The notes under the pieces were generated by a model. That model had not been told where the DNA came from, ran no database searches, and was given only the letters and a program-made list of their open reading frames with translations. From NCBI GenBank assembly GCA_027295505.1, contig JAPUKU010000047.1:1-55604 (forward strand): a DNA stretch of 55,604 nucleotides. Direction: 5' to 3'. The position numbers and the translations under genes were made by a program. The DNA comes from Acidobacteriota bacterium. GTDB taxonomy: Bacteria > Acidobacteriota > Polarisedimenticolia > JAPUKU01. Of this stretch, positions 1 through 55,604 are shown in pieces (within the stretch, counting starts at the first letter, position 1; each line of letters opens with the position of its first letter).

Positions 1-10
1 ATGTTCCACG

Positions 11-520
11 TCATGGGCTGGTGCGCTCCGAGGCCACCTTGCCGGAGGCGGTGAACGAGACGGTCCACACGTGGGTCACACCCTGGCTCACGCTGCCGCT
101 GACCGTCAGCGTCTTGCCCGGGTCGCTCACCCCGCCGTTGCTGAACATCGAGATGGTGTCGCCGTTCGTGGGGTCGGCCAGGTTGGTGATCGTCACGCCT
201 CCCGGGAAGCGGAACAGACGTTCCTTCCCGAGGGCGGTGGTCCAGGAGAAGTTGGTCGGCAGGAAGAGAACGGGGACGGCGGAGGAACGCGACACCGCCA
301 CGTTGCGCACCAGGCGCATGTCGCCCTGGATCGCCGCGGCGGACGTGCGCACCTTGTAGGCCCGCAGCCACTCGCCGAACGCGGGCCCCAGCATCGAGGC
401 GATGAGGCCGATGATCGCCAGCACGACGAGCAGCTCGGGCAGCGATACACCGCGCTCCGACCTGCGGCCTTTCTCCATCTGTCTGGCTCTTGAATCGTCC
501 ATGCCGGGAGAGTCCTCCAT
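11..520 (-). CDS. GspH/FimT-like type IV prepilin (start uncertain: ATG at 520, 502 or 478)
   Basis: ORF with prepilin motif RG^VSLPELLVVLAIIGLIASMLGPAF; ATG at 478 would give a typical short leader MEKGRRSERG. Confidence 0.85.
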   Translation of the reverse strand: MEDSPGMDDSRARQMEKGRRSERGVSLPELLVVLAIIGLIASMLGPAFGEWLRAYKVRTSAAAIQGDMRLVRNVAVSRSSAVPVLFLPTNFSWTTALGKERLFRFPGGVTITNLADPTNGDTISMFSNGGVSDPGKTLTVSGSVSQGVTHVWTVSFTASGKVASERTSP

Positions 521-541
521 CGTGAGTTCACCCCTGGACAA

Positions 542-557
542 AGCACGCCCCGTGCCA
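542..557 (-). promoter_or_regulatory. Sigma-54 (-24/-12) promoter upstream of fimT-like pilin
   Basis: Reverse complement reads TGGCACGGGGCGTGCT; matches TGGCACGNNNNTTGCW except TTGC->GTGC; GG-N10-GC spacing intact. Confidence 0.7.
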
Positions 558-698
558 GATAGGGCCTGCGACGAGAAAGAACTATAAGTTATTTATTATT
601 AGCTACTTAGATTAGAGCGAATCCAGGCTTCCTGGGCTCGGAGGGGGTGTGCACCGTGTGGGAGGAAGCGCGGTTGTTACGTTTCGTAACAGGGTAGG

Positions 699-2582
699 TC
701 ATGCCTCGACCCCTTCGAAAACCGGTTCGGAGCTCCCCTCAGGAGGGGACACGGCACCGAGCGGCAGCCGGAGTCGGAACCGGCAGCCGCGTCCGGGTAC
801 CGACTCGACGTCGATCTCCCCCTCATGGGCCAGGATCGCCTTGCGCGCCAGGGGCAGCCCCAGGCCGCTGCCCCTCTCCTTGGTCGTGAAGAAGGGGGTG
901 AACAGGTGGGGCAGGTCTGACGGATCGATCCCCGGCCCGTTGTCGGCGATCTCCAGGGTGCACTCGCCGGCGGCCGGCTCAGCCTCCAGGCGCACGCGAA
1001 CCTGGCCTGCCTCCCCCGCCGGACCCACCGCATCGGCGGCGTTGCGGAGCAGGTTCTGGATCGCCGGCCGCAGCAGGCCGGGATCGAGATCGGCGCGCAA
1101 CGGCTCCTCGGGCAGATCGGCATGCCAGCCAACCCGCGGGTAGTCGGCGGCGACCTCGGCGACCGACTCGCGCACTAGCTCCGAGAAGTCGATGGCTTCC
1201 CGCGCCAGCCGCACCGGCCGCGCAAAGCGCAGGAATTCGTCAACCAGCTGGCCTGTCTCACGCGTCTCGCGGCGGACCGCCTGGGCGTGCGCACGCACGT
1301 CCTCCTCTGCCGCCTGGCGCTCCACCAGCCGGGCGTAGCCATCGATGGTGAGGAGCGCGTTGCGGAACTCGTGCGCGATGCCGGCGGAGAGCTCCCCCAC
1401 CGCGGCCAAGTTCTCGCGGGCGCGGGCACGGTCCTCGAGGGTGCGAATCTCGGTCAGATCGGAGAACAGGCACAGAGCGCCCTCGACCTCGCCGCTGCGC
1501 GAACGCACCGGTGACACGCTCACCCCGATGTGCCGCTCACCGGGCATGCCGTGGCGCGTCAGGCGCATGAGCCCGCGCGCCACCCGCGTACCCTGCGTGG
1601 CGCAGCGGCGCAGGCGCTCCGAGAGATCTTCGCAGTCCTGGACGCGGGCTTGCACCTGGCGCGCGTCGGCGTCTTCGGGAAGATCCAGGAGGCGCAGAGC
1701 GGCGCGGTTGTACCGCTGCACCCCCCCATCGCGGTCCGCCAGGAGCACACCGCTGCTCATCGAGTTGATCGCTGCCTCGTCCAGACCGCCCCCGCCGACC
1801 CCTCTGAGTGAACCGAGCGCCGCCTCCTGCGCCTGCAAGCGCTCGATGATCGTCTGAAAGACCGAGATCAGATCTTCGGCATCGCCACGCGTCTCTCCCG
1901 GTCGCACGCCAGTCCTCTCCGCAGCACGGCTCAGCAGCAGCCGGTACGGCCTCATCACCCAGCGCGAGAACAGAAAGACGGCGGCCAGGACGATCAGCGC
2001 TGTGGCTGCGTAGCAGTAGGAGAACAGGCGCGCCCGCCGCGCGAGCAGCGGTCCCCTTCCCAGGGGCCTGTCGACACGAAGAAACCGGGGGGGATCCCGG
2101 CGCAGCGACACGAACGTGCTCAGGAGCGCCAACTCGGGAACCTCGGTCTGATCGATTTGAGGTGGGAAGCCAAGGTAGGCGCGCTTCTTCTCACGGCTGC
2201 TCAGGCGCTGCCAGATCGGATCGACCTCACCCCCGGCTCGGGTCGGCCAGGAGGCCAGGGTGCGACCCTCCCCGTCCAGAAGCGCCAGACCCTGCAGCGA
2301 GTGCCGGCGGGACAGGCGGCGCATGGTGTTGTTGTTCACGGTTGTCTTGAGCGCCGCCTCGGAGAACTCGAGCGCCAGGTCGACCGCCTGGCGGCCAGCC
2401 CACCTACGGTGCGTGCGCCCTTCCTCGTAGATCGCCTCGAACACGATGTGAAACGAGAACAGGTTGGCGAACACGAGGACGACGACCAGGATCAGCAGAA
2501 ATACCTGAATCTGGCGCTCGTGGGCGCCCAGCCCGATACGGCGCTTGGTCCGCGCCCGGCGCCGCCACTGAAAGCGGATCAT
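699..2582 (-). CDS. Membrane sensor histidine kinase (NtrB/PilS-like, PAS + HisKA + HATPase)
   Basis: AVGELSAGIAHEFRNAL H-box, NLLRNAADAV N-box, DNGPGIDPSDLPHLFTPFFTTKERGSGLGLPLARK; N-terminal TM; likely start MIRFQWRRRARTK at 2582, not the longer ORF start. Confidence 0.9.
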   Translation of the reverse strand: MIRFQWRRRARTKRRIGLGAHERQIQVFLLILVVVLVFANLFSFHIVFEAIYEEGRTHRRWAGRQAVDLALEFSEAALKTTVNNNTMRRLSRRHSLQGLALLDGEGRTLASWPTRAGGEVDPIWQRLSSREKKRAYLGFPPQIDQTEVPELALLSTFVSLRRDPPRFLRVDRPLGRGPLLARRARLFSYCYAATALIVLAAVFLFSRWVMRPYRLLLSRAAERTGVRPGETRGDAEDLISVFQTIIERLQAQEAALGSLRGVGGGGLDEAAINSMSSGVLLADRDGGVQRYNRAALRLLDLPEDADARQVQARVQDCEDLSERLRRCATQGTRVARGLMRLTRHGMPGERHIGVSVSPVRSRSGEVEGALCLFSDLTEIRTLEDRARARENLAAVGELSAGIAHEFRNALLTIDGYARLVERQAAEEDVRAHAQAVRRETRETGQLVDEFLRFARPVRLAREAIDFSELVRESVAEVAADYPRVGWHADLPEEPLRADLDPGLLRPAIQNLLRNAADAVGPAGEAGQVRVRLEAEPAAGECTLEIADNGPGIDPSDLPHLFTPFFTTKERGSGLGLPLARKAILAHEGEIDVESVPGRGCRFRLRLPLGAVSPPEGSSEPVFEGVEA

Positions 2583-3385
2583 GCCCCGGTACCCCAGGCA
2601 GCCTTGAGGCGTACCGCGTACCAGCCAACAACATCGTTTCCCCACCAGAGGGCGGCCGCGGCCGCGATGCCCAGAAACACCCCGAACGGCAGCGGCGTGC
2701 GCAGGGTGCCCCGGCGCATCAGCATCAGGGAGACACCCACGACGGCTCCCAGGCAGGCGCCGCTCAGAAGCGTCAGAAGAGCCCGGGCGGGACCCAGAAA
2801 CGATCCCACCATGGCGAGCATCTTCACGTCCCCCCAGCCCATTCCGTCGATACCGAACGACCACTTCCACAGAAGGAGAAGCGCCGCCGGCGCCGCAGCT
2901 CCAAGGGCTGCTCCGGCCAGGGCCTGGGTGAGGCTCACCTCCGGGCTCCAGGGGCTGCTCGCAAACCCCAGCGCCAGGAGCGGCAGCGTGATCAGGTCAG
3001 GCAGGATCTGATGGCGGGCGTCGATGATGATCAGCGCAATGAGGGAGGAGGCGAAGGCGGCCATGAGAACAAACGTGAAGCCGGTGCCGTAACGCACCGC
3101 CAGCGCAACGTAGGCGGCCGCATTGGCAACCTCCACGGCCGGGTAGATCCAGGAGATGTGCGTTCCGCAGCCGCGGCAGCGCCCCCGAAGGAAGACGTAG
3201 CTGAGCACGGGAACGTTGTCGTACCAGCAGATCAGGGCGCCGCAGCCGGGGCAGCGCGAGCGGGGGTGGACGATCGATTCGCGCCTCGGCAGCCTGTGGA
3301 TGCAGACGTTCAGGAAGCTGCCGATGAGGAGACCCAGTACCGCCACGAAGGCCAAGATGGCCGGAGGCGGCATCAGCGCCTCCAC
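2579..3385 (-). CDS. pilD: Prepilin peptidase (A24)
   Basis: GSFLNVCIHRLPRRESIVHPRSRCPGCGALICWYDNVPVLSY, zinc CxxC pairs, GWGDVKML. Confidence 0.95.
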   Translation of the reverse strand: MEALMPPPAILAFVAVLGLLIGSFLNVCIHRLPRRESIVHPRSRCPGCGALICWYDNVPVLSYVFLRGRCRGCGTHISWIYPAVEVANAAAYVALAVRYGTGFTFVLMAAFASSLIALIIIDARHQILPDLITLPLLALGFASSPWSPEVSLTQALAGAALGAAAPAALLLLWKWSFGIDGMGWGDVKMLAMVGSFLGPARALLTLLSGACLGAVVGVSLMLMRRGTLRTPLPFGVFLGIAAAAALWWGNDVVGWYAVRLKAAWGTGA

Positions 3386-4227
3386 AACCTGTACTTCGAC
3401 CGCGAGCCCACCTCGCCGGTCGACGGGTTGTAGGTGTAAGGCTCTCCCTCAGGGTCCACGGCCACCCCCTGCATCAGGCCAGCGCCTACCAGCGCCTGCA
3501 GGCCGGCCGGATAGCGCCCGTGGTTCTCGCGGTAGATCTCCACCGCGACCTGCAACGCCTCCACGTCGATCTCGATGCGCAGATCGTGCACGTGCGTGTA
3601 GGCCACGTCGCGCACAAAGTCATCTTCTGCGGTCTCGTACACTTCCAGCCACTTGGCGTAGGAGGTCTCCCGGTCCCCCATCTTGTTGAACATCTCGGCG
3701 TGGTAGCGCCGGGCCACCGGATGGGCTCCGGGGATGGTGGCGCAGCGCTGGTAATACCTGGCCGCGCGCTCGAAATCTCCGAGCTGGTTGTAGGCCACGA
3801 ATCCGGCTTCGAACGGCAGGATCCAGTCGTCCGGGTTGCGCTCCATGCCGGCGTCGAGAATCGCCAGGGCGCGCTCGGGCGCCTGGGCTTCGACGCTCAG
3901 GATCAGGGAGCCCAGCAGGAAGGCGTCACTGTAGAGCGGGTCGAGCTCGCCGATCACGTTCACATAGACATGCTCGACGATGTCGTAACGGACTTCGCGG
4001 TCGTAGGCGCCATAATACTGGATCGACCACAGGTAGATGAGATCCGCGAGCAGCGGCGCGTACCCGAGGCTGGCCACCTTCAGGTAACGGCCGTTGGGCA
4101 GGTACATGAGCTGGCCGCCGATCTCCCGGCCCGACTGCCAGCGCTCCAAGATTGCCTGCGCCCAGGCGCCGGTACCCAGAAGCGCAACCAGGAGGCAGCT
4201 CACCACGAGGCGGGCGCCTATCATCAT
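3373..4227 (-). CDS. TPR-containing exported protein
   Basis: MMIGARLVVSCLLVALLGTGAWAQ signal peptide then TPR-like repeats; start overlaps ABC permease stop; upstream part of the 3373..5133 ORF is out-of-frame read-through of the ABC genes. Confidence 0.8.
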   Translation of the reverse strand: MMIGARLVVSCLLVALLGTGAWAQAILERWQSGREIGGQLMYLPNGRYLKVASLGYAPLLADLIYLWSIQYYGAYDREVRYDIVEHVYVNVIGELDPLYSDAFLLGSLILSVEAQAPERALAILDAGMERNPDDWILPFEAGFVAYNQLGDFERAARYYQRCATIPGAHPVARRYHAEMFNKMGDRETSYAKWLEVYETAEDDFVRDVAYTHVHDLRIEIDVEALQVAVEIYRENHGRYPAGLQALVGAGLMQGVAVDPEGEPYTYNPSTGEVGSRSKYRLWRR

Positions 4228-4997
4228 GTGAAGTCCCGGCGCTCGAAGCTGAGGCAGGCGATGAAGACCAGAAGCGCGGCGTAAGCGAGCCCGTACACCA
4301 CGGCCAGCCCCACCTCGGCCAGAGGCACCGGCACCGCGTGGGTCACCTCGGCCCGGATGTTGAAGCGCCACAGATTCGGAAGCACCCAGTAGAAGAATTC
4401 GCACACGGCCCGGCCGATTCCAGGATCGAGGCGGTCCTGTAACAGGCGCAGGCTCCAGGAGAGCTGCCCGGCCAGATAGGCGCCGAGCGTGAACAGGGCG
4501 CTGAGGATCGGCGTGGAGAAGGAGGAAAAGAGGAGGGCCAGCGCCGTCACCACGAGCAGCTCCAGCAGCGTGAGACCGATGGCCGGCAGCAGCCTGGCAT
4601 GGGCCGCTCCCTCGTAAAGCAGCAGCGCATAGAAGCCGAGTGTCATCACTACCAGGTTCACGCTCAGCGTCAGCACCAGGCCCAGATACTTCCCGAGGAT
4701 GAACTGCGCGCGTCCCACCGGCTTGGTGACGATGGTGTAAATGGTCCGCTTGTCGATCTCCTTGAAGACCAGGCTGACGCCGAGGAAGATGGCGCTCAGC
4801 ACCCCGAACAGGGAAATGGCCGAGAGGCCCAGGTCGATGATGATCTTCTCGCGGCTGCCCACCGTCAGCAGGCTGAGGAAGATCGACGAGCCGATCATCA
4901 GCAGCGCGAACCCGAGGAGCAGGTACAGGACGCGATCGCGGATGGCTTCGCGAAACGTGTTGGCGGCAATGGCGAGGGTCTTGTCCATATCGTTCAA
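4224..4997 (-). CDS. ABC-2 type transporter permease (PilI-like by context)
   Basis: Multi-TM ABC-2 permease; overlaps ATPase gene; MNDMDKTLAIAANTFREAIRDRVLYLLLGFAL. Confidence 0.85.
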   Translation of the reverse strand: MNDMDKTLAIAANTFREAIRDRVLYLLLGFALLMIGSSIFLSLLTVGSREKIIIDLGLSAISLFGVLSAIFLGVSLVFKEIDKRTIYTIVTKPVGRAQFILGKYLGLVLTLSVNLVVMTLGFYALLLYEGAAHARLLPAIGLTLLELLVVTALALLFSSFSTPILSALFTLGAYLAGQLSWSLRLLQDRLDPGIGRAVCEFFYWVLPNLWRFNIRAEVTHAVPVPLAEVGLAVVYGLAYAALLVFIACLSFERRDFT

Positions 4998-5968
4998 CCC
5001 CGGCTCTTAGGGATCGGCGGCTTCTCGGCCGCCGGCGCCTTCGTCTCCTCAGGGGCCTCGTACCCGAGCTCACCGAGAAACAGATCCTCGAGCGTGCGGC
5101 GGTGGGGTACGAGCGACCGGAGCGTTCCGCCAAGGCGGCGCACCTCCTCGATCAGGGTGTCGACCTGCTCCGCTTCCTGGAGGCGCACCACTACCTGCTC
5201 GCCTCGCTGCCAGATCTTCTCATGGGGGACATTGAGCGATGCCGGATCGACCCGGGACAGTGTCGCCTCCCAGAACCGCACCCGGTCGCTGAGCATTGAG
5301 TCGAGCCTCCCGCAGGCGGCGACCTTCCCGCCGCGCAGGATGGCAACCCGGTCACACAGCGCCTCCGCGTCGGCCAGGATATGGCTGCTGAAAAGAACCG
5401 CCTTGCCGTTGCGCCGCAACTCCAGAATGATGTCGCGAAACTCGCGCCGACCGATCGGATCGAGCCCTGACATCGGCTCGTCCAGGATGATCAGATCAGG
5501 CTCGTTGATCAGGGCCTGTGCCAGCCCCACGCGCTGCACCATGCCCTTGCTGAACTTTCTGAGCGGGCGGTCGGCGCGGTCCTCCAGCCCGACCCTGGCC
5601 AGCATCTCCGCGACGCGTGCCGCGCGCCTGGAAGGCGCGATACCGCACAGGCGCGCGTAAAAGTCGAGAAACTCGCGTCCGCTCAGGTAGTCATAGAAGT
5701 AAGGATTCTCGGGCAGGAACCCCATGCGGGCGCGTGCCCGCACATCGGTGATAGGCATGCCGAACAGCCGTACCGATCCCTGCTCGGGGCGCAGCAGACC
5801 GACCGCCGTCTTCAGCGTGGTCGTCTTTCCAGCGCCGTTGGCTCCGAGCAGGCCGAGAACCTCCCCCGCCTCCACCTTCAGGTCGACGCCGCGCAGGACT
5901 TGCGTCCGCCCCATCGAGAGGTGGGAGGTGAACGACTTGGTGATCCCTGAGATTTCCAGAACTGCCAT
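4994..5968 (-). CDS. ABC transporter ATP-binding protein (PilH-like by context)
   Basis: Walker A GLLGANGAGKTTTLKT, Walker B LIILDEPMSGLDPIGRREF. Confidence 0.95.
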   Translation of the reverse strand: MAVLEISGITKSFTSHLSMGRTQVLRGVDLKVEAGEVLGLLGANGAGKTTTLKTAVGLLRPEQGSVRLFGMPITDVRARARMGFLPENPYFYDYLSGREFLDFYARLCGIAPSRRAARVAEMLARVGLEDRADRPLRKFSKGMVQRVGLAQALINEPDLIILDEPMSGLDPIGRREFRDIILELRRNGKAVLFSSHILADAEALCDRVAILRGGKVAACGRLDSMLSDRVRFWEATLSRVDPASLNVPHEKIWQRGEQVVVRLQEAEQVDTLIEEVRRLGGTLRSLVPHRRTLEDLFLGELGYEAPEETKAPAAEKPPIPKSRG

Positions 5969-5996
5969 TGCAATGTCTTACTCTAGTGCTGGCAAT

Positions 5997-6025
5997 AATA
6001 TAGAGCAGACTAGGTGGTCGTTCAA
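5997..6025 (-). promoter_or_regulatory. Sigma-70-like promoter for ABC-TPR-pilD operon
   Basis: Reverse complement TTGAAC-N17-TATATT, about 30 nt upstream of the ATPase start codon. Confidence 0.55.
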
Positions 6026-6069
6026 GAATGCAGGGCCTGAGCCAGGGCCGGGCTCAGGCCTGGAAGATC

Positions 6070-7209
6070 TCAGCTCGCCAGGCGCTCGTACAGGGCTTCC
6101 TGCCGCCGCACCATGTCCCGGATGTCAAACTCTGCCACCCTCCGGGTCCCCTCCTCGCCCATACGGGCTCGTTTTTCGGAATCCCCGAGGAGGGCCGTTA
6201 CGCTGCCGGCCAGCCCCTCCAGATCGCCGGATGGGTGCAGGTGACCGGTGACCCCCTCCTCGAGCACCTCCCGGATGCCGTCCACATCGGTCGCTACGAC
6301 AGGTCGGCCCACGGCCAGAGCCTCCGGCACCACCCGGGGGAGCCCCTCCCAGCGGGGAGTGTGAAGGAGCAGATCAGAAGCTGCCAGCAGGTCCGGGATG
6401 TCCCGCCTCCATCCCAGCAGATGAAACCGCCCCCCCAGGCCGTGGCGCTCGACAGCCCTCTCGATCTGCGGGCGCAGAACCCCGTCCCCCGCCAGAGCGA
6501 AGCGGGCCTCCGGGACTTGGCGGGCTACCCGGCCCGCCACCTCGATCAGATCGAGGGGAGCCTTCTGGGGCTTGAAGCAGGCAATCGACACGATCAGCGG
6601 CTGATTCTCGGCGAGGCCCAGCTCGGCCCGGACCCTGGCCCGGCCCGTGGGCGAACGGTAAAGTCCCAAATCGATGCCGCTGCGGATCAGGCTGGAGCGC
6701 GCGGGATCGAGCAGTCCCAGCTCTGCCCCCTGCTCCAGGTTGGCGCGCGACACCACGATCCAGTGGGTTGTGAGCGGGGAGCAGATCTTCTCGGCGGTCA
6801 TCAAGATTAGCTTGAGCGCAGAGTGACCGCCGGCGTTGAAGCCGAAGCCGTGCACCGAATGCACCCGCAGGGGAACCCCGGCCATTGCCGCAGCCAGGCG
6901 GCCCAGGATGCCCGCCTTGCTGCTGTGGGTGTGAACGATCCGCGGCCGCAGGCGCCGAAGCAGCCTCGCCATGGCCAGGAGCGCCCCTACATCCTTATGG
7001 GGGCGCACCGGGCGCGTGAGTGCGGGAAGGGTGTGGAACTCGACTCCGTCCAGACCCCGCGCCCGATCGTCCAGGATTCCGCCAGGACCGGCGATCAGGA
7101 CCGGCTCGAACCGGGCCTGGTCGAGGTGGGACACCGTGTAGAGGGTGTTCTCCTGGGCTCCGCCGAGCTCCAGCTGAGTGATGATGTGAGCGACCTTAAG
7201 CCGGGACAT
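6070..7209 (-). CDS. Glycosyltransferase family 4
   Basis: MSRLKVAHIITQLELGGAQENTLYTV..., C-terminal PRWEGLPRVVPEALAVGRPVVATDVDG. Confidence 0.92.
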   Translation of the reverse strand: MSRLKVAHIITQLELGGAQENTLYTVSHLDQARFEPVLIAGPGGILDDRARGLDGVEFHTLPALTRPVRPHKDVGALLAMARLLRRLRPRIVHTHSSKAGILGRLAAAMAGVPLRVHSVHGFGFNAGGHSALKLILMTAEKICSPLTTHWIVVSRANLEQGAELGLLDPARSSLIRSGIDLGLYRSPTGRARVRAELGLAENQPLIVSIACFKPQKAPLDLIEVAGRVARQVPEARFALAGDGVLRPQIERAVERHGLGGRFHLLGWRRDIPDLLAASDLLLHTPRWEGLPRVVPEALAVGRPVVATDVDGIREVLEEGVTGHLHPSGDLEGLAGSVTALLGDSEKRARMGEEGTRRVAEFDIRDMVRRQEALYERLAS

Positions 7210-8506
7210 GAGTGAGGCTGGCCTTGAGGACGCGCGCAGCCCCCTGGCCCGCCATCAGGGCGTCTTCCATCGAGGAGTATTCCCAGGCACCGAAACGCCC
7301 GATCGAGTGCACCTTGCGGTCCCGCAGCAGGCTCAGGAGCGCCGGCACGCACTCCCGGCGGTGACGGTCGAAGATGACATAGGCGGGATCGATCACCACC
7401 GGCAGGCTGAAGAGAACCTTGTGTTGTGGCTCCAGGATTCCCGCACGGTGCAGATCGGCCACGACGCGCTGCGTGAGATCGGCAACGAGCGGTTCTTCGG
7501 ATGGCTGGGACACCTCGACGTACAGGGCGGAGCAACCGTGCGGGGCGACACCCTGTGAAAAATTACTGGCCACCCCCACTCGGTAAAAGACGTAGTCCGA
7601 CTCGGGGAAGTAGATCCAGTGCGCGCCCGGTGCGACCTCGCCACGGACCGCCAGGTTCACGTTGACCACCCGTACCCAGCGCAGGCCCGCAGCTGAACGG
7701 CGTGCCGCCTCGGGAAGCCCCTCGCAGCGCTGCACCAGATCGGGCAGCGGCAGAGTGCTGATCAGCGCATCGAATCGCGGGTTCGTGCCGTCGCTCAGTT
7801 TCAGGCGACGGGAGCGCAGGTTGATCGACTCGACCGCGACACCCAGGTGAATCTCACCGGCGCGCTCCGCCAGAGCATCCGGCAGGCAACGGATGCCACC
7901 ACGCCTGGGATACAGGAAGCGCGGGTTGTACCCGAACTCGCGTCCCTCCACTCCGAACGCACCGCGCACCACCTCGTGCAGAGAGGGTTGAGGCACCGAC
8001 CAGCTGACCCACTCGCAGCTCACCTGATCGAGATCGCGGCACCACATCTTGCGGTTGTACGGAGTCATAAAGTGCCGTGCAATTCCCGCTCCGAAGGTGC
8101 GCTCGATCCACTCGCTGAGATGCGCCGGCTCACCCTGGCGCCGATCGATGCGCCGCGCGGTCCAGGCATTCACGAACCCCGTCAGACATTCGCGCACCAC
8201 GGCGGGCGGCAGTCGGTGAAAGTTGACCTGGAACGGATACGGCGTGCGTCGGTTATGCGAATGGATGAAAGCATGGCGTGAACTCTCCCGCAACTGATCT
8301 CCCAGGAGACTGGAGATCCAATCGCGGATATGCGGGCGGCGCAGGTGCAGGAGATGCCCGGTCAGATCGAAGCTGAAGCCGTCCCGCTCGAGCGAGCGGC
8401 ACAGGCCACCCGCCTCGCGCTCGCGCTCAAACACCGCGTGCTCGAGCCCGTCGAGATGGCAGGCAGCGCTGAGACCTGCAAGGCCGGCTCCGGCGATGGC
8501 TATCAT
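7196..8506 (-). CDS. FAD-dependent oxidoreductase, UDP-galactopyranose mutase/protoporphyrinogen oxidase-like
   Basis: N-terminal MIAIAGAGLAGLSAACHL dinucleotide-binding motif; FEREREAGGLCRSLERDGFSFDLTGHLLH. Confidence 0.85.
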   Translation of the reverse strand: MIAIAGAGLAGLSAACHLDGLEHAVFEREREAGGLCRSLERDGFSFDLTGHLLHLRRPHIRDWISSLLGDQLRESSRHAFIHSHNRRTPYPFQVNFHRLPPAVVRECLTGFVNAWTARRIDRRQGEPAHLSEWIERTFGAGIARHFMTPYNRKMWCRDLDQVSCEWVSWSVPQPSLHEVVRGAFGVEGREFGYNPRFLYPRRGGIRCLPDALAERAGEIHLGVAVESINLRSRRLKLSDGTNPRFDALISTLPLPDLVQRCEGLPEAARRSAAGLRWVRVVNVNLAVRGEVAPGAHWIYFPESDYVFYRVGVASNFSQGVAPHGCSALYVEVSQPSEEPLVADLTQRVVADLHRAGILEPQHKVLFSLPVVIDPAYVIFDRHRRECVPALLSLLRDRKVHSIGRFGAWEYSSMEDALMAGQGAARVLKASLTHVPA

Positions 8507-8558
8507 TGGTACACTCCGGCTCCCAATTTAGGGGTCGCGTGCTGAAAACACAAGCAGC

Positions 8559-9551
8559 TCAGGAAACGCGCACCCGCGCCAGAGCCACGCCGGCCGCGAG
8601 AACCCCGGCCGCCACCACGGCCAGCAGAACCAGCGAGGCCGGGATCGACAGGAACAGGTTCCACCACGCCAGGTAGCCCAGGACGATGGAAGCCAGGTAG
8701 AGCGTACAGACCGTCGGCACGGTGCCAAGCCCGAGTGCGCGCAGGCGCAGCGCGGTGTGGTCGGGGCTGCCCAGCCACGGCTTGAGACCGCGTAACCACC
8801 GCACCACGCTCACAAAGCTGATCTCGAAGATTGGCACCCCGAGGATCAGCAGCGGGCTGAAGTAGGCGATGCGGTTTTCACCCGCGTAGCGGCCGACCAT
8901 GGCGAGCCCTGCCAGGGTCACGCCCAGAAACAGGCTGCCCGTGTCCCCGAGGTAAACGCGGGCGGGGTGGAAGTTGTAGCGCAGGAACCCCAGGAGGCTC
9001 CCCACGAGCGCCGCCGCCAGAAGCTCGACCACCGGCTCACCGTTCAGGTGTGCCACCGCCCACAGAAAGAAGGCGGCGATGGCACTGGTGCCAACCGCCA
9101 GTCCGTCCATGATGTCGAGGAAGTTGATGGCGTTGACGATGGCTAGCACCCAGAGGAACGTCAGCACCAGGTTAATCGGCTCCGGCAGGATGGCGATCTG
9201 AATCGACACGCCGCTCTTGACCATGACCCAGCAGGCTAGAACCTGCCCCGCGAGCTTGTGGGTGGGGCGCAGGGCTCCCAGGTCATCGATGAGCCCCAGG
9301 GTGACGGCGATGCTGCCGGCGAACAGAATGCCGAGAACTCTCTGATCGAACTCGAAGGTAACGGACAGCGCCACCAGGAAGGCGGCGTAGACCGCCAGAC
9401 CGCCCAGGTAAGGGATCGGCTCGGTGTGCTTCTTGAGGCGGCCGTCCGGACGGTCCACGATGCCGAACCGCCGGGCGGCCTCGGCGGCACGCGGCGTGCC
9501 GACGAGCGCCAGCACCAACGCCACCAGAAAAGTCGCGGCCGTGAGGATCAC
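8559..9551 (-). CDS. Undecaprenyl-phosphate sugar-1-phosphate transferase (WecA/TagO/MraY family)
   Basis: Multi-TM; GLIDDLGALRPTHKL, NAINFLDIMDGLA, VYLGDTGSLFLG; in-frame GTG start at 9551 follows the upstream gene. Confidence 0.88.
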   Translation of the reverse strand: MILTAATFLVALVLALVGTPRAAEAARRFGIVDRPDGRLKKHTEPIPYLGGLAVYAAFLVALSVTFEFDQRVLGILFAGSIAVTLGLIDDLGALRPTHKLAGQVLACWVMVKSGVSIQIAILPEPINLVLTFLWVLAIVNAINFLDIMDGLAVGTSAIAAFFLWAVAHLNGEPVVELLAAALVGSLLGFLRYNFHPARVYLGDTGSLFLGVTLAGLAMVGRYAGENRIAYFSPLLILGVPIFEISFVSVVRWLRGLKPWLGSPDHTALRLRALGLGTVPTVCTLYLASIVLGYLAWWNLFLSIPASLVLLAVVAAGVLAAGVALARVRVS

Positions 9552-9558
9552 CGGTGCA

Positions 9559-10161
9559 TCATCCCTGCGCCTCGATGCGCGCCCTGAGCTCTTCACACAG
9601 CAGATGGTGCAGCGCCACGTGCAGGCTCTCCACCAGGGGGGTTGAATCGACAGGTACCAGGACTGATACGTCGGCGGCCTTCCGCATTGGCCCCCCGTCA
9701 AAACCCACGAACGCCAGGGTGGAAGCGCCGAATTCCCGCTTCGCCAGATCGATCGCCCTCAGCAGGTTCTGGGACCACTTCCCCGCCCGGTCCTCTCCGC
9801 TGCCTCCGTGCACGCTGAAGACCACCAGCGCGTCACCGCGGCGCATCAAGTTGCGTAGTGGCTCGGTGAACAGGTTCTGGAAACCGAGATCGTTGACGAG
9901 AGCCGTGATCCAGCCCGGGTTATCTGCCAGGCTCGAGACCCTGAAGCGTCGCCGGCCCTCGAGGACCGTGCGCTTGCTCAGATCGGCGGCGAAGTGGCTT
10001 GCCGTGGTGGCGGAGCCACCGTTGCCGATCACCCAGATGTTAGCGTCCCGCTCACGGGCTTCCCAGAGCAGATCACAGGCGCGGGTGATCTCCTGAAGAT
10101 CGATCCGGGCGGCGGCATCAGCCAGCGCCGAGAGAAACTCGCGCGGACGATCGATGCTCAC
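9559..10161 (-). CDS. SIS-domain protein, phosphoheptose isomerase-like
   Basis: NIWVIGNGGSATTASHFAADLSKRT...; next to HddA-like kinase. Confidence 0.85.
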   Translation of the reverse strand: MSIDRPREFLSALADAAARIDLQEITRACDLLWEARERDANIWVIGNGGSATTASHFAADLSKRTVLEGRRRFRVSSLADNPGWITALVNDLGFQNLFTEPLRNLMRRGDALVVFSVHGGSGEDRAGKWSQNLLRAIDLAKREFGASTLAFVGFDGGPMRKAADVSVLVPVDSTPLVESLHVALHHLLCEELRARIEAQG

Positions 10162-11123
10162 GCCGCCCGACCCGTGCGCGCCCGAAGCAGCCAGGCACGC
10201 GAACCGGCGGGCTCCAGGCGCACGCGCCGCCCCCTGAACCCCGAGGCGGCGAGCGCGCGCAGGACGCGCGAGCGTGCGCGGCCGCAGTCGAGGAGAACGA
10301 ATCCCCCGCCACCCGCACCGATCAGCTTGCCTCCGCGCGCTCCGGCCTCAAGCCCCAGGCTCAGGCAGAGCTCTGCCGCCACCGTGGAGGTGCCTGCGGA
10401 AAGCGTGCGCTTCATCCCCCAGTGCTCGTTGAACTCTTTTCCAATCGATGAGAGATGGCCGCGCTCCAGGTGCCGCGCCATCCGGAGTCCGATAGCCCGG
10501 ATCGAATCCATGCTGCGCAGCAACCGGACACTGCGGCGGGCTGCCCGTTGCTGCTCTTCGAGGATCGTGGCGGCGCGGCGGCGTCCACGCGTGTCCACCA
10601 GCAACAGAGTTTCCTCGAGCGCGCCCCGTGTGGCGCTCGACAGAGATAGTTGCCGCACGCGCACGGAGCCGTCCCGGGAGATTTTCAACTCGATAATTCC
10701 ACCGTAAGCCGCCACGTACGGATCCTGCTTGCCAATCGGGCATCCCATCCGATCGTGCTCGACACGATAGGCCTGCTCGGCCAGCTGACGTGCGTTGCTC
10801 GGCTCTCCGCGCAAACGCGCCAGGGCATGCCCGAGCGCCACCAGGACGGCGCCGGAGCCGCCCAGACCTGATCCCGGCGGGATGCTCGACTCGACTCGCG
10901 CCGTGACGCCGCGAGGGGCATCAAGATGCCGCAGCGCCTCCCGCATCCATATCGTCATTGCCGTCGTTTGCCTGCCGCGATCCGGCACCTCGAGCGTGAC
11001 ACGAACGCGGCTGCGGATCGCCGCCGCCACGAGGAATCCTCCCCGCCGGGAGGCGTACCAAGGCAGATCGGTCCCGCCGCCGCCCAGCGGCAGACGCAGC
11101 GGGGCGCTGGCCACAATCTTCAT
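10158..11123 (-). CDS. GHMP kinase, HddA-like (D-glycero-D-manno-heptose 7-phosphate kinase)
   Basis: MKIVASAPLRLPLGGGGTDLPWYASRRGG, SSIPPGSGLGGSGA; overlaps SIS gene by 4 nt. Confidence 0.87.
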   Translation of the reverse strand: MKIVASAPLRLPLGGGGTDLPWYASRRGGFLVAAAIRSRVRVTLEVPDRGRQTTAMTIWMREALRHLDAPRGVTARVESSIPPGSGLGGSGAVLVALGHALARLRGEPSNARQLAEQAYRVEHDRMGCPIGKQDPYVAAYGGIIELKISRDGSVRVRQLSLSSATRGALEETLLLVDTRGRRRAATILEEQQRAARRSVRLLRSMDSIRAIGLRMARHLERGHLSSIGKEFNEHWGMKRTLSAGTSTVAAELCLSLGLEAGARGGKLIGAGGGGFVLLDCGRARSRVLRALAASGFRGRRVRLEPAGSRAWLLRARTGRAA

Positions 11124-13057
11124 TTCAGACTCTCCTGCAAACCGCGCAGCACGGCGTCATTATACTTGACGAGATCTTCTTCATAACGGTTACGTGGCCG
11201 GTGGCCGCGCAGAGTTCGCCGCGCCACCTCGAAACGATCGAGCTCGCGGCGCGCCGCTTTGATCTCTCCGATCTGCTGGCTGGCGTCAGCCGCCAGCAGA
11301 TGCGCGTCCAGATAGTTGGGTTCAAGGGCAGCTGCGCTATGGGCGAACTCGCGCGCTCTGTCGAACTCTCCGAGACGCCGGGAGGCGAGCCCCGCACTCA
11401 GATAGAGGCGGGGGTTGAGCGGATCCCGGCGGAGGGCTTCCTCATAACGCCGCAACGCGGCGCGCAGCGCGGATTCTGCCGGCACCACGCCCTCTGCAGC
11501 AGCCCGCATCATCAGGTTTCCACGCTCCGTCTGGGCTCGATCGTCATGAGGATCGATGCGCGCCGCGCGTGCGAGGGAGTTGTCGGCGTACGCCAGCTGT
11601 TCGAGGCTCAGCTCTCGAGACGAGCGCGCCGCCGTGAGACCGAGCGTGTACGCGTAGTCCCGGTGGTGTGGATTCCACTCGAGGGCGCGCTGCAGCGAAC
11701 CCAGGGCTCTGACGGTATCGCTGTCGCTCGAGTACTGCTGCCAGGAACGGGACGCCATCCAGGGCGCCACCAGCAGAACCCAGACTGCGACCCCGATCAC
11801 GGCCAGCCCCGGAAGCCCCAGCCGCCGTGCCACCGGAAGCGCCTGGCCTCCAGCCGCGGCACTGGTCGATTCGGGCCCGGGTGCGGTCGGTGCCAGGGCA
11901 AGCCCCGCGAGCACCGCCAGAGACAGCAGCACCGCGGGATGCTCTGACGGCGTGTCCACCATCCCTTGCGCCATGATGGCGGCCAGCGCCGCCAGAGCCG
12001 CCCGTGCCAGGCTGTCGCCGGTGCATCGAACCTTCGCACGCAAGGCACGCACCAGAGCCAGCAGGAATCCCGCCGCCAGAACGACCCCAATGATCCCTTC
12101 TTCGGCCAGGCGCTGAAGTGGCAGATTGTGCGCCGTTTTCCACACGCGAGAGTAGCGGAACGGGTAGCCTTCCAGAGGAAAATTGTACCTGGGCGCCACC
12201 CATTGGAGCTGTCCAGGGCCCAGCCCAATCCACGGCTGCTCCGAGGCAGCGGATAGCGATGCTTTCCAGATCGACAGGCGCTCGTAACGGTAAGGGTCAA
12301 CCTCGCCGGAACGCACTCCGATGACGATGGAGAGGGGCAGCACCACGAGCAGGACAGCCCCAAGCGCCACGGCCATGGCACGACCGGGTACGGTGGAAAG
12401 GAGATCGAGGACTCGCCGGTAGGGGATCAGAACAATCAGCAGCGCCACGAGGCCGATAACACCGCCTCGCGAACCGGTCCACAAGACGGCCAGCGCGATC
12501 GGTAGAGCGGCCAGGATCGCCACAGCCCGCGCCTTCCCCCTGCGGTCGATCGCCTGGACCAGGGCCACGGCCAGCGCCACGTTCAGGTAGGCGGCGAGGA
12601 AATTCCGATTGACGAACGAGCCGCTCGCGCGTTCGGGACCGGCGAGCGCCAGAGCCCATCCCGCCTGAACGATGGCGCCCGCAACAAGAGCTCCGGCGAG
12701 ACGGCGGCGAACGGGCGCGACCATCGGTGAATGCGCCAGCGCGACGAACCCGATCGCGGCGATCCCCAGCGCCCAGACCTCCAGCCCCGCCGAGAACCGG
12801 TACCCCGACCGCAGGACCCCGGCCGCTCCCCAGGCCATGACGGCGACGAGCCACCCGAGCCCGAGCCCGTCCGAGAGGGGCGGGCGGGCCACGGTGGGGA
12901 GCAGGAGGACCGCAGCCAGAAGGAAGAGCTGCACCAGATCCGGCAGCGTTCTCTGATCTCCCATCTCCTGCCACGGCAGCAGCACAAGCACCAGCGCACA
13001 GAGCAGGACCGCAGCCCGCCCCTGCTGAGGAACGATCTCAGCGGCGTCCCGCATCAA
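11120..13057 (-). CDS. O-antigen ligase/polymerase (Wzy_C/PglL-like) with C-terminal TPRs
   Basis: Many TMs; WIGLGPGQLQWVAPRY...TAHNLPLQRLAEEGIIG; TPRs in last ~200 aa. Confidence 0.85.
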   Translation of the reverse strand: MMRDAAEIVPQQGRAAVLLCALVLVLLPWQEMGDQRTLPDLVQLFLLAAVLLLPTVARPPLSDGLGLGWLVAVMAWGAAGVLRSGYRFSAGLEVWALGIAAIGFVALAHSPMVAPVRRRLAGALVAGAIVQAGWALALAGPERASGSFVNRNFLAAYLNVALAVALVQAIDRRGKARAVAILAALPIALAVLWTGSRGGVIGLVALLIVLIPYRRVLDLLSTVPGRAMAVALGAVLLVVLPLSIVIGVRSGEVDPYRYERLSIWKASLSAASEQPWIGLGPGQLQWVAPRYNFPLEGYPFRYSRVWKTAHNLPLQRLAEEGIIGVVLAAGFLLALVRALRAKVRCTGDSLARAALAALAAIMAQGMVDTPSEHPAVLLSLAVLAGLALAPTAPGPESTSAAAGGQALPVARRLGLPGLAVIGVAVWVLLVAPWMASRSWQQYSSDSDTVRALGSLQRALEWNPHHRDYAYTLGLTAARSSRELSLEQLAYADNSLARAARIDPHDDRAQTERGNLMMRAAAEGVVPAESALRAALRRYEEALRRDPLNPRLYLSAGLASRRLGEFDRAREFAHSAAALEPNYLDAHLLAADASQQIGEIKAARRELDRFEVARRTLRGHRPRNRYEEDLVKYNDAVLRGLQESLK

Positions 13058-14762
13058 GATGCTCCTCTAGGCGTTCGAGCCAGGCCCGTGCCTGCCTGCT
13101 GTGGGGATGCAGGGTGACGGCGGCCTGTGCATGAACGTACGCTTCGGCCCACTCCTGCCGGGCCGCCCAGGCATTTGACATGAGGCTGTGAGCCAGCGCC
13201 GAGCCGCGATCCTGGTGCGCAGCCGCTTTCGCCTGTTCGAGGGCCTGCACCGGATCGCCGGTTTCATCGTCGAGCAGGAAACGGGCAACCTCTAGGCGCA
13301 GATCGGCCCGGGTCGGATCGGCCTGCACGGCTGCCTCGTAAAGAGGCTTCGCTGTGTGCGCCACATCCGGCTGGCGAACGGCCTCCCGGGCCTGATCCCG
13401 CAGGGTTTCTCCCCTCCATTGCCGGGTGACCGGTCCGAGCGATGCCAGGCAGACCAACGCAAGCGCTGCAGAGAACCCGAATCTGGCGCCACGGTTGAGG
13501 GCCACTCCACCGCTGCCCGGTTCAACGGGCAGGAGCGCGGCCAGCGCCAGTGCCGCCCACAGCGTCGCGGGGAGGTACGCCGTGAAGTCGGCCAGGTTGT
13601 GCACGAGAAACATGATGACGCCGGTGGCCACACCCGCCTCCAGTGGGCCCGCGCGAAGAGCCCGGGAGAGCCGCGGGTAGAGCCGTGCCACACCGAGCAC
13701 CAGCGGCACCAGGATCCACAGGCCCGCCTCGGCCGCCGCCTGCAGCGGCGTGTTGTGCACGTAACGCGTGTCGTTCTCCCCCTCCTGTCGCAGGCTCACG
13801 AACGCCGAGGCGTAGGCACCTGGGCCGCTGCCCAGGACGGGGTAACGCGCGAGAACATTCGAGGCGGTCTTCCAATTGAGCCAGCGCTGGACAACCGGTC
13901 CCTGAGGCTCCAGCAGGCGCTGGCCCGCGCTCCGGTAGCGTGCCGAGGAAAAGAGCAGAACCACCAGGATTGCAGCCGCCAGCACGCCGAGGCGCAGCCA
14001 CAGGGCGCGCCGCGCAGGGAGACGCCCGGCGGCCCAGACAGCCGCCAGGGCGGTGGCGGCGACAGCCCCGTACGATCGGCTCAGCGCCAGTGCCACCAGC
14101 AGGAGACCCGCGGCCAGCAGGGCGCCCAGCCTCCCGGCGCCGCGCAGCGTGCCCGCAAACCCCACGGCCACCGGCAGCGCCATTCCCATCAGACCACCCA
14201 GAGTGGCGGGAAGCAGCAGGGTGCCAAAGGCACGGCCCGACTCCAGGCGCGTACGCCAAGCGCCGGGAAGCTCGGGATCCGCCTCAAGCGCCGCCGCGAG
14301 AGTGTGCTCCAGGCCGCCGGCCGCCTGCAGGCAGGCCACGAGCGCCACGAGAACGCTGATGAAAAGAAATGAGGCGGCCCAGAGCTGGGGTGCGCCGGAG
14401 GCCCAGCGCCGACAGCCGAGATAGAAGGCACAGGCACCGGCCAGCGCCACCAGCAGGTGCACCGAGCGGTACGGGTTCAGGGAAAGCAGGCTGCTCGCCA
14501 AGAGACCACTGACGATGAGGACAAGCAGCGCGTGGTGCCGCGCGGGCACATCTCCTTCCCCTGTCGATCCCGGCACGTGAGGCAGCGTTTGGCCTAGCAC
14601 TCTGCTGGCGGACGCTGCCGCCAGCAGGCAGGACAGGAGGGCCGCCACCGCAGCGAGGATGACCCGGGAGCCGGTATGGATCTCCGGCGGCATCCACACA
14701 CAGAGCGCCAGGGCCGCGACCAGCAGCCAGAAAACGGGAGGGGCGAGGGGACGGGATTTCAC
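13038..14762 (-). CDS. Second O-antigen ligase/OTase-like (Wzy_C) protein with C-terminal TPRs
   Basis: Many TMs; YPVLGSGPGAYASAFVSLRQEGENDTRYVHNTPLQAAAEAGLW; C-terminal helical repeats. Confidence 0.85.
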   Translation of the reverse strand: MKSRPLAPPVFWLLVAALALCVWMPPEIHTGSRVILAAVAALLSCLLAAASASRVLGQTLPHVPGSTGEGDVPARHHALLVLIVSGLLASSLLSLNPYRSVHLLVALAGACAFYLGCRRWASGAPQLWAASFLFISVLVALVACLQAAGGLEHTLAAALEADPELPGAWRTRLESGRAFGTLLLPATLGGLMGMALPVAVGFAGTLRGAGRLGALLAAGLLLVALALSRSYGAVAATALAAVWAAGRLPARRALWLRLGVLAAAILVVLLFSSARYRSAGQRLLEPQGPVVQRWLNWKTASNVLARYPVLGSGPGAYASAFVSLRQEGENDTRYVHNTPLQAAAEAGLWILVPLVLGVARLYPRLSRALRAGPLEAGVATGVIMFLVHNLADFTAYLPATLWAALALAALLPVEPGSGGVALNRGARFGFSAALALVCLASLGPVTRQWRGETLRDQAREAVRQPDVAHTAKPLYEAAVQADPTRADLRLEVARFLLDDETGDPVQALEQAKAAAHQDRGSALAHSLMSNAWAARQEWAEAYVHAQAAVTLHPHSRQARAWLERLEEHLDAGRR

Positions 14763-14789
14763 TCGGGGAACCGCCCGCGTGGTTCGGGT

Positions 14790-15248
14790 TTAATCCGGAG
14801 TGGCGGCGAACCTGCCGTCGCTGTGAACAATGTCGCGGTTGAAATCGAACCGCGTGGCGAACGAGATGTTGGCTCCGGGCAAGCCGTCCGCGCCGTAACT
14901 CTCGATCGTGTATTCACTCTGGCCGTTGGTGGCGTATCCGAAGTCAGTCTTCCAGGCATCCCTCGACGGAAAGACCTTGGTGATATGCGGAACCAGAAAC
15001 GGTTTGATGGCCGCCATGGATGCACCGACAGGAAAATGCCCCTCGTCCACCAAGTAGGCGTGCAGAGCGTTGGCCAGAGTGCGCATGTCCGACATCGTGG
15101 CCCGCTGGCGGGACTTCTGGATGGCCGTGTCCAGGGCAGGTATGGAGATCGCCGTCAGGATGCCAATGATGGCAACCACGATGAGAAGTTCGATGAGAGA
15201 GAAACCGCATGCGCCGCCGGACTCAGACGACCTTCGCCGGGGTCGCAT
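14790..15248 (-). CDS. Type IV pilin / GspG-like pseudopilin (second pilin)
   Basis: MRPRRRSSESGGACG^FSLIELLIVVAIIGILTAISIPAL; C-terminal YTIESYGADGLPG...NRDIVHSDGRF. Confidence 0.9.
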   Translation of the reverse strand: MRPRRRSSESGGACGFSLIELLIVVAIIGILTAISIPALDTAIQKSRQRATMSDMRTLANALHAYLVDEGHFPVGASMAAIKPFLVPHITKVFPSRDAWKTDFGYATNGQSEYTIESYGADGLPGANISFATRFDFNRDIVHSDGRFAATPD

Positions 15249-15334
15249 TCTGGCATGAGTGAGGACCGGACTGAAAGGGGAGGTCATGTTCGGGAGGCCC
15301 ACATCGGGAGGTTCCTGGATTGGACAAGCCAGAA

Positions 15335-15363
15335 GGGCGGCCCGGTTGGGCCGAGCCGCCCTA
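15335..15363. terminator. Hairpin between the two pilin genes (terminator/attenuator/processing site)
   Basis: AGGGCGGC...GCCGCCCT 8-bp stem enclosing GGCCC-GGTT-GGGCC; no strong U-tract. Confidence 0.45.
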
Positions 15364-15379
15364 GCTGGCAAAGATCCAA

Positions 15380-15832
15380 TTAGGTCTGGGCGCCTTCCGG
15401 CCAGGCCGTGAACGAACCATCAACGAACGTGATGTCGTTGTTGAAGTTCGTGGTCGCGCCTACGGAAGCATCTGATATGCCGTCCTTACCGTACGACTCG
15501 ACGGTGTAGGTGCCGCCGGTGGCATCCGTCGTCCACTGGATGACGTTAGCCCAACCGTCGTTCGGTGGGACCTGCTTGATGTACGTCGGCGAAATCGTCC
15601 CCGTCGCATTTCCGCCCACAGGACCGGACATGCTTATAGGGTAGCGATTATAGTCAATCGCGTACGACTCGGTCGCCGTAGCGATCGAGCGAAGGTCAGC
15701 CATCGTCCTCTTCTGCTTACCGCGGTCAATCGCGTTGAGCAGGTTCGGAATCGCGATGGCGGCGATAATACCGATAATCGCCACGACGATCAGCAGCTCG
15801 ATCAGTGTGAAACCCTTCTGTCTCTTTAGCAT
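15380..15832 (-). CDS. pilA: Major type IV pilin
   Basis: MLKRQKG^FTLIELLIVVAIIGIIAAIAIPNLLNAI; adjacent to pilRS; RBS CTAAAAGGAGGTGAG upstream. Confidence 0.92.
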   Translation of the reverse strand: MLKRQKGFTLIELLIVVAIIGIIAAIAIPNLLNAIDRGKQKRTMADLRSIATATESYAIDYNRYPISMSGPVGGNATGTISPTYIKQVPPNDGWANVIQWTTDATGGTYTVESYGKDGISDASVGATTNFNNDITFVDGSFTAWPEGAQT

Positions 15833-15861
15833 AAACTCACCTCCTTTTAGACTGATTCTAG

Positions 15862-15877
15862 AGCAAGCGCCATGCCA
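15862..15877 (-). promoter_or_regulatory. Sigma-54 (-24/-12) promoter of pilA
   Basis: Reverse complement TGGCATGGCGCTTGCT vs TGGCACGNNNNTTGCW (one mismatch), GG-N10-GC spacing, ~30 nt upstream of pilA ATG. Confidence 0.82.
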
Positions 15878-15983
15878 TCGAGGCGGCGGCGCTAAGTCCT
15901 TTGGATAAGCTATCATCGCCCCTCGGAAGTGGCAAGCAACCGGATAAATCGGCGCCAGCGGACAGACCGTGTGACAACCCGTG

Positions 15984-18356
15984 TCAGCACCGGTTGACAC
16001 TTTTTGTCGCCCCTTCGCCTTTTCGGAAGCCCAGCACGAGGGCACCGATGAGGCCCAGGAGGCCGAAGGCACGGCCCAGCTGAACGCTGAACGGTCTGAA
16101 ACGCCAGATCACGTCGTGGCGGCCGGGCTGCAAATGAACTCCCCGGAACGCACCGTTGACACGCAGGGAGTCCATCTCCACACCATCGACGCGCACTTCC
16201 CAACCCGGGTAGTCGGCATCGAGCAACACCGCGACTCCCGGAACCTCGGCCGTGCAGCGCAACCGCACCTGATCGGTGGTTGACTCCGCAAGGCTGCAGG
16301 TGCCCGACGGCGATCCGACCCCTGGAGTTTCCAGGTCCCGCAGGACTGCTCCGCCGTCCTCGGCCTCAACCCATACGTCGACGGGGCTAGAGGAGAGCCC
16401 CCTGCGGATCGCATCCCCTCCCTGAGCCACGGCCACACGCGGGGCAAAGAACACACGGGGCAGCGGGTCGCGCACGCGCCAGAGCCTCGGGGGCGGCAGA
16501 GACACCCCGTGGGCCACGGCCACCTCATCGACCCCGGGCGGAGGAGCCTCCCCATATGAGATCCACCATTCGGCGCCCGTGCGGCGCAGGATGCTCACCT
16601 TCTCCGTTCCATCGGCGTCCCGAACCCAGCGGCCCAGGCGCGCCGTGGACGCGGGCCACAACCGATCGGTTGGCCGCTCCAGCAGGTTGACGAGCCGGGC
16701 TTCGCTCGAGGTGTGGCGGGCCAGCGTGGCGCGATCGAAGAGAAAGCCCCAGAGGCGCGAAGCGTCGCGGGCCCGCAACTGGAACCCGGAAGGTCTCTCC
16801 TCGCGAAAAATGCGTGCCTCCGGCTGCAGCGACCCGGCGAAGAACGTGCGCAGGCGGAGGGCTTCAGCGGGGGCCGTGGGAACCAGATTGATCTGCGCCG
16901 CCCAGAGGTCTCCGGACACGAGCAGGATCCAGGCCGCAGCCATCACCGGTGGACGCAGCCGGGAGCGCAGCGGGCCCAGCAGCAGGACGGTGGCGCCGCA
17001 CAGCAGCAGCGCGATTGCCAGGCTGCGCCGCAGACCCGGCGCCGCAGCCTGCGCCAGCTGCGGTGGCAGAGAGAAGATCGACGCGGCCCAGCGCTCGCAC
17101 AGGGTGCCGCCGAATTGATCGGTGCAGACCAGGATTGCCAGGACAGCGCTGAGCGCCAGAAGGGCGATCGGGGCCGCGCGCCCGGGCACCGGCAGACGGA
17201 TCAACCGCTGCAGACCCCTGCCGGCCAGCACCGCGAGCGCACAGAAGATGCCGATGACGAACTTGCTGGGGTAACGCAGCCATCCGGCGGGAGAGCCGGC
17301 CGCACCGCCCCCCTGAATGAGCGGTCCGGCGATGCCGGCCGCCAGAGCCAGGCAGAGCAGCAAGCCCGCGCCGACCAGCAGCCGGTTCCGCCGGTTCAGA
17401 GAGCCCCAGCCCAGACCGGCCAGCGTCAGGAGGGGCACTCCCGCGTACAGGGAGACGAGCAACGGCATGGTGCCGGCGTGCCGTGTCTGGCTCCAGTAGC
17501 GGGAGGGATCGAACGACACCGCCTCGCCACCGAACCGGGGCAGGAACATCTCCCCCACACCGGCCATGTCGAGTGCCCAGCGGGTGCGCTCTTCCCCGGC
17601 GAGCCCCTCGCCACGCTCCGAATTGACGACCAGCTCCATCGCCGGCAGGACCAGAGGGGCTGCGAGCAGAAGGCTCAGCGCCACCCCTGCCACACCGACC
17701 GCGGACCGGCGGCTGAGTGGCGCGCCGCCGCGCGAACCGAGTCCCACCATCAGGCCGGATGCCCCCAGCGTTACGCCCAGCGCCACCGGCTCTCCGCCGA
17801 GCGCGCAGAGAGCCACGCTGACGCCCAGTAAAGCTGCATCCCTGCTCGACGCACGCCGGGCCAGGCCCAGGGCCGCCCAGCAGACCCAGGGCGCAGCGGC
17901 CGCCGCCAGGAGCAGGTTCGGCAGGTTGAGGGCAGAGATCAGGTAGCCGCTGCCACCGTAGGCGATCGCCGTGAGCACCGCCGGCGCGCGATCGAGCCCC
18001 AGCCTGCGGCCCAGACGGTAGGCACCTGCCTCACCCAGAAGCCAGGTGCCGATCAGTAGCCAGTTGAACGCCAGATCGAACGGCAGCAGGCCCTGGAGCC
18101 AGGAAAGGGGGTAGAGCGAAAGCGTGTTCGGATTCGCCAGATAGGGCACACCGCCTGATGCGTACGGATCCCACAGGGGCCAGCGCCACTGGGCAACCTC
18201 CGCGGCCCAGAACCGCCGCCAGGGGTACAGGTTCTGCAGCAAGTCGCGAAAGTACAGGACGCGGGAACCGACGAGCGCCGAGCGAAACCAGGGCACCGCA
18301 CTCGCCAGCAGTGCCAGAACCACCCAGTGCCGTTGCCGGATTTCAGGAATCGTCAC
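15984..18356 (-). CDS. YfhO-family large membrane protein
   Basis: Many TMs; LLQNLYPWRRFWAAEVAQWRWPLWDPYASGGVPYLANPNT; C-terminal DADYPGWEVRVDGV domain. Confidence 0.85.
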   Translation of the reverse strand: MTIPEIRQRHWVVLALLASAVPWFRSALVGSRVLYFRDLLQNLYPWRRFWAAEVAQWRWPLWDPYASGGVPYLANPNTLSLYPLSWLQGLLPFDLAFNWLLIGTWLLGEAGAYRLGRRLGLDRAPAVLTAIAYGGSGYLISALNLPNLLLAAAAAPWVCWAALGLARRASSRDAALLGVSVALCALGGEPVALGVTLGASGLMVGLGSRGGAPLSRRSAVGVAGVALSLLLAAPLVLPAMELVVNSERGEGLAGEERTRWALDMAGVGEMFLPRFGGEAVSFDPSRYWSQTRHAGTMPLLVSLYAGVPLLTLAGLGWGSLNRRNRLLVGAGLLLCLALAAGIAGPLIQGGGAAGSPAGWLRYPSKFVIGIFCALAVLAGRGLQRLIRLPVPGRAAPIALLALSAVLAILVCTDQFGGTLCERWAASIFSLPPQLAQAAAPGLRRSLAIALLLCGATVLLLGPLRSRLRPPVMAAAWILLVSGDLWAAQINLVPTAPAEALRLRTFFAGSLQPEARIFREERPSGFQLRARDASRLWGFLFDRATLARHTSSEARLVNLLERPTDRLWPASTARLGRWVRDADGTEKVSILRRTGAEWWISYGEAPPPGVDEVAVAHGVSLPPPRLWRVRDPLPRVFFAPRVAVAQGGDAIRRGLSSSPVDVWVEAEDGGAVLRDLETPGVGSPSGTCSLAESTTDQVRLRCTAEVPGVAVLLDADYPGWEVRVDGVEMDSLRVNGAFRGVHLQPGRHDVIWRFRPFSVQLGRAFGLLGLIGALVLGFRKGEGATKSVNRC

Positions 18357-19722
18357 GAGCCAGGCCGTACTTCTTGGCGAAGTACCGGAAGGAACGGAAG
18401 GTCATGCCCAGCTGGCGGGCCGCCTGCGACTGCACTCCTTCGCTCCGCTCGAGAGCCTGCCTCATGGCGTCCACACGCAGGTCTTCCAGCCGGGACTCCA
18501 GGTCGAGCCCCTCTTCGGGGATTTCGATGCCCGGAGCCGCGCCGGCTACCCTCCCCTCGCACACCTCGGGGGGAAGGCTCTGCGGCTGGATCATTCCAGC
18601 CGATTCCAGGGCCACGGCGCGCTCGATGACGTTCTCGAGCTCGCGTACGTTTCCGGGCCAGGCGTGCGCCTCCAGAAGCTCCATGGCCTGGCGGGAGATA
18701 CCCTTGAGGGGCTTGCCCATTTCCTTGCTCACCTTGGCCAGGAAGTGTTCCGCAAGGGTCGGGATGTCTTCCTTCTTCTCGCGCAGCGGTGGCAGGGGCA
18801 GCGGAATGACGTTGATGCGGTAGAACAGGTCCTCGCGGAACCTGCGCTCGCGCACCGCCTGGGCCAGGTCCTGGTTGGTGGCAGCGATGATCCGCACATT
18901 GACCGGAATCTCCTCGGTCCCGCCCACGCGCCGGATGCGCCGTTCCTGAAGAACGCGCAGTAGCTTGACCTGCATGGCGGTGGAGGTCTCCCCGATCTCG
19001 TCCAGGAAGATGCTGCCACCGTCGGCCACCTCGAACAGGCCTTTCTTGGAGGAGATGGCGCCTGTGAACGACCCTTTCGTGTGGCCAAAGAGCTCGCTCT
19101 CGAGGAGCTCGTCCGGCAGAGCCCCACAGTTGATCGAAATGAACGGCTTGTCCGCCCTCGGGCTGTTGAAGTGGATGGCCCGCGCAACCAGCTCCTTCCC
19201 GGTGCCGCTCTCACCCTGCACCAGCACGGTGCTGCCTGTCATGGAGATCTTCTCAACCAGAGACAGGACTGCTTTCATCTTTGGGCTGCGCCCGACGAGC
19301 TCCTCGAAGCGGTAGCGGCCACGCAACTCACGTTTGAGCTCCTGGTTCTCGCTGACCAGGCGGCGCCGCTCGAGGGCGTTACGGATGACAATCTTTAGCT
19401 CGTCGACATTGAATGGTTTGATGACGTAGTCACAGGCACCGAGCTTGAGCGCATCGATCGCCGATTCCGTGCTCGCGTAGGCGGTGATCATCATGACCGG
19501 CGTCTGGGCGGCGACTTCCTTCGAACGCCTGAGAATGTCCAGGCCACTCAGGTCGCCCATGCTCAGATCGGAGATCACCAGATCGTAGAGGCCGCCCTCC
19601 AGCAGGCGCATGGCTTCGCGTCCGGTGCCGGCAAGCTCTACCTCGTACCCCTCCTTGCGCAGCATGATGTCCAGGAAGTCGCGCATGCTGACTTCATCAT
19701 CGACGACCAGGATCTTCTCCAC
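18343..19722 (-). CDS. pilR: Sigma-54-dependent response regulator PilR
   Basis: VEKILVVDDEVSMRDF receiver, GESGTGKELVARAIH, GSFTGA loop GHTKGSFTGAISSKKGLFEVADGG, C-terminal HTH; GTG start at 19722. Confidence 0.93.
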   Translation of the reverse strand: MEKILVVDDEVSMRDFLDIMLRKEGYEVELAGTGREAMRLLEGGLYDLVISDLSMGDLSGLDILRRSKEVAAQTPVMMITAYASTESAIDALKLGACDYVIKPFNVDELKIVIRNALERRRLVSENQELKRELRGRYRFEELVGRSPKMKAVLSLVEKISMTGSTVLVQGESGTGKELVARAIHFNSPRADKPFISINCGALPDELLESELFGHTKGSFTGAISSKKGLFEVADGGSIFLDEIGETSTAMQVKLLRVLQERRIRRVGGTEEIPVNVRIIAATNQDLAQAVRERRFREDLFYRINVIPLPLPPLREKKEDIPTLAEHFLAKVSKEMGKPLKGISRQAMELLEAHAWPGNVRELENVIERAVALESAGMIQPQSLPPEVCEGRVAGAAPGIEIPEEGLDLESRLEDLRVDAMRQALERSEGVQSQAARQLGMTFRSFRYFAKKYGLARDDS

Positions 19723-19727
19723 CGGGC

Positions 19728-21401
19728 TCACTCCTGGGCCGTCATCGCCAGCGCGGGCGCCGGCACCGCGATGGCCGGCAGGTTGATACAGATTTCGGTA
19801 CCGCAGCCCGGCACACTGCGCACCCGCACGGTTCCCCCATGCTCCTGTACGGCGCGGTAGACGATGGCCAGACCCAGCCCTGTGCCACCCCGGAAGGAGC
19901 CCTGGAAGGGTCGGAAGCAACTCTGCACCTGCTCGGGTGTCATGCCTACCCCCTGATCACGAAAAACCAGCTCGCGGCCGCCGGTTTTCGAGCCTTGCAC
20001 GGTCATCCTGAGGCACCCTCCGTCCGGCATGGCTTTGAGCGCGTTTGTGGCCAGGTTCCAGATCACTTGCTTGATGAGGTTCGGATCGGCGGTGCAGCGG
20101 GCGGCCTGAGGGTCGATGTCGCACTCCAGCGAGTGGGAGGTCCGGAACTCCCTGCTGTTGCGCAGCAGGGCGGCCGTCTCTTTCAGAAGGATCCCCAGAT
20201 CGGTCGGTTGGGGGTGGAACTGGCCGGGCTTGGCGAAGAGCAGAAAGTCACGGATGGTTCTCTCCAGCCGTTGCGATTCCTTGAGGATGATGTCCATCAG
20301 GCTGGACTGCTCCCCCTTCAGATCGAGATCGGACCGCAGCACCTGGACCGAGCCGGTCATCGAGGCAAGCGGGTTTCGAAGCTCATGGGCGAGTCCGGCG
20401 GCCATCTCCCCGAGGACGGCCATGCGATCCTTGATCTTGACCTCGTCCGCCAGGGCACGCACGTCGCTGAGATCCTGGAACGAGAAGATGAACCCTTCGG
20501 GCTGGCCTTCCGGGTTGAGCAGAAGAGACGCCGAGAAGCCGAGGGTAAGGCGCTGCCCGAGCGCGTTATTATAGTCTTTCTCATACCTCAGACGACGGCG
20601 GTCCTCAATCTGTCCGCGGAGCTGCTCCAGGAAGCCCGGATCTTCGTCCAAAAGATCGCACAGGTTCGCGCCCCGTAGCTCCTCCTGCGTACGTCCGAGG
20701 ATTTCGGCTCCCGGGGGATTGATAAAACGCACCCGGCCATGCAGGTCCGTGGCCAGGATGCCGCTGTGGATGCTCCGCAGGATGTCGCTGTTGAGCGCCT
20801 GCAGTGCGGCCAGCTCGAAACGGTGACGTTCCAGCTCGCGCCCGGTTAGCCGATGGCGCTCCGCGAGATACGACATCGCCAGAGCCGCACAGTAGAAGCC
20901 CACGAAATGCACCGCCACCGAGTAGTAGACGCGCAGCTTTTCGGTCTCGGAGAACGGATCCAGCCGCGCGGGATACCCCTCCAGCCAGCCGTACATCAGC
21001 AGAACCACCATGCCTGAATAGAGGATCCAGGACAGAGATGCTGTCAGCAGCGCTCCCCGCCGCCCCAGAAACATCGCCCCCACGACCACCGACAGGACAT
21101 AGAGGAACGAAAACGAGCTTTCGGCGCCTCCGCTGATGTAGACAAAAACCGTGGTGACGGCCAGATCCCCCAAGACCTGGAGGTAGACGAAGGCGCGGCT
21201 GTCGCGCAACCAGGGATAGGCAATGCCGTACGCCGCACTCAGGATGTAGATCGCGGCGGTGAGGAGAAACAGCGGATAGAGGGAGAGGACGGGCAGGAAG
21301 ATCAACTCCACCACGAAAGCGGCGATTAGAAGCGTGGTGGAAGCCACCACCCGCACGACCATCAACTGCAGGAGGTGGGGCTCGAACTCTCGCTCGGACA
21401 T
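19728..21401 (-). CDS. pilS: Sensor histidine kinase PilS
   Basis: N-terminal multi-TM, PAS, AVLGEMAAGLAHELRNPLASMTGSVQ, GGTGLGLAIVYR; upstream of pilR. Confidence 0.92.
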   Translation of the reverse strand: MSEREFEPHLLQLMVVRVVASTTLLIAAFVVELIFLPVLSLYPLFLLTAAIYILSAAYGIAYPWLRDSRAFVYLQVLGDLAVTTVFVYISGGAESSFSFLYVLSVVVGAMFLGRRGALLTASLSWILYSGMVVLLMYGWLEGYPARLDPFSETEKLRVYYSVAVHFVGFYCAALAMSYLAERHRLTGRELERHRFELAALQALNSDILRSIHSGILATDLHGRVRFINPPGAEILGRTQEELRGANLCDLLDEDPGFLEQLRGQIEDRRRLRYEKDYNNALGQRLTLGFSASLLLNPEGQPEGFIFSFQDLSDVRALADEVKIKDRMAVLGEMAAGLAHELRNPLASMTGSVQVLRSDLDLKGEQSSLMDIILKESQRLERTIRDFLLFAKPGQFHPQPTDLGILLKETAALLRNSREFRTSHSLECDIDPQAARCTADPNLIKQVIWNLATNALKAMPDGGCLRMTVQGSKTGGRELVFRDQGVGMTPEQVQSCFRPFQGSFRGGTGLGLAIVYRAVQEHGGTVRVRSVPGCGTEICINLPAIAVPAPALAMTAQE

Positions 21402-21455
21402 GGTCAGCGCTGCGCCTGGAGCCGCTGGAGCGGCCCGTTCGGGCTTCTCCCTGGC

Positions 21456-22658
21456 TCAGCCGATCTGGCTGATGAGGGTGAACAGCGGTAGGTACATGGC
21501 GATTACGATGCCGCCGATGACCACACCCAGGAACGAGATCATGATCGGCTCCATCAACGTCAGCAGGTTATTCACGCCCTCATCAACCTCGTCCTCATAG
21601 AAATCCGCGATCTTGCTGAGCATCGCGTCGAGGGCTCCGGTCTGTTCACCTACCGAGATCATCTGTACGACCATGGGCGGGAAAACTCCGGTCTCACGCA
21701 GTGGATCGGAAATGGTCCTGCCTTCCTCGATGCTCTTGCGGGTTGTCATGATGGCATCCGCCACGATGATGTTACCGGCGGTCTTGGCGGTGATCTCGAG
21801 ACTCTCGAGGATGGGCACACCGCTCGCGATCAGCGTCGACAGGGTGCGGCAAAAGCGTGCCACGGCAATCTTGCGCATGAGACCACCGATTAGAGGCATG
21901 CGCAGGACCAGGCCGTCGATGACGTGCTCGCCCTGGTTCGTCTTGTAGTAGCGGTTAAACATGATGAAAGCGCCGATGCCGCCCAGAACGAGGAGCCACA
22001 TGAAACGGCCGAGGAAGCGGCTGATGGCGATAACGATACGGGTTGGCAGGGGCAGCGTTGCGCCCAGGCCCTCGAACAGGGTGGCAAAGGTGGGAATGAC
22101 CTTCCACAGAATGAGCGTGACGACGCCGATAGCTATGGTGATGACGGCAACGGGGTAGATGCTGGCCGAACGCACCGATGCCCTCAGCTTCACGGCTTTC
22201 TCGATGTACACCGAGAGCCTCTGCAGAATGGTGTCGAGAATACCTCCGGCCTCACCGGCGGCCACCATGTTAGCGAACAGATCGCTGAAGATCTTGGGGT
22301 GCTTGCGCAGGGAGTCGGCGAGCGTGGACCCCGACTCGACATCCTGGCGGACTGCGAACAAGACTTTCTGAAAGGCGCGGTTGTCATTCTGCGAAGCCAG
22401 GATCTCGAGGCACTGCACGAGTGGCAGGCCGGCGTCGATCATGACCGAAAACTGACGGGTGAAGATGGCAATCTCTTTCTGAGATACGCCACCGCCGAAC
22501 TTCGGAAGGGCGAACTCTTTCCCCTTCTCGGTGACCCCGGTGACAATGATCTGCTGCCGCCGCAGGGTAGCAATCACGGCGTCCTTGTTGGTAGCCTCCA
22601 GAACTCCTTCCTGCTGAGCGCCTCCCCGATTCTTGCCTTTCCAGGCGAAGGTTGCCAT
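21456..22658 (-). CDS. pilC: Type IV pilus inner-membrane platform protein PilC
   Basis: MATFAWKGKNRGGAQQEGVLEATNKDAVIATLRRQ...; GspF-type domains. Confidence 0.95.
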   Translation of the reverse strand: MATFAWKGKNRGGAQQEGVLEATNKDAVIATLRRQQIIVTGVTEKGKEFALPKFGGGVSQKEIAIFTRQFSVMIDAGLPLVQCLEILASQNDNRAFQKVLFAVRQDVESGSTLADSLRKHPKIFSDLFANMVAAGEAGGILDTILQRLSVYIEKAVKLRASVRSASIYPVAVITIAIGVVTLILWKVIPTFATLFEGLGATLPLPTRIVIAISRFLGRFMWLLVLGGIGAFIMFNRYYKTNQGEHVIDGLVLRMPLIGGLMRKIAVARFCRTLSTLIASGVPILESLEITAKTAGNIIVADAIMTTRKSIEEGRTISDPLRETGVFPPMVVQMISVGEQTGALDAMLSKIADFYEDEVDEGVNNLLTLMEPIMISFLGVVIGGIVIAMYLPLFTLISQIG

Positions 22659-22680
22659 CGGCTATTCTCCCTGATCCCTC

Positions 22681-23811
22681 TTAGCGGCGTCCCGCCACAG
22701 GAGACCGCATGCCCGGCTTTTGCACTCCCGGAGCCGCGGTTCCTGAGCCACGATTGATCATGTCCTGCAGTTCGTCCGGTTTTGATGAGTAACTCAGAGC
22801 CGTTTCCAGGCTGATCATCTTCTTGAAGTAAAGCGTCGACAGGGCCTGATTAAAGGTTTGCATTCCGCTGCCGGCCTGACCTGTCTGCATCGATGAATAG
22901 ATCTGGTGGATCTTGTCTTCCCGGATCAGGTTCCGCACTGCAGGGGTCGGTATGAGGATCTCCATGCAGAGCACCCGCCCCCGGCCGTTCGCCCGAGGCA
23001 AGAGCGATTGACACATGATGCCTTCGATCACGAACGAGAGCTGGGCGCGGATCTGGGACTGCTGGTGCGCCGGGAAGACGTCGATGATGCGGTTGATCGT
23101 CTGTGCCGCCGAGTTGGTATGCAGCGTGGCGAATGTCAGGTGTCCCGTCTCAGCAATGCGAAGTGCCGATTCGATGGTCTCCAGGTCTCGCATTTCCCCA
23201 ATGAGCACCACGTCGGGATCCTCGCGGAGGGCCGACTTGAGAGCGGCCGCAAATGAATGGGTGTCTGCGAACAGCTCCCGCTGATTGACGAGGCATTTCT
23301 TGTGCCCGTGCAGGTACTCGACCGGATCTTCGATGGTGATGATGTGCTCCTGACGCTCGGTGTTGACCTTGTCGATCATGGCGGCCAGCGTCGTCGATTT
23401 TCCGCTACCCGTCGGGCCCGTGACCAGAACCAGGCCGCGCGGCTTCCGGGTGACCGCCGCGACCACCTCGGGCAGACCCAGATCCTTGAAGCTCTTGATC
23501 TCGTACGGAATCGTACGCAGAGCGGCCGCCACCGCTCCACGCTGGTTGAAGATGTTTGCTCGGAAGCGGGCCAGGCCCTTGACCCCGAACGAGAAGTCAA
23601 GCTCCAGGTTCTCCTCGAAACGGTGCTTCTGGTTGTCTGTGAGCACGCTATAGACGAGCTGCTTGGTATCCACGGGAGTGAGCGGCGGCAACTGCAGGGG
23701 CACGAGCTTCCCGTCGATGCGAATCTGTGGCGGGGAGTTGGTGGTGATGTGCAGATCCGTCCCTCCCTGTTCGATCAGGGTTTTCAACAGTTGATGCAGC
23801 GTGACTGGCAT
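22681..23811 (-). CDS. pilT: Twitching motility ATPase PilT
   Basis: GTDLHITTNSPPQIRIDGKL, LVTGPTGSGKSTTLAAMID, AIRIAETGHL-like Asp/His boxes. Confidence 0.96.
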   Translation of the reverse strand: MPVTLHQLLKTLIEQGGTDLHITTNSPPQIRIDGKLVPLQLPPLTPVDTKQLVYSVLTDNQKHRFEENLELDFSFGVKGLARFRANIFNQRGAVAAALRTIPYEIKSFKDLGLPEVVAAVTRKPRGLVLVTGPTGSGKSTTLAAMIDKVNTERQEHIITIEDPVEYLHGHKKCLVNQRELFADTHSFAAALKSALREDPDVVLIGEMRDLETIESALRIAETGHLTFATLHTNSAAQTINRIIDVFPAHQQSQIRAQLSFVIEGIMCQSLLPRANGRGRVLCMEILIPTPAVRNLIREDKIHQIYSSMQTGQAGSGMQTFNQALSTLYFKKMISLETALSYSSKPDELQDMINRGSGTAAPGVQKPGMRSPVAGRR

Positions 23812-23849
23812 TCACTTGTCTCCTATACCACCCGGGGGGATAACCGAAC

Positions 23850-25577
23850 TCATAGGACAGTTTCGCGTACGACCTCCTCGATAGTGGTCGATCCTTCACG
23901 CAGTTTCTGCAGTCCGCTGCCGCGCAGGGTGAGCATCCCGTCTTCCACGGCCTTGTTCTTGAGCTCGGTCGTGGAGGCACCGGTCAGGATCATTTCGCGC
24001 AGGCTTTCGGTGATCTCCATGACCTCGTAGACGCCCACGCGGCCCTTGTAACCCGTGTTGTTGCAGGTCGTGCAGCCCCGCCCTTTGTAGATCCTGATCT
24101 TCGGGGCTTCCTGCTCACCGAAACCGATGTCAACCAGTGCCTGGGGCGGCACCTTGATGTCCTCCTTGCAGTCCTTGCACACGCGTCGGATGAGACGCTG
24201 GGCACAGATCAGGTGGACCGAAGTGGCCACCAGGAACGGCTCAATGCCCATGTTCATGAGGCGGTTGATGGTGCCGGGGGCGTCGTTTGTATGCAGGGTC
24301 GAGAGCACGAGGTGTCCCGTGAGGGCCGCCTTGACCGCGATCTCCGCGGTTTCGAAATCACGGATCTCGCCCACCAGAACGATATTCGGATCCTGTCGAA
24401 GGAAGGAACGCAGGGCCGCGGCAAAGTTCAGACCGATTGACTCCTTCATCTGCACCTGGTTGATCCCGTGCAGGTTGAACTCCACGGGATCCTCGGCCGT
24501 CATGATGTTCGTCTCCGGCGTGTTGACACGAGAGATGGAGGAGTAAAGCGTGTTCGTCTTGCCGCTTCCTGTCGGGCCGGTGACCAGGACCATGCCGTAG
24601 GGCCGGAAGATAGCCCGCTCGAACTTCTTGAACGACTCCTGCTCGAAGCCCAGTTTGGTCATGTCCAGCATCAACTTGTCTTTGTCGAGAAGCCGGAGCA
24701 CAATCTTTTCGCCAAACAGCGTCGGCAGGCAGCTGACGCGATAATCCATCTCCTTGTTCTTGCCGCTGAGCTTCATCTTGATCTTGATGCGGCCGTCCTG
24801 TGGCAGGCGCTTCTCGGAGATGTCGAGCTTGGCCATGATCTTGACACGGGAAGTGATCGCGTCACGAAGCTTCAACGGCGGATTCATGATCTCGTACAGC
24901 ACGCCGTCGATGCGGAAGCGCACGCGGAAATCCGTCTCGTACGGCTCGATGTGGATGTCGCTGGCCCCCCGCTTGATCGAGTCGGTGAGGATCAGGTTGA
25001 CGAGCTTGACGACCGGCGCTTCCTCTGTCGAGGCCGCCAGTTTCTGGATGTCGATGTCCTCCTCGTCGTCCATGACCTCGAGGTTGGCGTCCTCGGCGCT
25101 CTGGCCGAGGTCGGACATTTCTTCCATCACCTTCTTGAGCTCGAGCGCGTGGGAGGATCCGTAATAGCGGTCGATGGCTTCCTTGATCGAGGATTCCGCG
25201 GCCACCACGGGCTCGACGTTGTATCCGGTCATGAACTTGATGTCATCCATGGCGAACACGTTTGTCGGATCGACCATGGCGATAGTGATGGTGGCACCGT
25301 GCCGGTTGACGGGCATGATCATGTATTTCTGGGCTACTTCCGAGGGCACCAGCTTGATGACGGTCTCGTCGATCTCGTAGTCGGAAAGCTGGACCGCTGG
25401 CACCCCGAACTGTTCGGACAACACCTTGGTGATCTCGCCTTCCTTGGCGAAGCCGAGCGTCACCAGATTCGAGCCCAGCTTGCCTCCATCTGACTTCTGC
25501 CGCCCGAGGGCCTCCTTCAGCTGGCCGTCAGTGATCAGGCCGGCCTTGACCAGCAGCTCGCCGAGTTTCATCGCCAT
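23850..25577 (-). CDS. pilB: Type IV pilus assembly ATPase PilB
   Basis: GspE N-domain, LVTGPTGSGKTNTLYSSISRVN, tetracysteine CKDCKED...CTTC. Confidence 0.96.
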   Translation of the reverse strand: MAMKLGELLVKAGLITDGQLKEALGRQKSDGGKLGSNLVTLGFAKEGEITKVLSEQFGVPAVQLSDYEIDETVIKLVPSEVAQKYMIMPVNRHGATITIAMVDPTNVFAMDDIKFMTGYNVEPVVAAESSIKEAIDRYYGSSHALELKKVMEEMSDLGQSAEDANLEVMDDEEDIDIQKLAASTEEAPVVKLVNLILTDSIKRGASDIHIEPYETDFRVRFRIDGVLYEIMNPPLKLRDAITSRVKIMAKLDISEKRLPQDGRIKIKMKLSGKNKEMDYRVSCLPTLFGEKIVLRLLDKDKLMLDMTKLGFEQESFKKFERAIFRPYGMVLVTGPTGSGKTNTLYSSISRVNTPETNIMTAEDPVEFNLHGINQVQMKESIGLNFAAALRSFLRQDPNIVLVGEIRDFETAEIAVKAALTGHLVLSTLHTNDAPGTINRLMNMGIEPFLVATSVHLICAQRLIRRVCKDCKEDIKVPPQALVDIGFGEQEAPKIRIYKGRGCTTCNNTGYKGRVGVYEVMEITESLREMILTGASTTELKNKAVEDGMLTLRGSGLQKLREGSTTIEEVVRETVL

Positions 25578-25793
25578 GATTGTGCTGGCCTCACCGCTCC
25601 GAAGGTTTTTGCTCTAAGTCCTTATGAATCAAGCAGGTGCCCACTTTCAAACCCGGTGTAATATGGGTCCCGCTCCCTTACCTGTCAAGAAAGGGCCCGC
25701 TGGCGTCATGCCAGGAGCAATCGGGCCCAGGCAGCAAATATATTTCCCGAACAGCGGAGTTCAAGCCAGACGTCCCTCGGGAGGAGCCCTGGC

Positions 25794-25883
25794 TTGTTCT
25801 TGAGCGCGATCGTCCCCGTCTACAACGAGGTCAGCACGATCCGGAAAATTCTGGAACAAGTGGCAGCGGAGCCAGGGGGGGGG
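25794..25883 (+). pseudogene. 5' remnant of a family 2 glycosyltransferase, ends at a G9 tract
   Basis: TTG start; MFLSAIVPVYNEVSTIRKILEQVAAEP is a GT2 N-terminus; no frame continues the fold after the G-tract. Confidence 0.65.
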
Positions 25884-26022
25884 TACGGGGCCTTGGAGGT
25901 GCGGATCTTGTGCAGCGGCCCTGTGGCGCGTCCTCTGCTGCCGCCTCACCCGCCCCTGATCTGCTGGGACCCTCCCCTCCAGGAGCGTTCGGAACGGGTC
26001 AGTTTCGGCTCAGAGAGTGGCC

Positions 26023-26745
26023 CTATCTTGCGGGACCTTGTCTGCTGAAGATAACCATCTTTTGTGAGGGATGCTCATAGTCATCTTTGATCTCCGGCCG
26101 CAAGCCTGATTTCTCTGCCATGTCCATGATTCTCTCGGCCGGATAGTAGTAATCCACTCCCCTCGATTCACCAAACTCATTTCTTATCCAGAAAGTCGCC
26201 AAAAACTGAGACGAATCATGCATATGCTCTGCTGCTGCTCTCATGATCACGAGAGTAGTGTCAGGGTCGGTGTGGGTGAACACGCTTTGCGCGATAATGT
26301 AATCAAATCTCTTGTCGAAGGGGATACCCGATCCCTTGATATGGCATAGGGAAGGCGTTGACGGGGCAAGATCAGACTTGGCAACAAGGCGTTGGGAGTA
26401 GGCTACGATGCTCTCAGATATGTCCAGTCCATAGTACAAACCCGGCTCGAGGAAAGGTATGACGTACCTCCCCAATCGCAGGGCTCCACATCCATAATCC
26501 AAGAGGTTGTTCTGAGGTTTTAAACCTTGTTTCCTGAGATACTCGAACTGCAATCGACCAACCTTGATCGGGGCTGAGCTTTCGTGCTGGCCGATGGCGA
26601 GTTCCGGGTTAAAAAATGTACGCACCTTCATGAACCGTCGGTATCTCTCCTCTTGCTTCAAGCGGGGATGAACGAGGTCGAGGTATTTCAACGTTGTCCA
26701 GTTGATGAGATTCCAAAGACGCCCCAATTGAACCAGCTCAGCCAT
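26023..26745 (-). CDS. Class I SAM-dependent methyltransferase
   Basis: LLDYGCGALRLGRYVIPFLEPGLYYGLDIS motif I; lower apparent GC than flanks. Confidence 0.85.
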   Translation of the reverse strand: MAELVQLGRLWNLINWTTLKYLDLVHPRLKQEERYRRFMKVRTFFNPELAIGQHESSAPIKVGRLQFEYLRKQGLKPQNNLLDYGCGALRLGRYVIPFLEPGLYYGLDISESIVAYSQRLVAKSDLAPSTPSLCHIKGSGIPFDKRFDYIIAQSVFTHTDPDTTLVIMRAAAEHMHDSSQFLATFWIRNEFGESRGVDYYYPAERIMDMAEKSGLRPEIKDDYEHPSQKMVIFSRQGPAR

Positions 26746-26837
26746 CGTAGCCTCCGTCCTGTGCCTCCGAGGTCTGGCGTCAATCTAGAGTGAGGCCCCG
26801 AACGTAGTCAAGAATTTCGGGCTCACTCGTCGCGAGT

Positions 26838-27575
26838 TCAGACACCCGTCTCGAGGCGCCGGGCGAGCAGGGGCGGGAGGTTCGCCTGCAGGATCTTCTG
26901 CGAGGCCGTGGCGATATCGTAGGTCACGCGGTAGTGCTCCACCTGGCCGCCCTGCGTGTCCAGAATGGCGTAGGCGGCGCGCGGATCCCGGTCCCGCGGC
27001 TGCCCGACCGATCCGGGATTGAACAGGTGCCTCTCCCCCGGCCCGAGCTTGAGGCCATCTGCCGGGGGTGGAACCTGGCGGCCGATGCGCCCCGCACGCA
27101 GGCTGAAGACGCAGGCGATGTGGCTGTGGCCAATGAAGCAGAGGTTGAAATCGCACGCATCGAACTGTCTGGAGGCCGCTCCCTCCTCCAGCAGATACTC
27201 GTCCTCATCGAGCGGGGCGCCGTGTGCCACCCAGACTCCGGGCGCCGCCACCGCAGGCCCCTCCGGCAGGGCGCGCAAATAGGCGAGGCTGTCCTCACTC
27301 AGGGCACGCTGGGTCCATTCCACCGCGGTGCGCGCAGCGCTGTTGAACCCGCTGGCCGATTCAACTCCGCAGATCACCTTGTCGTGGTTCCCCCGCACCA
27401 TGAACGCGGGATTCAGCGCTCGCAACTGCTGCACGGCGGCTTCGGGATCCGCCCCGTATCCGACCAGATCTCCCAGAAACCAGACCTGATCCCACCCCCG
27501 TGGACGGGCCGCGGCCAGAACCGCGCTCAGTGCCTCGAGGTTTCCGTGGATGTCGCTCAGGACGAGCACCCTCAT
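26838..27575 (-). CDS. Metallophosphoesterase (YfcE/calcineurin-like)
   Basis: MRVLVLSDIHGNLEAL, WFLGDLVGYGADP, VRGNHDKV; 4-nt overlap with upstream stop. Confidence 0.92.
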   Translation of the reverse strand: MRVLVLSDIHGNLEALSAVLAAARPRGWDQVWFLGDLVGYGADPEAAVQQLRALNPAFMVRGNHDKVICGVESASGFNSAARTAVEWTQRALSEDSLAYLRALPEGPAVAAPGVWVAHGAPLDEDEYLLEEGAASRQFDACDFNLCFIGHSHIACVFSLRAGRIGRQVPPPADGLKLGPGERHLFNPGSVGQPRDRDPRAAYAILDTQGGQVEHYRVTYDIATASQKILQANLPPLLARRLETGV

Positions 27576-28741
27576 CCTCCTCTCCTCTCCACCCATGCAA
27601 GAATTCGTGCCGCCACCCTTTCTTCATCGAGCCGCGCGGTGGGGACCTTGAAATCAGACTTCGAGTAGAGCGCCTGCCGCGTTCGATACAACCTCCGACT
27701 GAGGCCCCGATCGCGCATCAGTGGCCTCTCTGGCGCCCCCGGACCCCGACAGCGTCGTTGGAGCGTCTCAAACGACGCGTGCAGCCAGACGCTCCGCCCT
27801 GTCCGGCGCACGCACCGCACGCTGGACGGCTCTCCGAGGGCTCCGCCCCCTAGCGCGATCACTGCTTCCCGGCCGCGGCTCACGCGGAAGAGCGTGCGGC
27901 GCTCGAGGAGACGGAAGTGCGCCTCACCGCGGCGATCGAAAAGCTCAGCAATCCGCATCCCGGCGGCGCACTCAATTTCCCGATCCAGATCGATGAAAGG
28001 TCGGCTCAGAGCCCGGGCCACGACAGGCCCCACGCTCGACTTGCCAGCACCCATGAAACCGACGACGTAGAGGTGGCGCCCCTTCAGAAGCCGCTGCGCC
28101 ACCACACGGCGGGCATCCCGGATCAATACCCTCACGCGCGCTTCCGCTCCTTCCGGCGCCGCGCACACACCGGAGATGATCGCCGCCGCATCGGCCCCGG
28201 CGCGCAGCACCTCTGCCAGGCGCTCGGTGTTAATTCCGCCGATCGCCACCAGGGGCAGCGCAACTTTCGTGCGTGCGCGGCGCAGCGGCTCGAGCCCGAG
28301 GGCGCGGTGCGCCCCGGGCCTGCTGGGACTGCGATAGATCGGCCCCAGGGCCACGTAGTCAACGGGCAGCCGCGACGCCCGCTCGGCCGCGGAGACACTG
28401 TGCGTTGACACCCCGATCAGCGCAGCAGGACCGAGGAGGCGACGCGCCTCCTGCGCGGGAAGATCCTCCTCTCCCACGTGCACCCCCGCAGCGCCGACCG
28501 CCAGCGCCAGGTCTACCCTGTCATTGATGATCGCCAAGGCGCCGCGTTTGCGGGCCTCGCGACAGGCTCGGCGGAAGTCTTCCACCAGCTCGGAGGCGGT
28601 GCGGCTCTTGTCACGCAGTTGCAACCAGCGCGCTCCCCCCCGCAACAGCGCCCGGGTCAGGGCCGCGTGTGATGGGGAGCCGGCCTGAGCCGGATCGGTG
28701 ATCGGATAGATGCACGACGGCAGACGGCGGCGCGGCTGCAC
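27572..28741 (-). CDS. Fusion: thiamine-phosphate synthase (N-term) + shikimate kinase (C-term)
   Basis: ThiE: YPITDP, GARWLQLRDKS, IINDRVDLALAVGAAGVHVGEEDLP, VALGPIYRSPSRPG; SK: LYVVGFMGAGKSSVG, FIDLDREIE, ALGGGAL, RPLM; one uninterrupted ORF. Confidence 0.9.
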   Translation of the reverse strand: MQPRRRLPSCIYPITDPAQAGSPSHAALTRALLRGGARWLQLRDKSRTASELVEDFRRACREARKRGALAIINDRVDLALAVGAAGVHVGEEDLPAQEARRLLGPAALIGVSTHSVSAAERASRLPVDYVALGPIYRSPSRPGAHRALGLEPLRRARTKVALPLVAIGGINTERLAEVLRAGADAAAIISGVCAAPEGAEARVRVLIRDARRVVAQRLLKGRHLYVVGFMGAGKSSVGPVVARALSRPFIDLDREIECAAGMRIAELFDRRGEAHFRLLERRTLFRVSRGREAVIALGGGALGEPSSVRCVRRTGRSVWLHASFETLQRRCRGPGAPERPLMRDRGLSRRLYRTRQALYSKSDFKVPTARLDEERVAARILAWVERRGG

Positions 28742-28750
28742 AGGTGCCGC

Positions 28751-30139
28751 CTAGGCCGATCCCTCGGCACTGGCCGCATTCCCTGTCACGTCCGTATCCC
28801 CCGACGCGAGGAGACGGTTGAGGTAACCGGTCGAGAGCCGGCCAATCAGAAAGTCCGGATCGTTGATGATCCGCAGGTGGAGCGGAATGTTGGTCTTTAT
28901 CCCCTCCACGACCATGACCTCCAGGGAACGCCGCATGCGGAAGATGGCTTCGGCGCGATCATTGCCATGCGTGATCAACTTGGCGATCATCGAATCGTAA
29001 TAGGGAGAAACATTCAGTTGCGAGTGCGCCGCGGTATCGATGCGCACCCCCGGCCCACCCGGCAGGTGAAACGAGGTAATCAATCCGGGAGACGGCACGA
29101 AAGTATCAGGACACTCGGCATTGATTCGACACTCGATGCTGTGCCCCCTCCATTTCACCTGACGCTGGGAATAGCCCAAGGTCTCGCCGGCGGCGACACG
29201 GATCTGCTCCTTGATCAGGTCGATGCCAGTCACCATCTCCGTGACCGGGTGCTCGACCTGGATGCGTGCATTCATCTCGATGAAGTAAAAGCTTCCGTCC
29301 CGGTCCAGAAGGAACTCGACCGTGCCGGCGTTCGTGTAGTGTGAGACCCGGGCGGCTGTGATGGCCGACTTGGCCATGGCCTCGCGCAGAGCCGGGGTCA
29401 GCGCGGTGGAAGGCGATTCTTCGATGATCTTCTGGTGCCGTCTCTGGATGGAGCACTCGCGTTCACCGAGGTGGACCTGGTTGCCATGATTGTCTGCCAT
29501 GATTTGAAACTCCACGTGGCGCGGCTCCTCCAGAAGTTTCTCGACATACACCCGATCGTCCGCGAAGGACGCTCCGGCCTCCTGCCGCGCCACCGACACA
29601 GCAGACTCCAGGCCGTCGGACGAACGCACCACACGCATTCCTTTCCCGCCACCGCCGGCTACCGCCTTGATGATGAGAGGGAATCCGATCTCGTCCGCGA
29701 CGCGCTCGACCTCCTCTCCGGATGCCAGGGCGCTGTCGCTCCCCGGCAGCACCGGCACACCGCCCGCGCTCATCGTCTGCCGGGCTCGCACCTTGTCGCC
29801 GACCAGGCGCAGGATCTCGGGGCTGGGACCAATGAATGTCAGATTGCAGGCTTCACAGACTTCCGCGAAGTGAGCCGACTCCGACAGGAAGCCGTAGCCG
29901 GGATGCACAGCGTCGGCGCCGGTGATCTCGGCAGCCGACAGAATGCTGCTGATGTTCAGATAAGAATCGCTGGCCGGTGCCGGGCCGATACAGACATCCT
30001 CGTCGGCGAATTTTACGTGCAATGAGTGAGCGTCCGCCTCGGAGTAGACGGCCACCGTGCTGATGCCCAACTCGCGACAGGCCCAGATGATGCGCAGCGC
30101 AATCTCGCCACGGTTGGCAATGAGGATTTTCTTGAACAC
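28751..30139 (-). CDS. accC: Acetyl-CoA carboxylase biotin carboxylase subunit
   Basis: [60 protein letters not shown] start at 30139. Confidence 0.96.
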
Positions 30140-30143
30140 GTGA

Positions 30144-30641
30144 TCAGGCTGATGCCCCGGGTCGTATCCGGAAGAGCGCCTCGCTATATTCCACAGGTTG
30201 GCCGTTCTCGACCAGCACCTCGACAATTTCTCCATCCACCTCAGACTCGATTTCGTTCATGAGCTTCATGGCTTCCACGATGCACAGCACCGTTCCCTTT
30301 TGGACCTTCTGGCCGGGTTCCACGAACGCGGGCGCCTCGGGTGAGGACCGGCGGTAAAAGGTTCCAACCATCGGAGATCGCACTTCAACGAGCCCCGCCT
30401 CGAGGGGTGCCAGGACGGGCGTGGATCCTGGTGCCGGCGGGCCAGCGGCTGCGGGAGCGGGCGCCGTGGGCATTACCTGCACCCCACCCGGCTCTGGGTG
30501 GCCCGAAGCCGGCTCCTGCGACCGCTTGCGCGGTCTCGCTTTTACCAGTCGTAGTTTGAGGCCTTCTTGTTCGATCTCGCATTCTATAAAATTGCTGCGC
30601 GAGATGTAATCCATCAATTCCATCAAGTCTTTAGTTTTCAT
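30144..30641 (-). CDS. accB: Biotin carboxyl carrier protein
   Basis: C-terminal [20 protein letters not shown] biotinylation site. Confidence 0.96.
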
Positions 30642-30715
30642 GAAATCCGTCTCCGGAACGGGTCGGAAGCCTGGAAGCAGTCCCTTTATGGGTGTGGTGG
30701 CGTTGAGTTCCCGCT

Positions 30716-31096
30716 CTAGCGCAACTCGGCTTCGAGCAGAGACCCGGCGCGACAGGCCACGTGGCGCGCCTGTCCGAGGCTGGCTTCGGGGCGCAGAATG
30801 ATCAGCAGGAAATACTCCTTCGCGACGAGGCGCGCAACAAGCTTTTGCCGGCTCGTGGTAAGGATCAACTCCGTCGGTTCACCACCGTTGGAGTCTCGCA
30901 GAAAGGTAACCGCCTGCTTGATGAGCGACGTGTGTCCGACCGAGATCAAATCCAGGTTAACGTCGGGCTCCGAGGTGCACTGGTCGATCACCATGCCGTC
31001 GAATCCCACGACCGCCACCGCAGTGATGTCCTTGAGCCCCTTCACCAGATCCACCAGGACGGTGCCCATGGCCGGAGGTCCACTCGCAACCCTCAT
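30716..31096 (-). CDS. Roadblock/LC7-domain protein (MglB-like superfamily)
   Basis: Small alpha/beta [25 protein letters not shown]...; overlaps TPR gene stop by 4 nt. Confidence 0.7.
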
Positions 31097-32262
31097 GGCC
31101 GCCCCGCCTGAATGGCCTTGAGCCAGCGCTCCAGTCGCTCGATGGAGCCCGCTGGGGGCTGCGTCGCCGGGGGTGAGTTCCGTGGAGCGTCGCCCGCCAG
31201 TGGAACAGGCGCTTTCATGCGCTCCTTCTTGAGCATCATCGGCTCGAGCTCACGGAGACGCCGCCGAATATCACGGTTCTCCGGCTCATAGCTCAGGATG
31301 CAGCGGTAGACATCCATCGCACGCTCGATGAAACCCTGGCGGACGTAGAGTTCCGCCAGGGTCTCTGTATTGATTCCATCCCGGGGCTTCTTGAGTCCGC
31401 CCTGTGCCTTCGCCTGGCTCTGCGCTCCAGCTGCAGGGGCTGCGCCGCCTTGCAGCGTCAAAGTGGCGGCCGGGCTCTCCGGAACCGGCGCGGGTTCGGG
31501 CTCCGGGGCCGGCTCCGGGGAAGCCGGTGAGGCGGCGGGTCGGGTTTCCTCTACCTTCTTGGCTGCTTGCACGGGAGGCGGCACAGACAGCCTGTCGGCT
31601 TCACCCGACGGACGAGCAACCGGCGACGGGGGCGTTGTCGGAACTGCTGCCTCGGCCGGCGTGGCAGCCGGAGGCCGTGCTTCAGCCCCCGGGGCCGGCT
31701 CCTCCTCTGTTGCCGGCAGGGGGCCAGGGGTGCGCTGCTGCGCAGGGGTTGGAAAGTGGGTGGTAGCCGGCCGGAGTGCCGAGGCGGCCCTGACCGCCGC
31801 GGGAGCAGTTGCCGGTCCTGCAGGAGCGGCCGGCGGCGGAGGCAAGGGGGATTGCCCTCCCTCGAGCTTCTGGATCTTCACCGCAATGTCCGGATCGGAT
31901 GGGCCGTACATCTGTACCGCGCGGTAGCGCCCCAGGGCTGTTTCCGTGTCTCCCAACTTTACGAGCAGATCGCCCAGGAGCCTGTTGGCAAGAAGGTTGT
32001 CGGGTGCGGCACGCAGCACGGCCTCAAACTCGACACGTGCTTCCTCGAGCAGGTTCAGGGAGAGAAAAATCCGCCCCATAGCGACGCGCGCGGACTGGTA
32101 ACCGGGGTGCTTTTTGAGCCCACCCTTGCAGACGAGAAGAGCTTCCTCAAGGAGCCCCTCCTTGCGGTACTCCTCGGCTAGCTGCAGGAAGATTTTGGAG
32201 TCAGGATCCCGGTTGAGCCGGGCTGCCAGATCTTGAATCTTCGGACTGAGAGAAGCCGCCAT
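31093..32262 (-). CDS. TPR protein with Pro/Ala-rich linker
   Basis: TPR units (KIFLQLAEEYRKEGLLEEALLVCKGGLKKHPGY...) and long P/A-rich segment. Confidence 0.85.
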   Translation of the reverse strand: MAASLSPKIQDLAARLNRDPDSKIFLQLAEEYRKEGLLEEALLVCKGGLKKHPGYQSARVAMGRIFLSLNLLEEARVEFEAVLRAAPDNLLANRLLGDLLVKLGDTETALGRYRAVQMYGPSDPDIAVKIQKLEGGQSPLPPPPAAPAGPATAPAAVRAASALRPATTHFPTPAQQRTPGPLPATEEEPAPGAEARPPAATPAEAAVPTTPPSPVARPSGEADRLSVPPPVQAAKKVEETRPAASPASPEPAPEPEPAPVPESPAATLTLQGGAAPAAGAQSQAKAQGGLKKPRDGINTETLAELYVRQGFIERAMDVYRCILSYEPENRDIRRRLRELEPMMLKKERMKAPVPLAGDAPRNSPPATQPPAGSIERLERWLKAIQAGRP

Positions 32263-32398
32263 GATCGAAGGATCCCGCCCGCCTCCGCGACGGGGTGTGC
32301 ATCATAGCGCAGGCGAAATCCGGGATTCAACCTGTCCCGCCGGTTCCGGTCAGTTACCTGCCGGTGCGGTGCGGATGCAGCAGCACAGGTGGCCCCGA

Positions 32399-33052
32399 TT
32401 ACAGGCCGAGCGTTGGTCCCACCGCGTCCCCGAAATCACCGAACTCGATGGTCAGGAAACCGACCACGGAGGCCGGATTGCCGGCAACGTCCTCGCCTGT
32501 GAAGGTGACGGTCACGCCGGCCTGCCGTATCACACCACAGTTGGCTCCGACGAATCCCCCCGCACAATCTCCAGCAAACGGGCCACCGAAGCAGCCGAGG
32601 TCGATAATCCCCTGCTTGTCCTGGATGCGGACGATTTCAATGCTAAACGACGTCGCGCTGCCGACAGTGAGCTCCTGGCTGATAGCTCCCACGAAATCCG
32701 CGGGGAGCTCTGTATCGAGCACCGCGGCATCCAGGGGCGTGAACTGGACCGCGTAAGCGGTCAGAATGACATCGTTCGGGAAGGTGGTGGCAAAATCGCC
32801 ACGCTGGTTGGCATTGATGGTCACCGTGACAAAGTCAGAGCGGATTGTATCCACGCACTCGTTGAGAGGGCTCACGGGGTCGTCTTCCACCAGCACGTCA
32901 AGAACATCGGAGAACCCCACCAGTGGATTGAAGCTCACCATCGTGGGGAAGTTCGGAGAGAGATCTTCGTCGTCGAGGTTATCGTTGCACGCGGGCAGGG
33001 CCAGCGCCAGTATCGCCACCAGCGGGATCAGTTGTCGCAATTTCCACTTCAT
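32399..33052 (-). CDS. Putative secreted lipoprotein
   Basis: MKWKLRQLIPLVAILALALPAC lipobox; no confident domain. Confidence 0.7.
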   Translation of the reverse strand: MKWKLRQLIPLVAILALALPACNDNLDDEDLSPNFPTMVSFNPLVGFSDVLDVLVEDDPVSPLNECVDTIRSDFVTVTINANQRGDFATTFPNDVILTAYAVQFTPLDAAVLDTELPADFVGAISQELTVGSATSFSIEIVRIQDKQGIIDLGCFGGPFAGDCAGGFVGANCGVIRQAGVTVTFTGEDVAGNPASVVGFLTIEFGDFGDAVGPTLGL

Positions 33053-33075
33053 GGGCTCAGCCTCCTTGCCACACA

Positions 33076-35772
33076 CTAGAGAATCCTCGGGGTCAGGAAG
33101 ACCAACAGCTCGGTATTGTTCCTGGCCACAGTCTTGTTCTTGAACAGCCAGCCGAGAAGCGGCAGACGCCGCAGGCCCGGAACTCCGGACTCGGTGACCG
33201 AATCGTTGACCTTGTAGATCCCACCGATGACGGCCGTGCCACCGTTCTTGATCAGGATCTTCGTCTGGGCCCGCTCGGTGATGATGGGTGGCGTATCACC
33301 CACGCGGTTGACGAAGTCCGGAGAAGAATTGTCGATGCGAACGTCCAGGATGATCGTGTTATCCGCGGTGATCTGCGGCGTCACCTCGAGCTTCAGCGAT
33401 GCCGAGATGAATTCCACGTTGATCTCCGTGGCCGTGGTGTTGACCACAGGGATCTGGACACCCTGTTCGATGGTCGCCTTCTCATTGTTCTGGGTGGCGA
33501 TTTTCGGCGCCGAGAGGATCCGTACGCTGCCGTTCAGCTCGAACGCCTCGAGCGTCACATCCAGCATGAACGAGTCGAGCACGTTGCCGAACGAGAGGCC
33601 CAGGCTCGAGGTGGCCGCCGGGGCGGGCAGGCTCACGTCATAAATGGCGGTGGCACGGTTCGGGAACTGCAGACCGGTCTGTGTCCCCCTGGCCGGACTG
33701 GCGTCCGCCGTGAAGCCCCAGATGATACCGAAGTTCTGCTCGAAGTTCCGATCTGTCTCGATGATGCGGGCCTCGATCATGACCTGAGGTGTCTGCGTGT
33801 CGAGCGCATCGATGAGACGGCTGATCGCTTCCTTCTTCCTGGGAATATCCGAGATGATGAGCGAGTTGGTGCGCTCATCGTCGATCACATCGCCGCGCTT
33901 CGACAGTAGCTTTTTCACCACCTTCAGGATGTCCTTCACCTTGGCATAGGACAGAACCCGCGTGAAGGTGACCGGCTCGACTTCCATCTCCTGAGCCTCC
34001 TTAAGGGCTTTGCGGGCCGAGGCTTCCTGAGCCAGCTTCTGGGTGCTGGCGATGCGGATGAGATTGTTCTCGAACACCTTGTCCAGGCCGTTGTTCTTGA
34101 GGATGATGTCCAGTGCCTGGTCCCAGGGAACGTTGTCGAGAATGATGGTGATCTTGCCCGCGACACCGGGATCCAGAACGACGTTCATCCCGGAGATCTC
34201 ATGAAAGAGCCGGAAGACGTCCTTGAGGTCGGCGTCACGGAACGAGATCGAAATGAGCTTCCCCGTGTAGACCTGATCCTCACCGGCAATGGTCTTGGAC
34301 TCGAATGCTCTCGAGGTGAGACGCACTTCCCTGGCCGGCGCGGATTTCGTCTTCGGCGCGGGCTCCTCCAAGAAGGGGACGAACTCCGCGTCCTCGTCAG
34401 TGAAATCATCCGGGAGATCGGAGATCTCTTCAGCGCCCTCGCCCTGATCGGCGCTGCCGTCAGGGGTCGAGAGGGGCTGCACGGTGGTGCCCGTATCCCA
34501 CCCATCGTCTTCGAAGTCGGAATCCCAGAATCCCTCGTCCTCTGATGAGACGGTTTCTTCCGTCCCCGTGTCCCAGAAATCCTGTTCGGCATCCGCGTCG
34601 GCTTCACCCTCAGAGTCAGCGACCGGAGGTTCGAGCACCTCGTGGGCCGGCTCCTCGTCGAGCGGCTCGGGAGCCGGCGGAGGCACCGCGGCGGCAGCTT
34701 CACCAAAGCGAACCTCGAGTGACGAACCCACGGGCAGGACCTCGTACGGCATCGAGTGGCTCAGGTCAAACACCACCCGGGCCACCGGGTCGGGAGAAGC
34801 CTTGAACTGTGCGATGCGCACCGAGTTCACCAACGGGCTCGAAATGCTCAGCTTTGGCTGCTGAAAGTGGTTGGTGACCTGCTTGAGATCCACCACGACC
34901 CGCGGTGGATTTGACAGCACAAAGCTCTCGTAATGGAAGGCGCCATCCCCATCCAGACGGATGTGAGGATTCGGTCCCCCTTCCTGCACATGAACATGGC
35001 TCAGGATTCGGGCGGCCGGAAGTCTCGGCTGCATGGCGGGGGGAGCCGACAGTGGCTCCGCCAGCTCCTCCTCCATGCCGGATCCGGAGCTGTCCACGGT
35101 GTAATCCTCGACGGGCTCCAGCTGGAAGTCTTCTTCCTGCGCGGACTCCTCTTCGAACTCGGCGACGGGCTCCAGCTCCTCGTAATCCTCGATGCCATAG
35201 TCATCCTCGGCCGCGAACTCCTCATCGTCGGCGAGCGACTCCTCCAGAGCCAGCTCCTCCTCGATGCTGCCGGGGATCGGCTCAGCCTGGAAGTTCGAAG
35301 CCAGGGGCTCCAACCCTCCCGGTGACTCCGCTGCACGCTGCGGTCCCCTCAGCTCCACGAAGAGGTCGTTTCCATCGGAACGGATTTCATGCTCGAACCC
35401 GGGGATAGTGATGAATGCCAGTCGCGTGGTCTGACCGCCAAAAGCGTCCTCGTAGAGCTCGATCCGGATGGTCTCGAGGTCCGGGGAACCAACCGGCAGC
35501 TCTGGGGAGGGGAGCAGGGAGCCGTTGGCATTCGGGAACTCGACAACCAGCGTGACTGGATCCGATGAGTAGGATGTATAACTCAACGGAAAATCCGCCT
35601 GGACGACCACTATCGTGCGGTCCTCGGCTACGATCGGCTCGATGTGCCGAATCGTCGGACCGCCAGGCAACAGCGGTGCCTCAGGTTGAATGGACGCTAC
35701 TTGGGGACTGCCAGAACAGTTGACCAGTGCCCCTAGAATGGCGACCGTCAGCAACAGGTGCCATCGCTTCAT
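33076..35772 (-). CDS. pilQ: Type IV pilus secretin PilQ with AMIN domains and acidic linkers
   Basis: AMIN-like repeats, STN ISFRDADLKDVFRLFHEISGMNVVLDP, secretin C-terminus; last in pilMNOPQ. Confidence 0.95.
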   Translation of the reverse strand: MKRWHLLLTVAILGALVNCSGSPQVASIQPEAPLLPGGPTIRHIEPIVAEDRTIVVVQADFPLSYTSYSSDPVTLVVEFPNANGSLLPSPELPVGSPDLETIRIELYEDAFGGQTTRLAFITIPGFEHEIRSDGNDLFVELRGPQRAAESPGGLEPLASNFQAEPIPGSIEEELALEESLADDEEFAAEDDYGIEDYEELEPVAEFEEESAQEEDFQLEPVEDYTVDSSGSGMEEELAEPLSAPPAMQPRLPAARILSHVHVQEGGPNPHIRLDGDGAFHYESFVLSNPPRVVVDLKQVTNHFQQPKLSISSPLVNSVRIAQFKASPDPVARVVFDLSHSMPYEVLPVGSSLEVRFGEAAAAVPPPAPEPLDEEPAHEVLEPPVADSEGEADADAEQDFWDTGTEETVSSEDEGFWDSDFEDDGWDTGTTVQPLSTPDGSADQGEGAEEISDLPDDFTDEDAEFVPFLEEPAPKTKSAPAREVRLTSRAFESKTIAGEDQVYTGKLISISFRDADLKDVFRLFHEISGMNVVLDPGVAGKITIILDNVPWDQALDIILKNNGLDKVFENNLIRIASTQKLAQEASARKALKEAQEMEVEPVTFTRVLSYAKVKDILKVVKKLLSKRGDVIDDERTNSLIISDIPRKKEAISRLIDALDTQTPQVMIEARIIETDRNFEQNFGIIWGFTADASPARGTQTGLQFPNRATAIYDVSLPAPAATSSLGLSFGNVLDSFMLDVTLEAFELNGSVRILSAPKIATQNNEKATIEQGVQIPVVNTTATEINVEFISASLKLEVTPQITADNTIILDVRIDNSSPDFVNRVGDTPPIITERAQTKILIKNGGTAVIGGIYKVNDSVTESGVPGLRRLPLLGWLFKNKTVARNNTELLVFLTPRIL

Positions 35773-36293
35773 GGGTTCCCCTCCTCACCAGGATTCAGTT
35801 CCTTCACAACTTCACGAAATGGTTTAATGAGGCGTGGATCGTTGACCTCCTGTCGGAGAATCACACGACCCCGCTTTGAGTCAATCCGGGTAATGGTTCC
35901 GTCGTAAAGTTTGTCTCCCACCCGCACGAAATAACCCCGGTTATCACTGCCGCTGAAGAACGCCAGATCGCCCTCCGGATCATCGACAATCCCGACCAGG
36001 TCAACCTCGGCGATGAGCATCCCGCCGATTCCCGTCGGCCGGGGCCCGTTGAATCCCATGCTGACCTTTTCCACCAGGGACCGGAAGGGATCCCGGCGAC
36101 CTGCAGGCTTGTAGGTGTAGCGCCGGGTGGGCCTGATGGCGCTTTCATCGAGGGCCGCCACGCTCGCGAAGCCCCCCCTTCCATCGGGGGTTCCCGCAGC
36201 GCTATCCTCAGCGTGCGCCGTCCAGGATCCGAGGATCAGGACGAGCGCTCCGAGAAGAGCCACACGCGCTGGTGCCAGCTCACATGAACTCAT
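35769..36293 (-). CDS. pilP: Type IV pilus lipoprotein/assembly protein PilP
   Basis: YKPAGRRDPFRSL ... LVGIVDDPEGDLAFFSGSDNRGYFVRVGDKLYDGTI; context. Confidence 0.88.
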   Translation of the reverse strand: MSSCELAPARVALLGALVLILGSWTAHAEDSAAGTPDGRGGFASVAALDESAIRPTRRYTYKPAGRRDPFRSLVEKVSMGFNGPRPTGIGGMLIAEVDLVGIVDDPEGDLAFFSGSDNRGYFVRVGDKLYDGTITRIDSKRGRVILRQEVNDPRLIKPFREVVKELNPGEEGNP

Positions 36294-36904
36294 GACTTCC
36301 CTTTCTTTTGTGAACCGGCATCCTTATCCTGGTCCTTGTCGTAGTAAATGAAGGTCGTCGCATTGAAAGTGGAACCGATCGTTTTGTCGCCTTTCTTGCT
36401 ATTACGCTTGATCACGACGTTGTTGATGTTGATGATGCGCGAGTACTTGCTGATCCGGTCGAAGAAGATCCCCAGATCGTGATAAGCGCCCACGATGTCC
36501 ATATTGATGGGGAACTCTTTGTATGTGTCAGCAACCAGCTTGAGCCGGCCCGGGGCGAATTTCTTGAGAACCAGATTTGATTGATCGGCCAGGTTCTTGA
36601 TCCATGCCAGCAGATCTCCCGTCTCAGGTTCGGTGGGAAGGATCTGCCGCAGATCAGAGAGCTTCATGGTCAGGGTGTTGATCTCTTTTTCAATCCTCGG
36701 AAGGTTCTGCTCCACGAGCCTACCGGTCTTGATTTCCTGCTGCAGGTCGTCCAGCCGCATTGTCTTGCGTTCATTGCTCTGTTTCATGTCGTTCAGACCG
36801 GGAAAGACCATGTGGGCAAACACTACCAGGCCGGCCGCCAGACCCACGGACACCAGGGCCTGTCCCCAGGGGGGGAGATTCTTGAACTGCTCAGTGATTG
36901 CCAT
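36290..36904 (-). CDS. pilO: Type IV pilus protein PilO
   Basis: Single TM, coiled coil, LPTEPETGDLLAWIKNLADQSNL; context. Confidence 0.92.
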   Translation of the reverse strand: MAITEQFKNLPPWGQALVSVGLAAGLVVFAHMVFPGLNDMKQSNERKTMRLDDLQQEIKTGRLVEQNLPRIEKEINTLTMKLSDLRQILPTEPETGDLLAWIKNLADQSNLVLKKFAPGRLKLVADTYKEFPINMDIVGAYHDLGIFFDRISKYSRIININNVVIKRNSKKGDKTIGSTFNATTFIYYDKDQDKDAGSQKKGKS

Positions 36905-36907
36905 CGT

Positions 36908-37510
36908 TCAGCTCTTCTCCCCAGCATCGTCGGCCGGAGTCTGGGCCACCTGGCTGCTGGGTGGAACGAACGCGCAAGTGATGGAGAAGCTCACTCCCTC
37001 ACCGACTTCGCTCGTGGTGCCCAGATCAACCTGCGTGAAGAACGGCGACTCTGTAAGGTTATTGTAGAAGTTCGACACTGCATTGTAGGTCGTTGCCCTG
37101 CCGGTGATGGAGAGCGTGCCGCCTCTCGTGTTCAGGTTGTCCAGCCATACGAAGTCGGGCAGGTTAAGGCTGACCTGATCCAGCAGGTGGACAGGACCCG
37201 ATTGATTGTTCTTGAGGTCGGTAATCAACGTCACCTTGTCCTGGAGCTCCACGCGCTTTGCATTGAGCTCCTCACCCGTCTTATTAACGCCTTCCAGGCG
37301 CTTGGCTTCCTTCTCGCCTTCGATGATCTCCACGGCCAGCTGGCTCGCCTCCGAGCCCAGGGAGCGCCACTGCCAGCCGACATACAGCAGGGCCACTCCC
37401 AGCGCACCCGCCATGAGGAACATCTGCGCGTTGAAACTCGCATCAAAACTGATGCGGGGCGTGTGGGCACGTACAGCCTTCTTCTCTGCAAGAAGGTTTA
37501 TCTTGATCAT
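36908..37510 (-). CDS. pilN: Type IV pilus protein PilN
   Basis: MIKINLLAEKKAV, Fimbrial assembly-like; context. Confidence 0.92.
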   Translation of the reverse strand: MIKINLLAEKKAVRAHTPRISFDASFNAQMFLMAGALGVALLYVGWQWRSLGSEASQLAVEIIEGEKEAKRLEGVNKTGEELNAKRVELQDKVTLITDLKNNQSGPVHLLDQVSLNLPDFVWLDNLNTRGGTLSITGRATTYNAVSNFYNNLTESPFFTQVDLGTTSEVGEGVSFSITCAFVPPSSQVAQTPADDAGEKS

Positions 37511-38574
37511 TTGTCACCCGTCCTGCGCAGGGCCAGACCGACGGCCACGGCCAGAGTCGGCGCCAGTTCCTGGATCATCTGCGGTGGAAACTTCTTCTCG
37601 TTCACTTGGATGACCTGAAACGGATTGAACATTTCGATCGGAACTCCGAAGCGCTCCGCCAGCATCTCCTGTAGACCCGGGATGCGGCAGGAACCGCCGG
37701 AAAGGATGAGCTTGTTCACTGCTTCGCCTGCGCTCGTTGCCTTGTAGAAGTCGAGCGTCTTCTGCACTTCACTGGTAACATCCTGGCTCACCTGGTTGAA
37801 GATCTGCTGAAGCCGCTCGGTACCTTCCTCCGGCTGCTCCTCGCCGCGCTTGATTGCGTCGGCGCGTTCGAACGACAGGTTGAGCTCCTTCTGGATGGTG
37901 TCGGTGTACTGGTTTCCTCCAATGGAAATGTCCCGCCAGAACACCGAACTCGTGCCCTGCATGATTGAGATGTTGGTAACCCCGGCTCCAATGTTCACGA
38001 GAGCGAGGCTGAGGTCCGGCTCCGCTGGGTAGTTCACCTCGTAAGCGTTCTGGAGTGCAAACACATCGACATCCACAACAATGGGCGCCTTTCCGGCCTG
38101 ACTGAGGGCGCTCGTGTAGTCGTTGATCTTGCTCTTCTTCACCGCCACCAAAAGCACGTCCATCGTGCCCTCAGCAGCCGGCACATCACCCTGGAGTACC
38201 TGGTAATCGATGTTCACGTCCTGAATGTCGAACGGGATGTACTGCTCGGCTTCCCACTGGATTGATTCCGCCAGCTCGTCCTCGTTCATCTCCGGCAGCG
38301 ACACGCGCTTAATGATGACCGAGTGGCCGGACAGCGACAGAGCGACTTCATTGACTTTTACCTTGTTCTCGCGAAACACATTCTGGATCACGTCCACGAC
38401 GAGTCCGGAGTCCATGATGGCGCCATCGACGATGGCCTCAGGGCTGAGCGGTGAAACACCGAGGTTCTCGAGAGCGTACCCGCCGCCCTTACCTAGTTCC
38501 TTGAGCTGCACGAGCTTGATACTCGAGGAGCCCATGTCCAGCCCGACCAGATTGCCCCTACGTGAGAAAAACAC
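37507..38574 (-). CDS. pilM: Type IV pilus actin-like ATPase PilM
   Basis: LVGLDMGSSSIKLVQLKE, NIGAGVTNISIMQG, LSGGSCRIPGL. Confidence 0.95.
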   Translation of the reverse strand: MFFSRRGNLVGLDMGSSSIKLVQLKELGKGGGYALENLGVSPLSPEAIVDGAIMDSGLVVDVIQNVFRENKVKVNEVALSLSGHSVIIKRVSLPEMNEDELAESIQWEAEQYIPFDIQDVNIDYQVLQGDVPAAEGTMDVLLVAVKKSKINDYTSALSQAGKAPIVVDVDVFALQNAYEVNYPAEPDLSLALVNIGAGVTNISIMQGTSSVFWRDISIGGNQYTDTIQKELNLSFERADAIKRGEEQPEEGTERLQQIFNQVSQDVTSEVQKTLDFYKATSAGEAVNKLILSGGSCRIPGLQEMLAERFGVPIEMFNPFQVIQVNEKKFPPQMIQELAPTLAVAVGLALRRTGDK

Positions 38575-38636
38575 CTTTGTACTCTCCCTTATCTACCTAT
38601 TCAAAAAATACAAAACATAACTTGCTTTCGTGCGCC

Positions 38637-38665
38637 AACTTAATGACCGGATCCTGGACAGTCAA
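38637..38665 (-). promoter_or_regulatory. Candidate sigma-70 promoter upstream of pilM
   Basis: Reverse complement TTGACT-N17-TAAGTT. Confidence 0.3.
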
Positions 38666-38884
38666 GTACGCTCAGTGGCGTGCATATCTCATTTCGTCAT
38701 GAGCGGTGACATGAATGGGCCCTATTGATGGGAATATAGGTCCACACATCCGGACGGCAAGGGAATATGTAAATAGTGGAAGTGAAAGAAAGGCACACGG
38801 CCCCCCCGGACGGGCCCCGGATTGCTCAGGAGACCGCTGGCGTGCTAGAGTCTTTTTTTACTTTTTGGAGACAGAAGGGAAATC

Positions 38885-39079
38885 ATGGCCAGAAGGTGCA
38901 AGATATGCGGCAAGGGACCGCATTTCGGCCACAATGTCAGTCACGCGAACAATGTGACTCAGAAGATCTGGTACCCGAACCTTCAGCGCGTGCGCATTCG
39001 CGTCCCCGGAGGTTCACGCCGGGTCCGCATCTGCACTCGCTGCTTGCGTTCCGGCCGCGTCGAAAAAGCCATCGCCTGA
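38885..39079 (+). CDS. rpmB: 50S ribosomal protein L28
   Basis: [38 protein letters not shown]; CxxC zinc-ribbon form. Confidence 0.95.
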
Positions 39080-39113
39080 GCGGAATCGATCGGCCCCGCT
39101 CGTCCCCTCTTTC

Positions 39114-39506
39114 TTACTTCTCCCTGTAAGCCGTCAGCTCGATTTCCACCGCCGCGCCACGTGGCAGTCCGGCCACCTGCACGGCGCTCCTGACAGGCGG
39201 ACGCTCCGGGAAATACTCTCCGTACACCCGGTTGACTTCCTCGAAATCACCCATGTCCCGCAGGTAGAGGATAGCCCGGATGACGTCCGTGAAGTCCGCA
39301 TCTGCGGCGCGCAATACAGCGCGAGCGTTCTCCATGCAGCGGCGCGCCTGTTCGCCAACGCCTCCGTCAATGAGCTTGCCGCTTTCCGGGTGCAGGGCGA
39401 TCTGGCCCGAGAGAAAGATCCAGGGGCCCAGCCTGAGGGCCTGCGAATAGGGCCCGATGGCGGCCGGGGCTCGGGATGTGCAAACAACTTCGGGTCGGAT
39501 TGTCAC
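39114..39506 (-). CDS. RidA family enamine/imine deaminase
   Basis: APAAIGPYSQALRLGPWIFLSGQIALHPESG; RSAVQVAGLPRGAAVEIE. Confidence 0.95.
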   Translation of the reverse strand: MTIRPEVVCTSRAPAAIGPYSQALRLGPWIFLSGQIALHPESGKLIDGGVGEQARRCMENARAVLRAADADFTDVIRAILYLRDMGDFEEVNRVYGEYFPERPPVRSAVQVAGLPRGAAVEIELTAYREK

Positions 39507-39562
39507 GTCAGGGTTCCTCCCTTAATCAATGGATACCGTTGAAGTCTGGCTACCCTCGAAGT

Positions 39563-41731
39563 TCAGCGGGTCATTCGTTCTGCCCCCCGCACACCCGGGA
39601 CCTTCCTGAGCTTGTCAAGCAGGCGCCTGAGCTGGGCGATCTCGTGCACCTCCACCCAGAAGTCCATCTGCCCGCTGTGATCGTCCCGGGCACGGGCTTC
39701 GATGTTTTTAATATTCAAACCCTCGCTGGCAATCACCGAGGTGATTTTGGCGAGGATCCCCTTACGATCCTCCGAATGCACGTGCACCTGCACCTCGTAC
39801 TGCTCTTCGCCGGCCCGGTCCCATGAGACCTCGATACGTCGTTCCGGGCTCAGGAGCAGCTTCTCCACATTTGGACAGCGCTCTGCATGCACGGAGACCC
39901 CCTTGCCCCTCGTGATGTAACCCACAATCGTCTCACCCCGCACGGGTTTGCAGCACCGGGCCAGGACCACCATCAGGTCATCCAGGCCCTTCACCTTGAC
40001 GGCAGGTCCCCCACCCGCCAGGCCGAGGGCCCGCCTCACCACGCCACCGAGGCCTGACTTCCTGGGAGTCTCGGCTGTTGGCTGCGGAATCACCTTCTGC
40101 ACGACCTGGGAGGCCACCACCTTACCGTAGCCGATGGCAGCAAAAAGATCTTCCGGTGTACCGTGGCCGGAAGAGGTCAGATACTTCGCCATGGCAGGGC
40201 TCTGCAGGACCTGGGAGAACCTGGCGCGACAGCGCCGGAGCTCCTTTTCGAGAAGGGATCGTCCCAGGTCCACGCTGTGCCGACGTTCAGCAACGCTCAG
40301 GAAGTGGCGGATCTTGCTGCGCGCGCGGGAGGTAACCGTCAGGTTGAGCCAGTCACGCTTCGGGTGTTGACCGGGCGAGGTCAGGATCTCGATGATGTCC
40401 CCATTCGTGAGCGGCGTGCGCAGGGGCACCAGCTTGCCGTTGATGCGGGCGCCAACGCAGCGGTTGCCGACTTCGGTATGGATCGCGTAAGCAAAATCGA
40501 TCGGGGTTGCGCCACGGGGGAGCGACTTGACATCTCCTTTGGGCGTGAAGGCGTAGACCTCCTGCGGGTAGAGATCCACCTTGACGAGCTTCAGGAACTC
40601 CCGCGGGTCCCTCTGCTCCTGCTGCCACTCCAGAAGCTGGCGCAGCCACTGCACGTTGCTGTCGTCGCTGTCGGAGGCAGAGCGTCCCTCCTTGTACTTC
40701 CAGTGGGCGGCAATCCCATCCTCGGCGATACGGTGCATGTCGGGCGTGCGAATCTGCACCTCAAAAAGCTGACCCTTATCGGTGATCACGGAGGTGTGCA
40801 GCGACTGGTACATGTTCGGCTTGGGCATGGCGATGAAATCCTTGATCCGCCCCGGCACGGGTCGCCACTCGCTGTGAATGATCCCGAGCGCTGCGTAGCA
40901 GTCTTGCACGGTCGGTGCCAGCACGCGGAACGCAACGTAGTCATAAACCTGTTCGACATCGACTCCCTGCCGTTTCATCTTGTTGTAGATACTGTAGAGG
41001 TGCTTGACTCGACCATGAATTTCCGCTTCGATCCGCTGAGCGGCAAGCTTTGTGCAGATGGAATCTTGGATCTCCTTGATGAATTCCTCACTGATCTTGC
41101 GCTTGCGCTCCAGCTGCTTCATGAGGTTCTTGTAGCCTTCTGGGTCGACGTAGCGCAGTGACAGATCCTCCAGCTCGGTCCGGATCTTTCCGATACCCAG
41201 CCGGTGAGCCAGCGGTGCATAGATCTCGATCGTTTCGCGGGAGATGCGCATCTGCTGTTCCGGAGTGAGGTACTCGAGGGTGCGCATGTTGTGCAGGCGG
41301 TCGGCGAGCTTTACAAATATGACCCGGATATCGCCAGTCATGGCCAGCATCATGCGGCGGAAGTTGTCAGCCTGCTGCTGCTCCTTGGAGCTGTAGTGGA
41401 TGCGACTGATCTTGCTCAGGGCCTCCACGAGATCGGCGATCTCCTTGCCGAAGTAGGCGTCCAAAACCTCCCGCGTGGTAAGCGTGTCCTCCAGGACATC
41501 GTGCAGCAAACCGACGGCAACGCTCGTCACGTCGAGCTTGAGGCCGGCCAGGATGTCGGCGACGCTGAGTGGATGGATGAGGTAGGGCTCGCCCGACTGG
41601 CGTACCTGTCCCTTATGCTCCATGGCGGAGAAGACGTAGGCACGCCGTAACAGGTCGTAGTCGACCTCGGGGAGGTACGATTCAACCTTTTCCTGGATGT
41701 CCTCGTAGCGGATCATGGCGTCCGGGGTCAC
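39563..41731 (-). CDS. RelA/SpoT bifunctional (p)ppGpp synthetase/hydrolase
   Basis: HD (LLHDVLEDT), synthetase (GRVKHLYSIYNKMKR), TGS and ACT domains. Confidence 0.95.
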   Translation of the reverse strand: MTPDAMIRYEDIQEKVESYLPEVDYDLLRRAYVFSAMEHKGQVRQSGEPYLIHPLSVADILAGLKLDVTSVAVGLLHDVLEDTLTTREVLDAYFGKEIADLVEALSKISRIHYSSKEQQQADNFRRMMLAMTGDIRVIFVKLADRLHNMRTLEYLTPEQQMRISRETIEIYAPLAHRLGIGKIRTELEDLSLRYVDPEGYKNLMKQLERKRKISEEFIKEIQDSICTKLAAQRIEAEIHGRVKHLYSIYNKMKRQGVDVEQVYDYVAFRVLAPTVQDCYAALGIIHSEWRPVPGRIKDFIAMPKPNMYQSLHTSVITDKGQLFEVQIRTPDMHRIAEDGIAAHWKYKEGRSASDSDDSNVQWLRQLLEWQQEQRDPREFLKLVKVDLYPQEVYAFTPKGDVKSLPRGATPIDFAYAIHTEVGNRCVGARINGKLVPLRTPLTNGDIIEILTSPGQHPKRDWLNLTVTSRARSKIRHFLSVAERRHSVDLGRSLLEKELRRCRARFSQVLQSPAMAKYLTSSGHGTPEDLFAAIGYGKVVASQVVQKVIPQPTAETPRKSGLGGVVRRALGLAGGGPAVKVKGLDDLMVVLARCCKPVRGETIVGYITRGKGVSVHAERCPNVEKLLLSPERRIEVSWDRAGEEQYEVQVHVHSEDRKGILAKITSVIASEGLNIKNIEARARDDHSGQMDFWVEVHEIAQLRRLLDKLRKVPGVRGAERMTR

Positions 41732-41802
41732 AGCCCTACGAGAAAAATCTTATCAAATGCCGGGGGGATCTGTGGAGTCGATCGATTCTGGAGGCCTCAG
41801 GC

Positions 41803-42732
41803 CTACCCTGCCCTGCGACTGCGCATCTTGTCCCACAGGAGCACAAACGGGCACGAGATGTAGATGGTGGAGTAAGTGCCGACGATGACGCCGACCATCA
41901 GGGCGAAGGCGAAATTATTGATGCGCTCTCCACCGAGCACATAGAGGCTCACGACCACGAGCAGGGTGGTCAGCGAGGTCACGACACTGCGGCTCAGGGT
42001 CTCGTTCAGGCTCCGGTTCATAACCTGCTCGAGCGGAGCGCTCATACGCCTCACCCGGAGGTTCTCGCGCACGCGGTCGAAGTTGACGATGGTGTCGTTG
42101 AGCGAGTAGCCGACAATGGTCAGGAGTGCCGCCACCACCGTGAGATCAAAGGGCCGCTGGGTGATGGCAAATAGCCCCAGGGTCACCAGGCCATCGTGGG
42201 CCACGGTGACGACGGCCGACAGACCGTACTTGGTCTCGAACCTGAACGTCAGGTACAGGAGGATGCCGATGAGCGACCCCACCACCGCCAAGATCGCCTT
42301 GTTGCGAAGCTCGCGACCGACGCTGGGCCCCACGTAGTCGAGGCTGCGTACCTCGACCTGGCCCCAGGTCTCCCCGCCCATCCGCACGGCGTCCAGCACG
42401 CGCTTCGAGACATCTCCCAGGTCCTCTCCCGGGTCATCCAGCTCTCGTCCGCCCAGCCGCAACAGAATCTCGTTATCCTGTTTCTCACCCAACCGCTGCA
42501 GGGTGATGTCGTTCAATCTCGCACCCTCCAGGCGCGAGCGCAGCTGGGCGACATCGGGGCTTTCCGAGAACCTGATGCGAATCTCGGTACCGCCTCGGAA
42601 ATCAACCCCGAAGTTCAGGCCCTGAACCCACAGCGCCACCAGGCTCGCCAGGATCAAAGTTCCCGACAGGACGTAAGCGTAGACCCGTTTCCCCAGGAAG
42701 TCGTATCGGGGTGAGGAGAAGATCTGCAGCAT
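41803..42732 (-). CDS. secF: Protein translocase subunit SecF
   Basis: GLNFGVDFRGGTEIRIRF, SLNDTIVNFDRVREN. Confidence 0.96.
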   Translation of the reverse strand: MLQIFSSPRYDFLGKRVYAYVLSGTLILASLVALWVQGLNFGVDFRGGTEIRIRFSESPDVAQLRSRLEGARLNDITLQRLGEKQDNEILLRLGGRELDDPGEDLGDVSKRVLDAVRMGGETWGQVEVRSLDYVGPSVGRELRNKAILAVVGSLIGILLYLTFRFETKYGLSAVVTVAHDGLVTLGLFAITQRPFDLTVVAALLTIVGYSLNDTIVNFDRVRENLRVRRMSAPLEQVMNRSLNETLSRSVVTSLTTLLVVVSLYVLGGERINNFAFALMVGVIVGTYSTIYISCPFVLLWDKMRSRRAG

Positions 42733-42735
42733 GTT

Positions 42736-44325
42736 TCAGATGCTCAGTTTGGTGATTCCAGGCCTATTCTTGAGCACCACTTCGAAGATTGTGCGGCTCA
42801 CGAAGATGGCCGTGAACATGCTGGCCGTCAGGCCGAACGTCAGGGTCACAGCGAATCCCTTGATAGGGCCGGTGCCGAAGGTGAACAAAAAGATGGCTGC
42901 AATAATGGTGGTAATGTTGGCGTCGAGGATGGCGCTCATAGCTTTTTTGAAGCCTGCCTCCACGGAGGCCCGTACTGTCTTGCCCACCCGCATCTCCTCC
43001 CGGATGCGCTCGAAGATGAGCACGTTGGCGTCCACCGCCATACCGATGGTGAGGATGAGGCCGGCAATCCCGGGAAGTGTCAGCGTCGCTTTCACGTAAG
43101 CCATGAAACCGAGCACGAACACCAGATTGAGGATGAGCGCCAGCACCGCGTTGATGCCGGAGAGCCGGTAATAAATGAGCATGAAGAACACCACCAGAGC
43201 GAATCCAAGAACGGCCGCCTGCACCCCCTGCTGGACCGAGTCCATTCCGAGGGACGGACCAACGCTGCGCTCCTCCAGGATCCGGATGGTCGCGGGCAGG
43301 GCACCCGAGCGCAGCTTGAGCGCCTGATCTTCCGCCTCCGCCACCGTGTAGTTGCCGCTGAGCTGTCCGTTGTTACCTATCTCGTCCTGGATTGTCGCCA
43401 CGGTCAGTACCTTGCGATCGAGAAGCACCGCGAGCGGCTGGCCGATATTGTTGCGGGTCATCGACAGGAACCGGCGGCCCGCTTCAGGGGTCAGAAAGAA
43501 CTCCACGACCGGCTCACTGAACTGTCCCTGGCCGCGACGGGCGTTGGTGAGATCCCGGCCGCTGATCGGTGATGCCTTCTTGAGGGGCCAGTAGACGGTC
43601 ACGGGGCGCCCGTCAGACCCCACGGTGTGCTGGAGGTAGACAGCGGTATCCGCCGGCAGCGTGCCACCGAAGGCTGCCAGCAGGCCCTCCCGGGTGTCGA
43701 AGGCCCGCAAGGCGGTGGCTGTCTGCCCTGGCGGCGGGGAAACCAGCTTCCACTCCAGGAACGCCGGCTCCACCATGATGTCCTTGACCCTGGCTGGATC
43801 ATCGACGCCCGGCAGCTGCACCAGGATCCGCGTGCCCCCCAGTCCCTGGCGCTGGATGTTCGGCTCGGCAACCCCCAGTGAATCGACGCGCTCGCGGATC
43901 GTCTCCAACGCCTGGCGCACGGACTCATCGCGGACCTGCTGCTCCAACAAGTGCTCCAGCGTGAGCCGCCAGATCCCCTGCCCCTCGCCCACGGGGTTCC
44001 AGCCGGGAAGCTGCTCGTCAAAGACCTGCCGTAGTGCGTCACGCTCCGCCGGCAACGCGCCCGAGATCAGAAGCACGGCGAGTCCTTCGCGCGAGACCTT
44101 CTCGAAGGTAATACCCCGGCTGCGCAGCTCCTGGCGCAACCGTTCTTCGGCCTGATCCGCCTCGGCCTTCACGGCATCGTCGGTTTCGACCTCCATGACG
44201 AGGTGGATGCCACCTTTCAAATCAAGGCCCAGCGCGATACGCTCCTGTGGCGGGATGAACAGCCACAGGGCAATGGCCAGTATGGTGAGGATGAAGCCGC
44301 CTTTCAGCAGCAGAGGGTTGCGCAT
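42736..44325 (-). CDS. secD: Protein translocase subunit SecD
   Basis: LGLDLKGGIHLVMEVETD, GMAVDANVLIFERIREE. Confidence 0.96.
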   Translation of the reverse strand: MRNPLLLKGGFILTILAIALWLFIPPQERIALGLDLKGGIHLVMEVETDDAVKAEADQAEERLRQELRSRGITFEKVSREGLAVLLISGALPAERDALRQVFDEQLPGWNPVGEGQGIWRLTLEHLLEQQVRDESVRQALETIRERVDSLGVAEPNIQRQGLGGTRILVQLPGVDDPARVKDIMVEPAFLEWKLVSPPPGQTATALRAFDTREGLLAAFGGTLPADTAVYLQHTVGSDGRPVTVYWPLKKASPISGRDLTNARRGQGQFSEPVVEFFLTPEAGRRFLSMTRNNIGQPLAVLLDRKVLTVATIQDEIGNNGQLSGNYTVAEAEDQALKLRSGALPATIRILEERSVGPSLGMDSVQQGVQAAVLGFALVVFFMLIYYRLSGINAVLALILNLVFVLGFMAYVKATLTLPGIAGLILTIGMAVDANVLIFERIREEMRVGKTVRASVEAGFKKAMSAILDANITTIIAAIFLFTFGTGPIKGFAVTLTFGLTASMFTAIFVSRTIFEVVLKNRPGITKLSI

Positions 44326-44355
44326 TCGGCGGCGATCACGTGGAAAACAGGAATC

Positions 44356-44721
44356 TCAAGTACCCGGCTTCTCCTCCCCCTGGAGGCCGGCCACAGCGCT
44401 CTTGAGGACATCAATCTTGACCTGATCGGAGATCTTGAGCTGCACGATACGGTCGGTCACGGCCACCACAGTGGCCAGAACCCCGCCCGTGGTAATCACC
44501 TTGTCGCCGCTCTTCAGGCTACTGATCGTCTGTTGCAATGCCTTCTGGCGCTTGCGTGCAGGCGCGATGAGAAGGAAGTAAAAGATGGCAAAAACAATCA
44601 CCATCATGGAAAGCGGATTTCCGAAGAACTGCGCGAACGGCGGTACGGCTTCCGGGTCTTGCGCCTGTGCCACGAACCCGCCCAGCGCCTGAAGCATTCC
44701 TACGTTCACTCGATCCTCCAT
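44356..44721 (-). CDS. yajC: Preprotein translocase subunit YajC
   Basis: FAIFYFLLIAPARKRQKALQQTISSLKSGDKVITTGGVLATV. Confidence 0.95.
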   Translation of the reverse strand: MEDRVNVGMLQALGGFVAQAQDPEAVPPFAQFFGNPLSMMVIVFAIFYFLLIAPARKRQKALQQTISSLKSGDKVITTGGVLATVVAVTDRIVQLKISDQVKIDVLKSAVAGLQGEEKPGT

Positions 44722-44797
44722 TTTTCGCGCGACTTGGCGCAGCCTACCATTGCGCCACTCTTCGGGAACGCGTTAGGATGCCGCAGAGGTTGCCATC

Positions 44798-45565
44798 GTG
44801 TCAAGATGCGTGGAATTCAGCCTGCAACCGGTCGCCGTGACCTGGGAAGTGCACCATGGCCGCCATGCCTGCAGAGCCCCCCTGTGGCGACATCGGACGG
44901 GGCCGGAGCACCAGTTTCTGGGCCGTCCCCTCGCGCCTGGAGCGGCGCGGGAGGTGCCGCCGCAGGCTATCCGGAAGGGCCATCTGGCAACGCTCCGGCA
45001 GGAGCATGGCACATGCATTCACCGTGTCGGAGGCACCTCGGAGTGGTCGGGCCCGGCGGGTGACGGCTTGTCAACCTCCGATCCGGGATGGACTCTGGGC
45101 GTGCAGACGGCGGACTGCCTGCCAATCCTGCTGGCCGATCCCGGCCGGGGAGTTGCAGCAGTGCTGCACGCGGGCTGGAGGGGTTCCGCACAGGGCATCG
45201 TCCTCAAAGGGATCGAGCACCTGCGGAGTGAGTACGGCTGTCGGCCCACGGATCTCGAGGCCGTGCTCGGACCCGGGGTGGGCGGCTGCTGCTACGAGGT
45301 GGGTGACGAGGTGCTGGAGGCGTTCCGCAACGGGCCGCTCGCCGACGTTTCCCATTTCCGTCCGCACGGTGCGGCCCACTGGATCATCGATCTGGCCCAG
45401 ACCAACGCACGGGCGCTGATCCGAGCCGGAGTGTCTCCGCACAAGCTCCAGGCTCTGGACGCGTGCACGTGTTGCACCAACGACCGACTGCACTCCTACC
45501 GCGCCGAGGGTACGAGCGCGGGCCGCAACTGGTCGCTTCTGTCCCCAGGGCATCCGGTCGTTTGA
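44798..45565 (+). CDS. pgeF: Laccase-domain (PgeF/YfiH) peptidoglycan-editing factor family
   Basis: QEHGTCIH, VQTADCLPILLAD, AVLHAGWRGSAQGI, DACTCCTNDRLHSYR. Confidence 0.93.
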   Translation: MSRCVEFSLQPVAVTWEVHHGRHACRAPLWRHRTGPEHQFLGRPLAPGAAREVPPQAIRKGHLATLRQEHGTCIHRVGGTSEWSGPAGDGLSTSDPGWTLGVQTADCLPILLADPGRGVAAVLHAGWRGSAQGIVLKGIEHLRSEYGCRPTDLEAVLGPGVGGCCYEVGDEVLEAFRNGPLADVSHFRPHGAAHWIIDLAQTNARALIRAGVSPHKLQALDACTCCTNDRLHSYRAEGTSAGRNWSLLSPGHPVV

Positions 45566-45602
45566 TTAACGGCTTCATCGAGCCGTACCCTATAATGACG
45601 GC

Positions 45603-46205
45603 ATGCCTTCAAGAAAAGCTGCTGATCGCACGTGGATCGACCAAGCAGTGTCCGAGCACCTGGAGACGGTGCAACGTTTCATGCGCGAGAGCGGAGATGA
45701 AATCGCCGAAACGGCACGCTGGATGGCCGACTCACTGGCCGCTGGATCCACACTGCTTTTTTTCGGAAACGGGGGCAGTGCCGCGGACGCGCAGCACATG
45801 GCGGCGGAACTCGTCAACCGGTTCCGCGCGGAACGCCCTGCTCTGCGCGCCCTCGCGCTGACCACCGATACGTCCGTTCTCACCAGCATCTCGAACGACG
45901 CAGAGTACCGCGCGGTCTTCTCACGCCAGATTGAGGCGCTCGGCCGAAAAGGCGATATCGCCGTCGGCATCAGCACCAGCGGCTGCTCTGCCAACGTGAT
46001 TGAGGGGCTGCGTGTGGCGCGCCAGCGCGGCCTGCAGACACTGGGGATCCTCGGGAGGGATGGGGGGACGATCCGCGCTCTCTGTGACAGGGCCCTCGTG
46101 GTCACCAGCCAGGATACGGCCCGCATCCAGGAGACGCACCTGCTTATCTACCACCTGCTGTGTGAATGGATTGATCGAGCCTTCAGCACACCGCCGGCCG
46201 ACTGA
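45603..46205 (+). CDS. gmhA: Phosphoheptose isomerase (SIS)
   Basis: LLFFGNGGSAADAQHMAAELVNRF, ALTTDTSVLTSISNDAEYR, ETHLLIYHLLCEWID. Confidence 0.9.
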   Translation: MPSRKAADRTWIDQAVSEHLETVQRFMRESGDEIAETARWMADSLAAGSTLLFFGNGGSAADAQHMAAELVNRFRAERPALRALALTTDTSVLTSISNDAEYRAVFSRQIEALGRKGDIAVGISTSGCSANVIEGLRVARQRGLQTLGILGRDGGTIRALCDRALVVTSQDTARIQETHLLIYHLLCEWIDRAFSTPPAD

Positions 46206-46249
46206 GATTCGGATCCGTCCCCCCCACCTGTGCGGCCGGACGCTCCCGC

Positions 46250-47578
46250 TTACTTGCTGAGCTGCGCGATCATTCCCTTGGCAGACGATACGTGCTCGCC
46301 GTCAGGCTCCAGGGACAAATAGGTTTCGAAGTGGCTCACGGCTTCGGGAAACTGGCCCATGCCCACCAGGCAGGTGCCCAGCTGGAAGTGGGCCCCAGGG
46401 TGGTTCGGATTTGTCTCCAGGGCTTTCTCGAAGTGGGCTGCCGCTTCTTCTCGCCGGCCGGCGTTGAAGGCGATTGCCCCCAGGTTGAAGAAGGTAACGT
46501 CCGCGTTCTCGGGATCCGCCTCCACCAGCCGGCGGTAAGCATCCTGCTGCATCGCCGTGTCACCCTTGCGCCGATAGATGTCCGCCAGCTGGCTGAGAGC
46601 CGCCGCGTTGTCCAGGTCCTCGACGAGAAGCTCTTCGAGCGTGGCCTGGGCCTGGTCCAGGGCGGCGGGATTTGTTTTTGACATCGCCACCTGTGCGTTG
46701 GCAATGTACCCGAGCAGGCTGCTCTTCCTGTCGGGCGAAATCTCGATCTCCTTGCGGTATGACTGGATGGCGGCCGCGTTCTTGAAATTGGCAGCCTGCG
46801 CACGACCCAGGTAGTAATAGGCGGAAACGTAGTTCGTGTTAACGGCTATGAGCTTCTTCAGCGTCGTCTCCGCTTCGAATGTCAGGCCCATCTCGATCTG
46901 CGACCGCCCCAGAGCATACAGGGCTGCCTGATCGTCCGGCACTTCATCGAGCCTCAACTCAAACAGCGGGATGGCCTCCTGATGCTTCCCAGTCTCGGCC
47001 AGAACGCGCCCTTGCTCGTACGCATCGTCCTTACCGCCGCCCAGGGTGGACGGAGCCAGGGCATCGGCGGCAGGCGCCGCCACGACCTCATCACTGGCGG
47101 CTGGCTTCCGGAGCGCGCGCAAGGCCTGACGGTAGTCTTCTTCATTGACCATGGTGACCTTGATCTTGCAGTAACCATAGTCGCCCGTTTGGGGCAGGTC
47201 CACGACCGGCATGGGGTCCTTGGGGCCCAGGATATATTCCTTCTGGAAGGGCTCGGTCTCGCTCTCTCCGCGCTGGTCCACCGCCAGCTTGAGGATGCGG
47301 TAGCCGGGGAAATTCACCTCGAAGATGTACGACCCCTTCTCGAGGAACGGAAACGTGTACTTGCCTTTCTTCTTGGTGCTTCCCTTCTGTATGCGGCTCT
47401 TGTAGTCCTGGTTGATGGCAACGATCTCGGCCTTCTTCAGGCCATTGCCTTCGTTGTCAACCACCACGAGCTGCACCCGGCTGCGGATCTGTGCCAGCGC
47501 CGGCACCCCCGACGCCACAGCGCACACAGCAACCATCACCACCAGGGATCGCATCAGAAATCGGCAACTGAGACGCAT
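46250..47578 (-). CDS. Exported TPR protein with N-terminal carboxypeptidase-regulatory-like domain
   Basis: Signal peptide, RVQLVVVDNEGNGLKKAEI...GKYTFPFLEKGSYIFEV, multiple TPRs. Confidence 0.85.
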   Translation of the reverse strand: MRLSCRFLMRSLVVMVAVCAVASGVPALAQIRSRVQLVVVDNEGNGLKKAEIVAINQDYKSRIQKGSTKKKGKYTFPFLEKGSYIFEVNFPGYRILKLAVDQRGESETEPFQKEYILGPKDPMPVVDLPQTGDYGYCKIKVTMVNEEDYRQALRALRKPAASDEVVAAPAADALAPSTLGGGKDDAYEQGRVLAETGKHQEAIPLFELRLDEVPDDQAALYALGRSQIEMGLTFEAETTLKKLIAVNTNYVSAYYYLGRAQAANFKNAAAIQSYRKEIEISPDRKSSLLGYIANAQVAMSKTNPAALDQAQATLEELLVEDLDNAAALSQLADIYRRKGDTAMQQDAYRRLVEADPENADVTFFNLGAIAFNAGRREEAAAHFEKALETNPNHPGAHFQLGTCLVGMGQFPEAVSHFETYLSLEPDGEHVSSAKGMIAQLSK

Positions 47579-47671
47579 CGGCTCTAGACCCCTCCTCGGT
47601 CAACTCTCCAGTTTTTCAGCGTCCACACCGGCCGCCCCCGCGGTCCGGCCGGTGCCAACGATCAGCATATT

Positions 47672-48178
47672 TTACCCACGCTCCAGCGTTCGGGCAACAC
47701 CGGGCGCGGCCTGGGGGGTGGACTTCTGCCCGGCCTCGGATTCAGCCGCCGCCTTCAGAGCCTGCCGCGCGAGAACAACGTGCACCACATAGACCAGGAT
47801 AAACATGACGCTGCTCACCACGTGCACTCCCACCAGGATCTTACGGGTGAGCACCTCGGAGGCGACCTGCAGTCCGTATCCCGAGAGGATCATGGGCACC
47901 ACGAGCAGGGCACCCGTCAGCCCGCTCCGCCGGCTGGGCACGGGCGGTTCGTTCTTGATGCGGGCGAAAATGTGATCCTGGGCAATCAGTCCCATGGCGA
48001 ACACCAGTAGTGGAGCTGCCATGACATGCCAGCTCAGCGCCATGGGTTGCCAGGGATGGTTGACCACGGAGAACGGATCATCGCTGTGCATGAAGTATCT
48101 CATCCAGCCGTACACCAGACCGGTTCCGGCCACGGCCCAGGTGGAGCCGTGAATGAGGACCTTTTCGGTGCGGGTCAT
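47672..48178 (-). CDS. Small cytochrome b-like membrane protein (DUF4405/b561-like by inference)
   Basis: About 4 TM helices with His in or near helices (LIHGS, ALSWHVM, VGVHVVS, VYVVHVV); overlaps FMN-binding gene. Confidence 0.6.
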   Translation of the reverse strand: MTRTEKVLIHGSTWAVAGTGLVYGWMRYFMHSDDPFSVVNHPWQPMALSWHVMAAPLLVFAMGLIAQDHIFARIKNEPPVPSRRSGLTGALLVVPMILSGYGLQVASEVLTRKILVGVHVVSSVMFILVYVVHVVLARQALKAAAESEAGQKSTPQAAPGVARTLERG

Positions 48179-48786
48179 CGCGAACCCTCCCCGACGGGGG
48201 CCGGAGCGGACCCCGACTCGCCTTCCCGGATGATGACCTGGAAGAGCGCAAGAACCCGGCGGGCAGCCTCCGTCACGACGCGTGAGGAGATCGTCGCACC
48301 GGTGAGGGTACGGATATCCTGCTTGAGGGAGAGGCGGTCATCGAGCGCCTGCTGCTCGAACTGCTTCAGCCAGCGGGGGCTCGGCAGGTATTCGGAGGGT
48401 TCGTCAAACGAAAGGATCTCGGTGGACCGGATACGCCCCGCGTCGTCAAGGGCAAACAGCACGCTCTCCGGCAGCGTGCGCACGAGATGCGAATCGGTGA
48501 AGGCGTAGCCGATCACCTTTTCCTCCACCCGGCCCACATAGTACGGGACCACGTGCCCCTGAAGAGATTCCCCGGACAGCTCCTCGACTCGCCGGGCTTG
48601 CTCCTCGGTGAGGTAGGCGATGTGGCGCTCGATGGTGGCCGGAGGAGGTAGAAGACGCGCGAGCGCTTCCTGCTGGGTGGCGTAGACGCGAGCCCATGTC
48701 GCCGGGACAGCAGCCAGGACCAAGGTGCCCGCTGCCAGGAGCACCCGGGCACCCCAGGGTTGCGCAGCTCTGGGGCCGGAATTCAT
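48175..48786 (-). CDS. Exported FMN-binding-domain (RnfG/NqrC-like) protein with flavinylation motif
   Basis: N-terminal signal/TM; DIRTLTGATISSRVVTEAA matches [ST]GAT flavinylation motif. Confidence 0.82.
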   Translation of the reverse strand: MNSGPRAAQPWGARVLLAAGTLVLAAVPATWARVYATQQEALARLLPPPATIERHIAYLTEEQARRVEELSGESLQGHVVPYYVGRVEEKVIGYAFTDSHLVRTLPESVLFALDDAGRIRSTEILSFDEPSEYLPSPRWLKQFEQQALDDRLSLKQDIRTLTGATISSRVVTEAARRVLALFQVIIREGESGSAPAPVGEGSR

Positions 48787-48787
48787 C

Positions 48788-50236
48788 TCAGAACAGGTAG
48801 CCAATTGCCACATTGTATTGATTGGTGCCCGTACCGGCATCGTTATCGAAGTTCTGGTAATCCACCTTTATTGCGATGTTAGGGATCGGCCTGTAGGTCA
48901 GTCCGCCCGTGAACACTGTCCGATCCGTGGAGGCGTTACGATCAAAGCCGGGAGGCACCCGGTGCTGAGTGTCAATCCGCTCGTAACGCACGAAAGGAAA
49001 AAGTTGCTGGTCGGAGTTGCCCAGAGGCGAGAGAACATCATACGCGATCTGACCATACCAGCCCAATAGCCTCTCACCGACGGTCTCATCGCCGACCAGC
49101 AGATCCGCGTTGCCGTCGCTATCGAGGTGTGCGTCGTTAATCGTCTCCACATCACTGATGATGCCCTGGCTGACCAGCCCCCGGAGCTCGAGCCCGCGCC
49201 ACTTCCAGTCCACGTGGACATCCACCAGTGTCAGGCGGCCGCCGTCGAAGGAGTCGAGTCCGGAATCACCTGAGTAGATCGAGGCTCCGGCCAAGAGGCC
49301 CGGCACGCCGGTGAGATCCAGGCGGACAGCAATGGCCAGATCTTCGACATTGGATCGGGAGCCGTTCTGGCGGGAGCTGCGCAGGTTCAGGCTATTGAAC
49401 TCGCGGCCGTCGAGTGGCGCCATGACGTAGGCGCGGTAGGTCCAGAGCCCGAAGTCTCCGAAAATGCCCACCCCGTTATCACGCCAGGTCGTGGGAATGA
49501 TCTGCGTCTCCACCTCCGGCCGACGCGCTCCATGGAACACCGGTGGCTCGTGCAGCTCGTTGACAAACCCGATCGGTGCCAGCAGAAGTCCGGTGCGCAC
49601 ATTGAACGAATCGTGAACAAGAAAGTCGAGGTAGGCGAACTCGAGTGAAACCTCTCCCTCCTCTTCATCCCCGGCTCCGGTCGTCGCGTGCTCGTACTCG
49701 ATCTCCGAGTTGAAGAGAACCCGGTCATTGAACTTGTAGCCGAAGTAGAGCACGGCACGTAGAAAGTCCAGGGTCTCGCTTCGGTTCGATCGCGATCCGT
49801 CGTCCCTGCGGCTGGCGGGCGCCTGATAGAGCATCTCGCCGTAGCCGCCGACCGAGAGCCCTTTCTTCGTTCCGTAGATTTTGGAGGCGGCCGGTCCGAA
49901 TCCGTGCTTCGAAGTGTCCACGCTGACCTCCGCAGCTTCACCGATCCTCAAGCGCTCCAGATCGCGGGTCAATACTTCAATTCGGCGTCCCAGCTCCGCC
50001 AGCGTCGTGGAATCCACACCGCCTCCGGCGCCGGAGCCCCGCAGGCGCTCGAGCTCGCGCCGGAGCTGGTCGATCTTTTCCTCAAGGTCGTCCACCCTGC
50101 GCTCCAGTCCCTGTTCCGACTCTGTCTCCGCAGCCTTCACGTGCGTGGCCGGTGCGGCTGCCAGACCGACACCCAGCAGACCTACTCCGATGATCCTTCC
50201 TGCTCTTCTCAGCACGGCCTCCACGCTTTCTCCCAT
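48788..50236 (-). CDS. Outer-membrane porin with N-terminal coiled coil
   Basis: Signal sequence, LERRVDDLEEKIDQLRRELERL coiled coil, beta-rich C-terminus ending NVAIGYLF. Confidence 0.82.
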   Translation of the reverse strand: MGESVEAVLRRAGRIIGVGLLGVGLAAAPATHVKAAETESEQGLERRVDDLEEKIDQLRRELERLRGSGAGGGVDSTTLAELGRRIEVLTRDLERLRIGEAAEVSVDTSKHGFGPAASKIYGTKKGLSVGGYGEMLYQAPASRRDDGSRSNRSETLDFLRAVLYFGYKFNDRVLFNSEIEYEHATTGAGDEEEGEVSLEFAYLDFLVHDSFNVRTGLLLAPIGFVNELHEPPVFHGARRPEVETQIIPTTWRDNGVGIFGDFGLWTYRAYVMAPLDGREFNSLNLRSSRQNGSRSNVEDLAIAVRLDLTGVPGLLAGASIYSGDSGLDSFDGGRLTLVDVHVDWKWRGLELRGLVSQGIISDVETINDAHLDSDGNADLLVGDETVGERLLGWYGQIAYDVLSPLGNSDQQLFPFVRYERIDTQHRVPPGFDRNASTDRTVFTGGLTYRPIPNIAIKVDYQNFDNDAGTGTNQYNVAIGYLF

Positions 50237-50241
50237 TTGGC

Positions 50242-51354
50242 TCAGCGAGTCGCTCGTTGTACTTCTGTGGCCGCGCGATATTGTTCAAATGAGTCCGTCA
50301 TCCATAGTTGAAGCTGGCCTTCCGGATCCCGCTCCAGGAACACCGCCGCAACATCCTCACGTCTCTCGGCCCACGCCAGACCGCTTCCGGGGCCCATCAC
50401 CAGAAGGGCGGTGGCGTACGCATCCGCCCGAGTCGCGTCCGCCGCCACCGATGTGGCGCTACCCTGAAACGATGCCGAACGACCGCTGTGTGGATCGAGC
50501 ACATGTCCCATCCACTCTCCGTCCCGCCAGACTCCCCGCTCCGTGTTGGCTGATGTCGCGACAGAGGCATCCCGGACTCTCAGGCGCAGAACCGGACGGA
50601 ACCGCTCGCCGGGATCAGCCACCTCCACCATCCAGCCGTCCTCACCGGGCGGGGCTCCCAGCGCCAGGACCTGGCCGCCGAAGTTCAGCAGGGCGTTTCG
50701 AACTCCCGACTCGCGGAGCACCCGGCCGGCAGCATCGAGTGCGTACCCCTTGCCGATCCCGCCGAGGTCGAGCCCTGTTCCGGCCCCGGAAAAGCTCACG
50801 GTTCGCCCGTCGCGATCGAGTTGAACCGTTCCACCCGGCCCGGGCACCCGCAACGAGGGACCGATCCCCTGTGCCTCAGTCTCCAGGCCCGTGTCGCGCA
50901 GGCCCAGAGCCCGGGTCCAGGGCTCGAGGCCCGGGTCAAAGGCACCGCCCGTGGCAGTGCGGGCTCTCAGTGAAGCCTCAATGACGTCAAACAGATCCGT
51001 GGAGCAGTGCACCGGCGCCGAGGTAGCTGCACGGTTCAGCCTTGAAAGCTCGCTGTCCTGCTTCCAGTTGCTGAGAACAGCGTCGAGCCGCTCGACCTCA
51101 TCGAGCGCGGCCTCCAGGGCGCGCACCGCCGCGGCCTGTCCCGATTCGTGTGCGAAGGTGCGCACATCGAGCGGCGATCCCATGACGTAGCGGGCGCGCG
51201 CTACCAGAACCGTATCTTTGGGAGCTGGCTGCACGGGAGGCCGCAGGCTCGTGTGGCCTGCAGCCGAGCAGGCGCAGAGCATCCCAAGGGTGCCTGCAGC
51301 GGTGGCAATACCGCACGCGATCAAACCGCTTCTCTGAAATCGCAGTCTTCTCAC
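50242..51354 (-). CDS. apbE: FAD:protein FMN transferase (ApbE), putative lipoprotein
   Basis: YVMGSPLDVRTFAHES, LDLGGIGKGYALDAA, NALLNFGGQVLALG, VLDPHSGRSA; lipobox-like LCAC. Confidence 0.93.
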   Translation of the reverse strand: MRRLRFQRSGLIACGIATAAGTLGMLCACSAAGHTSLRPPVQPAPKDTVLVARARYVMGSPLDVRTFAHESGQAAAVRALEAALDEVERLDAVLSNWKQDSELSRLNRAATSAPVHCSTDLFDVIEASLRARTATGGAFDPGLEPWTRALGLRDTGLETEAQGIGPSLRVPGPGGTVQLDRDGRTVSFSGAGTGLDLGGIGKGYALDAAGRVLRESGVRNALLNFGGQVLALGAPPGEDGWMVEVADPGERFRPVLRLRVRDASVATSANTERGVWRDGEWMGHVLDPHSGRSASFQGSATSVAADATRADAYATALLVMGPGSGLAWAERREDVAAVFLERDPEGQLQLWMTDSFEQYRAATEVQRATR

Positions 51355-51395
51355 ACTGCTCCGGTGCCCGGTGCGACCTATCGTCCGCGGTCGCT

Positions 51396-51608
51396 CTACG
51401 TACCGAGCCGGCGTACCTGAATGCCGGCCGCCACAGCCCCCCTGGCCAGTTCAACGGTGGTTCCGGGGTAGTTGGAGACGATGGTAGAGGTTCGGGTCAG
51501 AACGTTGGACAGGTCGCTCTTGCCGACGTTCGCCTGTCCAATGAGCAGAACGACCGGCTCCGCCGGGTGGGTCTGATCACGAACTGGCGCCTGGGAAAAG
51601 ACGCTCAT
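51396..51608 (-). pseudogene. Truncated FeoB G-domain remnant
   Basis: VVLLIGQANVGKSDLSNVLTRTSTIVSNYPGTTVELARGAV then stop 11 codons later; G3/G4 and membrane domain absent; directly after fur. Confidence 0.65.
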
Positions 51609-51630
51609 CAGTAAGATTCTGCTGCCATCT

Positions 51631-52092
51631 TCAACTGCTCGATTGGCACGATTCGCAGGTCCCCAGAATCTGATAGGAGTGGCGAACAGGCCGGAAGTTG
51701 AACTCTTCACATACAAAGTTCTGGAGCTTTTGAATCGTCACGGTGCTGAACTCGACGACTTTGCCACATGCAACACACACGAGGTGCTCGTGGTTCTCCC
51801 GGCCCAGGGCGTGTTCGTAGAAGGCGCGGTTCCTGCCCAGATCGACCTGCCGGACCAGCTTGGAGTCGAGCAGGTGCTTGAGGGTCCGGTAAATGGTGGC
51901 CCGGGAGACGAGGTGCTTTTTCCTCCGCAGCCGGAACAGGAGTGTTTCCACGTCGAAGTGGTCGTGGGTGGAGAAGACCTCCTGCAGAATGCGGATCCGC
52001 TCCTGGGTACGGCGCAGGTTGTGCCGGCCAAGGTAGTCGTTGAAGTGCCCGCGCTCGACTGTTTCGGCGGTGCTCTTGCTATTGCGTCTCAT
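51631..52092 (-). CDS. Fur-family metalloregulator
   Basis: LRRTQERIRILQEVFSTHDHFDVETLLFRLRRK, SRATIYRTLKHLL, HEHLVCVACGKVVEF, CESCQSSS; TTG at 52098 or ATG at 52092. Confidence 0.92.
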   Translation of the reverse strand: MRRNSKSTAETVERGHFNDYLGRHNLRRTQERIRILQEVFSTHDHFDVETLLFRLRRKKHLVSRATIYRTLKHLLDSKLVRQVDLGRNRAFYEHALGRENHEHLVCVACGKVVEFSTVTIQKLQNFVCEEFNFRPVRHSYQILGTCESCQSSS

Positions 52093-52104
52093 TCTCAATA
52101 TGAG
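52088..52104. promoter_or_regulatory. Fur-box-like palindrome at fur start codon
   Basis: CTCAT-TCTCAAT-ATGAG perfect 5-bp arms; reverse reads TTGAGAATGAGA. Confidence 0.4.
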
Positions 52105-52201
52105 CGCGGTAGTCTATCATACCGTGCCGAGGCGCCATCAACGGGCCGGAGGCCGTCCCGACAGAACCGTGAGGCGCGGAAACCTCTAGAAATTCAATAG
52201 G

Positions 52202-53902
52202 TTAGAAGTCCATGCGGAAGAGGATCTCGCGCGCCTGGGGGCCGGGCTCCGAGGTCAACTGGGAGAGTACCTCGATCTGTGCCAGGAGACGCTTGAGGGA
52301 GCCGATCGAGCGGGCCAGATCGCCGCTCAGCAGGCTCTCGACGAGCCCCTTCTCCTTCGGGTAATACTCCAACTTCAGCGGCCGGTCGGCATCGATTCCT
52401 GCCAGCTGGCGAACCTCCTCGAGTGCCGCATCGAACCCTCCGAGCACGTCCACCAGCCCTAACGCCTTGGCCTGGGTCCCGGTCCAGACCCGGCCCTCGG
52501 CCGCCTCCTTGACCTGCTCCATGTCCAGCCCTCGGTTCTCGGACACATGCACCAGGAACTTCTCGTAGACCGCCTCCATCTCGGAGCGTAGAAGCTCCCG
52601 CTGCTGCGGGCTGAAGGAACGGTAATCCGAGAACAGATCGGCGTTCTCCCCCCGCGTGATGATCTCGCGGCGCACCCCGAGCCACTCGTAGAAGCCCTGG
52701 AGGTTGAACTTGCCGGCCAGCACCCCGATCGATCCTGTGAGTGTGCCGGCGCGCGCCACCACCCGGCTGGCGGGAGCGGAGATCCAGTATCCGCCACTGG
52801 CCGCCACGTCCGACATCGAAACCACGACCGGCTTCTTCTCACGCGTGAGGGCAATCTCGTGGCCGATCAGGTCACTAGCGGTGACAGACCCGCCCGGGCT
52901 GTCGACGCGCAGCACAACCGCCTTCACGTCATCATCCTCCCTCAGATGGCCGAGAATCTCAGCCATGGTGTCAGACCCCAGGGTCGACCCTTCAGTGAGG
53001 CCCCCGCTGCTGTGGCCGGGCATGATGTCACCCGTGGCGTACACCACAGCCACACGAGTGCCGCGGCTCGAGGGGCGCAGGCTGTCCTCGTATTCCGCGT
53101 GAGAATACGGCTCGAGATCGGCCCCAAGACGCTCTTCGAGGGCCTTCAGCACCTCATCTTCATAGAGCACCGCATCGGCCAGCCCCACTTCCAGCGCCTG
53201 GGGCGCCCGGTAGATGGCCCGATCGATGATGGCTTCGACGCGCGAGGGTTCGAGGTTTCGCGCCTCTGCAATGGTGTCGCGCATCTTGGCGTGCAGCTGA
53301 TCCAGCAGCGAATCGATGACCTCGCGATGGGCCGGCGACATGTCGGTGCGCGTGAAGATGTCCGCGAACGACTTGTATCGGCCAATGGACACGAAGTCCG
53401 GAACAATGCGCAACTTGTCCAGCGTGCCTCTCAGGAACGGCACATCAGCCATCGCGCCGCGCAGGAACAGCATCCCCTCGGGTACCAGATAGATCTGGTC
53501 GCATGCGGAGGCGACGTAATAGTCGAGGGTGCTGCCCATCTCCATCAGCGCCACCACAGGTTTACCGGTCTCGCGAAAGTGAAGGATCTGATCCCTCAGG
53601 TCTTCGGCCTTGGCCATGCCAATTTGCAGTCCTCCGACCTTCACGAGAAGCGCGGAGATCCGGCCATCCTTGGCTGCAGCATGCAATAGGTCTCGCAGGC
53701 CGAGTATGGTGTCCGCCCGTCCCTCGAGTATCCGCTCAATGGCGGAGGTCGAGGGCTGCTCGCCGATGGGACCGTGCAGCCTGAGAACCAGCACACTGTG
53801 ATCCGGAACACCTCCACCGCGAACGGCCAGAACCACCATCACAACGAGAAAACCGGCCACAGCACAAACCCCGATGAGCCAGTACTTCGCCTTGCGAGTC
53901 AT
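52202..53902 (-). CDS. sppA: Signal peptide peptidase SppA (long form)
   Basis: Two peptidase S49 halves; VLRVDSPGGSVTASDLI, SMSDVAASGGYWISAPA, GSIGVLAGKFN. Confidence 0.94.
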   Translation of the reverse strand: MTRKAKYWLIGVCAVAGFLVVMVVLAVRGGGVPDHSVLVLRLHGPIGEQPSTSAIERILEGRADTILGLRDLLHAAAKDGRISALLVKVGGLQIGMAKAEDLRDQILHFRETGKPVVALMEMGSTLDYYVASACDQIYLVPEGMLFLRGAMADVPFLRGTLDKLRIVPDFVSIGRYKSFADIFTRTDMSPAHREVIDSLLDQLHAKMRDTIAEARNLEPSRVEAIIDRAIYRAPQALEVGLADAVLYEDEVLKALEERLGADLEPYSHAEYEDSLRPSSRGTRVAVVYATGDIMPGHSSGGLTEGSTLGSDTMAEILGHLREDDDVKAVVLRVDSPGGSVTASDLIGHEIALTREKKPVVVSMSDVAASGGYWISAPASRVVARAGTLTGSIGVLAGKFNLQGFYEWLGVRREIITRGENADLFSDYRSFSPQQRELLRSEMEAVYEKFLVHVSENRGLDMEQVKEAAEGRVWTGTQAKALGLVDVLGGFDAALEEVRQLAGIDADRPLKLEYYPKEKGLVESLLSGDLARSIGSLKRLLAQIEVLSQLTSEPGPQAREILFRMDF

Positions 53903-53968
53903 TTTCGTCCTCCACGGCGCCCGCGGGCGCCCTTGACCACTCTATGGACCCATCATACCATCGCACCC

Positions 53969-54472
53969 ATGCCAGCATGCGGCCAGCGCCGACGTCCGGC
54001 CGGACGCCGCCCAGCCTCGTCACGGGTGGTGATGACCTCGGTGGTGCTGCCTACCGACACCAATACCCGCGGCACTATCTTCGGCGGACGGATTCTCGAA
54101 ATGATCGACAAGGCGGGTGCCATCAGCGCCATCCGGCACTGCCGTTCCGCGGTGGTGACGGCGAGCATCGACCAGGTCCATTTTCTGTCACCGGTGCATC
54201 AGGGTGACATCGTGAGCCTGGAAGCATCGGTGAACCAGGTCTTCCGCTCGTCGCTGGAGGTGGGGGTGAAAGTCTACTCCGAAGAGGCTTCTTCCGGGCG
54301 GCGCTGCCACACCACCACCGCCTACGTGACCATGGTGGCTCTGGACGAGAACGGTGAACCGAAGGCGATGCCCCCTCTAAAGCTGAGCACGCCGGGTGAG
54401 CGTGCCCGGGCGAGGGCGGCGGAGCATCGCCGGCGCTGGCGGCTGAAAAACCGCAGCCACGCGCGCTCCTGA
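53969..54472 (+). CDS. Acyl-CoA thioesterase (hotdog, YciA-like)
   Basis: VLPTDTNTRGTIFGGRILEMIDKAGAISAIRHC, DQVHFLSPVHQGDIVSLEA; ATG at 53969 in frame. Confidence 0.9.
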   Translation: MPACGQRRRPAGRRPASSRVVMTSVVLPTDTNTRGTIFGGRILEMIDKAGAISAIRHCRSAVVTASIDQVHFLSPVHQGDIVSLEASVNQVFRSSLEVGVKVYSEEASSGRRCHTTTAYVTMVALDENGEPKAMPPLKLSTPGERARARAAEHRRRWRLKNRSHARS

Positions 54473-54546
54473 GAGAATCATCGTCCTCAGCGCCCCCTCT
54501 GAGATTTGCTCTCATAGCATATAGATGGTTCTTTATTTAGAATAAC

Positions 54547-55604
54547 TTACGCCTTGTTTGCGGAATTATATAACCCCCCTCTAACACTCAGGGCAGAGCG
54601 GGCCGCAGCGGCCTCCTCATGCATCTCATCGTCGGTATGCATGTAGGTGTCTACGACGCTGGCAGTCGTATCTCCAATCATCTCGCCAATCATCTTGGGG
54701 TGAGTACCAACTTTGACGCACCGGCTAGCGAAGGTGTGGCGAAAGGACCGGAAGGTGATACCCGCGATGTCTGCGGACTTCAGGGCTTGACCCAGGACCT
54801 TATCAAGCTGTGTCGCTTCTACTGGTTGCCCCTCCTGGTTCAAGAAGATAATGCCGTCCTTGTGGCGAATCTTCCGGGCTTCTGCCAGCACTGCCAAGGC
54901 ATCCTCGTCTAGCGTCTGTTTGATTAGCTTCAGGTTCTTTGGCCGAATGATGCGCAGTTTGTAAGGCTTCTCCCCCAAATCGACCCAGCGCAGCGAAAGG
55001 ACGACACCGCGATCCAGGCCGGTTGCACATGCCCAGCGAATAATCCCTACAAGCCAGCCGGGGCTGTTATCAAGCAACCGGACAAGCTCTTCGTTAGTTA
55101 CCGCCCGATTGCTGGTCTCTGGCTTTGGTGGGCGCTTCACCTTATCCGGGTGGGCCGGGTTACCTTGCCATAGCCCTCGGCGTTCGGCCCACTTAAACAC
55201 GGTACCAAGCGCAACCAGATCCTTTAATACGGTGCCTTCTCTGCAATTTTCCTGCCGGGCAATCTTGAAGTCCTCAACGCGGTTGGGTGTAATCTCCGTG
55301 AGTGGCGTATTGGTCCCAAAAAAGCCTAAGAATATTGGGGCGCGGTTGGCGTAATAGTTAGTTCTCAGCTTACGCTTTGAGCCCCTGTATTCCTTCAGGA
55401 ACCGCCCGAATAGCCACCCAAAGGTTTTACCGCTGGCCGTGGGGGCCTTCCTGCGAAGCTCAGCCTTGAACTTGGCCGGGTTATGGTTGCCTGTATCCAG
55501 ATCGTTCTGTATGCGGCGCAGTACCTTCTGGGCTTCCTTCTTGTACTTGCTGGCAAAGTAGGCAATGCGCTTGCCTCCACACTGATCACAGATATACCAG
55601 CGAT
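54547..55604 (-). CDS. Tyrosine recombinase/phage-type integrase (5' end beyond window)
   Basis: Open frame to the window edge; IRWACATGLDRGVVLSLRW, FRHTFASRCV, GDTTASVVDTYMHTD; edge reads RWYICDQCGGKRIAYFASKYKKEA. Confidence 0.88.
   Translation of the reverse strand, partial: RWYICDQCGGKRIAYFASKYKKEAQKVLRRIQNDLDTGNHNPAKFKAELRRKAPTASGKTFGWLFGRFLKEYRGSKRKLRTNYYANRAPIFLGFFGTNTPLTEITPNRVEDFKIARQENCREGTVLKDLVALGTVFKWAERRGLWQGNPAHPDKVKRPPKPETSNRAVTNEELVRLLDNSPGWLVGIIRWACATGLDRGVVLSLRWVDLGEKPYKLRIIRPKNLKLIKQTLDEDALAVLAEARKIRHKDGIIFLNQEGQPVEATQLDKVLGQALKSADIAGITFRSFRHTFASRCVKVGTHPKMIGEMIGDTTASVVDTYMHTDDEMHEEAAAARSALSVRGGLYNSANKA

Follow-up and report, generated by a model that had tools for sequence, protein, structure and literature searches.

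A putative Fur-controlled porin–flavoprotein cassette for iron reduction in the cell envelope of Acidobacteriota and other phyla

Why should fur be packed tightly into one cluster with genes for a flavin transferase, an outer-membrane porin and a small membrane protein? The question is raised by the window, a 55,604-nt contig of an Acidobacteriota bacterium (JAPUKU010000047.1), in which the original prediction had seen iron-linked flavin electron transfer tied to outer-membrane passage and encoded by six consecutive elements on one strand. All six were present on the minus strand, in the transcription order fur, feoB relic, apbE, porin, FMN-binding protein gene and four-TM membrane protein gene, with intergenic gaps of 22, 41, 5, 1 and -4 nt:

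52082..52098, no strand assigned: predicted Fur operator, TTGCGTCTCATTCTCAA / TTGAGAATGAGACGCAA, a 14/17 match to the family palindrome TTGAGAATCATTCTCAA
51631..52098, minus: fur (PF01475, E = 7e-24, above the cut-off)
51396..51608, minus: feoB relic, 70 aa (FeoB_N, E = 2.6e-10), preserving P-loop and switch I of the FeoB G domain
50242..51354, minus: apbE, FAD:protein FMN transferase (PF02424, E = 3e-61)
48788..50236, minus: outer-membrane porin, an AF2 16-stranded barrel resembling general porins in Foldseek
49946..50116, minus: predicted porin helices 41–67 and 76–97, a coiled-coil-like periplasmic extension (AF2; weak coiled-coil Pfam matches)
48175..48786, minus: secreted FMN-binding protein (PF04205, E = 2e-6, above the cut-off)
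48283..48303, minus: predicted flavinylation site TGATISS, residues 162–168 of the FMN-binding protein
47672..48178, minus: four-TM candidate diheme b-type cytochrome (AF2, Foldseek, invariant His)

The flanks are sppA upstream and, 93 nt downstream, a gene for a TPR protein; neither is in the conserved core.

The flavin part of the cluster was placed in its expected families. ApbE scored 207.8 bits against a PF02424 gathering score of 25.6 bits, and the FMN-binding protein 28.8 bits against a PF04205 cut-off of 22. By eye, the N-terminus of ApbE is lipoprotein-like and that of the FMN-binding protein is hydrophobic and signal-like, suggesting export of the latter. This protein carries a conserved (S/T)GA(T/S)x(S/T)-type flavinylation motif, as had been claimed, and in 32 aligned sequences the predicted flavin acceptor is a Thr 26 times and a Ser 6 times. 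Genome-wide searches of the assembly, which is 95% complete, found one ApbE and one FMN_bind protein, both in this cluster. Therefore, as far as the gene content goes, the predicted pairing of ApbE with the FMN-binding protein as its substrate is unambiguous, and no competing Nqr- or Rnf-type FMN protein would be expected. The nearest solved relative of the FMN-binding protein is RnfG (9eri, E = 6e-9), and RnfG and NqrC carry covalent FMN on a Thr. In contrast to those systems, the cluster contains no other Rnf or Nqr subunit, and its FMN-binding protein has a signal-like N-terminus and is encoded beside a porin and a small candidate cytochrome.

The protein encoded at 47672..48178 had been proposed to be a heme-containing membrane protein. 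It matched no Pfam family at threshold, and a sequence search returned no solved relative. With Ni_hydr_CYTB (PF01292) it scored 11 bits against the 30.1 required, while 10 of 25 relatives matched that family weakly (best E = 6e-5). Membership of DUF4405 (PF14358) was rejected, the window protein falling below threshold and 4 of 25 relatives matching (best E = 0.041); that family is expected to have six TM segments and four central His, and the AF2 model (pLDDT 88.7) shows four long helices. H41, H51, H69, H119 and H133 are invariant across 32 aligned membrane proteins, one row of which ends before H119. In the model, H51 and H69 lie on helix 2 (44–76) and H119 and H133 on helix 4 (109–152), so that two parallel transmembrane helices would each carry two His, as in a diheme transmembrane cytochrome b. 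Invariant H41 sits in the loop motif DPFSVVNHPWQP, which the positive charges would place outside the membrane. The nearest folds in Foldseek were cytochrome b6 and the cytochrome b of the bc1 complex (probability 0.97, with E about 0.5). We read the protein as a putative minimal diheme cytochrome b, with the modelled pairs H51/H119 and H69/H133, absent so far from Pfam.

The AF2 model of the porin (pLDDT 83.9) comprises a signal-like N-terminal helix, two coiled-coil-like helices and 16 strands, in agreement with the suggested outer-membrane porin with a coiled-coil part. OmpU (E = 8e-14), OmpC/OmpF and OmpM1 were among its closest folds (Foldseek probability 1.0, TM 0.42–0.51 to the query), which assigns the modelled barrel to the 16-stranded general porins. 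No Pfam family was found above cut-off for the window porin, nor any match to Porin_O_P (PF07396). Among 30 porin relatives, 11 matched Porin_O_P weakly (E up to 0.1, best 1.5e-5), and one member of a sister branch passes it. Porin–cytochrome complexes (MtrAB/PioAB, PCC3/PCC4; PMC5566968) likewise encode an outer-membrane barrel together with a periplasmic redox protein, and PCC3/PCC4 also encode a conserved inner-membrane protein. However, barrels of the MtoB/PioB type have 24–32 segments, and the 16 strands modelled here would be too few to sheath another protein and would better fit a diffusion pore. The cassette also differs in lacking a multiheme cytochrome c, its redox partner being flavin-based.

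Whether these genes belong together was addressed across genomes. The membrane protein was present in 32 of 60 related genomes, the longer loci having porin, FMN-binding protein and membrane protein in that order, and the 4-nt overlap between the last two genes recurred in 27 of 32. A second scan, centred on the porin and covering named prokaryote genomes, gave at least 564 porin relatives, of which the best 80 were studied. Because crude ORF calling gave many antisense ORFs in the GC-rich loci, the maps were built from tblastn and HMM hits. In these maps the FMN gene follows the porin gene in all 87 dereplicated loci with enough downstream contig, and a membrane partner accompanies them in 85. 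Partners of the window type account for 72 of these loci and a different 'KYM' protein (MKYMxxGGFQ...THxHLPMM...LTHL) for 13, with no locus having both; of the two remaining loci, L074 has a cytb gene upstream on the other strand and L088 a run of N after the FMN gene. Homology of the two membrane proteins was rejected (HHalign probability 0.2%). Such an exchange of partners argues that the FMN-binding protein needs a membrane partner. Among the matches listed, cassettes occur in MAGs labelled Acidobacteriota, Gemmatimonadota, Elusimicrobia, Nitrospiria, KSB1, Verrucomicrobia and others, and the gene order, judged from the mapped sequences, is conserved far beyond chance, so the expectation of conserved synteny was borne out across phyla.

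Of the 67 loci with sufficient sequence both upstream and downstream, 45 contain apbE, 18 fur and 8 feoB (the relic included). The absence of fur and feoB from most of these loci would suit an explanation in which only apbE and the FMN gene are functionally linked, and fur, the porin and the membrane protein adjoin them by history. We regard this as very improbable, considering that the porin, the FMN gene and a membrane partner are kept together across phyla, that the 4-nt overlap recurs and that the loci have an operator in common.

This operator was approached through the canonical E. coli Fur box, which gave modest scores; its hits yielded a lineage-specific palindrome that performed better. 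The resulting 17-bp palindrome, TTGAGAATCATTCTCAA, matched at 12 or more of 17 positions before the first cassette gene in 64% of 83 loci and in 0.8% of 599 control stretches taken from the same loci. As the consensus was read off the tested loci, the 64% is optimistic, and the P value of 4e-36 is overstated, the loci being related and the consensus coming from the same loci. About a third of the loci have no clear operator. A score of 14 or more, as at the window site, occurred in 0 of the 599 controls, and TTGCGTCTCATTCTCAA is the single best palindrome match in its own genome; a second match inside a helicase-like gene was taken as chance. Since the TTG listed as the fur start (52098) falls within the predicted operator, translation probably begins at an ATG a few codons further in. 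This fur is the sole Fur-family gene found in the genome.

Sites before feoAB provide an independent check on the consensus. The Gemmatimonadota chromosome CP070829 has just two copies of the palindrome at up to 3 mismatches, a perfect one ahead of the cassette and another ahead of feoA-feoB. Fifteen more genomes searched with up to 2 mismatches gave 24 loci, namely 12 cassettes, 3 feoAB (in two genomes), 1 imelysin gene (L181) and 8 others. The reversed pattern, used as a control, occurred neither in CP070829 nor, at up to 2 mismatches, in the 15 genomes. Cassette and feoAB alike are preceded by the palindrome in three Gemmatimonadota genomes (CP070829 and those of L193 and L196/L197). Imelysin is a family linked to iron uptake (PMC3143127). 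The delta-proteobacterial dFUR-box WTGAAAATNATTTTCAW (PMC545781) has the same layout as TTGAGAATCATTCTCAA. These predicted sites point to a conserved Fur-type operator common to the cassette and a known iron gene, and we infer that the cassette is under Fur control.

The feoB remnant gives a second link to iron. The prediction of such a remnant held as to identity; as a gene it did not, the element being a decayed 70-aa fragment. It retains the P-loop GQANVGKS and NYPGTTVE and ends by profile position 43 of 156, and it lacks the complete G domain and membrane domains of a functional FeoB. Intact feoB occupies the slot between fur and apbE (or the porin) in the Acidobacteriota loci L054/L067, L069, L078, L079 and L084 and in the Nitrospiria locus L114; therefore, the relic most likely marks an ancestral order fur-feoB-apbE-porin-FMN-cytb. 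In the KSB1 and Caldithrix genomes (L138, L130), an intact feoB lies downstream of the cassette; Pfam confirmed FeoB in both, together with FeoA and a DtxR-type repressor in L130. FeoB is the recurring transporter of the cassette clusters. Elsewhere in the genome of the window, contig C247 carries a DtxR/FeoA gene and a full-length split FeoB (L149).

Taken with the operator, these links bear on what the electrons would be for. The cassette is carried by a Geothrix-labelled MAG (L132), and Geothrix is an Fe(III) respirer. Flavin-based respiratory systems are likewise built from a quinol-linked membrane carrier and FMN (PMC8238504), so the cassette could be a respiratory electron outlet, reducing metal dissimilatively or another small acceptor imported by the porin, with its iron regulation incidental. 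We consider this improbable, because the operator signals regulation by iron and the cassette lacks an accompanying multiheme cytochrome. The Fur-type operator and the linkage to feoB would imply control by iron starvation rather than by an acceptor, and no terminal oxidoreductase recurs in the clusters. Only one ORF in all loci has several CxxCH motifs, and on this count a porin–cytochrome reading of the cassette was also dropped.

The FMN-binding protein and the cytochrome might instead serve another iron-controlled reduction in the periplasm, for example of heme, siderophore-bound iron, copper or protein thiols, and the porin would then be a general diffusion pore. The sequence leaves the substrate undefined, the barrel has a general-porin fold, and PepSY-type flavinylation clusters that include TonB receptors have been proposed to act by reductive release from siderophores (PMC8238504). 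Nevertheless, the recurring transporter is FeoB and the same predicted operator precedes feoAB, which make such a target rather unlikely in our view.

Our preferred reading, which we consider likely, is that the locus encodes an assimilatory module, under Fur control, that reduces iron in the cell envelope. When iron is scarce, Fur would leave the operator at 52082-52098 and the operon would be made. The 16-stranded porin would admit small ferric (and ferrous) complexes to the periplasm, and ApbE would flavinylate the secreted FMN-binding protein, attaching FMN at the second Thr of its TGATISS motif. The four-helix protein may draw electrons from the membrane, probably from menaquinol, over two b hemes, one per membrane side, and hand them to the FMN-binding protein, which would reduce Fe(III). 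The Fe(II) would then reach the cytosol via FeoB, which relatives encode within the cluster and this genome at another locus. The proposed coupling of iron-linked flavin electron transfer to outer-membrane passage is thus supported by the tests run, its biochemical function still being an inference. Against this reading, the genome also encodes seven Plug-domain (TonB-type) receptors, so that gated routes through its outer membrane are not limited to the porin. A more tentative elaboration, which we think possible if doubtful, is that the coiled-coil stalk of the porin docks the flavinylated protein at the barrel, forming an envelope-spanning flavin–porin unit in which iron would be reduced on leaving the pore and passed to FeoB. 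If true, this unit would be the flavin counterpart of porin–cytochrome complexes, serving iron feeding rather than respiration.

Both halves of the module have precedents. Flavinylation-based clusters for extracytosolic electron transfer include PepSY-, MsrQ-, NapH-, DsbD-, NQR/RNF-like and DUF4405 types (Meheust 2021, PMC8238504; Huang 2024, PMC11334425). They resemble the cassette in combining ApbE, a secreted FMN-binding protein and a membrane carrier, and some are iron-regulated or linked to iron transporters; clusters tied to iron assimilation have been described, Fur-repressed ones being reported for PepSY-type systems (Meheust 2021, PMC8238504). Here, however, the carrier is a four-TM, five-His protein below all Pfam thresholds or the 'KYM' protein, and a dedicated 16-stranded porin is constant, the word "porin" being absent from the texts of PMC8238504 and PMC11334425. 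Fur-regulated porins have also been predicted, one adjoining feoAB (Rodionov 2004, PMC545781). By description, the psp/OprB-like porins of Geobacter and Desulfuromonas in that study are comparable: one porin, with weak similarity to PF07396, has a Fur box in front of it and another is linked with feoAB, but no FMN-binding protein, ApbE or cytochrome b is reported alongside. When TonB transport is blocked in E. coli, iron intake depends on OmpC/OmpF, giving an experimental precedent for a route across both membranes through a porin and FeoB (PMC7315122); those are general porins under EnvZ/OmpR, in contrast, without a dedicated periplasmic reductase in the operon.

Neither flavin-based extracytosolic reduction nor a Fur-regulated porin is without precedent, each being known or predicted; in the open-access literature, we found no description joining a dedicated porin, a covalent-FMN protein and the membrane protein of the cassette. 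The cassette points to a widespread, little-studied iron-feeding route in several phyla of soil and sediment, whose iron physiology has received little study. It offers a concrete, testable account of how iron may cross the outer membrane and be reduced for FeoB when no siderophore receptor is involved. Two membrane protein families that Pfam does not match emerge as likely cytochromes, and TTGAGAATCATTCTCAA offers a Fur-box consensus for the carrier phyla. Of 297 Acidobacteriota genomes sampled, about one in four had a strong match to the porin. In the collection of named genomes, the close relatives are MAGs of Acidobacteria, many of them labelled gp22 or Thermoanaerobaculia.

In some cassette loci, an alternative membrane protein, termed KYM, is encoded in place of the candidate diheme b-type cytochrome:

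L130:1922-2473, L138:11776-12327, L090:6615-7169 and 10 further loci: KYM membrane protein, replacing the cytochrome

No Pfam family was found for the KYM protein. It carries the pattern THxH-x13-H on one helix, and is possibly a homodimeric heme protein.

The porin also has a sister branch in Acidobacteriota whose loci lack both the FMN-binding protein gene and the cytochrome gene (L155, L156, L157, L159 and L161-L164). A gene encoding a DHOR di-heme oxidoreductase adjoins the sister-branch porin in four of these loci (L156, L159, L162 and L163), and a cupredoxin is additionally found beside it in L156 and L159. Periplasmic redox proteins seem to be repeated partners of this porin family. In L163, a DtxR-FeoA-type regulator is encoded divergently.

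At locus L181 of genome G315, an imelysin (PF09375) gene is preceded by a perfect copy of the predicted Fur-type palindrome, which adds this gene to the predicted Fur regulon. A search of the window's own genome for imelysin found none. At locus L189 of genome G325, the palindrome has a CxxCH cytochrome-type gene on one side and an OprB-family porin gene on the other, a layout that recalls the OprB porin of Geobacter sulfurreducens, which has been reported as Fur-regulated (PMC545781).

Two further features concern the window and its own genome:

Window 46250-47578: gene for a TPR protein whose N-terminus is CarboxypepD_reg-like, after the cassette
L149:1255-4552 (own genome, contig C247): split FeoB, downstream of a DtxR-FeoA fusion

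In about 14 same-class loci, the cassette is followed by this TPR gene and then by a block of further genes common to those loci, an arrangement that shows conserved synteny. At L149, separate genes that overlap by 4 nt encode the G domain (276 aa) and the membrane part (468 aa) of FeoB.
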